NCBI GenBank assembly: GCA_947381965.1
Contig: CANCXX010000003.1
Span: forward strand, 1-64,000
Source of the DNA: an uncultured bacterium
GTDB taxonomy: Bacteria; Bacillota; Clostridia; Lachnospirales; Lachnospiraceae
Reading direction: 5' to 3'
DNA: 64,000 nucleotides
Part shown: piece after piece, positions 1 to 64,000 of the stretch
Layout: the number at the start of each line of letters is the position of its first letter
How positions within the stretch are numbered: the stretch's first letter is position 1
The notes under the pieces: model-generated
Database searches by the model: none
Seen by the model: only the letters and a program-made list of their open reading frames with translations
Told to the model about the DNA's origin: nothing
Translations under genes and position numbers: made by a program

Positions 1-53
1 GCGGACAAACGGTTTTCAAGACCGCCTCGTTATGACCACTTCGATACCTCTCC
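1..53 (-). tRNA. tRNA-Ser (anticodon UGA), 3' part cut by window edge
   Basis: Read on the minus strand the gene starts with GGAGAGG at position 53, has a D-arm-like stretch, and shows the anticodon loop CTTGAAA, giving anticodon TGA (serine). The variable arm, T arm and acceptor 3' half lie beyond the left edge. A consensus promoter lies 38 bases upstream. Confidence 0.9.
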
Positions 54-90
54 ATGTTGTGTGCGTTTTCTGCTGTCCAACGCAAAAGTT

Positions 91-119
91 ATTCTATCAA
101 ATGACTTTGACAATGTCAA
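91..119 (-). promoter_or_regulatory. Promoter of tRNA-Ser
   Basis: On the minus strand TTGACA (119-114) is followed after 17 bases by TAGAAT (96-91). Distance and direction fit transcription of the tRNA that starts at 53. The -35 lies inside a short palindrome (TTGACATTGTCAA). Confidence 0.7.
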
Positions 120-152
120 CACTTTTTTTATATTTTTTTCCAATTTTTTTTA

Positions 153-287
153 TTCTTTATTTCCGTGGGCAATAAGTCAGGCGGACGCGAAGCATCCATT
201 TGACAAATGCCGGGAGTGTCAAGTTTCCCTCTGCTCGGCTGCGCTGCAAGCTTGATGCCCTGTCAGCTTGCTGTGGGGTTTTTGACT
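153..287 (-). repeat. Dispersed tail repeat, copy A
   Basis: Minus-strand reading begins AGTCAAAAACCCCACAGCAA and later contains TTTGTCAAATGGATGCTTCG. Both blocks recur at 58698-58819 on the plus strand in the same order. The repeat overlaps the 3' end of the ppGpp synthetase gene and encodes its last residues. The distal end (GGAAATAAAGAA) is a diverged form of GGGAATAAATAA in the other copy. Confidence 0.75.
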
Positions 288-971
288 TTCCTCTTGTGCC
301 ATCTCCATTTTTTCCCTTATTAAAAGCATTTTCTTATCTATTTTGTATATGGTTCTCGCACACTCCCGCAGATCCTTTTCAAATTCGTTTTTTTCGTAGT
401 TTCCCTTTTTGTACACACAATGATGTTCCACTACTGCCCATAAATTCATTGCCTGTGTTCTTATCTGAATTTCAACTTTTTTCTTTTCATTCCCGCCCGC
501 CGGGGCAAACACAATCACGTGAAGGCTCTGGTAGCCGCTGGCCTTTGGTTTTTTGACGTAGTCTTTGGTTTTTACTATTTCAAATACCTTATCATTTCTG
601 ATAATCTCCGCCAGTTTATAAACATCATCCAGAAAATTACATATGACTCTTATGCCTGCAATATCGCTTAACTGTTCCTGGGCCATCTGCCGTTCTATGG
701 TATATTTCTTTTTAATCATTTTTTTCAGACAGCTTTCCGGGGTTTTTATCCGACATATTATCTGGCTGATAAAGCTCCTTCCAAGCCTGCGGGAATATTC
801 CCGGTTTATTAATTCCAGTTCCTGTTCAATATTTTTACATGCCCTCTGATAAGGAATAAGAAAATTTTCCTCCCCCATCTGATACAAAAATTTCTGATAT
901 ATTTCTTCAACTGTGCCCATATATTTCACTAATCCTAACTTTAAAGCATATCTGAAATGGCTTTCAGACAT
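219..971 (-). CDS. Small alarmone synthetase, RelA/SpoT domain (GTP pyrophosphokinase family)
   Basis: Transfers pyrophosphate from ATP to GTP/GDP to make (p)ppGpp in the cytoplasm. The protein of 250 residues has a helical N-terminus and a synthetase fold with GYQSLHV and the substrate-binding strand VEIQIRTQAMN followed by EHH. There is no HD hydrolase or TGS/ACT region, so it is a RelP/RelQ-type stand-alone synthetase. The last residues, starting SQKPHSKLTGH, are encoded by a dispersed repeat and match the C-terminus of the Uma2 protein at 58161-58733. It is the last gene of the tsa/ispD operon, 62 bases after ispD. The ribosome site before 971 is weak; Met18 (ATG at 920) is a possible start. 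Confidence 0.85.
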   Translation of the reverse strand: MSESHFRYALKLGLVKYMGTVEEIYQKFLYQMGEENFLIPYQRACKNIEQELELINREYSRRLGRSFISQIICRIKTPESCLKKMIKKKYTIERQMAQEQLSDIAGIRVICNFLDDVYKLAEIIRNDKVFEIVKTKDYVKKPKASGYQSLHVIVFAPAGGNEKKKVEIQIRTQAMNLWAVVEHHCVYKKGNYEKNEFEKDLRECARTIYKIDKKMLLIREKMEMAQEESQKPHSKLTGHQACSAAEQRET

Positions 972-1033
972 ACTCTAATTATTTTTTGCCCCGAATACAA
1001 TTATTATGTGCAGCACAGACAAAATATGCCTCA

Positions 1034-1753
1034 TCAGTAATTATTTAAAAACTTTTCCGCTATCTGTATATCTTCCGGCGTTGTAATTTTGATATTTTCA
1101 TAAGAACCAGCTGTCAGCCTGACCGAATGCCCTGTTAAAGCTTCCACTACCATAGCGTCGTCCGTAATGACCATCCCTTTTTCTGTCAATTCCTGTTCCC
1201 GCATTATCAGTTCTTCATATGCCTTTTTTATCAAAGGATAGGCAAATACCTGAGGGGTCTGTACCATCCATAAAAGATTGCGGTTAGGGGTAGCTGCAAT
1301 ATTTCCATTTTCATCTGCTATCTTTATGGTATCTTTCACCGGCATTCCCACCACGCAGGCGCCATGTTCTCTGACACAGGCAAAGGCTCTGTCTAAGATC
1401 TCCTCTGTGATAACGGGCCTTGCCCCATCATGAATAAAAACATAATCGCAAAAGACAGCGTTCAGGCCTTTAGCTACTGAATGATATCGTTCTTTTCCGC
1501 CTTCTATAATGGATTTGACCTTATCAAAGTGATACTTTTCAACAAATTCCTTTTGGCAAAAATCAACATCTCCCGGTGAAACCACCAGAACAACTTCATC
1601 AACAAAACTGTCCTGAAAAGCTTTCAGGGAATAGTAGATTACTGGCTTGCCGCATATCTGCATATATTGTTTTTTGATGCTTCCTCCCATTCGCCTGCCG
1701 CTGCCTGCCGCAAGAATAACCGCTGCGGTCCGCACCTTTTCTTCCCTGTTCAT
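1034..1753 (-). CDS. ispD: 2-C-methyl-D-erythritol 4-phosphate cytidylyltransferase
   Basis: Converts MEP and CTP to CDP-methylerythritol in the non-mevalonate isoprenoid pathway. The N-terminus has the nucleotide-binding signature AAVILAAGSGRRMG and a following KKQY; the mid region has HDGARP and the C-terminal part TDDAMVVE, all standard for IspD. The frame is open 28 codons further upstream, but AGAGGG six bases before ATG at 1753 and the family's usual length (about 230 residues; here 239) favour this start. It lies downstream of tsaD in the same operon. No anomalies are seen. Confidence 0.93.
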   Translation of the reverse strand: MNREEKVRTAAVILAAGSGRRMGGSIKKQYMQICGKPVIYYSLKAFQDSFVDEVVLVVSPGDVDFCQKEFVEKYHFDKVKSIIEGGKERYHSVAKGLNAVFCDYVFIHDGARPVITEEILDRAFACVREHGACVVGMPVKDTIKIADENGNIAATPNRNLLWMVQTPQVFAYPLIKKAYEELIMREQELTEKGMVITDDAMVVEALTGHSVRLTAGSYENIKITTPEDIQIAEKFLNNY

Positions 1754-1847
1754 ATCCATCCCTCTTTCTGCAATAGCCTGCTGCAGTTCCTTTAATCGCT
1801 CCCATCTTGCAGGAAATTTATGAAGCGCGTCTGGCAAACAGCATTTC

Positions 1848-2870
1848 TCAGACGCGCTCCAGTTTCAGGTTGGGAACCGCATTCAAATCAAAACCATGAC
1901 GCACTCCTTTTTGGTATTCATAATATGCCGCCGTACCTATCATTGCAGCATTATCTGTACAATAGACAGGAGAAGGATGATAAAATGTAATTCCTTTTTC
2001 CTGGCAGGCTTCCTTAAGAACTTTTCTTAAAGAACTGTTGGAAGCCACTCCGCCTGCTATGGCAAACTTTTTATATCCGTATTTTAAAGCCGCTTCCATA
2101 GAGTGTCCGGCTAAAACGTCAATCACTGCCTTTTGGAAAGAAGCGGCCACATCTGCTGTGTTTATTTGCTCTTCCTTCATTTTACAGGAATTTAAATAGT
2201 TTAAAACTGCTGATTTTAAACCGCTGAAGCTAAAATCATATTCCGCATCCCCAACTTTGGCGCGTGGAAAATAAATAGCCTGGGGATTTCCCTCTTTTGC
2301 CGCTTTATCTATTTTGGGGCCTCCCGGATACCCCAGTCCAATGGCCCTTGCCACCTTGTCAAAGGCTTCTCCGGCTGCGTCATCCCTTGTTCTTCCTATT
2401 ACTTCGTATTCTCCATAATCATGAACCACTACAAGATGGGAATGCCCTCCTGATACCACCAGACACAAAAAAGGCGGTTCCAGATCTTTATTTTCAATGT
2501 AGTTGGCAGAAATATGTCCTTCAATATGATGTACTCCCACCAGTGGAATCCCGGATGCAAAGCTGATTGCCTTGGCGGCGGAAACCCCTACCAGAAGCGC
2601 TCCCACCAGCCCTGGTCCGTAGGTAACGGCAATGGCATCCATGTCTTTCAGTTTCATTTCAGCATCCGAAAGGGCCTGTTCAATTACCTGGTTTATTTTT
2701 TCTATATGTTTACGGGAAGCAATTTCCGGCACCACGCCTCCATATTCCGTATGGAGGGCAATCTGTGAATAAATAACATTAGAGTGCACATCTCTCCCAT
2801 TTTTTACCACTGCCGCTGCTGTTTCATCACAGGAACTTTCTATTGCCAGTATATATATATCCTTTTCCAT
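1848..2870 (-). CDS. tsaD: tRNA N6-adenosine threonylcarbamoyltransferase TsaD
   Basis: Catalytic subunit that transfers the threonylcarbamoyl group to A37 of ANN-reading tRNAs, working with TsaB and TsaE, whose genes lie upstream in the same operon. The 340-residue protein begins with the ASKHA signature [12 protein letters not shown] and carries the metal-ligand motif HHIEGH near residue 115 and [10 protein letters not shown] near residue 270. Length is normal. Its ribosome binding site (GCGGGGG, 8 bases before ATG) belongs to a dispersed repeat that fills the intergenic region upstream. Ends about 95 bases before the chosen ispD start. Confidence 0.97.
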
Positions 2871-3056
2871 TTTTTATACCCCCGCATACCGTAAGCTGCG
2901 CTTGCGGTACTGCATCCATAAACAGTTTGGAAGTTTACTTCCAAACTTATTCCCCCGCATATCACTGGAGCGTGATACTGCACCAATAAGCAGTTTGAGC
3001 GTTTCCTTCCAAACTTATTTTCCATACCGCCAGCAATGCCCGCGATACTGTACCGA
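2871..3056 (-). repeat. Tandem array of boundary leader repeat (about 2.5 units) before tsaD
   Basis: On the minus strand three stem-loops of the form GCAGTA(C/T)CGC...GCGGTATGCGGGGG-(T)ATAA follow each other at about 68-base spacing. They are separated by the second palindrome GTTTGGAAGTAAACTTCCAAAC. The last unit ends directly at the tsaD ATG and its G-run is the ribosome binding site. Related single or double units lie at 8472-8515, 34799-34937 and 51040-51092, always ending at a start codon. Confidence 0.8.
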
Positions 3057-3072
3057 TAGCGAATTAGGTAGT

Positions 3073-3663
3073 TTACTGTCCGTTTTCGTCATCTGCCAGT
3101 TTAAATCCGTAGATTTTCCAGTGTCCGTCCTTGTCCTTACGAAGTAAAAAAACTTCCTCTGTCTTTGCAAGTTCTGTCCCCTTCCTTAAAGTAAAGGAGC
3201 AATACAGCTCTGACCAGTCAAATCCGTCCTTTGAAAAGGTTTCCACATCCACACTGCTGGAAGGCGTAAAGCTTGATATTACGATTCCCTGTTCCCGGAA
3301 ATTGTTTACATCCCATTTCAGATTGTCAAAATATTGCTGCTGGGTTTGGTTGGCAATCAACTCATCATCATAAAGTCTTTGTATCTGCAGCGCCAGCTTT
3401 TCAAACTCTTCATCTGTGTATTCTTCATTATAAAAACATTTGGTTATCTCACCATAATATTTAATCACTTCTCTTGCCGAGGGCGGATAATTCTTATCAA
3501 GATTCCGCATCAGAACTTCGCTTACTGCCGAAATTTCTGTTTCTGCTTCTTTCCCTTTGCCTGATTTTATATGCGTAAGATAAAAATAATAACCTGCTAT
3601 CATCCCCACCAATATCACGCCGATAATGATTATTTTTATTCCACTGCCATTTTTTGTTTTCAT
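3073..3663 (-). CDS. Membrane-anchored protein of unknown function (resembles DUF6715)
   Basis: A 196-residue protein with a short basic N-terminus, one membrane segment at about residues 9-28 (IIIIGVILVGMIAGYYF) and a long soluble part that should face outside. The soluble part is rich in charged residues and ends with a beta-rich half containing EVFLLRKDKDGHWKIYGFKL, the look of an NTF2-like or lipoprotein accessory fold. ATG follows GGGAGG and starts two bases after the rnz stop, so the two are co-translated. My match to DUF6715 is from memory of Lachnospiraceae proteins and is uncertain. No catalytic motif is visible. Confidence 0.75.
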   Translation of the reverse strand: MKTKNGSGIKIIIIGVILVGMIAGYYFYLTHIKSGKGKEAETEISAVSEVLMRNLDKNYPPSAREVIKYYGEITKCFYNEEYTDEEFEKLALQIQRLYDDELIANQTQQQYFDNLKWDVNNFREQGIVISSFTPSSSVDVETFSKDGFDWSELYCSFTLRKGTELAKTEEVFLLRKDKDGHWKIYGFKLADDENGQ

Positions 3664-3665
3664 TT

Positions 3666-4589
3666 TTATCCCTCCCTCTCATCATCAGTAAATGTCAGTT
3701 CTATGGTTTTTCCGTCTTTACAGATGGAAGCTGCCGGAAAAATCTTACGTACCGCCGGAAGGTATTCCTCCGGTCTTGTGAGGGAAGGGCTGTAATGGGT
3801 CAGCCAGAGTTTTTTTACTTCCGCACGTTTTGCAAGCTCAGCCGCCTCATAAAAAGTCATGTGCTTATTTTCTTTCGCCTTTGCTTTTTTGTCCGGTTCC
3901 CCATACATTCCCTCACAGATAAACAAATCGGATCCTGCCGCATATTTTACAATTCCTTCTGTTGGTCTTGTATCGGTACAGTAGGTTACTGAAATTCCTT
4001 TCCGTGCAGGCCCCAGCACCATCTCCGGCGTCAGGATTTTTCCCCCGGCTTCTATGGTTTCGCCCCTTTGCAGACGATTCCAGTATTTTTTTTCGATTCC
4101 CAGGGAAACTGCTTTTTCTACCTGGAATTTTCCTGTTCTCTCAATGGATAAACGATACCCATAGCAGATAACATTATGATTGACACGAAAAGCCTCCAGG
4201 GAAAAGCCCTCAAACGACAGCTTCTGTTCCGTCTCCTCCAATTCCAGACAGTTAACGGCAAAAGGCAGTTCCGGCGCGATGATCCGCAAAGACGCCACCA
4301 CTTTGGAAAGTCCCTTTGGCCCAACCAAAAGAAGCGGCTCTGTCCGTTCTGCATTCCCCATAGTAAGAAGCATTCCCGGCAGTCCGCTGATATGGTCTGC
4401 ATGAAAGTGGGTGAAACAGATAATGTCAATGGGATTAGGGCTCCAGCCCTTTTCCTTCATGGCAATCTGCGTTCCTTCCCCACAATCAATCAATATGCTA
4501 TGCCCGTTATACCGGGCCATCATGGATGTCAGCCACCGGTACGGCAAAGGCATCATTCCTCCAGTTCCTAACAAGCAAATATCCAGCAT
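3666..4589 (-). CDS. rnz: Ribonuclease Z / MBL-fold tRNA 3'-processing endonuclease
   Basis: Cleaves tRNA precursors after the discriminator base. The beta-lactamase fold is shown by the N-terminal LGTGGMMPLPYRW, the zinc motif THFHADH at about residues 62-68, and C-terminal histidine positions in KHMTFYEAA and LTHYSPSL. Length of 307 residues is typical. The start at 4589 is chosen because GGGAGG lies 4 bases before that ATG; the frame is open six codons further. Its operon neighbours also act on tRNA (tsaB, tsaD, tsaE). Confidence 0.9.
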   Translation of the reverse strand: MLDICLLGTGGMMPLPYRWLTSMMARYNGHSILIDCGEGTQIAMKEKGWSPNPIDIICFTHFHADHISGLPGMLLTMGNAERTEPLLLVGPKGLSKVVASLRIIAPELPFAVNCLELEETEQKLSFEGFSLEAFRVNHNVICYGYRLSIERTGKFQVEKAVSLGIEKKYWNRLQRGETIEAGGKILTPEMVLGPARKGISVTYCTDTRPTEGIVKYAAGSDLFICEGMYGEPDKKAKAKENKHMTFYEAAELAKRAEVKKLWLTHYSPSLTRPEEYLPAVRKIFPAASICKDGKTIELTFTDDEREG

Positions 4590-4636
4590 AATTCCTCCCA
4601 AATCCATACGCTGTCCATTCCGCTCTCAAAGTATAA

Positions 4637-4885
4637 TTACAGCAGTTCTTTCACTTCCTCCTCTTCTACCGGAATGGCAAAGCCGTCAATCATTTTATCA
4701 TAACATTCTTCACATAAATCAAAAGAATGCACATCTCCGTCTTTGTTACTGAAATATCCAAACCGGATATTCCCATTAAAGCAGCCCTCCATAATAACAC
4801 CATTTTTTACTTTTAAATTTTTTTTGCATTTATTGCATACTACGGCTGCTAATTCTCTCTTATCATTATCCTGGTAAATTCTCAT
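4637..4885 (-). CDS. Small zinc-ribbon protein, function unknown
   Basis: An 82-residue protein with two cysteine pairs, CNKC near the N-terminus and CEECYDK near the C-terminus, spaced like a treble-clef or zinc ribbon, and an acidic tail VEEEEVKELL. The ATG at 4885 follows GGGAGG by 8 bases. It lies between rimI and rnz in the tsa operon. The two CxxC pairs suggest a structural zinc. I see no DNA-binding or catalytic motif and cannot assign a role. Confidence 0.8.
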   Translation of the reverse strand: MRIYQDNDKRELAAVVCNKCKKNLKVKNGVIMEGCFNGNIRFGYFSNKDGDVHSFDLCEECYDKMIDGFAIPVEEEEVKELL

Positions 4886-4970
4886 GTTCTTATCCTCCCT
4901 TGGTATCTTCCCTAAATCCATTATACATAAAAGAGAGCTAAGAACCAGTGGTAATTCTTCCGCGCACTTC

Positions 4971-5405
4971 CTATCTTTTCCACATAATCAGGGCGTCCTC
5001 CGCAGGCTTTTCATAAAATCCCGGTCTTACCCCTTCCCCCGTAAATCCAAGCTTTTCATAAAGCCTGATGGCTTCCTGGTTGCTGACGCGGACCTCCAAG
5101 GTACAGTCTCCTATTCCAAAAGCTTCTGCCCTATCCAGCATATATTCCAGCATTTTTTGTCCAATCCCTTTTTTTCTATGTTCCTGGGCAACCACCACAT
5201 TTGTAATTTCGCCCTCACCTGCTATATTTCTGATGCCGCAGCATCCCACAATTACGCCGTCCTCTTCCGCTACATAATAATGCGCATAATCCGCTTCCAC
5301 CATTTCCAGAAAATCCCCAGCTGACCAGGGCATGGAAAATACTTTACTTTCTATCAAACTGACAGCTTCCACATCAGAGGCTGTCAGTTCCCTGATTTGA
5401 AGCAT
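4971..5405 (-). CDS. rimI: Ribosomal protein S18 alanine N-acetyltransferase
   Basis: GNAT-fold acetyltransferase of 144 residues. The acetyl-CoA pyrophosphate loop is HRKKGIGQKM, preceded by the strand EITNVVVA; the C-terminal part holds VSNQEAIRLYEKLGF, standard in RimI. The expected role is N-terminal acetylation of S18, inferred from family and from its position between tsaB and tsaD, which is conserved in many Firmicutes. The start overlaps the end of tsaB by 32 bases and is preceded by AAAGGGGG, so translation is probably coupled. Confidence 0.92.
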   Translation of the reverse strand: MLQIRELTASDVEAVSLIESKVFSMPWSAGDFLEMVEADYAHYYVAEEDGVIVGCCGIRNIAGEGEITNVVVAQEHRKKGIGQKMLEYMLDRAEAFGIGDCTLEVRVSNQEAIRLYEKLGFTGEGVRPGFYEKPAEDALIMWKR

Positions 5406-6117
5406 TGGCCCCCTTTTCCCTTTCCGCCTGGGATACTCTTAAGTATTCCGGCACATGATCTTTCGCTGCAACATATTTTCCTTCCCTTATATATTGAAAG
5501 GCTAAAGCTCCAAACGCTGCTGCTCTCTGCCGGTTCATATGGGCAGGGGCAAATCCATAGGGTACCTTTAAAAGCGTCGAAAGCTTTTCTTCAAACACCG
5601 GAACCCCGTCTCCCAGAAAAATCACTTCTCGTCCATAAGCATTACACTTTTGTGCAATTTCCTCAATAGACACCGCGCACTGGGGAACAAGAGCCTGGAG
5701 CTGGTAAGTAAAGGGAATCTCTTTTGTTTTGGTAAATTCGTAAATTCCAGTATATACCTGATTTCTTCTGGCATCCATAATCGGACATACCAGTTTATCC
5801 GTTCCATATAAATTACACGCCAGTCCGTCAAGAGTGGGGATTTCCACCAATGGTATCTGCATGGCAAAGCCAAGTCCTTTCGCCGTTGCAGAGCCTATAC
5901 GTAATCCGGTAAAAGATCCTGGGCCGGCGGCAAGTGCAATGGCGTCCACCGTTGCCAAATCCAGTTCCACCATTTTTTTCAGCTCATCCAACATAGGCAG
6001 CAACGTTTGGGAATGGGTTTTCTTATACTGGACATTATATTCACCAATTAATATATCATCTTCCACAATTGCCGCCGACGCCACAAGACCGGAACTGTCT
6101 ATCGCTATAATTTTCAT
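5374..6117 (-). CDS. tsaB: tRNA threonylcarbamoyladenosine biosynthesis protein TsaB
   Basis: Non-catalytic ASKHA partner that dimerises with TsaD. Starts MKIIAIDSSG and contains GPGSFTGLRIG at about residues 65-75, both diagnostic of TsaB/YeaZ. 247 residues is normal. ATG overlaps the tsaE stop by four bases (ATGA type), and the 3' end overlaps rimI. All three Tsa proteins for the last step of t6A formation are in this operon; tsaC/YwlC is not in the window. Confidence 0.95.
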   Translation of the reverse strand: MKIIAIDSSGLVASAAIVEDDILIGEYNVQYKKTHSQTLLPMLDELKKMVELDLATVDAIALAAGPGSFTGLRIGSATAKGLGFAMQIPLVEIPTLDGLACNLYGTDKLVCPIMDARRNQVYTGIYEFTKTKEIPFTYQLQALVPQCAVSIEEIAQKCNAYGREVIFLGDGVPVFEEKLSTLLKVPYGFAPAHMNRQRAAAFGALAFQYIREGKYVAAKDHVPEYLRVSQAEREKGANASNQGTDSL

Positions 6118-6548
6118 CTATGCCCCTTTTCCTCCAGCTGTATCGCTCTGTAATCAAAGCCTTTTTTTAAGTCTTTAGAAATCTTAATTTCCGTATAATG
6201 CTCCGGGAGAATTTCTTCTATCAAATCCGCCCACTCTATCAGACACACACCCTCTCCATAAAAGCAGTCTTCATAGCCAATCTCCTCCATCTCTGACACA
6301 TCCCCAATCCGGTACACGTCAAAATGATAAAAAGGTATTCTTCCGCTGTCATATATCTGCATAATGGTAAAGGTGGGGCTGTTTACAGGCTCCCTAATGC
6401 CAAGGCCCTGTGCCAGGCCCTGGGTGAAAACCGTCTTTCCGGTCCCCAAATCACCTATCAGGGTAAATACAGCGCCTGCCCCTGTCTCACTACCTATTTT
6501 CCTTCCCAATTCAAAGGTTTCCTGGGGACTAAAAGTTTCTATAAGCAT
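6114..6548 (-). CDS. tsaE: tRNA threonylcarbamoyladenosine biosynthesis ATPase TsaE
   Basis: P-loop ATPase that regenerates the TsaBD complex. Walker A GDLGTGKT lies at about residues 32-39, the segment NSPTFTIMQIY follows, and YHFDVYRI and CLIEWAD are typical family motifs. Length 144 residues is normal. AGGAG lies 8 bases before ATG. It is probably the first gene of the tsa operon; the gene upstream (YcxB-like) is 90 bases away and could be transcribed with it. Confidence 0.95.
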   Translation of the reverse strand: MLIETFSPQETFELGRKIGSETGAGAVFTLIGDLGTGKTVFTQGLAQGLGIREPVNSPTFTIMQIYDSGRIPFYHFDVYRIGDVSEMEEIGYEDCFYGEGVCLIEWADLIEEILPEHYTEIKISKDLKKGFDYRAIQLEEKGHR

Positions 6549-6638
6549 TCTCTGTTCTCCTGTTCCGGTTCTGCCTCCTGAAATTTCCGGGCGCTTTCAT
6601 TTTCCTTCCAAGCTTTTAAGTTCCTCCCAAGGCTCCGG

Positions 6639-7118
6639 TCAGTTTCGGATTTTAACTTTTTTGGGGGACATATGGGTGGATATCATCTGAATTACGCCAA
6701 CAGATTTTTCCCCTAAATCCTTTCTCGGAAAAATAGACGCATTTACAGGGGTTGTATACAAAATCAGGCTTCGGGGCGTAGATACCGCCTTATACATGTC
6801 TTCCCACTTCTGGCTCTGTACTTCTCCCTTCTGGGACACCTCCACGCCTTCCTCTGTCATCTTAAAATGAAGAGATGTCTTAAAGGATGGATTGGAAAGA
6901 TACTGTTGTCTGGATTTTATAAACAATGTCCATGGGAGATAGAGTAATATCACTGCCCCTGCAATCAGAAAAAGAACACCGTATCCCATAAAAAACGCTA
7001 TCACCAAAAGAGCGCCAACCACTGAACCAATCAGCCCTGAAGCGCTGGTATAGGTGTGAAAAAGCATATAATCATAGAGAATACCCGGTGTTATTTTTAC
7101 ATCAAATTCAACTTCCAT
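6639..7118 (-). CDS. YcxB-like membrane protein
   Basis: A 159-residue protein with two closely spaced membrane segments (about residues 28-46 and 48-66) and a C-terminal soluble beta domain with WEDMYKAVSTPRSLILY and FPRKDLG, as in the YcxB C-terminal domain. Function of this family is unknown. ATG at 7118 follows GGGAGAAGG. The frame stays open upstream, but that stretch is the terminator of the preceding efflux operon and is not coding. It sits just before tsaE. Confidence 0.8.
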   Translation of the reverse strand: MEVEFDVKITPGILYDYMLFHTYTSASGLIGSVVGALLVIAFFMGYGVLFLIAGAVILLYLPWTLFIKSRQQYLSNPSFKTSLHFKMTEEGVEVSQKGEVQSQKWEDMYKAVSTPRSLILYTTPVNASIFPRKDLGEKSVGVIQMISTHMSPKKVKIRN

Positions 7119-7140
7119 ATTCCTTCTCCCAATTTTTCGC

Positions 7141-7177
7141 TTTTGCAAAAGAGCACCTACACTGACAGGTGCTCTTC
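7141..7177 (-). terminator. Rho-independent terminator of the MacB-type efflux operon
   Basis: On the minus strand AAGAGCACCT, a loop of 9 bases, AGGTGCTCTT, then TTG and further T's. It lies about 75 bases after the permease stop codon and before the YcxB-like gene. Confidence 0.85.
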
Positions 7178-7250
7178 TAACTCTCATTATACAAGAAATG
7201 CGGCAAAGTGCAATATAAATTATAATTCTTTCAGCGAATTCTTTGCGGCG

Positions 7251-8471
7251 CTATTCGTGCCGGAGCGCTTCTATGGGACTTAGCTTCGCCGCTTTTCTTG
7301 CAGGATAGATTCCAAAGAAGATACCGATGCCGCAGGAAAAAAGTGAGGCTGCAATTACAACGCCTGCGCTTATCTGGGCAGTTAATCCCATTGCAGAGCA
7401 TACGCCCATCGCCCCCAGAACCCCAAGGCCAATTCCAATAATTCCGCCCAGCAATGTAATAATGCCTGCCTCTGCAAGGAACTGTAAAAGCACCGAACCA
7501 GTTCTTGCGCCTAACGCCTTTCTGATACCGATTTCTCTTGTCCGTTCGGTAACGGACACCAACATAATGTTCATAACGCCGATTCCCCCTACCAGAAGGG
7601 AAATGGCTGCCACGAAGGAAATAAATATGGTAATAAAACCCAGTATTGTGTCAAACTGTGCCGTAAAGTCCGCAAAGCTCTGCATCATAATCTGGTTTTC
7701 TCCCCTGACATTATGTCTGCTCTCCAAAAGCGCAAGGGTTTTGGAGGCAACTTCTGACATGTACTCCGGGGACTGGGCAATTACATAGAACTGTTCCAGT
7801 TCATCAATATAATATCCCAGCTTGTTCGACATAAAGGTAAGGGGAACCTCCGCCTGTATTGTGACAACCCCTCCGCCGCCGGCATTTATGAGGGCGGAAG
7901 CATTGTCCTTACGCACCCCCACAATCCTAAGTTCCTGGGTAATGCCCCAGAATGTGGCGTTAAAAGTCATCCCCACCACATCTGTGGTTCCAAAAAGCGC
8001 TACCGCACTGCTTTCCGTAATAATGCAGGTATTGCCTGCGCTGTCATAATCATTCTGGGTGAAGTATTTTCCTTTGATAACCGGATCTGTGGAAGTATAC
8101 TGCAGCCCTGTGGTACCTCCGGTCATGCTGATATCAAAATCACCTTTTGGGCCCTCCGCAGTGCCCCAAGTGCCAAAGGAAGGTGTGACGCCTTTTACAT
8201 GTTCTATTTGTGATTGTATTGCGTCAAAGTCATCCTGACTGAAAGTAACAGTTGTGTCCTTTCTGGTGCTGTCCACATAAAATACAATTTGGCCGCTGCC
8301 AACAGACTCCAGCTCTGAATTTACCTGCCCCCGTACGCCATTTCCAATAGAAATAACCATAATAACAGAGGAAATTCCAATAATAATCCCCAGCATGGTG
8401 AGAACGGAACGTCCTTTATTGCTTCTGATGTTCATCAGGGCAATTTTTATGTATTCCCAAATTTGTGCCAT
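7251..8471 (-). CDS. MacB-type ABC transporter permease
   Basis: Integral membrane subunit of a mechanotransmission-type ABC system. One N-terminal membrane helix (SVLTMLGIIIGISSVIMVIS), a large extracytoplasmic MacB_PCD domain (about residues 50-275), then three C-terminal helices with the FtsX-type ERTREIGIRKALGA loop and end motif PARKAAKLSPIEALR. About 406 residues. Translation most likely starts at the second ATG (8471), seven bases after GGGGG supplied by a dispersed leader repeat; the first ATG lies only two bases after the G-run. It forms an operon with the adaptor and the ATPase upstream, so it probably exports a drug, peptide or lipid-like compound. Confidence 0.92.
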   Translation of the reverse strand: MAQIWEYIKIALMNIRSNKGRSVLTMLGIIIGISSVIMVISIGNGVRGQVNSELESVGSGQIVFYVDSTRKDTTVTFSQDDFDAIQSQIEHVKGVTPSFGTWGTAEGPKGDFDISMTGGTTGLQYTSTDPVIKGKYFTQNDYDSAGNTCIITESSAVALFGTTDVVGMTFNATFWGITQELRIVGVRKDNASALINAGGGGVVTIQAEVPLTFMSNKLGYYIDELEQFYVIAQSPEYMSEVASKTLALLESRHNVRGENQIMMQSFADFTAQFDTILGFITIFISFVAAISLLVGGIGVMNIMLVSVTERTREIGIRKALGARTGSVLLQFLAEAGIITLLGGIIGIGLGVLGAMGVCSAMGLTAQISAGVVIAASLFSCGIGIFFGIYPARKAAKLSPIEALRHE

Positions 8472-8515
8472 TTTCATACCCCCTGCCTGTCACGGACCAG
8501 CCGTGATACTGCTTT
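8472..8515 (-). repeat. Boundary leader repeat, single unit before the MacB-type permease
   Basis: The minus strand reads GCAGTATCACGG, a loop, CCGTGA, then CAGGGGGTATGAAAATG. It has the same order of stem, G-run and TAT(A/G)AAA-ATG as the units before tsaD, marR and the acetyltransferase at 51039. The stem here is GTATCACGG/CCGTGA. Confidence 0.65.
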
Positions 8516-8538
8516 TTGTAAAAAGTCCGGAAGTTTGC

Positions 8539-10047
8539 TTACTGCAACATTTCCATTACTGTCATACCTTCTGTCAGGGATGCAGTCACATCTACCACCA
8601 CATGCTCCCCTTCCAAAAGCCCTTCCGTTACCTGAACCATAGTATCGGAAGAAATTCCTGTCACAACAGGCTTCTTGACCAGTATACCGGATTCAACCAC
8701 ATAAACAAATTCTCCGTTCATATCTACATTAACTGCCGTTACCGGAACCAGCACCGCATTTTTCTCCTGTGCCGTACTGATAACCACCTTTGCCTCTACG
8801 CCAAGTATCACATCACTGTCAGGATTGATAATTTTAATTTCCGTCCCCACAACTGCCGCACCACTGTTATTTTTTTCCGCCATCTTATTGATTTTGGAAA
8901 CCTCGCCCTGATATTCTTTGCTGCCGATGGTCACTACTGCCTTCTGTCCCATGGCAATCTTATCCAAATCATATTTTGTTACCGTTATTCTCACCATAAC
9001 ATCCTGTGTGCTTTCCAGTTTAAGAAGCTGGGAACCTGCGGTCATGCTGCCGCCTTCCACTGCGCTTATTTCAGTGACAACGCCGTCAAACTCGGCAACA
9101 ATACCGCCTGCTGCCGCATCTAAGTCTTCAATGGAATCTGCTGCTTCGATTTCTTTTGTCTGATTTTGGGCTTCCAGCTCCTGCCTTGCACCGGAGGTCA
9201 TTTTCCCTGCCTCTGCGGAACTTCTCTGGGATTTCATTTCAGAACGGTATTCCTTCAGTTCCGAAAGTATTTTATTCTGGGCATCCAGTTCATCCTGCCA
9301 TCCCCGTATTTCCTTGTTATTCTGCTGTTCATAGCTGTTAAGCTGCACCTGTTTTTGCAAACCCATATATTCCTCTGAATCCGGCTGGTCCTGCCAGTCC
9401 AGCAAGGATATCTGAAGAAGGGCCCCTTCATAGGCTAAGTCGTTTTTCTTCTTTTCAATTTTGTTCTCCAGATCGGTTATACAGCTTTCCGTAAATGCTA
9501 TCTGCTGCTCCAGAACTTCAATATTAACATTTGCCTCGTTAATATCCCCTAATTTTTCGTTATTGCTTTGAAGGGAATTCCGGTAGCTCCCTTCTGCCGA
9601 TTTAACCTTAAGCTCCGCAAGTTCTCTTTCCTTTGCAATCTCGTCCGCATCGTAAGAAACCAGCATATCTCCTGCCTTCACTGCATCTCCTGCTTCCACG
9701 GACACTTTGTCAATCTTAACACTGACGTCTGAAAAATAGCTTTTGGTCTTTTCAGTGGTTACGGTTCCGCTGGTGTTAATGGTCTGTTCAATTTCTCCGG
9801 TAACGGCCGACGCGGTGGCCACATATGCCTGGGGACCTTCCTCACTAAGCAGATTCTTTCCTACAAAAGCTGCCGCAATCAGCACAATGACAACAACCGT
9901 AATAATTCGTCTGCGCTTTTTCCTTGCCGCTCTGTCAAGAGGTTTCTTTTCTTTTTTCGGCTTCTTTTCTTTTCCTTTCTTGTCCTTTTCCATCAGCGTG
10001 ATTTCCATGTTTTCTGTTTTTCCTTCGTCCGTTTTCTTGTCAGACAT
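8539..10047 (-). CDS. Efflux adaptor protein, HlyD/MacA family
   Basis: A 502-residue adaptor with a lysine-rich cytoplasmic N-terminus (about 48 residues), a single membrane segment ITVVVIVLIAAAFVG, a lipoyl/barrel-sandwich half (VSVEAGDAVKAGDMLVSYD), a long coiled coil (about 120-290), the second lipoyl half with AEFDGVVTEISA, then beta-barrel domains. In a Gram-positive cell it should be anchored outside the membrane and work with the permease downstream and ATPase upstream. ATG follows GGAGGG. The coiled-coil hairpin is long compared with minimal Gram-positive adaptors. Confidence 0.92.
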   Translation of the reverse strand: MSDKKTDEGKTENMEITLMEKDKKGKEKKPKKEKKPLDRAARKKRRRIITVVVIVLIAAAFVGKNLLSEEGPQAYVATASAVTGEIEQTINTSGTVTTEKTKSYFSDVSVKIDKVSVEAGDAVKAGDMLVSYDADEIAKERELAELKVKSAEGSYRNSLQSNNEKLGDINEANVNIEVLEQQIAFTESCITDLENKIEKKKNDLAYEGALLQISLLDWQDQPDSEEYMGLQKQVQLNSYEQQNNKEIRGWQDELDAQNKILSELKEYRSEMKSQRSSAEAGKMTSGARQELEAQNQTKEIEAADSIEDLDAAAGGIVAEFDGVVTEISAVEGGSMTAGSQLLKLESTQDVMVRITVTKYDLDKIAMGQKAVVTIGSKEYQGEVSKINKMAEKNNSGAAVVGTEIKIINPDSDVILGVEAKVVISTAQEKNAVLVPVTAVNVDMNGEFVYVVESGILVKKPVVTGISSDTMVQVTEGLLEGEHVVVDVTASLTEGMTVMEMLQ

Positions 10048-10152
10048 TGCTTATCCCTCCAACTTATTATTAATTATTGTAATTGCTAAAACCAAAAATC
10101 TGCAAACAGCCATCTGGCCCGCTGCCTGCGGGAATCAGGAACCGATTTTGCC

Positions 10153-10848
10153 TTATATTTCCTGCTGGTTTATAATATCATCCACAATTTTGCCGTCCCT
10201 GATGCGTATCATGCGTCTGGCTCTTGCTGCAATATCATTATCATGGGTAATCAGAATCACTGTTCTGCCTTCTGCGTGCAGGCCCTTTAGGATCTCCATA
10301 ATCTCCTGGGTCGAACCTGAATCCAGGTTTCCCGTAGGTTCATCTGCTAAAATCACAGGCGGCGCCTGTGCAATTGCTCTGGCAATGGCAACTCTTTGCT
10401 GCTGCCCTCCGCTCATCTCTGAGGGCTTATGGTCTGTTCTCGCCTTCAGCCCCACCTTTTCAAGGGCAATTTGTGCAAGACGCAGTCTCTCTTTCCGGGC
10501 AACCCCCCGGTATATCAGCGGCAATTCCACATTTTCAAGGGCGGTCAGTCCGGCTATCAGATTAAATCCCTGAAATATAAAGCCGATTTCCCGGTTTCGG
10601 ATATCCGACAGGTCGTCATCTGTCAGGTTGGAAACATCCTGACCGTTTAATATGTATACACCGCTGGTAGGCACATCCAGGCACCCCAGCATATTCATAA
10701 GCGTAGATTTACCGGAACCGGACTGACCGATAATAGCCACAAACTCGTTTTTGTCAATTTTTAAATCCACGTGGTCCAACGCCCGTACCTCATTTTCACC
10801 AGGATTATAGATCTTACACATGTCCCGGATTTCAATTAATTCATTCAT
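10153..10848 (-). CDS. MacB-type ABC transporter ATP-binding protein
   Basis: Energises the permease of this operon. Walker A GQSGSGKST, signature MSGGQQQR, Walker B VILADEPTGNLD and switch histidine in ILITHD are intact, and the sequence is of the LolD/MacB class. The start at 10848 is set by AAGGAG and gives 231 residues, the usual length; the longer frame would run into the promoter. First gene of the efflux operon. Confidence 0.95.
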   Translation of the reverse strand: MNELIEIRDMCKIYNPGENEVRALDHVDLKIDKNEFVAIIGQSGSGKSTLMNMLGCLDVPTSGVYILNGQDVSNLTDDDLSDIRNREIGFIFQGFNLIAGLTALENVELPLIYRGVARKERLRLAQIALEKVGLKARTDHKPSEMSGGQQQRVAIARAIAQAPPVILADEPTGNLDSGSTQEIMEILKGLHAEGRTVILITHDNDIAARARRMIRIRDGKIVDDIINQQEI

Positions 10849-10884
10849 CTGTGAAAACGCTCCTTGTTTTTCTTGTACTATTGT

Positions 10885-10912
10885 ATTATATAATTCATAC
10901 AAGTTTTGTCAA
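10885..10912 (-). promoter_or_regulatory. Promoter of the MacB-type efflux operon
   Basis: TTGACA at 10912-10907 and TATAAT at 10890-10885 on the minus strand with 16 bases between them, about 35 bases before the ATPase start codon. Confidence 0.85.
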
Positions 10913-10924
10913 TACTTATTTTCT

Positions 10925-10955
10925 GAAATGTCATTAAAAATATGTGAAATGTCAT
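10925..10955 (-). promoter_or_regulatory. Direct-repeat operator upstream of the efflux promoter
   Basis: The 10-base sequence ATGACATTTC occurs twice on the minus strand (10955-10946 and 10934-10925), 21 bases apart start to start, with the inner copy ending 12 bases before the -35 box. Two helical turns between direct half-sites and this placement are typical for activation by a response regulator. Confidence 0.55.
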
Positions 10956-10973
10956 AGGGAACTGTTTGTCTCC

Positions 10974-10998
10974 TAGAGCGTGTTTCAAACATGCTCTA
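10974..10998. repeat. TAGAGC palindromic repeat, minimal copy
   Basis: TAGAGCGTGTTT followed by AAACATGCTCTA: only the outer ends of the dispersed palindromic repeat whose full copy is at 32103-32279. Confidence 0.7.
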
Positions 10999-11285
10999 CA
11001 TAATTATAACGAATGATACAGGGTAAAAATTACAGGATTCTATAAAAAATTCTTAATATTCTCTAAAAAATAACTTTTTGGAGCATGTTTAAAAATCGCT
11101 TTCCTCAAAATACATTCTCCCGGTTGCCTGAGAACAGTTCCTTATTTTTGTAATCTTAGGATTTTTCACCAGCCTATTGTATATCCGCCTGTTTAAGGCG
11201 TCAAATAATACCGGAAATCTCTTCATAAAAAACCTGGCTCTGTCAAGTGTTTTTTTGCCGCCTCTAAAATTCAGATTTCCAGGCA
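10999..11285. other. Gap between efflux operon and ABC exporter
   Basis: AT-rich stretch holding a half copy of the TAGAGC repeat at 11080-11105 (GGAGCATGTTTAAAAATCGC). A 45-codon minus-strand frame (11089-11226) exists but has no good ribosome site and ends inside that repeat. I see nothing else that can be supported. Confidence 0.5.
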
Positions 11286-11322
11286 GAAAATAAGGCCGGA
11301 AACCCTTTCAGATTTCCAGCCT
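11286..11322 (-). terminator. Terminator downstream of the LytTR/ABC exporter operon
   Basis: Minus strand GGCTGGAAA, loop, TTTCCGGCC, then TTATTTT. It lies about 125 bases after the last permease stop. Confidence 0.65.
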
Positions 11323-11445
11323 GTCGTTTTGTTTTTATTATCCGTTCTGCTTTCAGTTTTTTGCTTTATTCCCGCAGGCAGCCAGACGGCTGCCCGACAG
11401 CGGAGCCTTTGATTCCACCAAACCAGCAGACACACCTGGCCTGTT

Positions 11446-12237
11446 TTACGAACTGGCACTGCTGTAATTTCTCACCGCCCTTTTCCATAGCATTCTTGCA
11501 AGTGCAAAAAACAGCGCAGGGGACAGCACCGCCCAGAGGAACATGGCGGAAGATAATTCTCCCATAAGGAACAATCCCGGAAAGTTTGTAATAACAAACA
11601 CAGGAAGTATAAAAGTTCCAATCCGCTGTATCCACTTTCCGTATATCATCTGCGGCATATTGTTAAAGTCCCACGTGGCAGCCGTAATATTTGCCAGTCC
11701 GCCTGTAGAGACAATCCAAAAACTGAGAAGATTGGGAATTAGAAACAGACTGTAAGTCAGCAGATTAGAACAAAACAGCAGAAAAAGAAATCCTGCCACT
11801 CTTCCAGCGCTTACTAAAAGCCCCGCCCTGCTCCAGCCTGTGACAATTAAAATGCTGCCTGCCACTAAATTGGGAAGAAACATGGGGAAGCTCCACTGCC
11901 GCAATGTCACCAGAAACTGCAAAGAGGCAGGCTTTACCAGATACATATCCAATTCCCCTTCCCGCACCATTGTGCCCAGACCTACAAAATTGGAGTAATA
12001 GAGCATATAAAATCCTGTCATCAACACATAAATTCCAATAAACAGCATAATATGATCTGGTGTGAGAACGCCAATATTAATTCCTATGCGGTATACCACC
12101 GCCACATACAAAAGCTTCACCAGCATCCATCCCATTTCCACCACCACGCCTGCCAAAAAATTAATGCGGTATTCCAGCTGGGACATTAGGGAAAATTTCA
12201 TAAATACACCCACAAGACGCAAATATTTTCTCATCAT
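11446..12237 (-). CDS. ABC-2 type permease, DUF990/ABC2_membrane_6 family (second subunit)
   Basis: A 263-residue membrane protein with about six helices and no soluble domain. Short polar start MMRKYLRLVGVFMKF, then LEYRINFLAGVVVEMGW and a conserved central REGELDMYLVKP, the hallmark of this permease family (compare QGEFDRILVRP in the paralogue at 38994). Together with the permease at 12315 and the ATPase at 13112 it should form a heteromeric exporter. The substrate is unknown. The gene is last in the operon, 77 bases after its partner. Confidence 0.85.
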   Translation of the reverse strand: MMRKYLRLVGVFMKFSLMSQLEYRINFLAGVVVEMGWMLVKLLYVAVVYRIGINIGVLTPDHIMLFIGIYVLMTGFYMLYYSNFVGLGTMVREGELDMYLVKPASLQFLVTLRQWSFPMFLPNLVAGSILIVTGWSRAGLLVSAGRVAGFLFLLFCSNLLTYSLFLIPNLLSFWIVSTGGLANITAATWDFNNMPQMIYGKWIQRIGTFILPVFVITNFPGLFLMGELSSAMFLWAVLSPALFFALARMLWKRAVRNYSSASS

Positions 12238-12314
12238 TTATCCTCTATTTTAAGCTCCGTAATCTCACTTTCACGTTTAATTACTGGTTTTAAGTTCCGT
12301 AATCTTTGCTGTTT

Positions 12315-13115
12315 TCATCCGCCTACTGCAGCAAAGTGTTTCAGTCCCATTTTCCATAAAAACTCACTGAGCAGACCAAAACATATAATCCAGAATATCT
12401 GGCACAAGAACCCTGTTCCTGTAGTTATAAGGCCGTATCTGCCGTTTATAATATTAACCGGGAACTGTGTAGTATATCCGAAAGGCAGAATCCTTGTAAT
12501 TAACGCCGCCTTTTCCCCAAAAATATCCAGAGGGAAAATACCACCGCTTATTACCACCAGCACAATGCTGACCGTTCCGAAAAACTGGTTCACATCTGTC
12601 AGGTAAAAGCTTAAAAGCGCTAACGAATAAAACATGAAAAAGTTCAGCGCAAGGGCAAGCACAAGGCTTGCAATAAACAAAAGTATGCGGGTTCCGGAAA
12701 GTGTCAGTCCCAAAAAAAGCACCGAAAACCCAATCAGAAACACGGATACCGACAGAAGCAGAAAAAGCTGGGGAATCTTTTCACCCAAAAAGGACCAGAA
12801 CTGATAACCGCCATAATGTACCGGACGCACCAGATATTTATTCAGCCCGCCCCTTTTGATGTCATCGTTAACCTGCCACTCAAAGCCAGTATTTACCAGC
12901 TGGGAAACCAGTGTGGCCAGCAAAGTGTACACCATAATCTGGCTGTATGTGTATCCGGTGGCTGATGCCGCATCCGAATGTCCATACATATAGTTCCACA
13001 TAAACGTCTGTATAATAACGGGGAAAATACCGCTTAACATAGTCAGCAGAAAATTAACTCTGTATTCCAGCGACTTTTCAATCCCCATTTGGAAAACGCA
13101 GCGGTAAGGATTCAT
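12315..13115 (-). CDS. ABC-2 type permease, DUF990/ABC2_membrane_6 family (first subunit)
   Basis: A 266-residue polytopic membrane protein starting MNPYRCVFQMGIEKSLEYR, with DDIKRGGLNKYLVRPVHY as its version of the family loop and six predicted helices. Start overlaps the ATPase stop by four bases, so the two are translationally coupled. A second similar set of three genes occurs at 37286-39767. Confidence 0.85.
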   Translation of the reverse strand: MNPYRCVFQMGIEKSLEYRVNFLLTMLSGIFPVIIQTFMWNYMYGHSDAASATGYTYSQIMVYTLLATLVSQLVNTGFEWQVNDDIKRGGLNKYLVRPVHYGGYQFWSFLGEKIPQLFLLLSVSVFLIGFSVLFLGLTLSGTRILLFIASLVLALALNFFMFYSLALLSFYLTDVNQFFGTVSIVLVVISGGIFPLDIFGEKAALITRILPFGYTTQFPVNIINGRYGLITTGTGFLCQIFWIICFGLLSEFLWKMGLKHFAAVGG

Positions 13116-14098
13116 AGCGTCCCGGCCTCCTTCCTGAAAATCAGGGAAATGCTCTCTTCCAGCGGCACCTCTGTTACCGTAAAGTCTTCTACAGGAAATC
13201 CTGATAAAACAGCGGCCATAACTCCACGAAGGGTATCCTTGGGCACTTCAAGCACCGCCTCTTTTTCTTTAAGCTCCCTTACCCTGCCAAATGGAGCAAT
13301 CTGCTCTTTGGACACTGTTTCTGAAAATTTAAGGGTCAGTACCTTTTTATCCCCCATAAGATGATTGATTTCGGAAAGCATACCGTCATAACCCACCTGT
13401 CCCTTGCTGATAATTACCGCCCGCCTGCAAAGCTCTTCAATATCCCGCATGTAATGACTGGTCAAAATAATGGTGGTCTTTTTCTGTTCATTGTAGTAAC
13501 GCAGAAAATCCCGGATTTTCTGCTGGGAAACAATATCAAGCCCAATGGTGGGTTCATCCAGAAAAAGGATATCCGGCCGGTGAATCAGCGCCGCAAGAAT
13601 TTCCATTTTCATTCTCTCCCCTAAAGAAAGCCTCCGCACCTGTACGCCCATCAATTCCTTTACCTCCAAAAGCTCCGCCAGCTCTTCCACAGTTTTAATA
13701 TACGCCTGGTCCTCCACCCCAAAAATACATTTATTCAGATAAAAGCTGTCACTGGCAGGCAAATCCCACCATAACTGGTTTTTCTGTCCCATGACAATGG
13801 AAAACCGCCGCTTAAATTCGTTTTTCCGTTCCCAGGGTACAAATCCATCTACTGATACTTTTCCTGACGTTGGGTATAAAATACCGGAAAGCATTTTCAA
13901 AGTGGTGGTTTTTCCCGCCCCATTAGGACCTAGCAGTCCAACAATTTCTCCCTTTTCCACAGAAAAAGAAATATCTTTTACCGCCTCCTTTATGAGCGTT
14001 TCCCTGTGAAAAAGATTGTGCAGGGAGCCTTTCATCCCTACTGCTTTTTTATAATACGAAAATTCTTTTTTTAAATTCTCAACCCGAATCATCTCCAT
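13112..14098 (-). CDS. ABC transporter ATP-binding protein of the DUF990-type exporter
   Basis: About 328 residues. Walker A GPNGAGKT, the family motif QKNQLWWDLPASDSF, signature LSLGERMK, Walker B ILFLDEPTIGLD and H-loop LTSHYMRD are intact. A C-terminal regulatory region of about 80 residues follows the nucleotide-binding domain, unlike the shortened paralogue at 37286. AGGAG is best spaced for the ATG at 14098; ATG at 14104 and 14092 are alternatives. The LytTR gene lies upstream, suggesting it controls this exporter. Confidence 0.9.
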   Translation of the reverse strand: MEMIRVENLKKEFSYYKKAVGMKGSLHNLFHRETLIKEAVKDISFSVEKGEIVGLLGPNGAGKTTTLKMLSGILYPTSGKVSVDGFVPWERKNEFKRRFSIVMGQKNQLWWDLPASDSFYLNKCIFGVEDQAYIKTVEELAELLEVKELMGVQVRRLSLGERMKMEILAALIHRPDILFLDEPTIGLDIVSQQKIRDFLRYYNEQKKTTIILTSHYMRDIEELCRRAVIISKGQVGYDGMLSEINHLMGDKKVLTLKFSETVSKEQIAPFGRVRELKEKEAVLEVPKDTLRGVMAAVLSGFPVEDFTVTEVPLEESISLIFRKEAGTL

Positions 14099-14143
14099 AA
14101 ACATAGCTCCTATAAAAGATCTGCAGTTTCTTTCCGACTTTTT

Positions 14144-14929
14144 TTACAAAAAGTCCATATGACGTATATAACTTTCAAACTGAAACTTAATCTCCCCATA
14201 ACGGTGACGGCTAATGTAAAGCTGTGTGCCGCAGTCAAGAACCAGTTTTTCTTTTCCCAGCTTTGACACATGGTAAAGATTGACAAGAAAGCTTTTGTGG
14301 ATTCTGGCAAAACCGGAAGCTTTCAGTCTCTCTTCACACCCGGAAAGAGTTTCTGCAATCCCAAAGCAGTCTCCCTCCTCCCCATACGCTCTGCTTTCTT
14401 TTCTGTTTTCCATATGTACACGAATTTGGTGACGGTCGCTTTCCAAATACAAAATTTCCTTCAGCTTTACTCTCACCAGCTCATTTTTCCCCTGAAAAGT
14501 GCACCATTTGGGAAGCAGGGAACCAGCCCTTTGTATTTTCTGCATCACTGCCCGCAAATCCTGTTCCAGTGAAAATTCCCTTACCACATGAAAAAAGGGA
14601 TAGGGCAAAGCGGCAAAAACTTCTTCCGGCTGCCTCACCACACAAATAATGGAAAGCGATGGGATTCCCCTCCAAAGCTTCTCTGCCTCCGCAAAAGTTT
14701 CCCTGATATCCCTGCAGGCAAGGATTAAAAAAGATACATGGCTTGTCCTTAATCCTTTTCCCTCCGCCAGGCCCTCCAGTCCATCCAGCACTTGTATCAG
14801 ACATTCTCCTGCCGACAGCCTTTCGCCATCGCCTCCGTCTGACCAAACTTTCAGCCGGGCTGTTTCAAATGCAGTTTCAATATCCTGTAAAAGCGCATGG
14901 CTTTCACAATACAGACCGACTACAGACAT
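14144..14929 (-). CDS. LytTR-family DNA-binding regulator with degenerate N-terminal domain
   Basis: A 261-residue protein. The C-terminal 100 residues are a LytTR domain: ILYLESDRHQIRVH, then GFARIHKSFLVNLYHVSKL and YISRHRYGEIKFQF, the usual RxHxSxxVN pattern. The N-terminal 130 residues have the length of a receiver domain but I do not see the acidic pocket, the phospho-acceptor Asp or the conserved Thr/Lys, so it is probably not regulated by phosphorylation. First gene of the exporter operon, behind a long hairpin-rich leader. Confidence 0.8.
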   Translation of the reverse strand: MSVVGLYCESHALLQDIETAFETARLKVWSDGGDGERLSAGECLIQVLDGLEGLAEGKGLRTSHVSFLILACRDIRETFAEAEKLWRGIPSLSIICVVRQPEEVFAALPYPFFHVVREFSLEQDLRAVMQKIQRAGSLLPKWCTFQGKNELVRVKLKEILYLESDRHQIRVHMENRKESRAYGEEGDCFGIAETLSGCEERLKASGFARIHKSFLVNLYHVSKLGKEKLVLDCGTQLYISRHRYGEIKFQFESYIRHMDFL

Positions 14930-14949
14930 CCTTTTGTCTTCCTTTCCGG

Positions 14950-15215
14950 GAACTGACAGTACAAGTTACCCGTATCCAAACCCCATCATAAACAAATCCC
15001 ACATAAAAAACAAGACACCCTGCACCACTGGCAGAATTTTTCTCCCCAACGGCACAGGGTAGCAGGAAAGTTCACCTGCCCTATCGCAAAGAAAAAAGCA
15101 ACGTTCCCATTCTCCCATATGAGGATGGAAACGCCGCCTGTACGGTACTGAATATAAGTGCTTCAGCCTCTAAAAGGCCAGCATTTGTATAAAAATTTTC
15201 ATATCTTCACTCATC
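14950..15215 (-). promoter_or_regulatory. Hairpin-rich leader of the LytTR/ABC operon (possible attenuator)
   Basis: On the minus strand two long stems precede the LytTR gene. One spans 15138-15091 (GCGGCGTTTCC pairing with GGGAACGTTGC, followed by TTTTTTC). The second spans 15062-15004 (CTACCCTGTGCC pairing with GGTGCAGGGTG, then TCTTGTTTTTT). A smaller stem GCAGG/CCTGC lies between them. Both large stems look like intrinsic terminators although no gene ends upstream, which suggests transcription attenuation. Confidence 0.55.
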
Positions 15216-15225
15216 TTTTAATGAT

Positions 15226-15234
15226 ATTATATCA
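15226..15234 (-). promoter_or_regulatory. Extended -10 for the LytTR leader
   Basis: Minus-strand TGATATAAT, an extended -10 element, with a T-rich region about 17 bases upstream but no clear TTGACA. It would start the leader around 15219. Confidence 0.45.
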
Positions 15235-15277
15235 TAAATATTCCAAAAATAACAGACTTTCATTAAAAAACAGGCAA

Positions 15278-15286
15278 TGCTATAAT
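15278..15286 (+). promoter_or_regulatory. Extended -10 for the DUF6323/DUF6179 pair
   Basis: TGCTATAAT on the plus strand, about 185 bases before the first gene. The -35 is weak (TTTCAT region). It is divergent from the LytTR leader promoter. Confidence 0.4.
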
Positions 15287-15470
15287 CATGTGAATGTTTC
15301 TGCCAGCAGACAGATACTATATGGCATGGGCTGCCAAAGAACTGTAAATCAGCACACGCAGCTTCAAGTACACAGATGTAATCCGGGCGGCTCCGCAGAC
15401 TGGATTTTCTCTGATTTATCTGGGTACCTGGACAGGCAGGTGCGGCGCTTTCAATCAGGAGAAATGATGA

Positions 15471-16004
15471 ATGGAAAAGAATTGGATGGATTTGTTTCAA
15501 CAGCAAAGTCAGCTTACAAAGGTTTTGGAAACCAATCAGGTCACTGAAAAATATGGGCTTTCCTTAAGCAGTCAGGAAGCTGAACTGATTGTATCCGAAC
15601 GCGCTTATACTCTAAAAGCGGAGGGCCGGGTAGAATTCGGTTCTGGCATCACATCACAAATTATAGAGGAATTCTGTGATTCTTCCTATATTGACCAGAA
15701 CAATTATGTGGATACAATTATCCGCCTTCAGGAAATATTTTATATGTATAAAAATGAAATGCTGGACGAAATTACAGACGAAGAACTTCTTCATTTTATG
15801 AAAGAGCAGTTTGAAACTCTTTGTTTTGGGGATTTGGATTACCTGGAAGGCACATGTCTGAACAACTTCGCCCAGGCTATCCGGGCAGGCTATCAGGGGC
15901 ACAGGGCTTCCGGAGGATATGGAGAATATTTTCAGCTGGATGAGGTGAAACGCTGGGACTATGATTTATATTATGAAACCTTGAAAGAACTTTTTTGGGG
16001 ATAA
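15471..16004 (+). CDS. Unknown protein resembling DUF6323
   Basis: A 177-residue soluble protein, acidic, mostly helical by composition. Motif-like stretches are LSSQEAELIVSERAYTL near residue 31, GRVEFGSG, and the C-terminal GYQGHRASGGYGEYF. AGGAG lies 9 bases before the ATG. The next gene starts 63 bases later with its own GGAG. I recall this pair as DUF6323/DUF6179 neighbours in Lachnospiraceae, but the assignment is from memory. No signal peptide, membrane helix or enzyme motif is visible. Confidence 0.7.
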   Translation: MEKNWMDLFQQQSQLTKVLETNQVTEKYGLSLSSQEAELIVSERAYTLKAEGRVEFGSGITSQIIEEFCDSSYIDQNNYVDTIIRLQEIFYMYKNEMLDEITDEELLHFMKEQFETLCFGDLDYLEGTCLNNFAQAIRAGYQGHRASGGYGEYFQLDEVKRWDYDLYYETLKELFWG

Positions 16005-16067
16005 AATGTATCGGAAACGACTTTTGTCGTTTATTATAATTTCTGTTCTTCAATAGAAAGGAGATCT

Positions 16068-16922
16068 ATGAACTACGAAATGGAAGAATTACTGCCTCTG
16101 GTGGCAGAACTGTCAGAAAAATATACCAGCTTTGAAAGCACATCCATTACCTACGAGGAAGCCAGTCAGTTGATGGAGGCTGTTATATACTGCATTCAGG
16201 AACCAGACGCCGGCCATGAAGGTATTGTCGCCGCATCCCAAAAGCTTCCCGTCCGTCAGGCCTATGAGCTGGGACTTCAGGCTGTAATTTTAAAGGTAAA
16301 GCTTGCCCTTGACAAGTACAACCAAATGCTTCCTGCCTTTTGCTGTTACAAAAACCGCTGTCTTCATGACACTTTTATAAATGCTATACCAGAGTTTTTC
16401 AAGCGGTACGATGTAAGGTTTTGTCCTCAGGATGCCATCCTTACGCTGGATTATCCGGTTCTTTCCCTTTCCCCGGAATTATGCGGAATTGACAAAATTT
16501 ATGCTTATATCAACTGTATTTATCTGGAACAGGTTTTCCTGGGACAATTTTCTGAAAAAATAGTGACAGATATTCTTTACAGACACCATAGACAGTATCC
16601 AGACCTTGTGGAAAACATCTGCGAAATTGTGTTTATGAATGTTGTGGCACACCTCCTTGCACAAAAGTCATTGCAGGATATGGATTTTGGAAGTGAAGAT
16701 TATCAGAAAATCCGAAACATTTTTTTGTCAGATGAACAGCAACAGATAAAAGAACAGGTTCTTATTGCAGTAAAATTATTTATAAAAAAGTACTTCTCCT
16801 CTTCCGCCCAGCCGGATGCCTTCCGTAAGGACCTGCTGCTTTATCTGACTGCCGCTCTTGACAATAGCCTTACACGGTTAAAGACAGCTGCAGACAGCGG
16901 TTCCCTAAACCATTTGTTATAG
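16068..16922 (+). CDS. Unknown protein resembling DUF6179
   Basis: A 284-residue soluble, helix-rich protein without signal peptide. It contains YNQMLPAFCCYKNRCLHD near residue 85, a cysteine-containing stretch that is the most distinctive part, and LDYPVLSLSPELCGIDKI near residue 125. AAGGAG precedes the ATG closely. It is co-transcribed with the DUF6323-like gene. Its stop codon lies inside a perfect 10-base inverted repeat (16895-16931). Function unknown. Confidence 0.7.
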   Translation: MNYEMEELLPLVAELSEKYTSFESTSITYEEASQLMEAVIYCIQEPDAGHEGIVAASQKLPVRQAYELGLQAVILKVKLALDKYNQMLPAFCCYKNRCLHDTFINAIPEFFKRYDVRFCPQDAILTLDYPVLSLSPELCGIDKIYAYINCIYLEQVFLGQFSEKIVTDILYRHHRQYPDLVENICEIVFMNVVAHLLAQKSLQDMDFGSEDYQKIRNIFLSDEQQQIKEQVLIAVKLFIKKYFSSSAQPDAFRKDLLLYLTAALDNSLTRLKTAADSGSLNHLL

Positions 16923-16931
16923 GAACCGCTG
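16895..16931 (+). terminator. Inverted repeat across the end of the DUF6179-like gene
   Basis: CAGCGGTTCC and GGAACCGCTG, separated by 17 bases that include the stop codon. A strong stem without a T-run on either side, so a weak or factor-assisted terminator, or an RNA-stability element. Confidence 0.45.
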
Positions 16932-16998
16932 CCGGAGCATTTCCCCTTACGCGGCAACGTCAAGGCAGAGTGTGTCCGGGAAAGCCACAATCTTTACT

Positions 16999-17514
16999 TT
17001 ATGTTGTATTTCCCTCTGCAAGCCTTAAGGCATAGATAACCGGAACAATCAGTATACCGCAAAAAAAATTACTGACTCCGTGCATAAAATCCCATGGCAG
17101 CCCCGCCACAATCCAGGTAATCATGCCCTGAAAGCTCATTCCATAAATAATTGCCTGGGCCGGAGCATAAAGGGTTCCAAATAAAAAACCATGGGCGGCG
17201 CATACCATCATGTACACCAACGGCTGCACTTTTTTGGGCATATTCTTTGGAAGGAGCATAACAGCTCCCCAAAGAATTGTCCATAAGTATAAATATGGTA
17301 TCCACCAGGCCGCAAAACCACAAAAAATTCCATTTAAAATTACATATGTGTAAATCGGATATAACGCCTTTTTTCTGTAAACTACTGTAAAAGCAATGGT
17401 AAAGGCGCCCAGCAGGTGAATATTAGGCGCAACCTCCATTATCATCTTTGAAGCGTACATTACGGCTCCAAGCATTGCAAATACAGCAATTTCCTTTGTT
17501 GTAAGCTTTGTCAT
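16999..17514 (-). CDS. ECF transporter S component, probably for cobalamin or a precursor
   Basis: A 171-residue membrane protein with about five to six helices, beginning MTKLTTKEIAVFAMLGAVMY, a typical S-component start, and ending with a PWDFMHGVSNFFCG helix. It binds substrate and docks to a shared ECF module encoded elsewhere. The start overlaps the DUF4430 lipoprotein stop by four bases, and both lie behind a cobalamin riboswitch; this is the reason for proposing a corrinoid substrate. Confidence 0.8.
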   Translation of the reverse strand: MTKLTTKEIAVFAMLGAVMYASKMIMEVAPNIHLLGAFTIAFTVVYRKKALYPIYTYVILNGIFCGFAAWWIPYLYLWTILWGAVMLLPKNMPKKVQPLVYMMVCAAHGFLFGTLYAPAQAIIYGMSFQGMITWIVAGLPWDFMHGVSNFFCGILIVPVIYALRLAEGNTT

Positions 17515-17969
17515 TTTTCCATCTTAAAGGCGTAGGTTTCCCCTTCTGTAACAGCTGTGGCGTCAACGCCTGTGGAGGCATATTCACCGCCAATGTAAAA
17601 CGCCCAGTACATACCATCCGTCTCATAATCGGCTGTAATGCCATTTACCGTCTTTACATAAAGACCATAGTCCCCTTCATCTCCGGCAATTAAATTAAGA
17701 GAAAGAAGCGCTTCCCCCACTGTCTCTTTGTCTGTATGGATTTCAAACTGTGTTTCATTTCCATCCTTATCCACCACAGCAAAGGTAAACTTCATGCTGC
17801 CTTCCCCCAGCACACTGCCTTCTGTCCGGGTGCCTGCATTTGCCTCCCCGCCAGAAGCTGCCTCTTTTTGGGTACTGCCATTACAACCTGTTGCAGAAAA
17901 TGCCATAGCCACAATCAGCATCACACAAAGGATGAATGACGATATTTTTTTACTACATTTCATTTGCAT
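17511..17969 (-). CDS. DUF4430 (transcobalamin-like) lipoprotein
   Basis: A 152-residue exported lipoprotein: basic start, hydrophobic stretch, lipobox FSATGC with Cys at about residue 29, an acidic/Gly linker, then a DUF4430 domain (FAVVDKDGNETQFEIHTD, GMYWAFYIGGEYASTGVD). DUF4430 resembles the C-terminal domain of transcobalamin. Being under a cobalamin riboswitch and coupled to an ECF S component, it is likely to capture a corrinoid at the cell surface. AAGGAGG precedes the first ATG by 7 bases. Confidence 0.85.
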   Translation of the reverse strand: MQMKCSKKISSFILCVMLIVAMAFSATGCNGSTQKEAASGGEANAGTRTEGSVLGEGSMKFTFAVVDKDGNETQFEIHTDKETVGEALLSLNLIAGDEGDYGLYVKTVNGITADYETDGMYWAFYIGGEYASTGVDATAVTEGETYAFKMEK

Positions 17970-18000
17970 TTATTTTCCTCCTTTGATTTTTTACCCCATC

Positions 18001-18023
18001 AGAGCATGTTTGAAACACGCCCT
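18001..18023. repeat. TAGAGC palindromic repeat, minimal copy
   Basis: AGAGCATGTTTGAAACACGCCCT, the two outer ends of the family joined. It lies between the cobalamin aptamer and the DUF4430 start codon, so it may be part of the expression platform. Confidence 0.6.
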
Positions 18024-18118
18024 CAACCGGCGCCCGCGGTCAGAACAGATTTGCGGAGTTTCCGCGCAATGTTCTATGGTATGAGGTTTAGAATGCCCGG
18101 ATATTTCGACTTGGCATT

Positions 18119-18285
18119 TATGCCTGCCAGCCTTCTTGGTTTTACCCAATGGCTCTTTTCCGGTTTGTGGCTTCCGGTAAGGCAGACAATTGCTTCTATG
18201 CTTCACGGCGACGGGCTCGTACAGGATTTTCACCTGTTTCCCCGGACAATCCGTTTAATATCATAACGTTTTCTGTCTCATTGGT
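18119..18285 (-). promoter_or_regulatory. Cobalamin (B12) riboswitch
   Basis: On the minus strand GGGGAAACAGGTGAAAATCC is followed by the junction sequence GAGCCCGTCGCCGTGA and, further on, by GAGCCATTGGG and the B12-box-like AAGAAGGCTGGCAGGC. Order and spacing match cobalamin aptamers. The region from 18060 to 18001 (GCGGA stem, then GCGGGCGCCGGT) would be the expression platform before the DUF4430 gene. Confidence 0.88.
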
Positions 18286-18396
18286 CAAGCAGACTTTCCT
18301 CAACCTTAAAAGCTTCTCTTAAATCGCATTTTTGCGAAATTCTATGTTGCAAATATGCGCCACCCATGATATATTTTTATTATTGGAGGTGAAATT

Positions 18397-19032
18397 GTGT
18401 CTGTTACTGGTAAAAGAATGCAAGAAAGAAGAAAAGAACTGGGTATCAGCGCCGATACCCTGGCAGAGCACTTAGGGATATCAAGATCTACTGTGTTCAG
18501 ATATGAAAATGGTGATATTGAAAAAATTCCTGCAGCCTTGCTATCTGATATAGCAAGGTTTCTTAGAACATCGGAAGCCTTTTTAATGGGATGGGAGGAC
18601 ACTTCCGAAAGGATTCTTACAAACATATATCCCATAGAATTAAAACATTTCCCACTGCTGGGAGAAATGGCCTGCGGGAAGCCAGTATATACCCATGAGG
18701 GCAGAGAAAGCTACATCATGGCAGGAACAAATATTAAAGCTGATTTTTGCCTGAAAGCCAAAGGGGACGGCATGATAAATGCAAGAATCCTGGACGGTGA
18801 TATTGTATTCATCCGAAAACAGGAGATTGTGGATAATGGAGACATTGCTGCAGTTGTGGTGAAAAACGATAATGAAGCCACATTAAAAAGATTCTTTTAT
18901 TATGCTGACAAAAACATCGTAATCCTGAGAGCTGAAAATCCTGCATATGAGGATATGATTTTTACAAATAAGGAACTTAATGATTTTCATATTTTAGGAA
19001 AGGCCATTGCTTTTCAGAGTGATGTAAAGTAG
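18397..19032 (+). CDS. XRE/S24 (LexA-like) repressor lacking the catalytic serine
   Basis: A 211-residue protein, GTG start after GGAGG. Helix-turn-helix at about residues 6-60 (DTLAEHLGISRSTVFRYENG), then an S24 peptidase-like domain. The cleavage site would be Cys93-Gly94 (GEMACGKPVY) and the general-base Lys is Lys164 (ATLKRF). The position normally held by the nucleophilic Ser in GDSM is Gly125 (GDGM), one base change from Ser (GGC versus AGC). Self-cleavage should therefore not occur, and the protein may be a constitutive repressor. No phage genes surround it. About 145 bases of mostly non-coding DNA separate it from the convergent vWA gene. Confidence 0.88.
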   Translation: MSVTGKRMQERRKELGISADTLAEHLGISRSTVFRYENGDIEKIPAALLSDIARFLRTSEAFLMGWEDTSERILTNIYPIELKHFPLLGEMACGKPVYTHEGRESYIMAGTNIKADFCLKAKGDGMINARILDGDIVFIRKQEIVDNGDIAAVVVKNDNEATLKRFFYYADKNIVILRAENPAYEDMIFTNKELNDFHILGKAIAFQSDVK

Positions 19033-19146
19033 GGGCATTTAATTACTTAATGCGGAAAACATAAAACATCTGACGAATCGTAGGGAATTCAAAAATCTGT
19101 CAGGAGAAGAAATCTTCGGACGGTGCAGACAGGATGATAAAATTCT

Positions 19147-19183
19147 TTCCCTGAACTGTTCAAAAAACGAACCGTTCAGGGAA
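19147..19183. terminator. Hairpin between the S24 repressor and vWA genes
   Basis: TTCCCTGAAC and GTTCAGGGAA flank a 17-base loop between two convergent genes. It probably serves both directions; T-runs are short. Confidence 0.55.
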
Positions 19184-19202
19184 TCTTGCAAACCAGACTG
19201 AC

Positions 19203-20885
19203 TTATTCATTGTCCCTTATTTGCCGCACCAGATCCGCAAACTCAGCCTTGTATTCGTCTTCCAGCTCCATTCCTTTAAGCACCGACAACACATGTTTTA
19301 AAGAGGCATCCTCAGGATAATTGCTGTGAGAGGCTAAAAGGCCAAACTCTGCTGCCGCCGCTGCAAATTTAAAGTCATCATCAGGGCCTTCCTCATAACT
19401 TTCGTAACCCACAGGGTATTGCAAAAGGCTGCTCTCATCCTCTGCCGGCTTTTTATAACGAATGCTGACTGTCAGCCATTCTTCTTCCAGCGCCCTGTTC
19501 CCGCTGCCGGATGTGCGAAGCTCCTCTCTGTAATTATCCGCATATTTCAGTCCGTCTATTTCTTCCTCGCTTACTGCCGGAAGCGGATCTTTTAAGATCA
19601 GCTCGTACATAACCGTTACCCTGTGTCCTGCGCCAATTTCACCGGCATCTTTGGTATCATCCGCAAAATCTTCTTTCTCCAGTCTGCGGTTTTCATAACC
19701 AATCAGCCGGTAGCTTTCCACCACCGCCGGATTAAACTCTGCCTGTAACTTCACATCCTTGCAAATCGTAAGCAAAGTGGCCGTCATTTCCTCTGACAAC
19801 ACTTTTTTGGCTTCCCTGAGAGAATCTATATAAGCATAATTGCCATTGCCCTTATCTGCAAGAATTTCCATTTTATTGTCCTTGATATTTCCTGTTCCAA
19901 ATCCAAGCACAGACAGAAAAATTCCGGACTCCTTCTTTTCGCTAATCAATTCTTCCAGCTCTTCCTCTGTGGTCATTCCAATATTCAGGTCCCCGTCTGT
20001 GGCCAAAATCACCCGGTTGTTTCCTCCGATAATAAAATTTTCTTCCGCAATTTTATAAGCCTTTTCAATTCCCTTGCTTCCATAAGTCCCTCCTCCTGCT
20101 TCCAGCGTGTTTAAAGCGCTTAAAATTTTAGTAGTCTTATCACCGCTTACCCCTTCCAGCACCACCTTGTCCTCACTGGCATAGGTTACAATGGAAACTC
20201 TGTCTTTTTCCGTAAGGTTTTCAGCCAGCATTCCAAAGGCCTCCTGTAAAAGAGGCAGCTTATTGTAATCCCCCATGGAACCGGATACATCCAAAAGGAA
20301 CACAATATTTGACGGCGGAGCCTGGGCATAGTCAATTTTCTCGGTTTGTAAGCCAAGCATTAAAAGCTGCGCATCAGAATTCCAGGGACAAGCGCCAATC
20401 TGTGCCGTCACCCCAAAAGGTTCGCTTCCTTCCGGTTCATTATAATCATAGGAAAAGTAATTAAGCATTTCCTCTATTCTCACAGCCCCTTCCGGGATAT
20501 CCCCAATAGAATATCCTTCCCGGATCATCCTGCGGAGATTACTGTAAGAAGCGGTATCCACATCTGCCGAAAAAGTGGAAAGAGGCTCGTTCATAACAGA
20601 AGAAAAACCTTTTTCCTCCCATTGGCTGTACGCTTCACTGTCTGTGTTTTTCTTCCCGAAATCATAGCAGGACTCCGCATAACTCTCCCCTTTCTCCGCT
20701 TTTTCTTCCCACTCCTGGGCTGGCGCATCCAGGGCATAACCATTATCATACTCTTCCTCTGTTCCTGTTTCTGTACCAGAAGGCGCTCCGGAAAAGGCAG
20801 AACCGTCTCCGCCCTTCCCACACCCATTTAAAACTCCCACTACCAACACACCAATCATAAACGCTGCTGTCACTTTCTTCTTCAT
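19203..20885 (-). CDS. vWA-domain lipoprotein, YfbK/DUF3520 type
   Basis: A 560-residue lipoprotein with lipobox VVGVLNGC (Cys about 22), a Gly/Glu-rich linker, an N-terminal vWA-associated region (FSADVDTASYSNLRRM), a von Willebrand A domain with MIDAS IVFLLDVSGSM near residue 196, TYASED and ATDGDLNIG, and a C-terminal DUF3520 region ending LVRQIRDNE. Members are surface-exposed metal-dependent binding proteins of unknown role. ATG follows GGAGG. It appears monocistronic. Confidence 0.9.
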   Translation of the reverse strand: MKKKVTAAFMIGVLVVGVLNGCGKGGDGSAFSGAPSGTETGTEEEYDNGYALDAPAQEWEEKAEKGESYAESCYDFGKKNTDSEAYSQWEEKGFSSVMNEPLSTFSADVDTASYSNLRRMIREGYSIGDIPEGAVRIEEMLNYFSYDYNEPEGSEPFGVTAQIGACPWNSDAQLLMLGLQTEKIDYAQAPPSNIVFLLDVSGSMGDYNKLPLLQEAFGMLAENLTEKDRVSIVTYASEDKVVLEGVSGDKTTKILSALNTLEAGGGTYGSKGIEKAYKIAEENFIIGGNNRVILATDGDLNIGMTTEEELEELISEKKESGIFLSVLGFGTGNIKDNKMEILADKGNGNYAYIDSLREAKKVLSEEMTATLLTICKDVKLQAEFNPAVVESYRLIGYENRRLEKEDFADDTKDAGEIGAGHRVTVMYELILKDPLPAVSEEEIDGLKYADNYREELRTSGSGNRALEEEWLTVSIRYKKPAEDESSLLQYPVGYESYEEGPDDDFKFAAAAAEFGLLASHSNYPEDASLKHVLSVLKGMELEDEYKAEFADLVRQIRDNE

Positions 20886-21004
20886 AATAACCTCCTTTCC
20901 TGCTCAGTATTGTGAAAAATTTATTTTTCACAGTACTCTTCCCTTCCTGCGACTCATAAATCTATCTGTGAAAATTAATAAGACACTTGTATAATATAGA
21001 TACG

Positions 21005-21037
21005 AAAAGCAGCCCCGCCTTTTATGGGAGGGCTGCT
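21005..21037 (-). terminator. Terminator of ribU
   Basis: Minus strand AGCAGCCC, 13-base loop, GGGGCTGCT, then TTTCG. It lies 38 bases after the ribU stop. Confidence 0.75.
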
Positions 21038-21074
21038 GCATTTCACAAATATTTGCGGCAAAATATTTTATGTG

Positions 21075-21839
21075 CTATTTTACCAGTTCCGCTGTTTTGG
21101 TCTTCCGGCTGATTGTTCCCTCTTTTAATATTGGGCTAAGCTTTTTATATACCAGCATCGTTACCAAAGATACGCTGCCGCCTTTCAGCAGATTAAGAGG
21201 GGCCACTGCAAAAATAACCAGGGAAGTCACACTGGTAATATGACTGTTAATCGCAGTCCCCATCCCTATAATGGCGTCCAGCGGCATTCCATACAATTTA
21301 GCAAAAGTGGGAAGCAGATAAACAGCATTAAACATTGTTCCAAACACGGTCATAACCATTGTACCTGCCGCTGACGCCCCAATTGCACAAGCCTTGGTTT
21401 TCTTAAACATATAAATAATGGATGCCGGTAAGATAAAGCTGCATCCAATTACAAAATTCGCCAAATCCCCCACAAAAGCCGTGCTGGTCCCCTTCATAAA
21501 AAGTTTCAGCAGTATTTTACAAAATTCTATCATAACGCCTGCCACAGGTCCAAAGGCAAAAGCTCCTATAAGCGCCGGTATTTCACTAAAGTCCAACTCA
21601 TAAAAAGAAGGAGCAAAAGGAACCGGAAACTCAAACAGCATAAGTACCGCCGCAATAGCTGAAAATACACCGATAATTGCAATTTTACGTGTGCTTAAAA
21701 CTCTTTCCGTGTCTTCGTTTCTTTTTTTGATTCCCTTTTCCGTAAGGTACGCAATCAGAAAAAGCGCCGCTGCAATTCCAATTGACACCAGTACAAATAC
21801 TGCATTTTCAACTACATTTGACCATAAACCATTATTCAT
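21075..21839 (-). CDS. ribU: Riboflavin ECF transporter S component
   Basis: A 254-residue membrane protein with about six helices. The family region is IAIIGVFSAIAAVLMLFEF followed by FAPSFYELDFSEIPALIGAF (the riboflavin-binding loop, LDFSEIP) and GPVAGVMIEFCKILLK. A 40-residue N-terminal membrane extension and a charged tail are present. The FMN riboswitch directly upstream makes riboflavin the likely substrate. AGGAGG lies 7 bases before the ATG. Confidence 0.92.
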   Translation of the reverse strand: MNNGLWSNVVENAVFVLVSIGIAAALFLIAYLTEKGIKKRNEDTERVLSTRKIAIIGVFSAIAAVLMLFEFPVPFAPSFYELDFSEIPALIGAFAFGPVAGVMIEFCKILLKLFMKGTSTAFVGDLANFVIGCSFILPASIIYMFKKTKACAIGASAAGTMVMTVFGTMFNAVYLLPTFAKLYGMPLDAIIGMGTAINSHITSVTSLVIFAVAPLNLLKGGSVSLVTMLVYKKLSPILKEGTISRKTKTAELVK

Positions 21840-21921
21840 TTTTCCATCCTCCTAAAAAATCTTCCGCTCTGCGGTTTGTGGCTTCTGCCAGATTTTCAGA
21901 AAGGTTCTTCTTTGAAAGCAT

Positions 21922-21954
21922 AAAAAAACCGAATGTCCAATTTGAACATCCGGG
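21922..21954 (-). terminator. Terminator of the FMN riboswitch expression platform
   Basis: Minus strand CCGGATGTTC, loop AAATT, GGACATTCGG, then TTTTTTT. It lies between the FMN aptamer and the ribU start, as expected for transcriptional control. Confidence 0.88.
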
Positions 21955-22041
21955 GTCCCTGTAACAAAAGCAAGCATCAGAAATAATGATCGCTTCTGTT
22001 TCCATGCTTTACCTGTGAGTGTATGAGCCATACAATCATCA

Positions 22042-22182
22042 TCTTCTCTCATCCAGACTATACTGTCGGTTTTGGGATTTCACCAAATCGGCCATTTCCT
22101 TTGCCTGATGCCATCTGCACCGGAAATTCATGGTTCGCGGACTTTAACCGCCGGTAGGGAATTTCACCCTGCCCCGAAGAAC
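22042..22182 (-). promoter_or_regulatory. FMN riboswitch (RFN element)
   Basis: Minus-strand sequence contains CTTCGGGGCAGGGTGAAATT, CCGGCGGTTAAAGTCCGCGA, GGTGCAGAT, TTGGTGAAATCCC and ACCGACAGTATAGTCTGGAT, all conserved blocks of the FMN aptamer in the right order. Confidence 0.97.
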
Positions 22183-22321
22183 TTTTCTTTATTTACCATT
22201 GGTAGAATACCATGGAAATATGAGAAAATCAAGGGGGGTATGGAATTTTTCTAAAATATTTTTCACTGGGGAATATGTCAAAAGCTACGTAAATTCTGAC
22301 ATTGTCTTCTCCTCGTTTTTA

Positions 22322-22408
22322 ATGGTTACATATGGTGACTTATTCACATTCGTAATTATGCTTTGCGCCGTAATAACTCTTGTTATTTACATTATACGCA
22401 AAAAGTAG
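22322..22408 (+). CDS. Holin-like small membrane toxin (candidate type I toxin)
   Basis: A 28-residue peptide: short start MVTYGDLF, one hydrophobic helix (TFVIMLCAVITLVIYI) and a basic end RKK. This pattern matches the putative holin-like toxin family of Gram-positive type I toxin-antitoxin systems (TxpA/BsrG-like). The ribosome binding site is not obvious (TCTCCTCG upstream), which fits translation that depends on RNA structure. Its stop codon lies within the terminator stem of an antisense RNA read from the opposite strand. The frame continues upstream to 22199, but that extension lacks conserved features. Confidence 0.65.
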   Translation: MVTYGDLFTFVIMLCAVITLVIYIIRKK

Positions 22409-22497
22409 CGCCCTCGTCCTGGTAAGATAAGGCGCTACTTCACGTAACAAATTATTTTCCGGCGGCTAGGTGTACTCTAGCTTTCGGTTCTCCTGTC
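22400..22497 (-). ncRNA. Candidate antisense antitoxin RNA
   Basis: A promoter reads toward the toxin, and the transcript would end at the stem AGTAGCGCC/GGCGCTACT followed by TTTTT (22439-22400). The RNA of about 98 bases would overlap only the last codons of the toxin but all of its 3' untranslated region, as in TxpA/RatA and BsrG/SR4. Confidence 0.6.
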
Positions 22498-22503
22498 AGA
22501 TAT

Positions 22504-22532
22504 ATTATATGCCATATGCACGGATTTTTCAA
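22504..22532 (-). promoter_or_regulatory. Promoter of the antisense RNA
   Basis: TTGAAA (22532-22527), 17 bases, TATAAT (22509-22504) on the minus strand. Confidence 0.7.
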
Positions 22533-22639
22533 CCATAATTTGAAAACCGCCCTGGTGTTACCAGCACCAGAGTTACTTTTCACGGGGTGGAAAAAGTAAC
22601 TATAGATGATTTTGTAAATCCAGTTAATATTAAATAGAC

Positions 22640-22668
22640 TTTACACTCTTTACTTTATCCGCTATAAT
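22640..22668 (+). promoter_or_regulatory. Promoter of the cassette 1 gene
   Basis: TTTACA (22640-22645), 17 bases, TATAAT (22663-22668). The -35 hexamer is part of the left cassette end. Confidence 0.65.
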
Positions 22669-22715
22669 TATTGTAACATTTAACAATTGTTTCAATATAT
22701 AAAGGCGATGGAAGG

Positions 22716-22868
22716 ATGGTAAAAGATATGGGAATGACAAACAAACAATTCCAAGGTTTTATCCGACTTGCTTTAGGATGGCTTGAAAAGGCTTTGGAAG
22801 AATCACCAAACAATAAAAGCCTTCAAGCATTAAAAGATATATTTCAATCAATGCTAGAAGATGATTAA
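22716..22868 (+). CDS. Small unknown protein, 50 residues
   Basis: Starts MVKDMGMTNKQFQGFIRLAL and ends with an acidic LEDD; it is mainly helical and soluble. GAAGG directly precedes the ATG and the Met at codon 5 or 7 is an alternative start. A good promoter lies 48 bases upstream. It resembles small helper proteins carried on integrative elements, and a DnaJ-like remnant typical of such elements follows, but I do not know its function. Confidence 0.6.
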   Translation: MVKDMGMTNKQFQGFIRLALGWLEKALEESPNNKSLQALKDIFQSMLEDD

Positions 22869-23008
22869 CTGCAACCTAGTGCACTGAATCATTAATGAAT
22901 ATCCTGTTATATTTAAATTAATATGCTGATTTTACAGTTTTGCGGATTGAAAATTAGGCTAGATATTTAATTTATGACGTACTAGACAGTAACCACTAAC
23001 CCCAAAAA

Positions 23009-23049
23009 GTGTAAAGCCTATTTAATTATTAAGGGCTTTACACTTTTTT
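23009..23049 (+). terminator. Terminator after cassette 1
   Basis: GTGTAAAGCC, 15 bases, GGCTTTACAC, then TTTTTTA. The left arm is also the right cassette end. Confidence 0.75.
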
Positions 23050-23069
23050 ATTTTTGGAGGTTATGAGGT

Positions 23070-23185
23070 ATGGCTAAATATTTTAAGAACATCAGCAGTT
23101 TACAGGAATTAAGGAACAGTATAAAGATTTATTAAAAAACATTACCCTGGCTTTTCAAGATATCAAGGGACAGGTACCAAAGTAA
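23070..23185 (+). pseudogene. Remnant of a mobile-element J-domain-like protein
   Basis: GGAGG precedes an ATG encoding MAKYFKNISSLQELR, which I recognise as the start of J-domain-like proteins on conjugative elements. The frame then stops within 21 codons; in a shifted frame EQYKDLLKN continues, ending at a stop near 23185. Only the N-terminal part survives. Confidence 0.5.
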
Positions 23186-23265
23186 ATACCGATTCAGAGG
23201 TATTATTGGAAGCTTATAGACAGTGACAGAGACAAGGCCAGTCATACCAGATGGATTTCTTTAAA

Positions 23266-24192
23266 TTATTTTTTCTTTACTTGTTTCAAAACTACAATCT
23301 CCCCCATTACCAGTGCCATTAACATTAAGACTGCAATATTTCTCAGCAAATAAATATCCACCCCCATAAATGATTTATAAAATACCGAAGCCGGGCTTAT
23401 TGTCCAGGAGTATTCCCCTGCCCTGTTGTTCTCCAACATCGGCCTGTAATAGTTTTCAAATCTCTCCTGTTCTTCTGCCGGGACTTTCAAAATACCGCTG
23501 GTTTTATTGGCATAGTGGATTTTTAAACCATCTGTAACCTCCGTATGTCCAGAAATATAGAAGCTTGGCATTATGATATATTCATCCAGCCGGTACGTAC
23601 CATTTCCTAAATATGCCTTCGCCCCTTCCTGTATAATACCGACAATCTCAAATTCATAAATGTCAAACAGATATTTGGCCCAAAAGGTATCACCAATCTG
23701 GTAGATGTCTCTGTATGCGCTTCCCATCAGCACTGGAATCTTTTTTCCCGGAAAATAGTTAAAATCCTCACCTGCAAGGCTTCTGCCTTCCTCTGTTTCT
23801 ATATGATAATCCTCCAGCACATTCTGACTTACCTGAAGAGTCTTTGCATCAGTTTTTTTTGCAGACTGTCCGTTTTTTGTTTCCACCAGCCCACTCCCGC
23901 CATAATCAAAAAATTCCCCTTTTTCCATCTTAACAGGCTGGGCATATATTTCATAATATTTGTCACCACTGCTGGTAAGGAAATCATATATCTCCTGAAA
24001 ATCCTCCACTTCCTTCTTCATAGGACTGCTTTCATGCTGTATACTGATATAACAAAATCCATTATTTCTTTTTTTCTCTCTTTTATCGTAGGCAATCAGA
24101 TTATTTATAACCAGAATAAAAAGAAAATCTATAACCGCAAATATCACTACTGCCACTGCTGCCAGAATTAAAATTACCTTTTTTTGCTTCAT
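23266..24192 (-). CDS. MacB_PCD-like protein with only two membrane segments
   Basis: A 308-residue protein: N-terminal helix VILILAAVAVVIFAVIDFLF, an extracytoplasmic domain of about 240 residues with GEDFNYFPGKKIPVLMG, TFWAKYLFDIYEFEIVGII and a Tyr-rich part, and one C-terminal helix LLRNIAVLMLMALVMGEIVVL. This resembles the N-terminal half of a MacB/FtsX-type permease, but the other helices are missing and no ATPase is adjacent. Start after AGGGG. It is 44 bases after proB on the same strand. Either a truncated permease or a separate partner protein; no in-frame break is seen. Confidence 0.7.
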   Translation of the reverse strand: MKQKKVILILAAVAVVIFAVIDFLFILVINNLIAYDKREKKRNNGFCYISIQHESSPMKKEVEDFQEIYDFLTSSGDKYYEIYAQPVKMEKGEFFDYGGSGLVETKNGQSAKKTDAKTLQVSQNVLEDYHIETEEGRSLAGEDFNYFPGKKIPVLMGSAYRDIYQIGDTFWAKYLFDIYEFEIVGIIQEGAKAYLGNGTYRLDEYIIMPSFYISGHTEVTDGLKIHYANKTSGILKVPAEEQERFENYYRPMLENNRAGEYSWTISPASVFYKSFMGVDIYLLRNIAVLMLMALVMGEIVVLKQVKKK

Positions 24193-24236
24193 GTGTTTAC
24201 CCCTGCAATTTTCTTTAACATTTTACAAGATCTGTT

Positions 24237-25037
24237 TTACGCTTTAAACAATGTCCCTATCTCTTTTCCATCCAGTATTCTGCTAATATTTGTCACATCA
24301 TCCCCGTTGGCAATAACCATATCCGCGCCCATTGCATTGGCAATTTTAGCCGCTGCAATCTTTGTTGCCATGCCGCCTGTGCCATAGCCTGTATCTGTAC
24401 CCTTTGCACAGGCTGCTAACTTATCATCAATTTTCTCCACACAACTGATAAACTCCGCCTTATCATTGTTTCTGGGATCGTCTGTATAAAGTCCGTCAAT
24501 ATCCGATAAAAGGATAAGCATATCTGCCTGCACCATCTCCGCAACTGTAGCGGAGAGGGTGTCATTATCTCCAAAATTTTCATCCTGAATCTGGTCTGTG
24601 GAAACAGTGTCGTTTTCATTCACAATGGGAATTACCCCCAGGCGCAGCAGTTCCTGAAAGGTATTTTCCGCATTTTGCCTGCTGATTTCATTTGTCATGG
24701 TTCTTTTGGTTATCAGAATCTGTGCTATGGTCTGGTTGTATTCAGCAAACAATTTCTGGTAAATCATCATAAGCCTTGCCTGTCCCACCGCTGCACATGC
24801 CTGTTTTTCTGAAAGGCTGCGGGGTTTCTCCACAATTCCGAGAGCCTTACGCCCTGCGCCAATTGCACCGGACGAAACCACTATCACTTCCTTATTCTGG
24901 TTTCTTATATCGGTCAGAACCCTTGCCAGCTTCTCCATTTTTACCAGATTTAAATGCCCTGTATCTACATGGGTAATGGTGGTAGTTCCTATTTTCACCA
25001 CAATCCTTTTTTTATCCCTTAAAAAATTTCTGTTCAT
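24237..25037 (-). CDS. proB: Glutamate 5-kinase (short form)
   Basis: First step of proline synthesis, phosphorylating glutamate. The amino-acid kinase fold is visible: RIVVKIGTTTIT at the N-terminus, VIVVSSGAIGAGRKALG, VNENDTVST, and GYGTGGMATKIAAAKIA near the C-terminus. Length of 266 residues means the C-terminal PUA domain is absent, as in many Clostridia. ATG at 25037 follows AGGAGG; the frame is open 18 codons further. proA is not in the window, so the usual proBA pair is separated. Confidence 0.93.
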   Translation of the reverse strand: MNRNFLRDKKRIVVKIGTTTITHVDTGHLNLVKMEKLARVLTDIRNQNKEVIVVSSGAIGAGRKALGIVEKPRSLSEKQACAAVGQARLMMIYQKLFAEYNQTIAQILITKRTMTNEISRQNAENTFQELLRLGVIPIVNENDTVSTDQIQDENFGDNDTLSATVAEMVQADMLILLSDIDGLYTDDPRNNDKAEFISCVEKIDDKLAACAKGTDTGYGTGGMATKIAAAKIANAMGADMVIANGDDVTNISRILDGKEIGTLFKA

Positions 25038-25080
25038 TTTTATCCTTTTCCTCCTATTATTCGTTGTACCGGTCAGTCTA

Positions 25081-26508
25081 TTAATTAACAAAATTCATAT
25101 TAAAAAGAAATAATTCCTTAAATTCCTCATCCTCTGCCAGTTCCACATGTACAATGTTTCCCGCCTCTTTCTCCATTTTCAAAAGGGCATGGGAAGAAAG
25201 AAGCACCATGGCCGCCCCGGTTCCGGCCAGATTGCCGGCCTGCAGAATTTTTTCTGTAGGCAGCTTAGGGAAAAGACCTGTTTTAATGCTGCTTTCTATA
25301 TCAATATAGCACCCAAAAGCGCCTGCCAGATAAATACGGTTAAGTTCTGATGACGCAAGGCCCGCTTTTTTTAAAAGGACTTCTATCCCTGAGCGTATCG
25401 CACTGATTGAAAGCTGAAGCTGGCGCACATCCCCTGCCGTCAGATAAACGGGATGCTTTTCATCAGTTAGAAGAAAACGTCTCTCTCCTTTTTCCTCAAT
25501 TCGCCTTATGATTCTGGGAGGCACGCCGGACGCTTTGGCTTCTCTGCTGTTTTTCATGTATCCGTTGCTATCCAGTACCCCTGTCTGCAAAAGTAATGCA
25601 AGAGCATCCATCAGACCAGACCCACAGATGCCAAGGGGCGCCGCCTCTCCAATTACTCTGCATACAATATCTTCCATAGGAAACCTTCCATTTAAAGACA
25701 CCATATCAATGGCCCCTTTGACAGCCCTCATTCCACAGCAGACAGCGCCGCCCTCCAGTGCCGGACCCGCCGCTGCAGAGCAGGCAAATTTCCGACTGCC
25801 GTTTAGCAGCAGAATTTCCCCGTTCGTGCCAATATCTACTGCTAAAATCTTCCCCTTTTCACAGGAATTGACATAATGATACACTGCTAAGGCATCCGCC
25901 CCCACATATCCCCCTATGGGTGGGAGAACAATTATATCTGCATTTTGTAAAAAGGAAAAACCAAAAGATTTTCCCTTTCTCTGCCTGATTTGTTTATAAT
26001 CCGGGGTAAAGGGGGCTTTTAGCAGTCCTTCCGGTTTTATTCCCAAAAGGATTTCACACATCGCCGTATTGCCCACAATCACAACTTTCTTTATGTCTGT
26101 CCAAGTGGCTTTTTCTTCCTCTTCCCTGCCCGTACGAATAAATGGCTTTACCATCTGAAAAGCCATTTCATCCAGCTTATCTGTCAGCATTTTTCTCATT
26201 TTTTCCCGGTTTTCTTCTTTTGCCGCTGCCTGAAGCCTGCTTATAACGTCTGTGCCAAAAACAGCCTGGGGATTCGTCCCCGTCTCTGCATCCAGAAGAG
26301 AAGCGTTTCCAAGGTCCCAAAGCATTCCTGCAAGAGTTGTTGTTCCCACATCAAAGGAAATACCCAGTCCTTGTGCCGGCTCTGCCCTAAAGTCCGGCGG
26401 GAACTGTATCCTCACCTGCTTATTGGTATTTAATTTCCTGTAAATCCCGCAGCCGCCGCAGTCAGTGCGCTTACAGCCGGGGCACTTGTTTTTTTTATCT
26501 GCAATCAT
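25081..26508 (-). CDS. Reductive activator of corrinoid-dependent enzymes, ASKHA/DUF4445 family
   Basis: A 475-residue protein. The ASKHA domain is clear: GISFDVGTTTLAGMLWD, VIVGNTAMCEILL, LPPIGGYVGADAL, LAVDIGTNGEI, GICGSGLMDALA and LAGAFGCYID. Family members use ATP to reduce Co(II) corrinoids to Co(I). Most carry an N-terminal ferredoxin-like domain; here it is replaced by a short cysteine motif CPGCKRTDCGGCG (residues 9-21) that could bind a cluster or zinc. AAGGAG lies 10 bases before ATG. No corrinoid methyltransferase is adjacent; proB follows 43 bases later. Confidence 0.88.
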   Translation of the reverse strand: MIADKKNKCPGCKRTDCGGCGIYRKLNTNKQVRIQFPPDFRAEPAQGLGISFDVGTTTLAGMLWDLGNASLLDAETGTNPQAVFGTDVISRLQAAAKEENREKMRKMLTDKLDEMAFQMVKPFIRTGREEEEKATWTDIKKVVIVGNTAMCEILLGIKPEGLLKAPFTPDYKQIRQRKGKSFGFSFLQNADIIVLPPIGGYVGADALAVYHYVNSCEKGKILAVDIGTNGEILLLNGSRKFACSAAAGPALEGGAVCCGMRAVKGAIDMVSLNGRFPMEDIVCRVIGEAAPLGICGSGLMDALALLLQTGVLDSNGYMKNSREAKASGVPPRIIRRIEEKGERRFLLTDEKHPVYLTAGDVRQLQLSISAIRSGIEVLLKKAGLASSELNRIYLAGAFGCYIDIESSIKTGLFPKLPTEKILQAGNLAGTGAAMVLLSSHALLKMEKEAGNIVHVELAEDEEFKELFLFNMNFVN

Positions 26509-26529
26509 CTGTATATGACTCCTTTCCGT

Positions 26530-26619
26530 TAGAGCCTGTTTGAAAAATCATTTCCAACATCTGCACACGGTAAATCGCCTCCCTACATTTGTTGGAAAGC
26601 ATTTTTCAAACACGATCCA
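26530..26619. repeat. TAGAGC palindromic repeat, short copy
   Basis: TAGAGCCTGTTTGAAAAATC at the left pairs with GCATTTTTCAAACACGATCC at the right over most of the 90 bases; inner parts TTTCCAACATCTGC and TTTGTTGGAAAG also pair. It lies just upstream of the corrinoid activator gene. Confidence 0.75.
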
Positions 26620-26729
26620 GGCACTGTGAATAAAAGACATAAACAACAGAATTATATCACCCTGAAAAGTTCAATTCAAGATTGCCCCTGTCTTTGTATT
26701 GAAGTATAATTATTATGACAATATATCAG

Positions 26730-26777
26730 TAAGGAACTGTCCCAAAATAACTTACCGTATTTCGTGACAGTTCCTAA
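26730..26777. repeat. Palindrome TAAGGAACTGTC...GACAGTTCCTAA
   Basis: Perfect 12-base arms around 23 bases. Related fragments (GGGAACTGTTTG at 10957 and GAACAGTTCCTTA at 11131) suggest another dispersed short repeat; the evidence for a family is thin. Confidence 0.5.
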
Positions 26778-26829
26778 ATTTATGAGTTTGGCAATTACCT
26801 GCAAATATGATTTATGAAAGGAAACCTCT

Positions 26830-27690
26830 ATGTGGATATCAGACAGTTGGAAAGATTATGAAGTAATAGATACCTCCGGCGGAGAGAAACTGGAACGGTG
26901 GGGAAAGTACATTCTTCTCCGCCCTGATCCCCAGGTCATCTGGCATACTCCAAAGGAAGCCAGGGAATGGAATAAATTAAATGCCCATTATCACCGGAGC
27001 GATAAAGGCGGCGGAGAATGGGAATTTTTTGATCTTCCCAATGAATGGAGCATTCATTATAAAGCCCTGACTTTTCGTCTTAAGCCTTTTAGTTTTAAGC
27101 ATACCGGTCTTTTTCCTGAACAGGCGGTTAACTGGGACTGGATAACCGATATCATTTCCAAAGCGGACCGTCCGGTGAAGGTTTTGAACTTATTTGCCTA
27201 CACAGGAGGCGCTACCCTTGCTGCCGCCAAAGCAGGGGCAGCCGTTACTCATGTAGACGCATCAAAAGGCATGGTTACCTGGGCAAAGGAAAACGCTGCC
27301 GCTTCCGGTCTTGGCAATGCACCTATCCGCTATCTGGTGGACGATTGCGCCAAATTTGTAGAACGGGAAATCCGCCGGGGCAACACCTATGATGGTATCA
27401 TTATGGACCCGCCTTCTTATGGCCGGGGACCTAAGGGAGAAATATGGAAAATGGAAGACCAGATTTACTCTTTTATTGAACGGACTGCCAGTCTCCTTGG
27501 AAAGGACGCCTTGTTTTTCCTGATTAATTCCTACACTACCGGCTTACAGCCTGCAGTTCTTACATATATGCTAAACACGGCTATTGTGAAAAAAAGAAAG
27601 GGGCAGGCGGTATCTGCCGAAATTGGACTCCCGGTAACAGAAAACGGGTTGTTTCTTCCCTGCGGCGCTTCCGGCCGCTGGACGCCATAG
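26830..27690 (+). CDS. Class I SAM-dependent methyltransferase, RlmI-like
   Basis: A 286-residue methyltransferase. Motif I VLNLFAYTGGATLAAAKAGA at about residue 118, VDASKGMVTWAKENAA, the catalytic loop DPPSYGRGPKGE and a final NGLFLPCGASGRW. These match the RlmI/RlmK-type 23S rRNA methyltransferases but the PUA domain of RlmI is absent; the N-terminus instead has a small region rich in Trp. The target is probably rRNA, by inference. GGAAA precedes the ATG by 9 bases. It appears to be a single gene. Confidence 0.88.
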   Translation: MWISDSWKDYEVIDTSGGEKLERWGKYILLRPDPQVIWHTPKEAREWNKLNAHYHRSDKGGGEWEFFDLPNEWSIHYKALTFRLKPFSFKHTGLFPEQAVNWDWITDIISKADRPVKVLNLFAYTGGATLAAAKAGAAVTHVDASKGMVTWAKENAAASGLGNAPIRYLVDDCAKFVEREIRRGNTYDGIIMDPPSYGRGPKGEIWKMEDQIYSFIERTASLLGKDALFFLINSYTTGLQPAVLTYMLNTAIVKKRKGQAVSAEIGLPVTENGLFLPCGASGRWTP

Positions 27691-27795
27691 ACAGGGCTAA
27701 AAGAACTATAATCCCTTTTCCCCTTTTTCCAGCTCCCCTATAATACCCTTACAGGCTGCCTCCGCAGCCAAGTACACAGGAAGGAGAGGGAACCA

Positions 27796-28023
27796 ATGAA
27801 TATGCCGGAAATACATTATATGGATCCTGCACAGGCAGCCCACAATATCGCTTCTGCTTTTTGCGCACATGAAATACAAAAACTGCCTGATTCGTCTTTC
27901 GATACAAGCGGCCGGGATTCAATACCTTCTGTTAAAAAAATATGGGAACTGTATGCAAGCGTTTATGATTATGCTTTTGAACTTACTCTTTCCGGAAACA
28001 ATTCTTTTAGTGATGATATCTGA
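27796..28023 (+). CDS. Small unknown protein, 75 residues
   Basis: Starts MNMPEIHYMDPAQAAHNIAS after AAGGAGAGGG; acidic, no membrane helix. The sequence SVKKIWELYASVYDYAFE suggests helices. It is followed by a palindrome shared with the convergent DUF2752 gene. I do not recognise it. Confidence 0.6.
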   Translation: MNMPEIHYMDPAQAAHNIASAFCAHEIQKLPDSSFDTSGRDSIPSVKKIWELYASVYDYAFELTLSGNNSFSDDI

Positions 28024-28062
28024 TTAACGCGGATCATAAAACTTATGAGAAAGTCATACTTG

Positions 28063-28106
28063 CCCGGATTCAGGAACCGCTGCTGTTTCCGTCCCCTGAA
28101 TCCGGG
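28063..28106. terminator. Bidirectional hairpin between convergent genes
   Basis: CCCGGATTCAGG and CCTGAATCCGGG, perfect 12-base arms with a 20-base loop. It includes the stop codon and last codons of the DUF2752 gene. Confidence 0.6.
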
Positions 28107-28558
28107 TAATATATCCATTTCTCATATCCCGGAATCTTTTCTGCCATCACATTATTCTCATAATAAATATAAGGCTCTCTGTCCGGGAAATAGCAGTACA
28201 TGCGGCATCCGTAAATAACCAGCATAACCGCCACCAGCAAAGCCAGTATTCTCCCGGATTTGTTTATCTTTTTTCCTTTTACATAACGGAAATACCCACA
28301 GTACAGCAAAAAAAACGCCACCGGAAAAATAGATGGATTGATTTGCGCCGCCTGTCTTACCTGTCCCCGCATAAGGCAGCATGCAGCCCTTGTAAGCCCG
28401 CACCCTGCACAGGGAATGCCAGTGAGAATCAGCTGGGGGCAAAAAACACCAAACAGGAAATTTGCTCCCCAAAAATACAGCAGAAAAATGATTCCGACCC
28501 AATAATATGCCTTTATATCGGCACAGATTCTACTTACGGCCTTTTTTAACTTTAACAT
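28070..28558 (-). CDS. DUF2752 membrane protein
   Basis: About 162 residues, three membrane segments, with the family motif IPCAGCGLTRA between the first two (CxxCGxTR type). Function unknown. It overlaps the trkA stop by about 30 bases. A TTG (28564) and an ATG (28558) are both possible starts; neither has a clear ribosome site, so translation is probably coupled to trkA. The C-terminus is outside or cytoplasmic with a Ser/Gly tail encoded by a palindrome. Confidence 0.75.
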   Translation of the reverse strand: MLKLKKAVSRICADIKAYYWVGIIFLLYFWGANFLFGVFCPQLILTGIPCAGCGLTRAACCLMRGQVRQAAQINPSIFPVAFFLLYCGYFRYVKGKKINKSGRILALLVAVMLVIYGCRMYCYFPDREPYIYYENNVMAEKIPGYEKWIYYPDSGDGNSSGS

Positions 28559-29210
28559 TGTCAAACTTTTCCAGCAGCCGGTCTACGTCCCCGATTCTGC
28601 CTACCACCATTAAATGTTCCTTGTCGTCAAACACATGATCTGCCATGGGAAGGAGCTGGGTTTCTTCCCCCTGCTTAAATCCCAGAATACTCACTTTATA
28701 TTTTGCACGGAAATTTACGTCCTTGATGGTTCTGCCCACCCATTCCTGGGCCACCGGAATTTCATAAATAGAATATTCGTCATTCAGTTCAATATAATCA
28801 AACACGTGATTTGAGCTGTACCGGAATGCCGCCTTTTCTGCAATATCCCGATCCGGATAAATCACTTCGTCAGCCCCGTTTCGGAGAAGAAACTTTGCCT
28901 GAATATCCCTTGTGGCTTTGCTGACCACATACTTTGCGCCATTTTCCTTTAACAAAGAGGTAATCTCCAGACTGCTTTGGAAATTAGTGCCAATGCAGAC
29001 AAAACAAATATCAAAATTATTAACGCCAATGCTTTTTAACACCTCCACATTGGTGCAGTCGCCAATCTGCGCATTGGTCACAAGCGGCATCATTGCCTCC
29101 ACATTATCTTCCTTTACATCAATCACCATAACCTCATTTTTCAGTTTAACCATCATTTTGCAAAGATGCTGGCCAAACCTGCCAAGCCCTACAATCAATA
29201 CCGACTTCAT
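28530..29210 (-). CDS. trkA: Trk/Ktr potassium uptake regulatory subunit (RCK domains)
   Basis: A 226-residue cytoplasmic protein. RCK_N has the NAD/nucleotide-binding start MKSVLIVGLGRFGQHL, VMVIDVKEDNVE, the acidic residue strand and AQIGDCTNVEVL; RCK_C follows from about residue 135 (YSIYEIPVAQEWVGRTI). It gates the membrane subunit encoded just upstream. ATG at 29210 follows GGAGGAATAGA. The space between trkH and trkA is almost entirely a MITE copy. Confidence 0.92.
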   Translation of the reverse strand: MKSVLIVGLGRFGQHLCKMMVKLKNEVMVIDVKEDNVEAMMPLVTNAQIGDCTNVEVLKSIGVNNFDICFVCIGTNFQSSLEITSLLKENGAKYVVSKATRDIQAKFLLRNGADEVIYPDRDIAEKAAFRYSSNHVFDYIELNDEYSIYEIPVAQEWVGRTIKDVNFRAKYKVSILGFKQGEETQLLPMADHVFDDKEHLMVVGRIGDVDRLLEKFDNVKVKKGRK

Positions 29211-29240
29211 TCTATTCCTCCTCTTTTTTATTCCAGTATA

Positions 29241-29405
29241 TAGGTAATTGCGAAACTCGTAAACTTGCTGAATATTCTGACAATATATTCTGCGAAAAGC
29301 CTTATGCACCATGGAATCAAGACCATAGAAGGCAGGAGGGACGCTCCCCGACTGTCTTCTGTCCTGCTGGGCTTGATGGAATGCACGGTGCAACAGGTTA
29401 ACCTA
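29241..29405 (+). mobile_element. MITE (TAGGTAATTG family), internally deleted copy
   Basis: Starts TAGGTAATTGCGAAACTCGT and matches the element at 47081-47295 for about 155 bases with roughly three differences. It then jumps to the outer tip TTAACCTA, having lost most of the right terminal repeat. It lies between trkH and trkA, and the trkH stop codon TAA falls in its right tip. No target duplication is evident. Confidence 0.8.
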
Positions 29406-30753
29406 TCATGATTTTTTCGATGGGAAATTGCACAGGGGCCACCTTTTTTCTTTCTGTAAAAGAAAGGGCAAAAGACATACTTCCAATACGGCCGCAATAC
29501 ATCAAGAGAATAACCACAATCCTTGACCCCAAAGTTAAATCCCTTGTTATTCCTGTGCTCATTCCTGCTGTTCCTATTGCTGAAAACACCTCAAACATTA
29601 CGTCTTCCACAGGAAGAGCCGGCTGCTTAAAGCAGATATATATTACAGAAAAAACTGCCATCAGGAGACTGATAACCACCACATTACTGGCCTTGCGTAT
29701 CACATCGTCGTCCAGCCGTCTGTGAAAAATGTTTACTCCCTTGCTCTCCCGTAAATTTGACCAGACATAAACCACCAGCACAAGCGTAGTCACCGTCTTA
29801 ATTCCGCCTGCCGTAGAACCTGGACTTCCTCCAATAAACATCAGCACCACGGTAAGCAGCTTGGAGGCATTGGTAAGCCCTCCTGTATCAATAGAATTAA
29901 AGCCTGCGGTTCTTGCCGTGACTGAGCTAAAGGCAGCAGAAAGAAACTTTTCCTTACCGCTCATTCCTGCAAGAAGGTTTTCATTTTCAAAAATATAATA
30001 TAACAGTGTTCCTGCCGCTAACAAAATAACGGTGGAGAATAACGCCATCTTTGTGTGAAGCATATATTTCTTAAAGTGAAACTTGTTGTCTCTTATATCG
30101 CTCCACACAAAAAATCCAATACCGCCCAAAATAATCAGTGACATCAGCACCAGGTTTACCAGCGTGTCCCCATAAAATTCCACCAAAGAACAATACTTTC
30201 CGTAGTGCCTGCCCATCAGGTCAAAGCCTCCATTACAAAAGGCCGACACAGAATGGAAAATACCATAAAAAATTCCTCTGCCAACACCAAAAAGAGGAAT
30301 AAAGCGCACCGCAAGCAGCGCTGCCCCCACGCCCTCAAACAAAATCGTTCCCAGAAAAGCCCTTTTGACCAGACGGATAATGCCGCCCATCTGCATATAA
30401 TTCATGCTTTCCTGTAAAAGCCCTCTTGCACGCAGGGAAATCCTTTTTTTTAACGCCATGGCAAGTAAAATTCCCATAGTCATAAATCCAAGCCCGCCGA
30501 TTTGAATCATCAAAATCACAAAAACCTGTCCCCAAGTGGTCCAGTGGGTAGAAGTGTCCGCCACTACAAGCCCCGTCACACAGGTGGCGCTGGTAGCCGT
30601 AAAAAGAGCAGTCAGAAAGTCCGTTTTCTCCCCAGGCGCCGTGGATACCGGCAGCATGAGCAGTAACGTTCCCGTTAAAATTACCGCAAGATACCCCATG
30701 GCAATAATGCGGACATACGTAAGTTTATTGAGCATCTTATTTATAATTTTCAT
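29398..30753 (-). CDS. trkH: Trk/Ktr potassium uptake membrane subunit
   Basis: A 451-residue membrane protein with repeated M1-P-M2 units. Selectivity-filter-like segments SATCVTGLVV, SAFCNGGFDL, TARTAGFNSID and SAIGTAGMSTGIT carry the Gly positions that line the pore. Length fits KtrB/TrkH of Firmicutes. It is read before trkA. The last two codons and stop (ATAGGTTAA) coincide with the tip of a MITE, so the natural C-terminus may have been altered slightly. Start after AAGGAGCGGGGG. Confidence 0.93.
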   Translation of the reverse strand: MKIINKMLNKLTYVRIIAMGYLAVILTGTLLLMLPVSTAPGEKTDFLTALFTATSATCVTGLVVADTSTHWTTWGQVFVILMIQIGGLGFMTMGILLAMALKKRISLRARGLLQESMNYMQMGGIIRLVKRAFLGTILFEGVGAALLAVRFIPLFGVGRGIFYGIFHSVSAFCNGGFDLMGRHYGKYCSLVEFYGDTLVNLVLMSLIILGGIGFFVWSDIRDNKFHFKKYMLHTKMALFSTVILLAAGTLLYYIFENENLLAGMSGKEKFLSAAFSSVTARTAGFNSIDTGGLTNASKLLTVVLMFIGGSPGSTAGGIKTVTTLVLVVYVWSNLRESKGVNIFHRRLDDDVIRKASNVVVISLLMAVFSVIYICFKQPALPVEDVMFEVFSAIGTAGMSTGITRDLTLGSRIVVILLMYCGRIGSMSFALSFTERKKVAPVQFPIEKIMIG

Positions 30754-30925
30754 TGCAGTTTTACCCCCGCTCCTTATTTTATACCATATTATGGCTAAAA
30801 TCCACCGTATTTTTTATTCAATGGCTACGCCAAAATACTTATAGGAAATTTCCCGCTAATAGTGTATAATGTTTTTATTGTCCATTTTGACAGACATACT
30901 TAGAAATAAAAAGGAGTAATTAGTT

Positions 30926-32011
30926 ATGCCTAAAGTAATCTTAACCGGCGACAGACCCACTGGCCGCTTACATGTAGGTCATTATGCAGGTTCCCTAAAA
31001 GAAAGGGTCAAACTGCAAAATTCCGGTATATATGACAAAATTTTTATCATGATTGCCGATGCCCAGGCACTGACAGACAATGCGGAGCAGCCGGAAAAGG
31101 TCCGCCAGAATATAATTGAAGTTGCGCTGGACTATTTATCCTGCGGGCTGTCACCGGATTTATCCACCCTTTTAATCCAGTCGCAAATTCCTGAGCTTTG
31201 CGAACTTTCTTTCTATTACATGAACCTTGTGACTGTATCCAGACTGCAGCGCAATCCTACCGTTAAATCTGAAATTCAGATGCGCAATTTTGAAGCAAGT
31301 ATCCCGGTAGGCTTTTTCACCTACCCCATCAGTCAGGCGGCGGACATTACCGCATTTAAAGCCACTACTGTCCCTGTAGGCGAAGACCAGCTTCCCATGA
31401 TCGAGCAGACCAGAGAAATTGTCCGCAAATTCAACACCATTTATGGCGATGTCCTGGTTGAACCGGATGTGCTTCTTCCGGATAACAAAGCCTGCCTGCG
31501 GCTTCCCGGTATTGACGGAAAAGCAAAAATGAGCAAATCTTTAAACAATTGTATTTATCTTTCCGATACAGAGGAAGAAGTCCGCAAAAAGGTTATGTCC
31601 ATGTTCACGGATCCCAACCATCTGCAGGTGTCCGACCCTGGCCAGGTGGAAGGCAACCCTGTTTTTATTTATCTGGATGCTTTCTGTAAAGAGGAAATGT
31701 TTGCCGAATATCTTCCTGAATATGCAAATCTGGAGGAATTAAAAGCCCACTATACCAGAGGCGGCCTTGGAGACGTAAAGGTAAAGAAATTTTTAAATAA
31801 GGTGCTTCAGGAAGAGCTTGCGCCTATCCGTTCGAAAAGAAAAGAATGGGAAAAAGATATCCCCGCAGTTTACGAAATTCTTCGCAAAGGCAGTATGGCG
31901 GCAAGAGAGGTTGCTGCCCAGACTCTTGATGATGTAAAAAAAGCAATGAAAATCAATTATTTTGACGACCAGGCGCTGATTACGGAGCAGTCAGAGAAAT
32001 ATCACTCCTAG
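30926..32011 (+). CDS. trpS: Tryptophanyl-tRNA synthetase
   Basis: Charges tRNA-Trp. Class I signatures: [13 protein letters not shown] (HIGH-type) near residue 8 and AKMSKSLNN (KMSKS) near residue 200; [14 protein letters not shown] binds the substrate. 361 residues is slightly long for TrpS because of an insert and an extended C-terminal helix. AAGGAG precedes ATG. The stop codon TAG is also the first three bases of a dispersed palindromic repeat. No T-box is visible upstream. Confidence 0.96.
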
Positions 32012-32102
32012 CGCATGTTTGAAAATTGCTTTCTGCCAGATGTACGTCACAATTTGCGGAAGATCTGTGTCAAATGAAGACGCCGTAGTGGGAAACCTGC
32101 TC
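32009..32102 (+). repeat. TAGAGC palindromic repeat, left-half copy after trpS
   Basis: TAGCGCATGTTTGAAAATTG and ACGTCACAATTTGCGGAAGA match the left half of the full copy that follows directly; the right half is missing. Its first three bases are the trpS stop codon. Confidence 0.75.
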
Positions 32103-32279
32103 TAGAGTGTGTTTGAAAAGTGCTTTCCAGCAGATGTGCGTCACAATTTGTGGGAGATTTGTGCCAAATGAAGGGCGCATAGTGGGCTATGTAACCTGAA
32201 TTTGGCGCAAATATCGCGCAAAGTGGGGACGCGGTTTTCCGCATGCAGATGTTGGAAATGATTTTTCAAACACGCTCTA
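32103..32279 (+). repeat. TAGAGC palindromic repeat, full-length copy
   Basis: A 177-base element with imperfect terminal inverted repeats of about 38 bases: TAGAGTGTGTTTGAAAAGTG on the left against TGATTTTTCAAACACGCTCTA read inward on the right. Inner arms are GATTTGTGCCAAAT and ATTTGGCGCAAATATC. The whole element can fold as one long hairpin. It has no coding capacity, so it is of MITE or REP type. Confidence 0.8.
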
Positions 32280-32460
32280 AAACGCTCTGCTTACTTTGGT
32301 CATCTATTTGCAACAGCTGGTGCAATATTATTTACACCGGCTTTTCTTCTAAATCCATCGGTTTTTCTTTTTCTTCTATTGTTATTTTTACACTACGCCT
32401 TCGTTGTGCACAATAAAAAGACAGATAAATTATTTTGCCAGATTAAGGAGTCATGTTGTA

Positions 32461-32541
32461 ATGACGCTGGCAAGATACCTTTATTTCCAGGTGTGCGAAA
32501 ACCTGGGTGAAGGAAAAATAAAGTACTTTGATATTAAATAG
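32461..32541 (+). other. Short frame, 26 residues, of uncertain status
   Basis: AAGGAG precedes ATG and the frame encodes MTLARYLYFQVCENL... ending FDIK. Its last codons run into the left end of cassette insert 2. A comparable frame ending NIK runs into the left end of insert 1. It may be the tail of a gene interrupted or captured by these elements. Confidence 0.3.
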
Positions 32542-33008
32542 ACTTTACACCTTGGCTGTGATATACTTACTCATATAGGGAGGTATCGGCGTATGACAGA
32601 CAGTGAAAAAATTGACTTAATTCTTTCTAAACTCAATAATACTGATGAAAGATTTGATGCTTTAGAAAATAAAATCCAAGGCACAAAGACTGATATGCAA
32701 GGCATAAAGACTGATATGCAAGGCATAAAGGCTGATATGCAAGATATAAAACAACGTGTAAAAAGTGTTGAATTACATCTTGAAAATACAACCGACAAAA
32801 ATATTCAGTTGATCGCCGAAAATTTTATTGAACTGACAAACAAGCTCAATCAAGCCATTCCAGTAGCAGATAAAAATCTTGCTTATGAGGTAAAAGTAAA
32901 TTATCTTGTATTGGAAATGGATAAACTGAAAAAGGAAATTGCTGAATTAAAGAACAAGATAGCATAAAAACTACATAGCACATAACCAATGGTGTAAAGC
33001 CTGTTTAT
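32532..33008 (+). mobile_element. Cassette-like insert 2 with ATTAAATAGACTTTACAC ends
   Basis: The left end is identical over 20 bases to that of insert 1 (22627-22646). The right end GTGTAAAGCCTGTTTAT is its inverted partner with a few mismatches. One complete small gene lies between. The 32280-32530 stretch before it holds no gene I can support besides the short frame. Confidence 0.45.
32593..32967 (+). CDS. Coiled-coil protein with heptad tandem repeats
   Basis: A 124-residue protein without signal or membrane helix. It starts MTDSEKIDLILSKL after GGGAGG, then has three near-identical 21-base repeats encoding G(T/I)K(T/A)DMQ, followed by QDIKQRVKSVE and a long helical tail ending LKKEIAELKNKIA. 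The 7-residue unit is a coiled-coil heptad, so copy number changes would lengthen the coil in register. Similar proteins with variable repeat number are common in Lachnospiraceae. Function unknown. It is the only gene of cassette insert 2. Confidence 0.8.
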   Translation: MTDSEKIDLILSKLNNTDERFDALENKIQGTKTDMQGIKTDMQGIKADMQDIKQRVKSVELHLENTTDKNIQLIAENFIELTNKLNQAIPVADKNLAYEVKVNYLVLEMDKLKKEIAELKNKIA

Positions 33009-33043
33009 GAATGATACAGCAAAACTAAAAACAGGAGTATTAT

Positions 33044-33547
33044 ATGAAATCCTATCATATTAAAGATGTAAAAAACTTTATGGGCCGGCTGCTGGGCACC
33101 AGCACATTTGATTCCTTTTTGCTTGCGGAAGCCACTATTACCACTTACAATACTTTTACCATTGACGGGCACATGGAAAAAGAATTTTTTACCGGGGATA
33201 TTAATGACGACAGAATTATGCCGCCCTATGAATTTTCCCAATGGAAAGATATTCGTTCCCTGTGCTTTGACCTGATTAAAGGAAAAAGGACGCCTGTAGG
33301 CTTTAAGCTGGTGCTTCACTTAAAACCGGAGATGATTACCCAGATACTTAAGGCGGGCGGCGCCGCTGTCACCTTATCAGACATCAAGGCTTTTGTTCTG
33401 AATGTAAAATACGATGGCAGTACGCTTACCTGCATTACCGCCACCGCTTTTTATACTTTTCTTCCTGACAAAACCCCTGACAAGCTTTGGGATGATTTTA
33501 TCACACACTTTTTCTCCGAAAGAGAAATTCCATTTGAAGAGGGCTGA
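33044..33547 (+). CDS. Unknown protein resembling DUF5721
   Basis: A 167-residue soluble protein beginning MKSYHIKDVKNFMGRLL, with FDSFLLAEATITTYNTFTIDG and HLKPEMITQILK, then a beta-rich end TCITATAFYTFLPDKTPD. I recall this pattern as DUF5721 in gut Firmicutes. AGGAG lies before the ATG. It converges with the coiled-coil gene downstream, with 11 bases between the stop codons. No enzyme motif is seen. Confidence 0.7.
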   Translation: MKSYHIKDVKNFMGRLLGTSTFDSFLLAEATITTYNTFTIDGHMEKEFFTGDINDDRIMPPYEFSQWKDIRSLCFDLIKGKRTPVGFKLVLHLKPEMITQILKAGGAAVTLSDIKAFVLNVKYDGSTLTCITATAFYTFLPDKTPDKLWDDFITHFFSEREIPFEEG

Positions 33548-33558
33548 TTTTACATAGA

Positions 33559-34521
33559 TTAAAGGGTGGTATCAACTGCCGCTCCTTTCAGATCCTCTTC
33601 AAGCAGCTTCATTTCGTCCATTACCTTTTTGATATCCTTTTGCACATCTTTCATCACCTCGTCCGCTTCCACAATAAAGTCTGTGGTATCGGCAACCTTT
33701 TCCACAAATTCTTCTTTTTCTTTTTTCTCTTCCTTGACCTTTTCGATCTTTTCCTTTTCTTCTTCTTCCTTTTCGGCCTTCTCTTCGGCTGCTTCCTTCT
33801 TTTCTTCCATCTCTTCGTCGATATGGTCTTTTGCTTCCTGCTGCAGCATACCAATAATTTCTTTGCTGGCTGCTTCCATTATCTCATCCGCACTCTCCTG
33901 TGCTTTCATAATCGTTTTTGCCTGTATCTGCGGTCTGTTTATTTTGCTGTCTGCAAGAGCAGCAGCAATAGCGAATATTTCATTATCCACTTCGCCCAGC
34001 CGTTCATTCAGGACTTTACGCCGTCTTTCCAGTTCCTCATTCTTCTGCCGATACTCCTCCAAACCCGCCTCATCTATCTGGGAAAGCCTTTCCATCTCTT
34101 CCTCTGTCAGTTTTATATCTGACCCTTCCTCCAAAGAAGCGTTCCTCTTGTCCAATAGTTCTAAATCTTCCTTTACCTGATCCTCATCCCTGATGCCATA
34201 GGTTTCTTTAAGCGTTTTGGCTTCCTCGTCTATTTCCTTTAACCCGTTTTCTGTTTCCTGCTTCAGCGTCCTGCATTCCTTAAGCCTGTCTCGTTTGTCT
34301 GCAAGAGCCTCGTCTAATTTCTTTTCATTTGCCCATGCGTCTCCCACAATTTTCATTGCCTGCTGCTTTGCCTGCTGCCTTTTCCGGGCAATGGGATCAA
34401 AACTTTTGTTCATATCCCCTGCAAATATACTTTTACGTCCGTTTTTTTCCTCTGAGATGCCATTATGCCTCTCGCTTCTGGTTGCATCTCCCATAAAAAT
34501 CGTTGTGTTTTGTACTTTCAT
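33559..34521 (-). CDS. Large coiled-coil protein of unknown function
   Basis: About 320 residues, highly charged, almost entirely helical from residue 45 onward. A Glu/Lys-rich stretch near residue 240-280 (KEEEEKEKIEKVKEEKKEKE) is a likely single-helix region. The N-terminus MKVQNTTIFMGD is uncharged and may be an interaction motif. No signal peptide or membrane helix. AGAAGGAG precedes ATG at 34521. I do not recognise a family. Confidence 0.75.
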   Translation of the reverse strand: MKVQNTTIFMGDATRSERHNGISEEKNGRKSIFAGDMNKSFDPIARKRQQAKQQAMKIVGDAWANEKKLDEALADKRDRLKECRTLKQETENGLKEIDEEAKTLKETYGIRDEDQVKEDLELLDKRNASLEEGSDIKLTEEEMERLSQIDEAGLEEYRQKNEELERRRKVLNERLGEVDNEIFAIAAALADSKINRPQIQAKTIMKAQESADEIMEAASKEIIGMLQQEAKDHIDEEMEEKKEAAEEKAEKEEEEKEKIEKVKEEKKEKEEFVEKVADTTDFIVEADEVMKDVQKDIKKVMDEMKLLEEDLKGAAVDTTL

Positions 34522-34682
34522 AGCTCCTTCTACCTCCATTCCAAAAAGGATAATCCATTATCCCTGCTCCAATTGCAATATCTTACAGTACAACTTATGG
34601 TTTATATCGTCATTTACCGAAAAAGAATTAAGTTCATTACTGATAAATGTAACGAAACGCAGAAAAGCTGACGTAAATCATC

Positions 34683-34723
34683 TTGACATATGTAGCAGGC
34701 TACGTTATAATGTAGCTTGCTAC
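34683..34723 (+). promoter_or_regulatory. marR promoter with two palindromic operators
   Basis: TTGACA (34683-34688), 17 bases, TATAAT (34706-34711). Two perfect palindromes of the same type, GTAGCAGGCTAC (34692-34703) and GTAGCTTGCTAC (34712-34723), lie in the spacer and just after the -10, 20 bases apart. Repressor binding would block RNA polymerase. The downstream MarR gene is the obvious candidate. Confidence 0.8.
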
Positions 34724-34798
34724 ATATAAATTTTTACCATACGCCGGGACTTTCAGCTTCCAATAGATACAGCTGCAAAGCTTTAACAGGCAGGCCTG

Positions 34799-34937
34799 TA
34801 AACTTCCAAGTTCTATTGGTGCAGTACCGCAGGCACAGCTGGCGGTATGTGGGGGATATAAGTTTGGAAGTAAACTTCAAAACTGCTTATTGATGGCAGT
34901 ACCGCAAGCAAAGCTTGCGGTATGCGGGGGTATAAAA
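34799..34937 (+). repeat. Boundary leader repeat, double unit before marR
   Basis: Two units: GTGCAGTACCGCAGGCACAG...GGCGGTATGTGGGGGATATAA and GGCAGTACCGCAAGC...GCTTGCGGTATGCGGGGGTATAA. They are separated by GTTTGGAAGTAAACTTCAAAAC. The second ends at the marR ATG, 7 bases after the G-run. Since the promoter is at 34683, both are transcribed as leader RNA. Confidence 0.85.
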
Positions 34938-35405
34938 ATGAATCAAATAGGTTTGTACCTGAAAAAAATCCATATCATATTGGAGCGCCGGAGAAATTAC
35001 GAATATCGTGACTATGACCTGACCAGTACACAGATAGATATTTTGGAGTATCTTTATTTCAATGGCAGTGAAAAGAACACCCTGTCTGATATAGCCGCCT
35101 TTTTCGGCGTGCAGCATACCAGCGTCATTCATGTTTTAAAGATATTAGAAAATAAGGAACTAATATACCGGAAAGAATCTTCCAGGGATTCCCGGTGCAA
35201 AGCCATTCTGCTGACCCCCCAAGGAGATGCCATTATGAAAAAGCATCTTGGCAGTTCCGCCAGTCACGAAACCCTTCTCTGTGCCGGTATTCCCAGAGAA
35301 AATATGGAAATTTTGGAAAATTCCCTTCGTCAAATCTATCAAAACCTGCAGCAGGCTGAAAAACTCCCGGAACTACACCAGTGCAAAAGTAAGACTGTAT
35401 GCTAG
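34938..35405 (+). CDS. MarR-family regulator
   Basis: A 155-residue winged-helix protein. The recognition region is TLSDIAAFFGVQHTSVIHVLKILENKELIYRKESSRDSRCKAILLTPQGD, with the conserved wing DxRxK pattern; only its key parts DSRCKAILLT are needed for assignment. Start at 34938 is set by the repeat-borne GGGGG. It is followed by a MATE transporter and preceded by two GTAGCnnGCTAC palindromes, so autoregulation and control of the transporter are likely. The stop codon TAG is also the tip of a TAGAGC repeat. Confidence 0.9.
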   Translation: MNQIGLYLKKIHIILERRRNYEYRDYDLTSTQIDILEYLYFNGSEKNTLSDIAAFFGVQHTSVIHVLKILENKELIYRKESSRDSRCKAILLTPQGDAIMKKHLGSSASHETLLCAGIPRENMEILENSLRQIYQNLQQAEKLPELHQCKSKTVC

Positions 35406-35457
35406 AGCATGTCTGAAAAATGCTTTCCAGCAGATGTGATTTTTCAAACACGCTCTA
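35403..35457 (+). repeat. TAGAGC palindromic repeat, short copy after marR
   Basis: TAGAGCATGTCTGAAAAATG to TTTTTCAAACACGCTCTA, 55 bases, with inner parts deleted. Its first three bases are the marR stop codon. Confidence 0.75.
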
Positions 35458-35543
35458 GTACAGCATTGCCAAAATAACGGTGAAAAACAGTGCCTGATAT
35501 TTGTGTCAGGACAAGGCGGAGAAAGGAGGCAATGCGGTACTAG
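35455..35543 (+). repeat. CTAG-ended repeat, short copy
   Basis: CTAGTAC at the left, GTACTAG at the right, and the inner block CAAGGCGGAGAAAGGAGGCA that matches CAAGGCGGAGGAAGGAGGCG of the element at 45815-45980. Here too it directly abuts the end of a TAGAGC repeat, sharing CTCTAG. Confidence 0.6.
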
Positions 35544-35618
35544 CAACCGCCAGACGCATTGCTTGCGGGAATAAATACCCCGGATTGGTAGATACAAAAC
35601 TAAAATCAGGAGAAAAAT

Positions 35619-37040
35619 ATGCAAAATAAAGTAAAATTGCAGGACACTGCAAATCAACCCACCATTTTAAACCCACCAGACAAAACCGCTCCCATAGACA
35701 AGACAACAGAAATTTTCCGGGATGCGCCCATTCCCAAAGCTGTCATAAGCAATATCGTTCCTTCCATTGTCAGCATGCTGATGGTACTGGTATATAATCT
35801 GGCTGACACTTTTTTTATCGGCCAGACAAAAGATGCCTACATGGTAGCCGCCGTATCTATAGCCACGCCTGCTTTCCTTCTTTTTATGGCGGTGGGTATG
35901 TTATTTGGTATTGGCGGCACATCGCTGATATCCCGTATGCTTGGAGAAGGAAAATCACAAAGGGCCAAGCATACATCTGCTTTCTGCTTTTGGACAGGAC
36001 TTACCATTGGCGTAATTGCCATGATATTTATATGGCTGTTTGCCGCCCCCATCTGTCGTGCAATCGGAGCAAGCAATGACACAATTGGCTATACCTCCCA
36101 ATACCTGAATATTGTTGCAGCAGGAATTCCTTTTCTGATTATAAGCAATAGCTTCAGCAATATTATCCGTGCTGACGGAAATGCCAAAACCGCTATGATG
36201 GGCATGATCATCGGAAATATGGCCAATATTATCTTAGATCCCATTATGATTCTGGGGCTTCACTGGAATGTGGCAGGCGCAGCTATCGCTACCGTAATCG
36301 GAAATGTTGTTGCAGCCCTGTTTTACCTGCGTCATCTGTTATCCGGGAAAACCCTGCTGTCCATTCATCCCAAAGATTATATGGCAGGAAAAGGAATTGC
36401 AGCAGGCGTGCTTGCCATCGGTATTCCTGCTTCCCTCAACAGCATTCTGATGAGCACTTCCAATATCATAACGAATAACATTATGTCGGAATATGGTGAT
36501 ATGACCGTAGCCGGGCTTGGTGTTGCAATGAAAGTGAATATGATTGTTGTTATGCTTTTGATTGGTCTTGGAAGCGGCATTCAGCCTCTTTTGGGTTACT
36601 GCTTTGGCGCTGGAAACAAAAAAAGATACTCTGGCGTGCTAAAATTTTCCCTTTGCCTCGCTTTTAGCCTTAGCCTTATTATGACCGCTGTCTGCTACCT
36701 GGGGGCAGGACCTTTGGTACACGCATTTTTGGATAACCCGGACGCTTCCGAATACGGAATTGCATTTGCACGAATTTACATTTATTCCGGACCTGTTATG
36801 GGACTATTGTTTGTATTTATCAACGCCATCCAGTCCACCGGAGCGGCGATCCCTTCCCTGATCCTTTCCATCAGCCGTCAGGGACTGCTTTATATCCCAA
36901 TCCTGCTGATTTTCCGCGGCCTGTTTGATTCTGCGCCAATGCTGGCAGCCGCCCAGCCTGCTGCAGACTACCTTTCCACTGCACTGGCAGTGATTCTGTT
37001 TTTATATATTTACAAAAAATTTAATGGAAATCGTTCATAG
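35619..37040 (+). CDS. MATE-family multidrug efflux transporter
   Basis: A 473-residue membrane protein with about 12 helices after a 45-residue polar N-terminus (APIPKAVISNIVPSIVSML). Family features include GIGGTSLISRMLGEG, NSFSNIIRADGNAKTAMMGM and NIILDPIMILGLHWNVAGAA. It exports cationic compounds using a Na+ or H+ gradient. AGGAG precedes the ATG. It is about 210 bases after marR, with two repeats between, and is probably under the same promoter. Confidence 0.93.
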   Translation: MQNKVKLQDTANQPTILNPPDKTAPIDKTTEIFRDAPIPKAVISNIVPSIVSMLMVLVYNLADTFFIGQTKDAYMVAAVSIATPAFLLFMAVGMLFGIGGTSLISRMLGEGKSQRAKHTSAFCFWTGLTIGVIAMIFIWLFAAPICRAIGASNDTIGYTSQYLNIVAAGIPFLIISNSFSNIIRADGNAKTAMMGMIIGNMANIILDPIMILGLHWNVAGAAIATVIGNVVAALFYLRHLLSGKTLLSIHPKDYMAGKGIAAGVLAIGIPASLNSILMSTSNIITNNIMSEYGDMTVAGLGVAMKVNMIVVMLLIGLGSGIQPLLGYCFGAGNKKRYSGVLKFSLCLAFSLSLIMTAVCYLGAGPLVHAFLDNPDASEYGIAFARIYIYSGPVMGLLFVFINAIQSTGAAIPSLILSISRQGLLYIPILLIFRGLFDSAPMLAAAQPAADYLSTALAVILFLYIYKKFNGNRS

Positions 37041-37075
37041 AAATTTGCAAAAACTTAAAAAATTAAAACAAATGA

Positions 37076-37104
37076 TTGACACATTTCTGCGGCTGTGGTA
37101 ATCT
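37076..37104 (+). promoter_or_regulatory. Promoter of the second DUF990-type exporter
   Basis: TTGACA (37076-37081), 17 bases, TAATCT (37099-37104). Confidence 0.7.
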
Positions 37105-37110
37105 GAAGTT

Positions 37111-37285
37111 CTCTTCACTTTTTGGCCTGACACCTAAAGTGTGTCCGAGAAACCATGAAAGTGAACAGACAACTCCATACTTACCTACGGCAATTCTCTG
37201 CCGGATTTGGGAATGAATTCTTCCCGGAAAGGCAGACCTGCCTGGCAAGTTATAACCACTATAATACTACCAGGAGGAGGCAGAC
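37111..37285 (+). promoter_or_regulatory. Structured leader of the second DUF990-type exporter
   Basis: About 175 bases between promoter and ATPase start contain four stems: TTCACTTT with AAAGTGAA, CGGCAATTCTCTGCCG, GGGAATGAATTCTTCCC, and AGGCAGACCTGCCT. None has a T-run. The stretch TGTCCGAGAAACC faintly recalls the ykkC class, but the rest of that consensus is missing. Confidence 0.4.
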
Positions 37286-38074
37286 ATGATCACACTTACG
37301 CATGTATGCAAGACTTACAAAGTCTCTAAACGTGACGCCGGATTTTCTTCGGCTTTTAAGGCTCTGTTCCACAAGGAATATGAGTACATCCATGCTCTTA
37401 ACGACGTTTCTTTTACTATCGGAGATGGTGAAATGGTTGGTTACATAGGTCCCAACGGCGCCGGAAAGAGTTCTACCATCAAAATTCTAAGCGGCATTCT
37501 AACCCCAGAGTCAGGCACCTGCCTTGTAAACGGGTTTATTCCCTGGAAAAACAGAATTGAATATGTTAAAAACATTGGTGTTGTATTCGGACAGCGCACC
37601 CAGCTTTGGTGGGATGTTCCTGTTATGGATTCCTTTGAACTCTTAAAAGAAATCTACCAGATTGCTTCCCACATTTACAGCCAAAACCTGGAAGAACTGA
37701 CAGAAATGCTGGGACTTGGTGAATTATTAAAAACTCCGGTAAGGCAGCTTTCTTTAGGACAACGGATGCGCTGCGAGATTGCGGCTTCCCTTCTGCACAG
37801 TCCACGGATATTATTTCTGGACGAACCCACCATTGGACTTGACGCAGTTTCCAAACTGGCAGTCAGAGACTTTATCTGCAAGCTGAATCAGGAAAAAGGA
37901 ACAACCGTTATTCTGACCACCCACGACATGCAGGACATTGAAGCCCTTACAAACAGAGTAATCTTAATCGGCAAAGGAACAATCCTTTTGGACGGCCGCA
38001 TTGAAGATATCAAAGAAGGCTATGACAGCACGGAAGAGGGCCTTGCCGCCTTTTACCGAAATCACAATATTTAA
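37286..38074 (+). CDS. ABC transporter ATP-binding protein, DUF990-type exporter, shortened C-terminus
   Basis: 262 residues with Walker A GPNGAGKSS, QRTQLWWDVPVMDSF, signature LSLGQRMR, Walker B ILFLDEPTIGLD and H-loop LTTHDMQD. It ends soon after the nucleotide-binding domain (GLAAFYRNHNI). The paralogue at 13112 has about 65 more residues, so the C-terminal regulatory part is missing. AGGAGGAGG lies before the ATG. First of three genes forming a second exporter. Confidence 0.92.
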   Translation: MITLTHVCKTYKVSKRDAGFSSAFKALFHKEYEYIHALNDVSFTIGDGEMVGYIGPNGAGKSSTIKILSGILTPESGTCLVNGFIPWKNRIEYVKNIGVVFGQRTQLWWDVPVMDSFELLKEIYQIASHIYSQNLEELTEMLGLGELLKTPVRQLSLGQRMRCEIAASLLHSPRILFLDEPTIGLDAVSKLAVRDFICKLNQEKGTTVILTTHDMQDIEALTNRVILIGKGTILLDGRIEDIKEGYDSTEEGLAAFYRNHNI

Positions 38075-38122
38075 AGACCATCCCTTGTACCAGACGCTTT
38101 GGAAAACAAATGGAGGATTATT

Positions 38123-38926
38123 ATGCGCAAATACATTGCTTTTTTCAGGCTCCGTTTCAGTGTAGGGCTGCAATACCGGGCGGCGGCCGCCGCAGGTGTT
38201 GTTACCCAGTTTGTATGGGGAGCCATGGAAATTCTTATGTTCCGGGCCTTTTACCGTTCACAGCCCCAGGCTTTTCCCATGACCTTTCAGGCCACCTGCT
38301 CCTATGTATGGATGCAGCAGGCATTTCTGGCCTTATTTATGGCATGGATGATGGAAAATGAAATTTTTGACTCTATTATAAATGGAAATATCGTCTACGA
38401 ATTATGCCGTCCAATCAAGATTTATCATATGTGGTTTGCACGGAGCCTTGCAAACCGTTTTTCCAAAGCACTGCTCCGCTGTATACCGATTTTACTGACA
38501 GCGGTCCTTCTTCCATCGCCTTTTGGCCTGATGCTCCCGAAAGATTTCTCTTCCTTTCTGCTTTTTATACTTACAATGCTTCTGGGAGTAGGAGTTACAG
38601 TTGCCTTTTGTATGCTGGTGTATATGATTTCCTTTTTTACCATATCTCCAGACGGCGTACGCTTGGCGGCGGTATCCATCGTTGAATTTTTTTCCGGCGG
38701 TGTTATTCCACTGCCTTTCTTTCCTGACCACGTGCGGAAAATCCTGGAGCTGCTGCCCTTTGCTTCCATGCAAAACGTCCCTCTGCGGATTTATAGCGGG
38801 GATTTGTCAGGAACATCTATGTACCATGCCATAATCCTGCAGATTTTCTGGCTGACTCTCCTTATCTGCGCCGGAAAAATTCTGGATACACTGGCAATGA
38901 AAAAAATTACCGTACAGGGCGGCTGA
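38123..38926 (+). CDS. ABC-2 type permease, DUF990/ABC2_membrane_6 family
   Basis: 267 residues, about six helices. The family loop appears as INGNIVYELCRPIKIYHMWF, and FFSGGVIPLPFFPDHVRKILELLPF near the C-terminus is typical. ATG at 38123 follows GGAGG by six bases; the frame is open eight codons further upstream. It pairs with the permease that follows and the ATPase before it. Confidence 0.85.
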   Translation: MRKYIAFFRLRFSVGLQYRAAAAAGVVTQFVWGAMEILMFRAFYRSQPQAFPMTFQATCSYVWMQQAFLALFMAWMMENEIFDSIINGNIVYELCRPIKIYHMWFARSLANRFSKALLRCIPILLTAVLLPSPFGLMLPKDFSSFLLFILTMLLGVGVTVAFCMLVYMISFFTISPDGVRLAAVSIVEFFSGGVIPLPFFPDHVRKILELLPFASMQNVPLRIYSGDLSGTSMYHAIILQIFWLTLLICAGKILDTLAMKKITVQGG

Positions 38927-38993
38927 TTTAACTTATGTAAAAAATACTTTCTGTAAGATATGCGGTATGGCAAATAGAAAGGAGCGATATGCA

Positions 38994-39767
38994 ATGAGGT
39001 TATATGGAAAATTTTTTATAATGCACTTAAAAAGCGCCATGGAATACAAAGCCTCTTTTATTCTTTCCATCATTGGACAATTTCTCGTAACTTTTAATGT
39101 CTTTTTAGGAGTTCATTTCATGTTTCAGCGCTTTTCCATGGTGGAAGGCTTTACTTATAATGAAGTGCTTTTGTGCTTTAGTATCACTTTAATGGAGTTC
39201 TCCTTAGCGGAGTCTTTTGCCAGAGGATTTGACAGTTTTAAGGGCATAGTAAGTCAGGGTGAATTTGACCGTATCTTAGTGCGTCCCAGAAATGAAATCC
39301 TTCAGGTTTTGGGCAGCCGTATAAAATTCAGCCAGATTGGACGCCTTCTGCAGGCGGCTGTCATGTTCTTTTATGGTATCCGAACATCCAATGTAAGTTG
39401 GACCTTCTGCAAAGTTTTAGTGGTTTTTGCCATGCTGACCGGCGGCATTGCTGTGTTTAGCGGCCTGTTTCTGATTTACGCCTCTATCTGCTTTTTTACC
39501 ATAGAAGGACTGGAATTTATGAATGTTTTTACTGACGGGGCACGGGAATATGGCAAATATCCCATCAGCATTTATGGAAAAAGAGTGCTGCAGCTATGTA
39601 CCTTTGTAATCCCATACGCCCTTGTCCAGTACTATCCCCTGCTTTACCTGTTGGACCGGGGAAAGCCTTATTATGGTCTGCTGCCCCTTGCAGCCTGCCT
39701 GTTTCTTCTTCCCTGCCTGTTTTTATGGAAAATGGGAGTCCGACATTACACTTCCAGCGGCTCCTGA
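38994..39767 (+). CDS. ABC-2 type permease, DUF990/ABC2_membrane_6 family
   Basis: 257 residues, six helices, start MRLYGKFFIMHLKSAMEYK after AAAGGAG (ATG 38994). It contains SQGEFDRILVRPRNEILQVLG, the family loop, and ends FLWKMGVRHYTSSGS. The end resembles that of the paralogous permease at 12315 (EFLWKMGLKHFAAVGG). Convergent with the MutS2-like gene, 25 bases between stops. Confidence 0.87.
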   Translation: MRLYGKFFIMHLKSAMEYKASFILSIIGQFLVTFNVFLGVHFMFQRFSMVEGFTYNEVLLCFSITLMEFSLAESFARGFDSFKGIVSQGEFDRILVRPRNEILQVLGSRIKFSQIGRLLQAAVMFFYGIRTSNVSWTFCKVLVVFAMLTGGIAVFSGLFLIYASICFFTIEGLEFMNVFTDGAREYGKYPISIYGKRVLQLCTFVIPYALVQYYPLLYLLDRGKPYYGLLPLAACLFLLPCLFLWKMGVRHYTSSGS

Positions 39768-39792
39768 TAACGGAGCCGCCCCCTGGAAGCGC

Positions 39793-41766
39793 TTATTCAT
39801 ATTTTATCACTACATCCTCCACATATTTTCTCTCCATCTGATGTCTTGCTTTTCTATTTTCAACTGTGTCAAAAATAATAGAAAAATCATAGTCGTCCGG
39901 GTAAAGCTCTTTTGCCGCTACATGGAGTTTTACCCTTTTATGGTTGATATAAATCTTTTTATCAGGCAGCTGTACCCGCAGCACGCCTTTTTCATCCGCC
40001 GGCTCACAGACAATTGCAATTTTCCTGTCGGGATAAATCATGACACTGTCTCCCCGTTTAAATTTTTCTGCCGCTTTTTCTTTTAAAACTGTCAATCTGC
40101 TTTTCTGTATATGGGCGCTGTTTTCCCTTTTCCAGCCTTTCTCCATTCCCTGATCTTTATTTTTCCAATCCTGTTCCTCCTTCCGCCTTTCCTGTCTCCG
40201 CCCATAAACTTCTGCTCCAGGCTCTGCGCCATAGGCTGCCCGTTCCGCTTCTTCCAGCATATGAATGGGCATCCCAAGCTTTCTTGCAATATAAAAAGCG
40301 CAGCTTTCTCCTGCTTCTCCAATCACCAGCTGGTATAAGGGCTTTAAGCTTTCCTTGTCAAAGGTCATTCGGGCATTAACCACGCCCTCCTCCCTTTCCG
40401 CATAGGACTTTATTTCCGGGTAGTGGGTAGTAACCAGATACAACGCGCCGCTTTTTTTCAGCTCCTTTAATATGGCAACGGCAATGCCCATCCCTTCCGC
40501 CGGATCCGTTCCGGAACCAAGCTCATCCATAACCACCAGACTTTCTTCGTCTGCTTTTCTCAAAATATCCAGCACGTTGGTAATGTGGGCGGAAAAGGTA
40601 GAGAGATTTTCCGAAAGATTCTGCCCGTCCCCAATATCGCATAAAATCAGGTTATTCATACAGATTTCCGCTGCTTCCCCTGCCGCATGCAGGCCGCACT
40701 GCGCCATCAGACAGTTCAAAGCTACTGTCTTTATGGCAACTGTTTTTCCTCCGGTATTAGGCCCTGTGATAATTATCCCCCTTATTCCGTTTCCAACTGA
40801 AAAATCCAACGGCACATTTCTGCTTTTTTCCATCAGAGGATGCCTGCCCTTTACCAGCCGGATATAACGGTCTGTATTTATCTTTGGTTCAACGCCTTCA
40901 TATTCCAGGCTTAATTTCCCTTTTGCAAAAATAAAGTCCAGCTTTTCTATGGTCCGGTTATTCTCTCTGATAACCTCCGCTTTGTCTGAAAGCATGGCAG
41001 TCAGCGTATAAAGAATCCTTCTTTCCTCATTTTCCTCGTCAATCCGCAGCTCCAAAAGCTCCTCGTGCAGCTTTGCTACCGCCAAAGGTTCAATAAACAG
41101 CGTATTTCCTCTGGCGGATTTGTCAATCACACTGCCGCCTATTTTAAATTTATACTCTTTTTTTACCGGAATACAGATACGTCCGTTTCTGATGGTGCTG
41201 AAGCTGTCTGACATACACTCTTTATTTTTACGAATTATATCATCTGCTTTTTCACGTATTTTTCCTTCTTTTCTGTCAATCTCCTCCCGCAGGGATTTTA
41301 ATAGGGAAGAAGCATAATCGTCCACTTTTCCGCCTCTGATCTTCTGGGCAAGCTCTTCCCGTATATCCTCCAGGGCATTTAAGTTTTCCTCATAATATGC
41401 CAGACTGATTTCATGAATTTTTCCTCTGCACAGATAATCCTTCAGACGCTTTACAGCAGTTAACGTGCCTCCAATTTTCTCAAGCTGTCCGGCTGTAAGA
41501 CATTCGCCTTTTCCTGCCATCTCCATCAGTTCCCCGATTCCCTCAAGGGCCGTAATCGGCGGATTCTGGCACTTTTCTATCATCACTTTCGCTTCTGTTG
41601 TGTTCCTAAGATACGCCTTTACCTCTGATTCCGACAGACACGGCGCTAACCTTTTGATTTTTTCTTTTGCTGCCTCTGTAAATGCAAGGGACTCCAGTTG
41701 ACTTATTATTTTATCAAATTCAAGCATTTTGGCAGATGCTGTCTCATAAAAATACTGCTCTTTCAT
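39793..41766 (-). CDS. MutS2-like ATPase without Smr nuclease domain
   Basis: A 657-residue protein. It has the MutS2 N-terminal helical core (MLEFDKIISQLESLAFTEAA), lever region, Walker A GPNTGGKT near residue 340, LSTFSAHITNVLDIL, Walker B VVMDELGSGTDPAEG and switch VTTHYPEIK. A KOW-like segment (KRGDSVMIYPDRKIAIV) follows at about residue 560. MutS2 proper is near 780 residues and ends in an Smr nuclease domain (LDLRG); that domain is absent and the protein ends RKYVEDVVIKYE. It may bind branched DNA or stalled ribosomes without cutting, by inference. AGGAG precedes the ATG. Confidence 0.88.
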   Translation of the reverse strand: MKEQYFYETASAKMLEFDKIISQLESLAFTEAAKEKIKRLAPCLSESEVKAYLRNTTEAKVMIEKCQNPPITALEGIGELMEMAGKGECLTAGQLEKIGGTLTAVKRLKDYLCRGKIHEISLAYYEENLNALEDIREELAQKIRGGKVDDYASSLLKSLREEIDRKEGKIREKADDIIRKNKECMSDSFSTIRNGRICIPVKKEYKFKIGGSVIDKSARGNTLFIEPLAVAKLHEELLELRIDEENEERRILYTLTAMLSDKAEVIRENNRTIEKLDFIFAKGKLSLEYEGVEPKINTDRYIRLVKGRHPLMEKSRNVPLDFSVGNGIRGIIITGPNTGGKTVAIKTVALNCLMAQCGLHAAGEAAEICMNNLILCDIGDGQNLSENLSTFSAHITNVLDILRKADEESLVVMDELGSGTDPAEGMGIAVAILKELKKSGALYLVTTHYPEIKSYAEREEGVVNARMTFDKESLKPLYQLVIGEAGESCAFYIARKLGMPIHMLEEAERAAYGAEPGAEVYGRRQERRKEEQDWKNKDQGMEKGWKRENSAHIQKSRLTVLKEKAAEKFKRGDSVMIYPDRKIAIVCEPADEKGVLRVQLPDKKIYINHKRVKLHVAAKELYPDDYDFSIIFDTVENRKARHQMERKYVEDVVIKYE

Positions 41767-41923
41767 TTTCTTCTCCTATTTAAAGTTCCGCTCCTGCACT
41801 ATCAGGCGCCAATTCCTACAGAGCAATTTCCGCCCGCTTTCGCGTCCTGAAATTCTCTGGGCTCCTGATTTTGCATCCGCTGAGTTTTATTGTTCCGCTC
41901 CTGCTGCCTTCAAGAATCAAATA

Positions 41924-41970
41924 GGCCGCAGAAATATCTGCCCTGCTGCCAGGCACACTACTTCTGCGGC
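41924..41970 (-). other. Hairpin in the leader of the MutS2-like gene
   Basis: Minus strand GCCGCAGAA pairs with TTTCTGCGGC around a 28-base loop; followed by CTATTTG rather than a T-run. The 41780-41920 stretch closer to the gene shows nothing I can name. Confidence 0.4.
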
Positions 41971-42006
41971 TTACGATTTTCCGTTACCTGTATGGATTAT
42001 TTCATA

Positions 42007-42033
42007 GAAAAAGCATAGCTACCAGCTATGCTT
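42007..42033 (-). terminator. Intrinsic terminator after the structured RNA
   Basis: Minus strand AAGCATAGCT, GGT, AGCTATGCTT, then TTTC. A strong, compact terminator that would end the RNA starting near 42249. Confidence 0.85.
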
Positions 42034-42108
42034 CCAATCCATCCTTAAGAACTTCCTGCCAGAGATTTCTCCACTGGAAATCTCCAAAACAGAATATATT
42101 TGAAGTAT

Positions 42109-42224
42109 ATGTTAAGCATTTATCAAGGCAGATAAAAGGGCATAGCAATAGTGTGTAAATCTATATGTCTATCCCTTACAACTGTTCAGTTGTATAATTT
42201 CTCCATTCCTACCACGCTTAACAT
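42109..42224 (-). ncRNA. Unclassified structured RNA
   Basis: A 9-base closing stem (ATGTTAAGC at 42224-42216 with GCTTAACAT at 42117-42109) encloses CAACTG/CAGTTG and GGGATAG/CTATGCCC stems, giving a multi-branched fold of 116 bases. It has its own consensus promoter and an intrinsic terminator about 75 bases beyond. A second stem GAGATTTC/GAAATCTC lies between. It also contains a ribosome site and a 12-codon frame (MLSVVGMEKLYN), so a leader peptide is possible. I do not recognise a known riboswitch; a 6S-like RNA is conceivable. Confidence 0.5.
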
Positions 42225-42255
42225 AAAATTCCTCTCTTTCTTTAATAATATAATC

Positions 42256-42284
42256 AATTTAATCCAATATATGAATTTTGTCAA
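42256..42284 (-). promoter_or_regulatory. Promoter of the structured RNA
   Basis: Minus strand TTGACA (42284-42279), 17 bases, TAAATT (42261-42256). Confidence 0.7.
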
Positions 42285-42338
42285 GATTTTTTGTTTCTGC
42301 TTTGGCCCTGTTAAATTGTAAAAATTCTGTTTACATTT

Positions 42339-43308
42339 CTATAATTTTCTTGCTTTAATGATAAACGACGGATTAATCATGCGCGCCCTGTCCGCAGAAT
42401 AAACTTTTCCTTCCTGGAACACAGACGCTTCCTTGTTATCATAGGAAGATTCTTCCACAACTCTCTCAATCAAAAATCCATGATCCGCCAGACAATTCAG
42501 ATAGGTAGATAATTTCCAGTTATGCTGCTGAAATACCTCATCATGATTGCAAAACAGAATGTCTTCCTCTGCCACGTAAGAGCGTGTGAGAACATACTTT
42601 CCCCTTTTCTGATGTAATACATTGCATAAGCGGATTATCCCATGCAAAAACTACTCTTCCGCCGGGCTTTAGATATTCCGATACCAAAATGATTGTTTTA
42701 TCCAGATCCATCGTCCACCCTATCCCATAAATAGAAAATACAAAATCAAAATAATTATGTGGCAGTCCCGGATCATATTCCATCGGAGATACAAACAGAT
42801 GGTCCTTCACTCCGTTTTCTTCCAATGTACCTTTGGCACGCCTGATCTGCTCTGACGAAATATCCAATCCCCAGCATTCTCTTGCCCCTTTCCGGTTCAG
42901 CCAAACAAGGGATTCCCCGCGTCCGCAGGCCAGTTCCAACAAATTCTTTCCCCTTACATCCCCAAAAAGACAGAGTGTATCCTCTGTAGGTGTGAAAAAA
43001 CCATAATTCGGAAGCGCGGTGGTTTTTAAATCCTCCTCCGCAATTCCCGCCCACCAATTCGAGTTGTGTTCCAATATCTGCGCCGCTCCTTCCTCCTGCA
43101 GTATGTCCGTTCCATGTACTGCAAACAGGCTGTCTGTCGTGACCCCGAAATAATCAGCCAGTCCGGGCAGCAGCGCAAGATCTGGATTGGCTTTTCCGCG
43201 TTCCCATTTCGCAATGGCCTGCCGCGATACATGCAGCCGCTCCGCAAGCTGCTCCTGCGACAGGTTTTCTTTTTTTCGGTATTCCCGCAGGCTTTCTCCC
43301 AACATCAT
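42339..43308 (-). pseudogene. XRE domain - SAM methyltransferase fusion, frameshifted
   Basis: The N-terminus (ATG 43308 after GGAGGAG) is an XRE helix-turn-helix, RKKENLSQEQLAERLHVSRQ. It is followed by a class I methyltransferase with LLELACGRGESLVWL, WGLDISSEQI and GGRVVFAWDNP. Near 42605, at the run AAAAGGGGAAAG, the frame changes by one base; the rest (KYVLTRSYVAEEDILF to INPSFIIKARKL) continues in the other frame to 42339. A single indel in a homopolymer explains it, so this is either a recent pseudogene or a read error. The region upstream is a recombinase relic. Confidence 0.8.
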
Positions 43309-43469
43309 GCGTGCTCCTCCGCTCCCGCTTTTCCGAACGGCCTGCCCGCGTCTGCCCCTTTGGGGGGCAGGGAAAAGCGAGGCAGGCTGTTTTGGCCTTT
43401 GGCCCTGCCCGCCTGTATGAAGGGCAGGCAAACCGGCAGGCCGTCTTCTTCATTTATCATACAGGATTT

Positions 43470-43785
43470 CCCGCCGCCGCGCAAGAAAGCTTTGTTCCCG
43501 TGTGCCGCCTCTTTTTCATGCACAAGGATTTTCTCAATCAGGGTATTCAAAAGCTCGGCGGTCAGCTCCGTATGGTTGACATACTGCTTCATCAGCCCTA
43601 TACCCACTTTTCAGCGTCAACGGCGGTCTGCGCAGCGGCTTCCATTGCTTTGTGAAGCTGCTGGATTTTCTCGTCCAGCTCCTTTTGTTCGCCCTGATAC
43701 TTTTCAGACAGCATATTGAAGTTGTACTCTGTAATGCGTCCGGCAGACCAGTCCTCGTACAGTTCAAGAAAGATGCGTTGCAGAG
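43470..43785 (-). pseudogene. C-terminal fragment of a large serine recombinase
   Basis: Minus-strand reading gives LELYEDWSAGRITEYNFNML, SEKYQGEQKELDEKIQQLHK and, after a frame break, GLMKQYVNHTELTAELLNTL plus IEKILVHE. This is the coiled-coil C-terminus of Tn4451/Tn5397-type recombinases. At 43605 GTGGGTATAGGGC appears where TGGATAGGGC is expected, a two-base insertion. The catalytic N-terminal domain is absent. Confidence 0.75.
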
Positions 43786-43885
43786 AAAAAGGGCTGTAAA
43801 AGGAAAGACAGCCAGCCCGAAAGAATTTACAGACTGGCTGTATCAGCAGAGCAATGTTATTGAAAACCTAACAAAATATAGTTGA
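43786..43885 (+). pseudogene. C-terminal remnant of an unknown mobile-element protein
   Basis: The plus strand encodes KGKTASPKEFTDWLYQQSNV and ends NLTKYS at a TGA near 43885, with no start or upstream part. It looks like the tail of a plasmid or conjugative-element protein, opposite in direction to the recombinase fragment. Confidence 0.35.
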
Positions 43886-43928
43886 CATCATAAGTGGAAA
43901 AAAGAAGTAGATAGTTTACAAGATCAAA

Positions 43929-44852
43929 TCAGGTGTACCTGATTGGTCTTGTAAATCCAATTCGTTGCAAAATTTGAGGTATGTTACGCTCCATACTTTC
44001 TCTCATTTTATGAAATTCTGGTGTACAAAACTTGACTGGAACCTCGGTAAGTGATAGAGCATCACTCCATTGTGTATCATCCCAAATGGATTTCATTGGA
44101 TATACAGAAAACTGATATAGTTCCACTTCGGAAGTTATTGTTACCATAATCGGGGTGTGACCATGTGATTTAGTATAAGAGAGGTAATTTATATAAATCG
44201 TCCAGTCTTCGTTCTGCTTCAAAATAAATAAATAAAAAACTAAATCTATTTGTTCTGGCGTACAAAGTACAATATCTTCGTGTACCCATGGTGCATATAA
44301 AATTCCTGCGTATTGTGGTTTCCCCCATTTCGCAGCTTTTGAGAAACATTTGCATTCAATTTGTTTCATCCTCTGCTCAAATTTATCTGGTTCCAACAAT
44401 TCATACTCTTGATGAGGACAATCAAAACCTTTCCACTTACGATAAGGTAAAGTTGCATCAATGAGTGTCCAGCGGTCATCCAAAAAAGCTGCTGCGCAAA
44501 TATGGTCTTGTTCATCTCCATAGCAATCTCGTCTCAAATATGCATATTTAGCTGGAATTTCTAGCGAAAGTAATATAGATACAATCAAATTAGCGTAATC
44601 TCCACACGTCCCACTTTTCATATGTAGTAAATCCAAATCGCTACGCTGTAATGGCATAAAAGGATTATTTAGTCTACTATATTCAATATTTTCGTCAAAC
44701 CATCGAAACAGATTGTTGAAAAAATCTCCTATTGTTGCAGTATCCTTTTTTATCTGCAAAATAAAACTATTAATTTCATCCGAATTAGGATGTACATAGT
44801 GTTTTTTGTTTATATCCCAATTATAGTTCCCTTGCATACAGTCTGACCTCAT
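43929..44852 (-). CDS. Transglutaminase-like superfamily protein
   Basis: A 307-residue soluble protein. The papain-like core shows the catalytic Cys in SGTCGDYANL (about residue 82), His in DEQDHICAAAFLD and Asp in WTLIDATLP, in the usual order. The C-terminal 120 residues (YLFILKQNEDWTIYINYLSY) are of unknown fold. No signal peptide, so it acts inside the cell, possibly as a protease or cross-linking enzyme. ATG immediately follows the stop of the broken acetyltransferase gene. AT-rich compared with its surroundings, which suggests transfer. Confidence 0.75.
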   Translation of the reverse strand: MRSDCMQGNYNWDINKKHYVHPNSDEINSFILQIKKDTATIGDFFNNLFRWFDENIEYSRLNNPFMPLQRSDLDLLHMKSGTCGDYANLIVSILLSLEIPAKYAYLRRDCYGDEQDHICAAAFLDDRWTLIDATLPYRKWKGFDCPHQEYELLEPDKFEQRMKQIECKCFSKAAKWGKPQYAGILYAPWVHEDIVLCTPEQIDLVFYLFILKQNEDWTIYINYLSYTKSHGHTPIMVTITSEVELYQFSVYPMKSIWDDTQWSDALSLTEVPVKFCTPEFHKMRESMERNIPQILQRIGFTRPIRYT

Positions 44853-45348
44853 CTATTCTATAACAGTATTCAAAAACCAATCTGCTTTAGAAGGACGCGC
44901 ATAGCAGCGCAACCAATTCTGTTCCTTGATATTATAAAATCCTTGTGCCAAATACCAGTGATTGGCCGCTTCATCTTCCTGTGTCCATACTTCACAATAT
45001 CTGATTCCTTTAATTATAAGCCGCTCTTTAACTTCATCCCATAGAAAAGCAGCCAATATGACTTCTACGATATTCCGGGAGCACTGCCAAATGCCAAATT
45101 ACAGCTCCACTTTGTTTACCTGCTACACACAAACTCCCGGCTTCCTTTTCTATTTCAACATCAATCAATCCAATAATTTTTCCATCTTCTTCAGCTACAA
45201 GGCAAATTGAATCGTTCTCATAAATTTCCCGGTGGGTTAAAACATCATTGTAATATGAACAATCCAAAAATGAAAGAACTCGACATCTCAACCATTCCAG
45301 TTCATCGCTCTTTGTATATTCTCTGATTACCATTAAATTATCCTCCAA
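44853..45348 (-). pseudogene. GNAT acetyltransferase, frameshifted
   Basis: The first part (MVIREYTKSDELEWLRCRVL to VIWHLAVLPEYRRSHIG, 45348-45034) and the second part (AAFLWDEVKERLIIKGIRY, CEVWTQEDEAANHWYLAQGF, 45056-44853) together form one GNAT fold. The frame shifts by one base just after the acetyl-CoA loop YRRSHIG. The second part has no ribosome binding site of its own, so the gene is probably inactive. Confidence 0.8.
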
Positions 45349-45478
45349 AACTTTAATAGTATGCCTCTATTATATCCTTGTACTCTACAGTTGTCATTTG
45401 TTTTTTAAAAGCATACCTTTACTGTAAATATTTCAAGTATTGTATAAGCGTGGGACCGTTATATCTGGTGCGGTATCT

Positions 45479-45616
45479 TTAACTACGGGAAACTCCATTC
45501 TCCCATTTGCTGACCGCCTGAACCGTAACTCCCATCGCTTGCGCTAAATCCTCCTGACTGACACGCCGCCTGCAGCGCATCAAATGAATATTTCTTCCAA
45601 TCTGCAATTCCATCAT
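45479..45616 (-). pseudogene. Truncated XRE helix-turn-helix protein
   Basis: 45 residues starting MMELQIGRNIHLMRCRRRVS after GGAGG and containing EDLAQAMGVTVQAVSKWENGVS. The frame stops right after this (RS then TAA), where intact family members continue with a PDISLLP-type segment. Only the DNA-binding half remains; it might still bind DNA. Confidence 0.65.
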
Positions 45617-45749
45617 TTTCCTCCGTTTCCTACGATTTTGTGATCTGCTTTTTCTGCGTCTTTATAAATCTCCTATATCGTATCGTAAGTGCAGGTCGAA
45701 CACAAGCGAACGTTTTTTTAGAATGTTCAACCATTGGTTAAATGGATAT

Positions 45750-45817
45750 TTTCAACATCTGCACGCGGGAAACCGCGTCCCCACATTTGCCGGGAAGCAT
45801 TTTTCAAACACGCTCTA
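45750..45817. repeat. TAGAGC palindromic repeat, right-half copy
   Basis: TTTCAACATCTGCACGCGGG, GCGTCCCCACATTTGCCGGG and GCATTTTTCAAACACGCTCTA match the right half of the family. It ends exactly where the CTAG-ended MITE begins. The 45617-45749 stretch holds no feature I can support. Confidence 0.7.
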
Positions 45818-45980
45818 GTGCTTTATCCGGCCAGTAATCGCACTGCCAGTGCCGAATATTTTGTCATTCTGCAAGGCGGAGGAAGGAGGCGATGCGGTGG
45901 CATCGTTGACTGACGACAACGCAGAGGATGGCAAAATAGGCGGTACTGAAAGTGCGATTACTGACCGGATGGAGCACTAG
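45815..45980. mobile_element. CTAG-ended MITE, 166 bases
   Basis: Terminal inverted repeats of about 57 bases with several mismatches: CTAGTGCTTTATCCGGCCAG and TAATCGCACTGCC on the left against CTAGTGCTCCATCCGGTCAG and TAATCGCACTTTC read inward on the right. The centre has CAAGGCGGAGGAAGGAGGCG. It interrupts a transposase reading frame, which runs on into the element. Confidence 0.8.
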
Positions 45981-46163
45981 CGCCACAAAACAGATAATAA
46001 AGTGCGCCCGGATGTGTTCCCGTTTGTTCAGGTAGATCGGCATTGCATCGAAATCGCTTTTCATGATCCAGAAAGACGCCTCAATACGCCACAGCCCATG
46101 GTATACTTCCCGTATCTTTGCGGCATCATAATCCTGTTCATTGTTACCGTATAAGCCATCCAT
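45981..46163 (-). pseudogene. C-terminal fragment of an IS4/IS1634-type DDE transposase
   Basis: Encodes REVYHGLWRIEASFWIMKSD and IYLNKREHIRAHFIICFVAL, the region around the catalytic Glu in IS1634-like transposases (pattern Y...R.IE..F...K). The 5' two thirds are missing (the fragment abuts the parE 3' end) and the 3' end is cut by the CTAG-ended MITE. Confidence 0.75.
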
Positions 46164-46461
46164 AATCCTGCCTACAATCCACTACATAATCTGCATAAAC
46201 AATATCATCCACGATTTGGAAGATTATCATATACCGTTTTTCAAACAGGATAAACCGATAAGCGTTTCTGGGAATATATTCCCCTGTGAGCCACGGACAT
46301 TTCTTCGGCATGATTTCCAGTGAATTTGCGGTTTTTTCAAATTCTACAGTCAGCCGTTCCGCAGCTTCGGGGCTGACCTGCGCCAAAAATGCAGCATGGG
46401 AAACAAGCATCTGCGTTGCACGCGCTGACACAATAACATGGTATCTATTCTGCTGTTCCAT
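46144..46461 (-). CDS. ParE/RelE-family toxin
   Basis: 105 residues starting MEQQNRYHVIVSARATQMLV, with FEKTANSLEIMPKKCPWLTG and the C-terminal strands FILFEKRYMIIFQIVDDIVYADYVVDCRQDY, of which YMIIFQIVDD is the family core. ATG at 46461 follows GGAGG and overlaps the antitoxin gene by 17 bases. The target (gyrase for ParE, ribosome for RelE) cannot be told from this sequence. Overlaps the transposase fragment by 20 bases at its 3' end. Confidence 0.88.
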   Translation of the reverse strand: MEQQNRYHVIVSARATQMLVSHAAFLAQVSPEAAERLTVEFEKTANSLEIMPKKCPWLTGEYIPRNAYRFILFEKRYMIIFQIVDDIVYADYVVDCRQDYGWLIR

Positions 46462-46732
46462 GACCTGCCGCCTCCTTGATTGCATTACGCATCATTGCAG
46501 CTGCTTCATCAACGGAATAGCCTTTGCTGCCACGCATCCTGTCCTCCTGGACGGCTAAAAGTTCCTCACGGAGCTTAAGCATTTTTTCTCTGCGGTTATA
46601 AGTCCCAATATCCATAACCACCAAATCCCCCTCGCCGTTCTTGGTAAGGAAAACTGGCTCTTCGGTTTTTCTGCACTGCTCAGCAATCTCATTGTAATTC
46701 TGCCTGATTGCCGCTGACGGGCGAATATTCAT
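46445..46732 (-). CDS. Phd/YefM-family antitoxin
   Basis: 95 residues. The N-terminal DNA-binding part NIRPSAAIRQNYNEIAEQCR and EPVFLTKNGEGDLVVMDIGTYN is diagnostic of Phd/YefM. The C-terminal helix (GYSVDEAAAMMRNAIKEA) should wrap the toxin. It precedes and overlaps the toxin gene, the usual order. The complex probably represses its own promoter. Confidence 0.9.
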   Translation of the reverse strand: MNIRPSAAIRQNYNEIAEQCRKTEEPVFLTKNGEGDLVVMDIGTYNRREKMLKLREELLAVQEDRMRGSKGYSVDEAAAMMRNAIKEAAGHGTAE

Positions 46733-46749
46733 ACCGGCACCTCCTCAAA

Positions 46750-47034
46750 TCAATAATAGCAACATTCTACCCATATTATATCCATTTCATGCAATGAGGT
46801 CAACAGGATACAAAATTTTACGAGCCCATCATTTTCCTTACCACACGGTCTGCCATCTTGACCGCACCGACAAGGACGAGCATATAATACCCGGCGTTGG
46901 TGTAATCTGATTTCCAATCCTGGAAAAACCAGTGCGGGGGATTGCGGCGGCTGTATGGCTTCCAGCGGTATCATATCGGCAAGGGCGGCTATGGCTCTCA
47001 ACCATTTTTCTTCAGTATCATTGAATGTAAACAT
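46750..47034 (-). pseudogene. Remnant of unknown gene
   Basis: A minus-strand frame of 94 codons with MFTFNDTEEKWLRAIAALAD and PALVFPGLEIRLHQRRV, the latter faintly like the start of an OmpR-type winged helix. The remainder (Cys/Gly-rich, then hydrophobic) does not look like a folded domain, and another frame seems equally plausible after 46900. Probably a degraded mobile-element gene. Confidence 0.3.
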
Positions 47035-47080
47035 GTTTATTTTCTGACAAATCTTACCTCCTTATTATGTTGTGCTTAGA

Positions 47081-47295
47081 TAGGTAATTGCGAAACTCGT
47101 AAACTTGGTGAATATTCTGACAATCTATTCTGCGAAAAGCCTTATGCACCATGGAATCAAGACCATAGAAGGCAGGAGGGACGCTCCCCGACTGTCTTCT
47201 GTCCTGCTGGGCTTGATGGAATGCCCGGTGCAACAGGATTTGAGTGGAATGTATTGTCAGAATATTTTCACAACTTCAAGTTTCGCAATTACCTA
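47081..47295 (+). mobile_element. MITE (TAGGTAATTG family), complete copy with 13-base target duplication
   Basis: 215 bases. The left end TAGGTAATTGCGAAACTCGT and the right end CAAGTTTCGCAATTACCTA are inverted repeats that extend inward to TGAATATTCTGACAAT and ATTGTCAGAATATT, about 45 bases in all. It is flanked by the exact 13-base direct repeat TGTTGTGCTTAGA (47068-47080 and 47296-47308). No coding capacity. A second, shortened copy is at 29241-29405. Confidence 0.92.
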
Positions 47296-47400
47296 TGTTG
47301 TGCTTAGAAGATAAAACTTTTCTTCTATGCGGTATATGTGTTCTCTGTATGCTTCTGCATAATTGATAAAGATTCCCTCTTTTCTCACATAGGGCAGTGC

Positions 47401-47745
47401 ATGGCAAAACCGCATATCTGTTACAGTCCGCCCATGTGGATAAGGGAGAGCCGGGTACATAAGGATATGGATTGTATCTTGGAAGATTTACGAAAAGCAC
47501 ATGTTGGACGAAGTGACGGAGCACCTAAATCCACTGTTGCGGAAGAAATGAAACGGGATTTAGAGGAAGTGGTTAATTTTGAGGACAGCCATACAGGACA
47601 GCTTTTGTTAGTATTTTGCAAGCAGACCAAGCTACGCTATAACAAATTGTCGAAAGAAGAAAAACAATGGCTGATACGCATTATGCAGAAATCCGAGCTG
47701 GTAAAGAGTGCTATTTCTAAGCGTGGGAAAGGAAAAAATAGATAA
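47401..47745 (+). CDS. Unknown small protein
   Basis: 114 residues from ATG 47401 (AGGG upstream); the frame is open from 47338 and ATG 47434 is another option. Charged, helical; segments are GAPKSTVAEEMKRDLEEVVN and KEEKQWLIRIMQKSELVKS, with a basic end KRGKGKNR. It may be the remainder of a longer gene cut by the MITE. No family recognised. Confidence 0.4.
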   Translation: MAKPHICYSPPMWIRESRVHKDMDCILEDLRKAHVGRSDGAPKSTVAEEMKRDLEEVVNFEDSHTGQLLLVFCKQTKLRYNKLSKEEKQWLIRIMQKSELVKSAISKRGKGKNR

Positions 47746-47989
47746 TCGAAAATTCTTTCCGGATTGATATAAACAAGTGCTATTGCTATAATGAATGGCA
47801 AGACAATCATTTCAAATAGGGGAAGGCATTATAAAATATGAAAAATTTGCAAATTCTATAAAAACATAAATGACAAAGCAGGTTCTACAACCAAAAGTGC
47901 CGTGAATTAGCTGATGACGTTACGAAATTGGGCGATAGGATACTACATTGTAAAATATGAATTTGTTGTATCCTTAAATTGGTGCAACG

Positions 47990-48367
47990 ATGTCGCACCA
48001 ATTTGAAACAAAGACGGAAGTTTTGGTAAGCAATCTCTCTTTTTCTCATATAAGAGAAATTATGGTTATTGAAGATGCTTTTAAAAATTTTTTTTACAAA
48101 ACAGAATACATGAAATGTAATTGGAGCGTAAAAGAGCTCCGCAGACAAATTAAAACGAATCTGTTTGTAAAAGCCGGAGTCAGCAAAAAGCCTGAGTTAT
48201 TATTGACGAAGTCAGTAGATAATGCTAATTCAAATCCATTAACCATCAAAGACCCGTTTACCTTCGAATTTCTTGGATTGGATGCCAAAGAAGCTGTAAG
48301 CGAATCTGATTTAGAACAGGCATTAATAGACCATTTGCAGGATAGAAATTGTAAGAATTTATGTTGA
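47990..48367 (+). pseudogene. YhcG/DUF1016-type nuclease, internal fragment
   Basis: Encodes LSFSHIREIMVIEDAFKNFF, KCNWSVKELRRQIKT and KDPFTFEFLGLDAKEAVSES followed by DLEQALIDHL, the junction between the N-terminal DUF1016 domain and the PDDEXK nuclease domain of YhcG. It ends after HLQDRNCKNLC, before the catalytic domain, and the start is missing. The 47746-47989 stretch before it is AT-rich and holds only further decayed sequence. Confidence 0.75.
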
Positions 48368-48436
48368 AAGAATTGGAAGAAATGGGAATGTAACAGCAAA
48401 AAAACTCGTGAAGCTTTGGATTTATGAGGGGATACA

Positions 48437-48847
48437 ATGGAGAAGATCTTTTCTAAATGTGGTATGCGATGTGATTTATGTTTAATATACCGTCCTAATG
48501 TAGAAAAAGAAGATAGGCGTATTGAAATTTGTAATGTATGGAAAAAAATATGGAAAGGCTTTGAACCAGACCCCAACACAACTATATGTGATGGGTGTTG
48601 CTGTGAAAAAGAAGGTGCAGCATTATTTAGCCCTTTGTGCGAAGCACGAAAATGTGTAATGGAAAAAGGACTGGTGCATTGCGGATATTGTAAACAATAT
48701 CCGTGTACTATCTTCCCAGCAGAGCCAACAATAGAAGAAACTATTCAAAAGATAGAGATTGAAAAGCAATGGACGTGGGAAGACGAAAAACTGATGGAAG
48801 CATATTCTTGTAAAAAGAATATGGATGAATTTAAAAGAAACAGATAA
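48437..48847 (+). CDS. DUF3795 cysteine-rich protein
   Basis: 136 residues with at least twelve cysteines. Starts MEKIFSKCGMRCDLCLIYRP, then ICDGCCCEKEGA, LCEARKCVMEKGLVHCGYC and YPCTIFPAEP, as in DUF3795. The cysteine pairs suggest metal or cluster binding; function is unknown. GAGGGG lies before the ATG. It may form an operon with the following VOC gene, 23 bases away. Confidence 0.8.
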   Translation: MEKIFSKCGMRCDLCLIYRPNVEKEDRRIEICNVWKKIWKGFEPDPNTTICDGCCCEKEGAALFSPLCEARKCVMEKGLVHCGYCKQYPCTIFPAEPTIEETIQKIEIEKQWTWEDEKLMEAYSCKKNMDEFKRNR

Positions 48848-48870
48848 ATGGAGCTTGATGAGGTAAACAC

Positions 48871-49218
48871 ATGAGAATTGGTGAAGTAAGCTTAAATACA
48901 AATGATGTAATAACACTTGCAAATTTTTATAAGAAATTGTTAGGAATAGATAACGGTAGTAACGATGAAGTACATCAAACTCTAATAGGTGAAGAAACAC
49001 TACTTACGATATATAATGACGGGACAAACAAAAATAATAACAATCAAAATATCAGTCTATCATTTACAGTGGAAGATATTGAGACTGAATATAAAAAACT
49101 AATTGCAATGGGAGTTGAGATTATTGAAAAACCCACGCTACGTCTGTGGGGAGCTGTTAATATGAGCTTTTATGACCCTGATAAAAATGTCATTTATTTT
49201 AGAAGTTTTCCTAACTAA
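48871..49218 (+). CDS. VOC-superfamily (glyoxalase-fold) protein
   Basis: 115 residues starting MRIGEVSLNTNDVITLANFY, with FYKKLLGIDNG, ISLSFTVEDIETEYKKLIAM and a C-terminal FYDPDKNVIYF that carries the usual last metal ligand (Glu or here Tyr/Phe region). The first His/Glu ligand of glyoxalases is replaced by Gly-Glu in RIGEV. It may be a binding protein or a resistance-type VOC member. GAGG lies before the ATG. Confidence 0.8.
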   Translation: MRIGEVSLNTNDVITLANFYKKLLGIDNGSNDEVHQTLIGEETLLTIYNDGTNKNNNNQNISLSFTVEDIETEYKKLIAMGVEIIEKPTLRLWGAVNMSFYDPDKNVIYFRSFPN

Positions 49219-49308
49219 TATGAATGGATTTGGAGGTGTAACAAGGTAAGATTTGAAATAAACATACAAACTTCTCCATCAAACATCAAATACGACCTTT
49301 AAGAAGCT

Positions 49309-49520
49309 GTGATTCCAGAGATACTTGATAAAAATCCTGCAATACTTATTAACCACCAGCATAATTGAGAACATCATTTAGGTAAGAGTGAAGTATGTGG
49401 ATTGGCAGGAAATCCATTACAAGCGTTTGGACTGGCTTTGGTTAAAAGAGGGTATGTTGTATTAGCTCCTGATTCAATATGCTTTGAAGATAGGCGCAAA
49501 GACCCTACGGTATTTCCACA
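49309..49520 (+). pseudogene. Dienelactone hydrolase-like fragment
   Basis: The reading VIPEILDKNPAILINHQHN, a TGA stop, then GKSEVCGLAGNPLQAFGLAL and KRGYVVLAPDSICFEDRRKD belongs to the N-terminal part of an alpha/beta hydrolase (oxyanion HQHN region). The catalytic triad part is missing because the sequence ends at the convergent gene. Confidence 0.7.
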
Positions 49521-49538
49521 CTGCAAAGTTCCCATATT

Positions 49539-50393
49539 CTATCGTTCTTTATCTGCTAAAAGTGAATAAAATGTTGCCCATGCACTTGGCTTTCCAACTT
49601 TTTCTTTTGGTAAATAAGATTTAGTAAGTGTACCTGATAAAATCACCCGCCCCATATCATCTTTTGCCGCATTTAAATAATCCCAACCAGCTGTTGCTTC
49701 AGCATCATTTCCATGCCCAAGTGAAGAAATGGTTTCCATAATATTGTGTATTCCAAACCGCATAACTTCAAATGGATGAAATATATCCGAATTTCGCTGG
49801 CCTTCTTTTTCGTTCAGCACAAGTTCCTTTAAATGATTCCGTTTGAACAATAAATTTCTGTCCAAAAAATAGCGGATTATGTCCTGTTCTATATCAAGGA
49901 CAATTCCCTTTTTGCGGCAGCATGAACACAGCCTTAAAGCATAATAGTCCGCTTTATAACAGCTTTTGGGAATATAGTTCAGTCTGTTTTTTCGCCTTTC
50001 GCAAAGAAAACCGCCGTCAGGCAACCGATTATCACACAACAGCGCAAATATTTTCTGGACATCTGGGTTTTCGCCAAATCCAAGCGTAACCATTGCTTGT
50101 AAAAGCATAAATGCTTCACAGCCAAAATCAAAATTGGTCTTTATTCTGTCTATTGCTGCCTCGAACCATTCAGAAGGCAACATAGACTGGTTCAAGCCAC
50201 ATTCAGCCAAGGCATTCATATAATATACATACCATAAACCTTTTCTTTTATGCCAATCCTCAGGCAATTTTTTTTCAATCCACTTCCATGCTTCTGTTGG
50301 GTTAGCTTCCAAGCCAAGTAATTCCCTTTTTGTTCTGTATTGTACTGCTGGATTTCCAGTATCCAGCAGCCAGGCAACTGTATGATTTATCAC
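49539..50393 (-). CDS. Unknown protein with toroid-like repeats
   Basis: 284 residues, GTG start after GGAGG. The sequence alternates helices and contains VAWLLDTGNPAVQYRTKREL, RLPDGGFLCERRKNR and WDYLNAAKDDMGRVILSG, reminiscent of alpha/alpha-toroid (prenyltransferase or terpene cyclase-like) repeats with a central GGF turn. Similar proteins are annotated only as hypothetical. It contains several cysteines (LCSCCRKKG). The substrate is unknown. Confidence 0.6.
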   Translation of the reverse strand: MINHTVAWLLDTGNPAVQYRTKRELLGLEANPTEAWKWIEKKLPEDWHKRKGLWYVYYMNALAECGLNQSMLPSEWFEAAIDRIKTNFDFGCEAFMLLQAMVTLGFGENPDVQKIFALLCDNRLPDGGFLCERRKNRLNYIPKSCYKADYYALRLCSCCRKKGIVLDIEQDIIRYFLDRNLLFKRNHLKELVLNEKEGQRNSDIFHPFEVMRFGIHNIMETISSLGHGNDAEATAGWDYLNAAKDDMGRVILSGTLTKSYLPKEKVGKPSAWATFYSLLADKER

Positions 50394-50430
50394 AAATACT
50401 TTCCTCCATAATTACAGATTTGTAACTATT

Positions 50431-51039
50431 CTATTCTTCTTTTGTTGGCAAAGCAGAATTGCCCGACGTTTCATCAATGTCTGACCGTTTCACAATAGCA
50501 AGCATTATAACATCATGAAACTCCCGCCCAAATGGATAATGATGAAGTATTCCTTCCCTCAGATAGCCGTTTTTTTCAAGCACCCGCATAGAGGGTCTAT
50601 TTTCAACATGTACAACGCCCTGGATTCTTCGCAGTCCAAGCTCGTTTAATCCAAAATCCGTTACCCTTGCTGCCACTTCGCTGGCAGTGCCTTTTCCCCA
50701 GCTTTCATATGCGTAGTGATACGCAATTTCAGCCATTGTTTGTTTCACAAATCCGCCTAAATCAATTCTCCCGATTACCTTTCCGTTGGTTTTCGATTTC
50801 ACGCACCATGTAAAAACAAGTTTTCTCTTTAAAAGACGGTCATTAATATTATTAAGCCAATTTGTAATCTTTGGTTCCTGGTCAAACAAAGGCACACCGC
50901 CGCCAAGATATTTCTGCACCCTGTCATCTCTTAAAATTTCAAAATATTCGTCCATATCTTCCCTGGAAAAAGGAACCAATAGAAATCGGTCTGTTTCTAA
51001 AGAAGGAACACTGTCAAAATAATCTTTAAATTTCTTCAT
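50431..51039 (-). CDS. GNAT acetyltransferase, RimJ/RimL type
   Basis: 202 residues: LETDRFLLVPFSREDMDEYF at the start, then GRIDLGGFVKQTMAEIAYHY, the acetyl-CoA loop SWGKGTASEVAARV and LGLRRIQGVVHVENRPSMRV, ending with a 25-residue polar tail. RimJ/RimL-like enzymes acetylate N-termini or small amines. Its ribosome binding site GCGGGGG comes from the dispersed leader repeat directly upstream. Confidence 0.88.
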   Translation of the reverse strand: MKKFKDYFDSVPSLETDRFLLVPFSREDMDEYFEILRDDRVQKYLGGGVPLFDQEPKITNWLNNINDRLLKRKLVFTWCVKSKTNGKVIGRIDLGGFVKQTMAEIAYHYAYESWGKGTASEVAARVTDFGLNELGLRRIQGVVHVENRPSMRVLEKNGYLREGILHHYPFGREFHDVIMLAIVKRSDIDETSGNSALPTKEE

Positions 51040-51092
51040 TTATATACCCCCGCATATCTCAGGCATCGTCTGCGATACTGCATCAATCCCCT
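51040..51092 (-). repeat. Boundary leader repeat, single unit before the acetyltransferase
   Basis: Minus strand GATGCAGTATCGCAGACGAT, CTGAGATATGCGGGGG, TATATAA, ATG. The stem is TATCGCAG with CTGAGATA (one bulge). The 3' end GATATGCGGGGGTAT matches the other family members. Confidence 0.75.
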
Positions 51093-51110
51093 CAGCCAAT
51101 GCTGCTTATC

Positions 51111-51617
51111 TTATCGGTAAGTTACATATTCCTCTACACTCCGTCGTTTGAAATGCTCTTTCGAAGGTTCCGCGTCCGTATACCCCATTATAAGAATTGC
51201 AACAGGTTCTACGTTATCAGGCAGTTCAAATTCAACCCGAATTGCTTCGGGGATAAAATACATGATCCACGCAGAACCTATGCCTAAATCTGCCGCCTCC
51301 AGCATCATGTGTGTTGCAACAATGCTTACATCAATTTCACCGCTGTGTTTATTATCATAATCTCGTTTCCAACATTTTTCCTTATCATAGCAGATAATAA
51401 ATGCAAGGGGTGCATTATAATGACACTCGGTACATTTTTTCAATGTTTCAAGCCCTTTGGATGACTGAACAACAATTATCTCCTGGGGCTGGTTATTATG
51501 GGCTGTTGGCGCGGCATTCCCTGCCGTCAGAATTTGGTCTGTCACCGCTTTTGGAATCGGCATTTGCTTAAAGCTACGCACAGAATACCTTTTGGCAGCC
51601 AGTTCTTGAAAATTCAT
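51111..51617 (-). CDS. Nitroreductase-family flavoprotein
   Basis: 168 residues: AAKRYSVRSFKQMPIPKAV at the start (FMN phosphate-binding RxSxR), AGNAAPTAHNNQPQEI, then DIGIGSAWIMYF and PVAILIMGYTDAEP near the end. It should bind FMN and reduce nitro compounds, quinones or flavins with NAD(P)H. The length is that of the short form. GGGAGG precedes the ATG. Confidence 0.9.
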   Translation of the reverse strand: MNFQELAAKRYSVRSFKQMPIPKAVTDQILTAGNAAPTAHNNQPQEIIVVQSSKGLETLKKCTECHYNAPLAFIICYDKEKCWKRDYDNKHSGEIDVSIVATHMMLEAADLGIGSAWIMYFIPEAIRVEFELPDNVEPVAILIMGYTDAEPSKEHFKRRSVEEYVTYR

Positions 51618-51654
51618 GATTTATTTACCTCCCTTAAAATTTTTTGTCACACTT

Positions 51655-53001
51655 TCAAAAAAGATTACCAGCTATAAAGGCTTCGTATGCCCTGATAGCT
51701 CTGTCTCTCATGTCAAAATCACAAATGCCCTGATTAATTAAACGGATGGGATAAAACATAGCTTCCGCAATGGATATTCTATAATCATCCATAAACATCT
51801 CGTAGGAATATCCCTTCACATCCTGACAAAGGCAGTCATAATAGTAATCAAGAAGCTGCTTTAAACGCTCCTTATCCGGCTCAATGTGAAGCGCCAGCAG
51901 CATTGACAGATCTTCTGTACAGAGTCCCACTCGGAAAGCTTCCATATCTATCATCTTAACAGATGCCCCTCCCAATCTTGATAAAAAAATATTCCCCGGA
52001 TGTAAATCTCCGTGTATCACCGTAATATGTTTCCCTATGTGAAATCTCTCCTCTATCAGGGGAAGATAGTTTGCCCGCAGGAACTGAATCGCATCTCGAA
52101 AATAATCAAGCTTCTCTGTACTGATTGTATTGTGCAATCCGTTCCATACGTTTGGAATCTTTCCTTCCTCCTCCTTCTTTCGATATGCAAAAAAGTCCTG
52201 TTCCATCCCATTTATATGGGCAATCAGATTTTCTGTCGTCTCATGTCTCCAGTCAAACCCTGCTTTCTGAAAAGCGTCTTTCTTCTCCCAAAAGGCTGCG
52301 TGCACTTTTGCTGTTTCTTTCAACAAGATATGATACTGTTCTCTAAATTTCTTCCCTCTCTCGTTGTCTTCGTCAAAGCAGGCCCCCTGAATATAATCCG
52401 ACAAATCTTCCATCAGGAGGACTTTCTTAGAAAAATCTATACAATATACCTGCGGAACTGCTGTCACATTGCGACTGAACAATTCGTATCCCAAAAGCTC
52501 TTTGTCATCATCTTTATATACTTTTTCCACAAGTCCAAGTTTCTGCTGTGGTGTGGTCACTGTGATGTATATGCTTATATATCTGTTATGTGCTTCCATC
52601 CCTTCTCTCTTAATCTGAAAATTACCCAGATTCGGATAAACCCCACGGACAGCCTCAATGATTGCGGCGTCGTCCAGGCCAATGTTTTCCTTATGTATCC
52701 TGCCGCCTGATTGTTGCATGAAATAACCCACAGGTTGTACCTGCAAGTCAATCTTAGCCGGTTTCTTCTCCTCAATGTCCGGGTCAGGTAGATACGCCGG
52801 CATAATAATCTCATCAATAGAGCACTGGAATATCTGAGCCAGAACAGGTAACAACGATATTTCAGGCATTGTATGATCATTTTCCCATTTGCTTATTGCC
52901 TGCGGCGAAATACAAAGTAACTCTGCAAGCTTTTCCTGTGACATTCCGTTTTGCTTTCTCAGATAAGCGATTCTTTTTCCAAGCTGTTTTGTATCAAGCA
53001 T
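51655..53001 (-). CDS. XRE domain fused to an APH/choline-kinase-like phosphotransferase
   Basis: 448 residues from ATG 53001 (AAGGAG upstream; the frame is open 25 codons further). Residues 5-60 are an XRE helix-turn-helix (LRKQNGMSQEKLAELLCISP, QAISKWE). From about 110 to the end is a protein-kinase-like phosphotransferase: VLLMEDLSDYI, catalytic loop VIHGDLHPGNIFL and metal-binding MIDMEAF. Such kinases modify small molecules such as aminoglycosides or choline. The fusion suggests an enzyme that controls its own gene. Nothing upstream of it is co-directional apart from the AraC gene beyond a terminator. Confidence 0.85.
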   Translation of the reverse strand: MLDTKQLGKRIAYLRKQNGMSQEKLAELLCISPQAISKWENDHTMPEISLLPVLAQIFQCSIDEIIMPAYLPDPDIEEKKPAKIDLQVQPVGYFMQQSGGRIHKENIGLDDAAIIEAVRGVYPNLGNFQIKREGMEAHNRYISIYITVTTPQQKLGLVEKVYKDDDKELLGYELFSRNVTAVPQVYCIDFSKKVLLMEDLSDYIQGACFDEDNERGKKFREQYHILLKETAKVHAAFWEKKDAFQKAGFDWRHETTENLIAHINGMEQDFFAYRKKEEEGKIPNVWNGLHNTISTEKLDYFRDAIQFLRANYLPLIEERFHIGKHITVIHGDLHPGNIFLSRLGGASVKMIDMEAFRVGLCTEDLSMLLALHIEPDKERLKQLLDYYYDCLCQDVKGYSYEMFMDDYRISIAEAMFYPIRLINQGICDFDMRDRAIRAYEAFIAGNLF

Positions 53002-53117
53002 GTCTGTCTCCTTTATAGCAAATACCCTTTTTATTATTATAAACAACCACAGCCCAGAAAAACATATCAAAAACAATAAAGTCCCTTAACTTATGGTTAA
53101 CCTGCAAATATCAGACT

Positions 53118-53148
53118 CAAAAAAGGACTGCAAAACAGCCCTTCTTTT
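53118..53148 (-). terminator. Terminator of the AraC-type regulator gene
   Basis: Minus strand AAGGGCTG, TTTTG, CAGTCCTT, then TTTTG; about 50 bases after the stop at 53198. Confidence 0.8.
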
Positions 53149-53197
53149 CCGTTACATCCATTAAATTTTTATTGTCTTATTTAATACAGGGGTTTTC

Positions 53198-54046
53198 TTA
53201 CTTTTTCCGCATAGCCGAAGGCGCCACCCCAAACTTTTTCTTAAAAAGCTTGCTGAAATGGTAAGCGTCCTCATACCCCACCTTTGCCGCCACCTCCTGT
53301 ATGCTGGCGGCAGGCTCATTTAAAAGCATCTCTTTCGCCTTTTCCATACGGATTTCAATCAGGGAGTGAATCGGCGTCTCTCCGGTCTCCGCCTTAAAAA
53401 TCTTGGATATATAAAAGGGGCTAAGATACATATTTCCCGCAATCTGGTCCAGAGAAATCTTCTGGGCATAATGGTCTTCAAAATAATCCATAATCTTTTC
53501 CACAAGATATTTCCGGTTCACAGACTCAAAAGCATTCTGCTCCATGGGTCTTGCATTCTGGGGTTGTTCCTGTTCCCGCAAAAAAAGCAGCAGCATTTGC
53601 ATGGCATAAGTTTTCATCATAAAATGTCTGCCAAAACGCCCCATCTCTTTTTCCGCCTCCATATAAATGCATAGACGGCTTAATTTCATCTTCAGTTCTC
53701 CTGAAGTGTGGAGAATGGGACTCTCCCCTGATATGGGAAGACGGTCTTTTTCCTGCCCCTGCAGATAAACATTGGTAAGCCCCACATAAAATATCACCAC
53801 CGGACCGCCGCTTTCTCCCAATAGCGCCTGATGGTACTCTCCCTCATTAATAAGGATAAGATCCCCTTCTCCAACCTCATACACCTGCCCGGCAATCCGG
53901 TGGCGTCCTCTGCCGGACATTACATAGCAGAACTCCAGATGGTCGTGCATATGATAATTCTTTGCGTCTTTCCTCAGGATTTCTTTCCATGTGAAAAGGA
54001 ACGTTGGGTTAAAATCCTCCCGTAATGTCATTTCCTCCTGTTCCAT
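53198..54046 (-). CDS. AraC-family regulator with cupin N-terminal domain
   Basis: 282 residues. The N-terminal half is a cupin-type sensor (HMHDHLEFCYVMSGRGRHRI, EGDLILINEGEYH). The C-terminal half has the two AraC helix-turn-helix motifs: ISLDQIAGNMYLSPFYISKI followed by FKAETGETP, and IQEVAAKVGYEDAYHFSKLF then KKKFGVAPS. It is divergent from the ABC exporter pair, which it probably regulates. GGAGGG precedes the ATG. Confidence 0.92.
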   Translation of the reverse strand: MEQEEMTLREDFNPTFLFTWKEILRKDAKNYHMHDHLEFCYVMSGRGRHRIAGQVYEVGEGDLILINEGEYHQALLGESGGPVVIFYVGLTNVYLQGQEKDRLPISGESPILHTSGELKMKLSRLCIYMEAEKEMGRFGRHFMMKTYAMQMLLLFLREQEQPQNARPMEQNAFESVNRKYLVEKIMDYFEDHYAQKISLDQIAGNMYLSPFYISKIFKAETGETPIHSLIEIRMEKAKEMLLNEPAASIQEVAAKVGYEDAYHFSKLFKKKFGVAPSAMRKK

Positions 54047-54089
54047 CTAAAAGCCCTCCATTTTTTCACCATATACCGTATAGCAATAT

Positions 54090-54118
54090 TTGACAGGTAA
54101 CATGCAAGATAGTACATT
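54090..54118 (+). promoter_or_regulatory. Promoter of the heterodimeric ABC exporter
   Basis: TTGACA (54090-54095), 17 bases, TACATT (54113-54118), in the 160-base divergent region. A second TTGACA occurs near 54143, without a well-spaced -10. Confidence 0.5.
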
Positions 54119-54206
54119 TTATTTTTACCTCAAATAAATACAATTGACAATAGTTATTTTCATTTCTGCAATAAAATATTTTTGAGAAATTAAGGAGGAA
54201 AAATTT

Positions 54207-56006
54207 ATGGCGTCAATGAAATGGTTTTGGGGCTTTTTGAAAAAGTATTGTGCCCTGCTGCTTTTAGGACTTGTGATGACAACTTTCATTTCCATTCTTG
54301 CCATCATAAACCCTTATATTTCCGGCCTCATTGTGGATGATGTCATCCAGGGCGGAAATACCGGTCTGCTGCCCAGACTGATTCTTATCCTGCTTATTGT
54401 GACTATCGTCCGCAGTATTCTGCGCTTTTCCTATCAGGTGGTCTTTGAAACCTGCTCACAGGGCGTTCTTTACGATATGCGCGATGCGGTTTTCAGGAAG
54501 CTGCTGGCAGAAGATTTTGCCTTTTATAACAGGAAAAAAACAGGGGATCTGATGAGCCGTCAGACAGGCGATATGGACGCCATCCGTCACTTTGTAGCTT
54601 TCCTTATTTACTGTGTTTATGAAAACGTGCTGCTTTTTATTTTTGCACTTGTTATGATTTTTACGGTAAATCAAAAGCTTGCGCTTTGCATGGTGCTGGT
54701 TCTGCCATTTACCGCCCTTACCACCTTCCGGCAGTCCAAGGCAGTGCGTCCCACTTTTGCCCGCATCCGCGACCGCTTTTCTTCTTTAAATGCCTTTGTA
54801 CAAGAAAACGTCAGCGGCAACCGGGTGGTAAAAGCCTTTGCAAAAGAAGACTTTGAAATGGAAAAATTTAATCGTGAAAATGATGCTTACAAGGAGGCCC
54901 AGCTTGCTTCCTCCCGTATGTGGATGAAATATCTGCCTGTATTTGAAGTGCTGTCCTATCTGCTCAACGTAATTCTGATGCTTTATGGCGGCTATATGGT
55001 TATCCAGGGGGAAATATCTCTTGGAAATCTGGTAACGGTAAACGGCTATCTCTGGATGCTGACTGTGCCCCTTCGGATGACAGGCTGGTGGATTAACGAC
55101 ACCCACCGTTTTCTCACTTCCGTTGAAAAAATTTACGATACCTATATGGAAGAACCCCAGATTAAAACTCCCCCTGTTCCTGTGGAACGCAGACATATGG
55201 AGGGAAATGTGGAATTTCAGAATGTATCTTACCGTACAGATGATGAAAACATTGTAAGCGACATCAGCTTTACCGCTAAAAAAGGTCAGACCATCGGTAT
55301 TCTGGGAACCACCGGCGCCGGAAAGTCCACAGTCATGAACCTGCTGTGCCGTTTTATGGATACCACACAAGGACAGATTCTGGTGGACGGCGTCAACGTA
55401 AAGGACTTAAATCTCCGTGACCTGCGGGATAATATTGGAATGGCCATGCAGGATATTTTCCTCTTTTCGGATACAATCGAAGGAAATATTGCCTACGGGC
55501 GGCCCGAATGCTCCTTTGAGGAAATCAGGGAAGCGGCTATTATGGCGGATGCCAACCACTTTATCCAGAGAATGCCTGAAGGATATGATACCATTGTAGG
55601 GGAACGGGGCGTAGGTCTTTCCGGCGGCCAGAAACAGAGGATTTCCCTTGCAAGGGCATTGCTGAAAAAGCCTGCCATTCTGATACTGGACGACACTACC
55701 TCCGCCGTGGACATGGAAACGGAAAGTTATATTCAGAACCAGCTGAAAAAGCTAAACGGCCAGTGCACTATTTTTGTAATTGCTTACCGTATTTCTTCCA
55801 TTAAAGACGCGGACCAGATTTTGGTAATGAATGATGGAAAGATTATTGAACGTGGAACCCATCAGCAGCTGCTTGACAAAAACGGCTATTATGCCGACGC
55901 CTTCCGCCATCAGTATGGAGAAATCCCCAGGACGGATACTTATGATTCTTCCTACGGGCATCCTGCCTTCTTTACAGGCGCTGCCGCTTTTGGAAAATCC
56001 AGCTAA
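54207..56006 (+). CDS. Heterodimeric ABC exporter, subunit with degenerate ATP site
   Basis: 599 residues: six-helix ABC membrane domain, then a nucleotide-binding domain with Walker A GTTGAGKST (about residue 370), signature LSGGQKQR, Walker B LILDDTTSAVD and H-loop IAYRISSI. The catalytic Glu after Walker B is Asp and the H-loop His is Tyr, so its own ATP site should be weak, while its signature motif is perfect and would complete the partner's active site. AAGGAGG precedes the ATG. Operon with the following gene; AraC regulator is divergent. Confidence 0.93.
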   Translation: MASMKWFWGFLKKYCALLLLGLVMTTFISILAIINPYISGLIVDDVIQGGNTGLLPRLILILLIVTIVRSILRFSYQVVFETCSQGVLYDMRDAVFRKLLAEDFAFYNRKKTGDLMSRQTGDMDAIRHFVAFLIYCVYENVLLFIFALVMIFTVNQKLALCMVLVLPFTALTTFRQSKAVRPTFARIRDRFSSLNAFVQENVSGNRVVKAFAKEDFEMEKFNRENDAYKEAQLASSRMWMKYLPVFEVLSYLLNVILMLYGGYMVIQGEISLGNLVTVNGYLWMLTVPLRMTGWWINDTHRFLTSVEKIYDTYMEEPQIKTPPVPVERRHMEGNVEFQNVSYRTDDENIVSDISFTAKKGQTIGILGTTGAGKSTVMNLLCRFMDTTQGQILVDGVNVKDLNLRDLRDNIGMAMQDIFLFSDTIEGNIAYGRPECSFEEIREAAIMADANHFIQRMPEGYDTIVGERGVGLSGGQKQRISLARALLKKPAILILDDTTSAVDMETESYIQNQLKKLNGQCTIFVIAYRISSIKDADQILVMNDGKIIERGTHQQLLDKNGYYADAFRHQYGEIPRTDTYDSSYGHPAFFTGAAAFGKSS

Positions 56007-56104
56007 AAATCCGGGATACATTTGAAAGCTTATTCGAGACGGTTCTGCCGGACGCGTTTAAACAAAATGAATGGGAACTGAACTATCGAAAGGAGAATTG
56101 CCTT

Positions 56105-57889
56105 ATGGCACGAAATAAATATGACGTAGATGAAGTTTTGGAAGATAAATTTGATATAAACCAGTTAAAGCGGCTGTTTGGCTACTTAAAACCCTACCGG
56201 AAGCGTTTCTTTTCCGTGGCCGTCCTTATGCTCACCGCTTCCGCATTTACAATGCTGATTCCACAGTTTTTTATGCGGATTATTGACGAAAGCATTCCGG
56301 CAAAGGATATGGGGGGCGTTGCCTTTTACAGCGCCTTAACCCTGCTTGCCGCCCTGTACTCTGCTGTTGCTCTGCGATATAAAATCAAACATACCAACTT
56401 AATCGGCCAGCAGATTATTCATGATTTGCGTTATGATATTTTTAAGCACCTGCAGGAGCTTCCCTTTTCCTATTATGACGACAGACCCCACGGAAAAATT
56501 CAGGTCCGGGTGGTCAATTATGTTAACAGCTTAAGCGACCTGCTTTCCAATGGTATTTTAAACACCATTACAGACTTGTGCAACCTGTTTTTCATTATTG
56601 CTTTTATGCTGTTTATCAACGTGCAGCTGACACTTCTGTGCCTGTGCGGTCTGCCGCTGCTTGCTTTTGTGGTAATCTTTATCAAAAAAAGGCAGCGGAA
56701 GGCATGGCAGATACAAAGCAACAAGCAGTCAAACTTAAATGCTTATATTGCGGAAAGTATTAACGGCATACGTGTAACACAATCCTTTGTGCGTGAAGAA
56801 ATGAACAGCAGCATTTTCAACAACTTAAGCAGCAGTTACCGGAAATCCTGGATGCAGGCGGTTATGTATAATTTTACCATGGGGCCCAGCGTTGATATTA
56901 TTTCAATCATAACCACTTCCGCTATTTATGTGCTTGGCATTTACTGGATGTCCTCCCCCTCCTCTTCCATCACCGTAGGGGTTCTGGTAGCCTTTACCGC
57001 TTATGTAAGCCGGTTCTGGACGCCTATAAACACACTGGCCGGATTTTACAATTCCCTGCTTACCGCCATTTCCTATCTGGAACGTATCTTTGAAACCATT
57101 GACGAACCTGTTTCCGTTAAAGATGCGCCGGATGCAGTAAAAATGCCGCCTATCCATGGCGATGTGTCCTTTGAACATGTTACTTTTAGCTATGAGCCAA
57201 ATGTCAAAATATTAAATGATGTAAATTTCCATGCGAAGGAAGGGGATTCCTTTGCAATTGTAGGTCCTACCGGCGCCGGAAAAACAACACTGGTCAACCT
57301 GTTAAGCCGTTTTTACAATGTGGACGGAGGACGTATCCTTATTGACGGAACAGATATTGCAGGTGTAACCATCCATTCTCTCAGAGAACAGATGGGGGTT
57401 ATGATGCAGGACAGCTTTATTTTCTCCGGAACCATTATGGATAATATCCGCTATGGCAATTTTACAGCTACCGACGATGAAGTCATCCAGGCCGCCAAAA
57501 CTGTATGCGCCCATGATTTTATTATGGAAATGGAAAACGGCTATTATACGGAGGTAAATGAGCGAGGAAGCCGCCTTTCTGCCGGACAGCGCCAGCTGAT
57601 TTCCTTTGCCCGCGCCCTCCTTGCCAATCCCAAAATCCTGATTTTGGATGAAGCCACTTCCAGCATTGACACAGAAACTGAAATTGTGCTGCAAAAGGGA
57701 TTAAACGAGCTGTTAAAGGGACGTACCTCCTTTATCATTGCCCATCGGCTTTCCACCATCAAAAATTCCTCCTGCATTATGTATGTGGATAAAGGAAATA
57801 TTCTGGAAAAGGGAACCCACCAGGAGCTGATGGCCCTAAACGGAGAGTACTACCGCCTGTATATGTCCCAATATGCCAATTGTGCATAA
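56105..57889 (+). CDS. Heterodimeric ABC exporter, catalytic subunit
   Basis: 594 residues with the same layout. Walker A GPTGAGKTT, Walker B ILILDEATSS and H-loop IAHRLSTI are canonical, but the signature is LSAGQRQ instead of LSGGQ. The pattern is complementary to the subunit encoded upstream, as in BmrCD or TM287/288-type multidrug exporters. AAAGGAG precedes the ATG; the two genes are 98 bases apart. Substrate unknown. Confidence 0.93.
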   Translation: MARNKYDVDEVLEDKFDINQLKRLFGYLKPYRKRFFSVAVLMLTASAFTMLIPQFFMRIIDESIPAKDMGGVAFYSALTLLAALYSAVALRYKIKHTNLIGQQIIHDLRYDIFKHLQELPFSYYDDRPHGKIQVRVVNYVNSLSDLLSNGILNTITDLCNLFFIIAFMLFINVQLTLLCLCGLPLLAFVVIFIKKRQRKAWQIQSNKQSNLNAYIAESINGIRVTQSFVREEMNSSIFNNLSSSYRKSWMQAVMYNFTMGPSVDIISIITTSAIYVLGIYWMSSPSSSITVGVLVAFTAYVSRFWTPINTLAGFYNSLLTAISYLERIFETIDEPVSVKDAPDAVKMPPIHGDVSFEHVTFSYEPNVKILNDVNFHAKEGDSFAIVGPTGAGKTTLVNLLSRFYNVDGGRILIDGTDIAGVTIHSLREQMGVMMQDSFIFSGTIMDNIRYGNFTATDDEVIQAAKTVCAHDFIMEMENGYYTEVNERGSRLSAGQRQLISFARALLANPKILILDEATSSIDTETEIVLQKGLNELLKGRTSFIIAHRLSTIKNSSCIMYVDKGNILEKGTHQELMALNGEYYRLYMSQYANCA

Positions 57890-57972
57890 CATAAGTCCTG
57901 ATTCATCTTATAGCCAGATAGATTCCTTCTGCCACATGCCATCTGCAGGACTGTATTATAAAATAAATCAAC

Positions 57973-58000
57973 CGGGCAGGGAAAATTGTTTTCCCTGCCC
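57973..58000 (+). terminator. Palindrome after the ABC exporter operon
   Basis: GGGCAGGGAAAA and TTTTCCCTGCCC around a short centre, about 85 bases after the stop. No T-run beyond the arm itself (TTTT within the stem). The 58001-58160 stretch contains an AT-rich promoter-like region before the Uma2 gene. Confidence 0.6.
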
Positions 58001-58160
58001 ACTGTCTTTGGACAAATAAGTCTGCCTGCTTTTTTGATACGTCTGTCCGCTCTTTAAAAAATTAATTTTCGTTATCTCCTTTACTTTTTTATTTACTTCT
58101 TTACTGGTTTGTGATACAGTTGAAAAAGTAAAGCAGAAAGCTTTTGAAAGGAATAAAACT

Positions 58161-58733
58161 ATGGCACAACAGAAAAAGAAACATACAATTGAAGATATCA
58201 AAGCTTTGCCTGAAGGACAGCGGGCAGAATTGATTGATGGGCAGATGTTCCTGTTAACGCCGCCGGACACAGACCTTCAGAGAATTTCCTATACTGTCGC
58301 CCGGACAATCTCTGATTACATTAACAGGAAAAATGGCAGGTGCGAGGTGTTTCTTTCTCCCTTTGCGGTTTTTTTAAATAAGGACGATTACAACTACGTG
58401 GAACCTGATATTTCCATTATATGCGACCGTGAGAAAATAAATGATAAAGGCTGCAACGGCGCTCCGGACTGGATCATTGAGATCACGTCTTCCCCTGCCC
58501 CCCAAAGAGATTATGGCATTAAACTCTTTAAATACCACGCAGCCGGCGTCCGTGAATATTGGATTATAAATCCCCAAAAAAAAGCGGTTATTGTTTTTGA
58601 TTTCGAAAAGCAACGGTTTTCCAACCAATATTGCTGGAATGACGATATACCTGTATGTATATATAAAGACCTGGTTATCAATCTTGAAAAACTGCTAAGT
58701 CAAAAACCCCACAGCAAGCTGACGGGGCATTAA
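58161..58733 (+). CDS. Uma2-family (DUF820) nuclease-fold protein
   Basis: 190 residues with the PDDEXK-type core of Uma2: RAELIDGQMFLLTPP, then VEPDISIICD, DWIIEITSSPAPQRDYGIK and YHAAGVREYWIINPQKK. The acidic residues in ELIDG, PDIS and IEIT fit the active site. Uma2 proteins are abundant in some bacteria; their role is unclear. The final residues SQKPHSKLTGH are encoded by a dispersed repeat and match the tail of the alarmone synthetase at 219-971, so the natural C-terminus has been replaced or extended. Confidence 0.88.
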   Translation: MAQQKKKHTIEDIKALPEGQRAELIDGQMFLLTPPDTDLQRISYTVARTISDYINRKNGRCEVFLSPFAVFLNKDDYNYVEPDISIICDREKINDKGCNGAPDWIIEITSSPAPQRDYGIKLFKYHAAGVREYWIINPQKKAVIVFDFEKQRFSNQYCWNDDIPVCIYKDLVINLEKLLSQKPHSKLTGH

Positions 58734-58819
58734 ACCTGCACCCCGGCAAAGCTGACCTTTGCGGCGTTTGTCAAATGGATGCTTCGCGTCCCCTCTGCCT
58801 CAGCCTGCGGGAATAAATA
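58698..58819 (+). repeat. Dispersed tail repeat, copy B
   Basis: AGTCAAAAACCCCACAGCAA, then CTGACGGGGCATTAA, and later TTTGTCAAATGGATGCTTCG and TGCGGGAATAAATAA. It corresponds to copy A (287-153, minus strand), read in the same frame by the overlapping gene. Confidence 0.75.
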
Positions 58820-58820
58820 A

Positions 58821-58862
58821 CGCCGGAGACAGCACTTGTATCATGTCTCCAGCGTAAATTTT
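58821..58862. terminator. Bidirectional terminator
   Basis: CGCCGGAGACA and TGTCTCCAGCG around 12 bases, followed by TAAATTTTT on the plus strand and by TTATTTATTCC on the minus strand. It serves Uma2 and the convergent sugar transporter operon. Confidence 0.75.
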
Positions 58863-58899
58863 TATGTTTTATCATTTATGCAGTTATTTTACATACAGA

Positions 58900-59376
58900 T
58901 TAGTTTTTTACCTGCCGGCCTTCATGATTCATGTGGTAATTTTCTTTATAAATCAGTTCGGAAACGGGAACGAATATGTAACCTTCATTTTTTAATGTAG
59001 CAATAAGAGTATCCAGCGCCTGTGCCGTATACTTTGCTCCATTATGACAAAGTATGATTGATCCGTTTCCAAGATGCTTATGCTGGGTCACTGTTTTAAT
59101 AATGGAATCCACGCCGTAGTCTTTCCAGTCAAGAGAATCCACATCCCACTGGATCGTTAGATAACCGCAGTCTTTTGCCACTTCCACCACCGCATTGTCA
59201 TAATCCCCATAAGGCGGCCGGAACAGAAACATTTCATAGCCTGTCAGTTCCTGTACTTTGGTATGGACCTTCATAAGTTCTTCTTTTTTTTCATCATCAG
59301 AAAGCTGGCTCATGTTTTTATGGTTTTCACTATGGTTTCCCAAGTCATGGCCTGCTTGTGTGCTGATAATGACACT
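58900..59376 (-). pseudogene. Polysaccharide deacetylase, 5' deleted
   Basis: Encodes the C-terminal two thirds of a NodB-homology domain: GHDLGNHSENHKNM with the metal-binding HxxxH, FRPPYGDYD, WDVDSLDWKDYG and ILCHNGAKYT. The part with the catalytic base (TFDD-type motif), the signal or membrane anchor and the start are missing. The fragment begins immediately after, and in the same frame as, the permease stop codon at 59377, so a deletion appears to have joined the two genes. Confidence 0.85.
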
Positions 59377-60306
59377 TTAACCTTTTACTGCTCCCATTGC
59401 AATTCCCTGTGTAAAGTATTTCTGGAAAGCAATGAATATAGCAATAATCGGAACCGCTGCCAAAGAAGCTCCTGCCATAATCAGACCAAAGTCCGTAGAG
59501 TTTTCTGCCTGCAGTTTTGCTATACCAAGAGAAATCGTCAGCTTGCTGGTGCTGTTTAACATAATCAACTGCATAAAATAATCATTCCAGCTGTTAATAA
59601 AGGTAAAGATTGCCAGTGCCCCAATCCCCGGTTTAATCATCGGTATTACAATGTTAATAAAAGTCTTTGCTTCCCCTGCGCCATCAATTCTTGCTGCCTC
59701 CAGCATTTCACCCGGAACGCCTTCTGAAAACTGCTTCATCAAAAATACGCCAAAGGGCCACCCTACCGTAGGGAAAATTACCGCCCATATGGTATTGTAT
59801 AAAGAAAGGGCTGACATTTCCCGCAGCAGTGGAATTAAGATAACCTGCTTAGGCAGAGCCATTGCACACACAATTAAAGTAAACAATAAATGCTGTCCTT
59901 TAAAACGCTTCTTTGCCAGCGCGTATCCTGCCATTGCCGCTGTAATACAGGTAAGTATCATTGCCATAACTGACATAAATACTGTATTGAGCAACCACCG
60001 GATTGCCGCAGGCACTACAGGGCCGGCCGAAAAGATAATCGGTTTGCCGTCTGCTGAAAACTTGCTGCTAAAGGGAATTCCAAGCTCCCATAGGGGCGCT
60101 GTCTGCCGACTGAACAGCTTCTTAAAATTGTCAAGCACCCATTCCTTCGGAAACCAGTCCGGGCTTGTTGCATTGATGGATGCCGCCGTCTTAAACGCTC
60201 CCGTCACAATCCAATATAGAGGAAAAGCAAACAGAATTGCAAGAATCACCAATATAACCAATGATATTATTTTATAAATACCTGTTCGTTTTATACCTGA
60301 ATCCAT
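59377..60306 (-). CDS. Carbohydrate ABC transporter permease, MalG type
   Basis: 309 residues, six helices; start ISLVILVILAILFAFPLYWIV and the EAA loop EAARIDGAGEAKTFINIVIP, typical for the inner subunit that follows the MalF type. It ends AMGAVKG, the normal end for this family, so the gene is intact despite the deletion directly after it. AGGAGG precedes the ATG. Confidence 0.93.
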   Translation of the reverse strand: MDSGIKRTGIYKIISLVILVILAILFAFPLYWIVTGAFKTAASINATSPDWFPKEWVLDNFKKLFSRQTAPLWELGIPFSSKFSADGKPIIFSAGPVVPAAIRWLLNTVFMSVMAMILTCITAAMAGYALAKKRFKGQHLLFTLIVCAMALPKQVILIPLLREMSALSLYNTIWAVIFPTVGWPFGVFLMKQFSEGVPGEMLEAARIDGAGEAKTFINIVIPMIKPGIGALAIFTFINSWNDYFMQLIMLNSTSKLTISLGIAKLQAENSTDFGLIMAGASLAAVPIIAIFIAFQKYFTQGIAMGAVKG

Positions 60307-60317
60307 ACTTCCACCTC

Positions 60318-61229
60318 CTATTTTTCCTTGGCCAGCTTAAACTGTACAGCGGAAAGGAGAGCAATGAAGATTGCCAGAACCACGCCCATTGCGTTTCCAT
60401 AACCATAACGGTAAAGCTTAAATGCTGTATAGTAAATATAGTACATAACAGTATCCGTACTATGGTTCGGCCCGCCGGAAGTCAGCAGCTGAATCAGCGC
60501 AAAACACTGGAAACTGTTTATTGTAGTTATTACCAGGATATACAAAGTTGTGGGCATAATCAGCGGCCACTTAATTTTCCAGAACTGCTGCAAATGAGTG
60601 GCCCCGTCCACCTCGGAGGCTTCTACTAAAGATGTATCCACATTGCCCAGCGCAGATACATATAACACAATTGGCTGTCCTACAGAGGTTGTAAGCAGGA
60701 TAAGAATAATACACCACAAAGCATATTTCTCATCCCCCAGCCAGTTTATATTCTTATCAATTAACCCAAGTCCTTTTCCCACATAATTAAAAATACCGTA
60801 ATAATTATTGAACATCCACTTCCACACTACTGTAACAGCTACCGAACCAGTAACCACCGGCAAATAGAATACACAGCGGAAAGTTGATAGGATAGGACCC
60901 CTTAATCTATAGATAACGGCTGACACCCACAGCGAGAAAATACATACCACCGGCACCGAAACGATAACTATAACAAATGTATTTTTCAGGGAACGAATAA
61001 AAATCTGATCTTTCCAAAGTTCCGCATAATTTTGGAATCCTATAAAAACGTCTTTTGTATCTTTTCCCATCGTAGAATCAAAAAAACTTGTGTAGATACA
61101 TAAAATCATAGGGATTACAACAAACCCTATAAAGAAAACCATATTCGGCAGAAGGAAGAGATAAGCTGAGCGTGTTTCCCGACGCACCAGCACTTTGCTT
61201 CTGCTTGAAAGGTTGGATGATTTTGCCAT
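60318..61229 (-). CDS. Carbohydrate ABC transporter permease, MalF type
   Basis: 303 residues, six helices; AYLFLLPNMVFFIGFVVIP at the start and the EAA loop EASEVDGATHLQQFWKIKWP. It pairs with the MalG-type permease 11 bases downstream. GGAGAGG supports ATG 61229; a GTG at 61238 is an alternative. Confidence 0.92.
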   Translation of the reverse strand: MAKSSNLSSRSKVLVRRETRSAYLFLLPNMVFFIGFVVIPMILCIYTSFFDSTMGKDTKDVFIGFQNYAELWKDQIFIRSLKNTFVIVIVSVPVVCIFSLWVSAVIYRLRGPILSTFRCVFYLPVVTGSVAVTVVWKWMFNNYYGIFNYVGKGLGLIDKNINWLGDEKYALWCIILILLTTSVGQPIVLYVSALGNVDTSLVEASEVDGATHLQQFWKIKWPLIMPTTLYILVITTINSFQCFALIQLLTSGGPNHSTDTVMYYIYYTAFKLYRYGYGNAMGVVLAIFIALLSAVQFKLAKEK

Positions 61230-61299
61230 GAACCGCACCCCTCTCCTTCACTTATTCTACACAGGAAGGGACTATTCCCCAACTATGGATAAGAGTATT

Positions 61300-61339
61300 C
61301 TGGCAGCCGCCGGGGATTGCCTCCCCGGTCCGCTGCCAG
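61300..61339 (-). other. Strong hairpin between binding-protein and permease genes
   Basis: CTGGCAGC and GCTGCCAG outside, CCGGGG and CCCCGG inside. It has no T-run. Such stems often protect the upstream mRNA or cause partial termination, giving more binding protein than permease. Confidence 0.65.
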
Positions 61340-61352
61340 TATGAGTCATTCA

Positions 61353-62792
61353 TTAGTTTCCTGCATTTGCCGCCGCATTTGCATTTGTTACAAAGGTTCC
61401 CACTTCTGTTGCCACATCTCCGCCTGTACCAATACGCTGTAACATATTCCACCATTCTGTACGCGCTTCTGCCCAGCCCGGAACTACCTGATAGTAGTCA
61501 CCCATGGAAGGCATAAAGTAGGTAGAAAATACATTCATGGTATCTGCTGTTTCCATTCCGTCATAAATACCTGTCAGGGTAGGACGAACCGGGAAATAAG
61601 TAGAAGCTTTTACGCTTTCATTTACCTGGTCAGGATCGTTACAGATAAAGTCAACAAAAGTCTTTGCTGCATCTATCTTAGCCTGATCGCCGTTATCAAA
61701 AATACCAAAGCCCCAGATACCGCCGCACAGCTCTGTCTTTCCATCGTCAGAAGGGAAGAGCATAGGAAGGATGGTATCCCCATTGTTGGTTGTGCCTGCA
61801 GCTGCATTGTCTGAATTGGTCTGCTGTGCTGCATTCCAGCAGAAGGACATTGCCAAAGTTCCGTTACGGAATAATGTAATTTCTTCTCCGCCGTTGATGG
61901 AAGCGTCAAAGTTAATTCCGTCCTGTGCATATAAGGTTTCAAGCGCCTTAATGTTTTCCGGCGTGTCAGCAGTATATGCTGTGTGCTCTGCGTTTGTAAA
62001 GGTGCTGCTGTACAGGTTGTTGATGATTGCTCTTGTACCCTGATCGCCGCCCTGTCCTGAACAGTAAATAGCAGCTACATTTTCATGTCCTGAATCATAC
62101 ACTGCCTGAACTGCCTTCAGGAAGTTTTCTGTGGTCCATGTGTGATTTTCAGCATCCAGATACTGCATTGCATCTGCTGCCTCAAAAATGTTCTGGTTGA
62201 TGGCCATACAATGTGCTACCATGCACAGAGGATATTCATAATATTTGCCATCAGAAGATTTGCAGGCAGCTTCTACAGAGTCATAAATTTCCCCGCCTGC
62301 TTCTGTTGCGAAGAGATCGGATAAATCTACCATAAGTCCTCTTGCGCCCCAGTTTGCTACCAGACGTTCCGGTCCTTCCATAACAATATCAGGAGCCTGC
62401 CCGCCTTCGATTGCCGTATTTACCTGATCATCACCATTGGTATAATCAAGGTACTCCACAGTTACGGTAACTCCCGGATATTTCTCATTAAAGCTTGCAA
62501 TCAGACTGTCAACCGTTGCGGAGTCTCCCCAGTTTCCGATAGGATAGGTCCATAAGGTAATGGATGCGCTTAAATCTGACGTAGCGCCATCTGTACTGTC
62601 TGCTTCCGTGCTGTCTGCTTCCGCACTGTCTTCTGCTGTATCGTCAGCAGGCGCTTCCGGTTCTGCAGGAGTCTCTTCCTTTTGTGCCGGAGCCTCTTCC
62701 TTGGGTTCCGGAGAACCGCCGCATGCTGCCAAAGACAGCACCAGAGCCATGGAAAGACCCAGAGCCATGATTTTTTTTGTCACCTTTTTCAT
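61353..62792 (-). CDS. Sugar-binding lipoprotein of an ABC transporter
   Basis: 479 residues. Signal peptide MKKVTKKIMALGLSMALVLS with lipobox SLAACGG, an acidic Glu/Asp/Ala-rich linker of about 60 residues, then a family 1 solute-binding fold (ITLWTYPIGNW, FNEKYPGVTVTVEYLDYTNG, GGQAPDIVMEGPE, VPGWAEARTEWW). It should capture an oligosaccharide or sugar at the surface. ATG 62792 lies nine bases after AAGGAG. The long acidic linker probably spans the cell wall. Confidence 0.93.
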   Translation of the reverse strand: MKKVTKKIMALGLSMALVLSLAACGGSPEPKEEAPAQKEETPAEPEAPADDTAEDSAEADSTEADSTDGATSDLSASITLWTYPIGNWGDSATVDSLIASFNEKYPGVTVTVEYLDYTNGDDQVNTAIEGGQAPDIVMEGPERLVANWGARGLMVDLSDLFATEAGGEIYDSVEAACKSSDGKYYEYPLCMVAHCMAINQNIFEAADAMQYLDAENHTWTTENFLKAVQAVYDSGHENVAAIYCSGQGGDQGTRAIINNLYSSTFTNAEHTAYTADTPENIKALETLYAQDGINFDASINGGEEITLFRNGTLAMSFCWNAAQQTNSDNAAAGTTNNGDTILPMLFPSDDGKTELCGGIWGFGIFDNGDQAKIDAAKTFVDFICNDPDQVNESVKASTYFPVRPTLTGIYDGMETADTMNVFSTYFMPSMGDYYQVVPGWAEARTEWWNMLQRIGTGGDVATEVGTFVTNANAAANAGN

Positions 62793-62900
62793 AAGTTTCA
62801 TCTCCTTTAATTTATTTATTTTTTCAGACAGCCCCGCATATACAAAAGCCATCTGTAAAAACCATACTTTGTCCGTTACTGTTTTACGCCCGGCCCACTT

Positions 62901-63563
62901 TTATCCAAGCTCTTCTTCCTCCCCTTCATCCGTCTGCATCAGAACCGCTATTTCTTCCTCAGTCAGATATTTGGGGAAGATGCGCTCTAAGAACAGAGAA
63001 GATAAAAGCGCCGTAAGTACTGGCGTAAACAAAACCGGCCACCATTGTTCGATGGTAAATACCATCATTTCCACTGTCAGCATGACAATGATTACTGTAG
63101 AGGGAAGATGTCGCAGCGCCATAATAAAAGCTGTCCGCAACAGCCCGCCTGTATGAAACGCAAACCGTCCCATGAGAGGAAATAAGTAACAGAAAACACC
63201 GGCCGGAACCAGAAGAACCACATAATACGCCATATACATAACCACCCCTGCAGGTGTGGAAATATTATTTGCCATCACATTATATCCCCAGGCAAAAAAC
63301 AGCGCGGCAGGCAGGCAAAGCAGCGTAACAGGTATGCCCTGTTTCAAATTGTCTATAAAAGCCCGAAGGTACATTCCAAACGCTTCATCCTTTTTATGAC
63401 GGAAGGTTTTTACCACTGTATAATAAAGCGCCGCCGTTGCCGGACCGATTGTCACAACAGGCAGACTAAAAAGCGCCCATAGCAGGGACAGCCCCACCAA
63501 ATCCACCCCTTTGGATAAAATGCGGAAAAACAGATTTTCCGGGTTAAAAATATCCTGCCACAT
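62901..63563 (-). CDS. YesL-like membrane protein (DUF624)
   Basis: 220 residues, about five helices; FNPENLFFRILSKGVDLVGL and LPVVTIGPATAALYYTVVKT are the DUF624 signature. Such proteins accompany sugar ABC transporters of this type; their role is unclear. GGGG precedes the ATG. It lies between the RpiR regulator and the binding protein. Confidence 0.9.
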   Translation of the reverse strand: MWQDIFNPENLFFRILSKGVDLVGLSLLWALFSLPVVTIGPATAALYYTVVKTFRHKKDEAFGMYLRAFIDNLKQGIPVTLLCLPAALFFAWGYNVMANNISTPAGVVMYMAYYVVLLVPAGVFCYLFPLMGRFAFHTGGLLRTAFIMALRHLPSTVIIVMLTVEMMVFTIEQWWPVLFTPVLTALLSSLFLERIFPKYLTEEEIAVLMQTDEGEEEELG

Positions 63564-63583
63564 TTACGCCACCCCTTTTCCTG

Positions 63584-64000
63584 TCATCTCCCATTTTCCT
63601 GCAGGCTGCCTGCACTAAGCGCCCGAAGGGTATCATCGTACATCTGCGCTTTTTCATACTTGTCATTACTGATATAAAAGTTATAAATCGTATCTATCAT
63701 AACCAGAATCGGAAACTGCGGCGATATCACATTGCCATGGTTTAAGTAACTTAAAGAAGCCACAAGTACCACTTCGCTGCAGAAATCCGTATAAATATCC
63801 TTGTCATTTGCTGTAAAAATTACGGTCTTTGCTCCCTTTTTATGAGCCTCCCGCAAAAGATACAACACCTCTTTTGTTTCCCCGCTTAAGGTAAACCCGC
63901 ATACCAGGCTTTGTCTGTTAAGAAACACTGCCTGCATACGCATCCTGTCCGTATCCTGCAGGGAGTCTATATCCACGCCGATACGCATAAACCGGCTTTC
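63584..64000 (-). CDS. RpiR/MurR-family regulator, SIS-domain part only
   Basis: The frame is open to the window edge. What is visible is the sugar-phosphate isomerase (SIS) domain: CGFTLSGETKEVLYLLREAH, KKGAKTVIFTANDK and a C-terminal helix. The preceding residues SRFMRIGVDIDSLQDT are typical for RpiR regulators. The N-terminal helix-turn-helix lies outside. It is the likely regulator of the sugar transporter genes that follow. Confidence 0.85.
   Translation of the reverse strand, partial: ESRFMRIGVDIDSLQDTDRMRMQAVFLNRQSLVCGFTLSGETKEVLYLLREAHKKGAKTVIFTANDKDIYTDFCSEVVLVASLSYLNHGNVISPQFPILVMIDTIYNFYISNDKYEKAQMYDDTLRALSAGSLQENGR

Follow-up and report, generated by a model that had tools for sequence, protein, structure and literature searches.

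The start codons of four genes in a 64,000-nt stretch of Lachnospiraceae DNA (the window) are preceded by copies of one stem-loop repeat, and the locus raises the question of whether this repeat controls translation or came to lie there by another route. The first-pass annotation described a dispersed stem-loop that ends at start codons and supplies the SD, took the kept pairing of its stems as a sign of selection on structure, and proposed that it could control ribosome access. All seven units that it had named were present, three of them before tsaD, two before marR, and one each before the genes of a MacB-type permease and a GNAT acetyltransferase (Table 1), and the Pfam domains of the four products (TsaD, MacB_PCD/FtsX, MarR, and GNAT acetyltransferase) agreed with the four different functions assigned. 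The observation was confirmed and is larger than described; the regulatory reading was partly supported.

The full unit runs from HP1 to GGGGGTATA and measures approximately 73-75 nt. HP1, the 5' half, is a 24-nt perfect palindrome (AGTTTGGAAGTAAACTTCCAAACT in gene orientation). It is followed by a linker (TTATTGGTG; general form nnTTATTGGTG), by HP2, a bulged hairpin (GCAGTACCGCAAGC-aaa-GCTTGCGGTATGC) whose bulge is the fourth base, G, and by the SD GGGGGTATA, which forms the 3' end of the unit and is most often followed by ATG after 3 nt. Head-to-tail arrays have a period of approximately 73-75 nt and the junction GGGGGTATA/AGTTTGG. The unit had been outlined as a stem plus a G-run, both of which exist within this greater extent, and the second palindrome that had been considered special to tandem versions is HP1 itself. 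The ends of the unit (AGTTTGG.. and ..GGGTATA) have no complementarity, each hairpin being a separate palindrome. HP1 is eroded or missing in many copies, and HP2 is retained where HP1 is eroded, with the caveat that such copies were found by HP2. A variant unit at L249, L261, L278, and L281 (P. muri and P. intestinalis) carries an additional hairpin, ACAATAGGC...GCCTATTGT, within the HP2 foot.

Two covariance models were used, R1 for HP2 alone with the G-run excluded and R2 for the full unit. The seven units of the window scored 48.4, 42.7, 39.5, 39.0, 30.0, 29.0, and 26.0 bits with R1; since its training rows include these units, the genome-wide matches are the better test. The repeat array reported at 2871-3056 is real, its extent being that of three head-to-tail units at 2875-3085, the third of which is decayed. 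The unit reported at 8472-8515 was also recovered by R1 (26 bits); this copy is decayed, and R2 missed it at E 0.01. What remains of HP1 in the third tsaD unit (3060-3085) overlaps the stop codon of an upstream ORF (3073-3663).

Table 1. Positions of the repeat units and of the genes that they precede in the window (R1, model of HP2; R2, model of the full unit).
Feature	Position	Strand	Evidence
tsaD array, unit 1, ATG-proximal, intact	2875..2947	-	R2 93.1 bits, R1 42.7 bits
Parts of tsaD array unit 1	HP1 2924-2947, HP2 2884-2913, SD GGGGGTATA 2875-2883	-	sequence
tsaD array, unit 2, HP1 20/24, HP2 shortened	2948..3015	-	R2 66.1 bits
tsaD array, unit 3, decayed, HP2 3023-3050	3016..3085	-	R2 32.7 bits
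tsaD, preceded by the array, unit 1 ending 4 nt before its ATG	1848..2870	-	PF00814 E 4.4e-101
Decayed unit before the MacB-type permease gene	8478..8550	-	R1 26.0 bits; below R2 report at E 0.01
Parts of the decayed permease unit	HP2 8485-8512, G-run, ATG 8477	-	outer limit and HP1 remnant by eye
MacB-type permease	7251..8477	-	PF12704 and PF02687 (MacB_PCD/FtsX)
marR pair, upstream older unit, HP1 eroded 15/24, HP2 34821-34850	34789..34860	+	R2 48.6 bits
marR pair, ATG-proximal intact unit	34861..34934	+	R2 97.4 bits
Parts of the proximal marR unit	HP1 34861-34884, HP2 34896-34925, SD 34926-34934	+	sequence
MarR-family regulator	34938..35405	+	PF12802 E 8e-10
Single unit, no recognisable HP1, HP2 51052-51081, SD, ATG 51039	51043..51111	-	R2 32.0 bits, R1 39.0 bits
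GNAT (RimJ/RimL-like) acetyltransferase	50431..51039	-	PF13302 E 1.9e-23

Pattern counts in the window's 4.3-Mb genome ruled out chance palindromes: the HP1 pattern with up to 3 mismatches gave 45 strand-hits (27 sites by our own count) and its reversed form 0, and a pattern of the HP2 foot plus G-run gave 60 hits against 16 for a control pattern. An HP2 match was located within 75 nt of 23 of the 27 HP1 sites, and the other four were without HP2. The idea that HP1 is the left end of a larger autonomous element was rejected at L035, the HP1-only site that was read (C8:36644 and C34:21104 were left out), as inspection by eye revealed no transposase among its ORFs.

Of the 78 R1 sites listed in this genome, 75 were examined (E up to about 0.064; three had no fetched locus), comprising nine upstream array members and 66 terminal sites. 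The start codon of a long ORF was located 10-14 nt downstream of 53 of the 66 terminal sites (exactly 12 nt in 35), in agreement with a dispersed repeat that supplies the SD at start codons, and an ATG of any ORF lay 9-15 nt downstream of 59. When R2 was used and 12 of 82 rows had been removed (four duplicates and eight opposite-strand shadows), 52 of the 61 terminal units were followed by a start codon within 1-8 nt, 39 of them at exactly 3 nt. For the other species, 22 of 134 rows were removed as opposite-strand shadows, and 78 of the 104 terminal units among the matches listed had a start codon 1-8 nt on, with 53 at exactly 3 nt and three more at -1. These units came from 100 regions among the matches listed (six places in G028, G008, G035, and G009 were left out), and this sample thus leans to high scores. 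At random positions, a start codon at 0-8 nt occurred in 1686 of 16500 cases. A long-ORF start codon within 8 nt was absent from nine of the 61 own units and 23 of the 104 other-species units among the matches listed, and several units of this kind show the ATG of a short ORF at +3 or a further element in between. At the level of sequence, the anatomy, position, and orientation of the unit are established by these comparisons. G000:C57 and G000:C67 share one unit and gene start, probably through an assembly overlap.

Pairing is kept across genera. In a set of 39 units, hand-chosen for spread, 17 of 23 pairs had changed on both sides, compared with a mean of 5.6 in shuffles (2-8 when slid), and 95.3% of the cells were paired. 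HP1 reads AGTTTGAAACTACGTTTCAAACT in one genus and GTGAAAAATC...GATTTTTCAC in another, and L435 has a wholly different HP2 flanked by a linker and an SD of the same kind. In a set of 30 HP2 copies taken almost entirely from the window's genome, changes on both pair sides were seen in 28 cells against 9.9 in shuffles, and two of the five covariation measures were not clearly above shuffles; for HP2 in the window's genome, both-side-changed pairs numbered 6 against 3.6 (30 of 500 shuffles equal or above) and further pair types 17 against 16.2 (205 of 500 equal or above). The claim that pairing survives changes of sequence was hence upheld by the cross-genus set, beyond palindromy, and the covariance-model search and the checks of start distance and covariation revealed neither random placement nor mere palindromy.

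The exact 24-mer of HP1 was found in 29 stretches of a species-level genome collection, a count from which records close to the window's genome may be absent, and all were Parablautia or Lachnospiraceae MAGs. Within the genus, R2 detected units in 17 of 36 genomes, with many copies in G000, G028, G029, and G013 and no match in the other 19. Within the family, 14 of 397 genomes had units (11 of 334 genera; 12 candidates scored per genome), the window's own being included in both counts, and none of 24 genomes from other families of the order had any. The architecture is common to other genera, several with SD-like flanks. No exact match to the two patterns searched was found in viral contigs, and no unit match at E 0.01 in plasmids.

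A constant spacing from the SD and stems that covary strongly between genera are what a cis-regulatory RNA would display, with HP2 beside the SD controlling the access of ribosomes in response to a protein, a ligand, or temperature and the host genes forming a regulon; the retention of HP2 in HP1-eroded copies, though these were found by HP2, fits as well. We consider this explanation distinctly unlikely. The host genes have no common function (MurI, Dxr, TsaD, MetG, LigA, RlmN, an XerD-like integrase, a MarR regulator, transporters, and others; those outside the Pfam-searched set were named by reading of the sequence), and at the window's units none of the Rfam families attained its gathering score. 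In computed folds, the SD 5-mer had a mean probability of 0.56 of being unpaired, as compared to 0.42 when the upstream part was shuffled, and the value was higher in 70 of 93 units. As the SD is more open in these folds than in the shuffled controls, there was no sign of sequestration; the hairpins look self-contained in the model, with the SD left open.

Comparison of sites with and without the unit bears on the same explanation. In the window's genome, the region before murI reads ...GCAGAAAAGAGAATGA/74-nt element/GAT-ATG, and in 29 relatives the SD-ATG spacer of murI has no unit (e.g. ...GCAGAAAAGAGATAAAGATT-ATG). When the flanks of the murI element were joined, 0-1 bases lay between them in 18 of the 29 relatives, and the alignment gap fell on the junction in the other 11. 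A search for target duplication at murI gave no sign of one. This comparison of an occupied and an empty site is one between species; murI is the only clear site without a unit, and the relatives' spacers there have also diverged. The upstream regions of dxr, tsaD, and the xerD-like gene are not alignable among relatives. In 114 loci of other genomes, R2 found no unit at the start codon of murI (29 loci), dxr (29), the xerD-like gene (27), or tsaD (29), and its three matches in these loci fell at other places. In P. muri, a unit precedes a GntR-type gene upstream of murI; this gene reads GGAGGGAAAA-ATG in relatives such as L173, and in P. intestinalis it is without a unit of family A, the family of the window, and with a copy of family C. 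Just six pairs of homologues among the 143 host genes have a unit in both of two species, and these could be old shared insertions. Absence from orthologous loci and the small number of shared pairs both argue against a conserved regulator.

The murI site without the unit, the 114 unit-less orthologous loci, the nesting of fresh over old copies, and the displaced SDs suggest mobile-element insertion, and favour it over selection for ribosome-access control as the reason for placement and covariation. The best reading of the sequences is a mobile element: the unit is probably a miniature non-coding element of approximately 74 nt that targets the SD-ATG spacer and supplies its own SD. Against this reading, neither a transposase nor an excision product nor polymorphism among strains was seen. 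The element would insert, in one orientation, into the spacer between the SD of a gene and its start codon, so that the old SD would be displaced approximately 75 nt upstream and the 3' end of the element would become the new SD, on which translation would continue. The SD of an earlier copy could then serve as the target of a new copy, which would yield a head-to-tail array with the youngest copy nearest the ATG, and several sister families with other hairpins would use the same target site. Within this scheme we infer that copying is active, that the SD itself is recognised as the target, and that mobilisation occurs in trans.

A displaced SD should be visible in front of HP1. Single copies whose HP1 scored 19/24 or better numbered 90; an SD-like 4-mer occurred within 15 nt before HP1 in 60 of them, compared with 18 at 26-40 nt upstream, and an SD-like 5-mer in 32, compared with 5 further upstream; the base just before HP1 was A in 84. 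After 27 copies with a possible older-unit flank had been subtracted, the counts for the remaining 63 were 44 against 13 (4-mer) and 23 against 3 (5-mer). Shuffled 5' flanks contained the 4-mer in 4858 of 9000 cases (54%) and the 5-mer in 1802 of 9000 (20%), the excess over shuffles being modest. Because purines abound in the 5' flanks, little can be based on the 4-mer count by itself, and the 5-mer count and murI weigh more. The flank consensus, rGGRGGATA directly before the unit, resembles the unit's own 3' end. In perfect-HP1 copies, the left and right ends are mostly unlike, and the right end, judged by eye, tracks the element subfamily, which argues that the new SD belongs to the element. 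In some copies, among them L229, L238, and L084, the two ends are alike, which is what duplication of the target or the presence of an older unit would produce. The 5' flank thus often appears to be a displaced SD, and one clear unit-less site and frequent SD-like 5' flanks can be taken as established.

The order of copies within arrays was examined in 17 tandem pairs. The ATG-side copy had the better HP1 in 12, with three ties and two worse, and the higher score in 14, with two ties and one lower. The array order is established by these counts, and such layering is as predicted by repeated insertion at the previous copy's SD. Unspecific insertion followed by retention of those copies before an ATG whose SD or hairpin raised expression, i.e. 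a domesticated translation enhancer, would account for an SD that is more accessible than in shuffled elements and for the many housekeeping genes among the hosts. However, insertions upstream of the SD should then be tolerated and common, and few were seen; moreover, arrays repeat one junction, and sister families of different sequence occupy the same spot. Domestication of this kind is unlikely.

Families B-D became visible at units that are followed by another hairpin element with its own SD and then by ATG. In all, SD-ATG spacers contain at least four further hairpin families (B-E), each with an SD of its own and several of them nested directly after a family-A unit (L247, L264, L267, L406, L410, L411, L180-L182, L193, and L436-L451). 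Family B is found at L247 and L264, and family C at L267 and before the GntR gene in G004, G009, G014, and P. intestinalis. Family D is found at L410 and L411, and in L406 a D copy precedes a unit. In family E (L446 and L451), which was reached via antisense TD-2 matches, an SD stands just before HP1 and GGAGG before the ATG.

The TD-1 and TD-2 RNAs of Treponema denticola are located upstream of genes, with TD-1 overlapping the SD. The Rfam family TD-2 (RF03162) gave 16 matches in 7 of 37 genomes, the best with 44.2 bits against a gathering cut-off of 48.7 and none above it, and no match on the window's family A; TD-2 is therefore a sub-threshold lead. With the antisense strand examined, 11 of the 16 matches had a long-ORF start at -6 to +31 of their end, and five had none. 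TD-2 is like the unit in having two to three hairpins, and its sub-threshold matches fall on families B, C, and E where these occupy SD-ATG spacers, but the 11 start-adjacent matches read antisense to the gene. Matches to caiA and the remaining weak Rfam matches lie elsewhere and were judged to be chance. The main text of PMC2864571, in the part available, contains no mention of TD-1 or TD-2.

If the unit is a mobile element, an enzyme must move it. A Y1 (HUH) transposase was first suspected because of the one-strand hairpins, the conserved bulge of HP2, and the lack of a duplication at murI; the likeness of the 5' flank to the 3' end also fits such a REP/REPIN-like or IS200/IS605-derived element. 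This version, which names the enzyme, is doubtful. None of the 11 Y1 (PF01797) loci carried an R2 unit or linked unit ends (L057, which overlaps L056, was left out), and the Y1 transposase fits poorly as the mover. Y1 genes occurred in 8 of 13 genomes and in none of G013 (21 units, 59% complete), G019 (12 units, 88% complete), and G021 (10 units, 94% complete). No constant GTAG stands before the hairpins. REP/REPIN sequences moved by RAYT (TnpA-REP) are, like the unit, short non-coding palindromes of high copy number, some with bulged stems (PMC8266576, in the part available). The units, in contrast, point toward the gene from within the SD-ATG spacer, and the bases before HP2 vary (GGTG, GGT, and GAT, with GTAG in some P. 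muri and other copies, by eye). An IS200/IS605-derived MITE would be consistent with the SD-like 5' flanks and the absence of a murI duplication, but no parent IS with these ends was found. Some well-kept HP2 copies without a recognisable HP1 could be products of reverse transcription with 5' truncation, a highly improbable origin: in 43 copies with eroded HP1, identity was 0.59 for the left arm and 0.58 for the right, with the left better in 18 and the right better in 18. As the arms showed no asymmetry, we rejected the idea that truncated 5' ends point to reverse transcription.

Bacterial MITEs and the Correia, RUP, BOX, and ERIC repeats resemble the unit as small mobile repeats near genes with nested insertions. 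Unlike a classical MITE, the unit lacks terminal inverted repeats spanning the element as a whole, shows no duplication of the target at murI, and has the SD-ATG spacer as its target. The available parts of PMC10969869, PMC3049150, and PMC2229807, which deal with the ribosome, the start codon, or the insertion site, describe no SD-ATG target, and no literature on repeats inserting into SD-ATG spacers was found in the titles and abstract openings of open-licence papers among the matches listed. The TAACTGA repeats of marine Beggiatoaceae are seven-base direct repeats with little SD character directly before the starts of unrelated genes (PMC4679880, in the part available). They share with the unit an intergenic position directly before start codons, whereas the unit consists of long hairpins and its own SD.

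Insertion into a ribosome binding site would be expected to harm the host, a problem that landing between SD and ATG with a substitute SD would solve. If the unit is mobile, dozens of genes per genome would have had their translation starts changed, including the usually essential murI, dxr, metG, and ligA, and an activity that targets start sites would be implied. Caution would also be due with repeated covarying hairpins at SDs, which are normally read as cis-regulatory RNAs and can be mobile DNA. It is conceivable, albeit rather unlikely, that the families form one superfamily in Lachnospiraceae, perhaps with TD-1/TD-2 of Treponema, that shares a mobility system recognising translation start sites, possibly RNA-guided or ribosome-linked, and rewrites the ribosome binding sites of many genes, essential ones included.

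Further observations concern other records and repeats. MT839524.1 (L452), a scaffold from human faeces named 'Bacteriophage sp.' and marked UNVERIFIED, carries a tandem unit pair at 2021-2169 behind an SD; it was judged bacterial and not phage on our own reading of the kinase, ABC ATPase, and permease that it encodes. In the window, an FMN riboswitch (22037-22185, minus strand) and a cobalamin riboswitch (18079-18311, minus strand) exceed the Rfam gathering score. Another dispersed, partly inverted repeat (CTAGAGTGTGTTTGAAAAGTGCTTTCC...) occurs at 26529-26620, 32008-32280, 35402-35457, and 45748-45983, and a 161-nt direct repeat links 29237-29397 with 47077-47237 at 98% identity.
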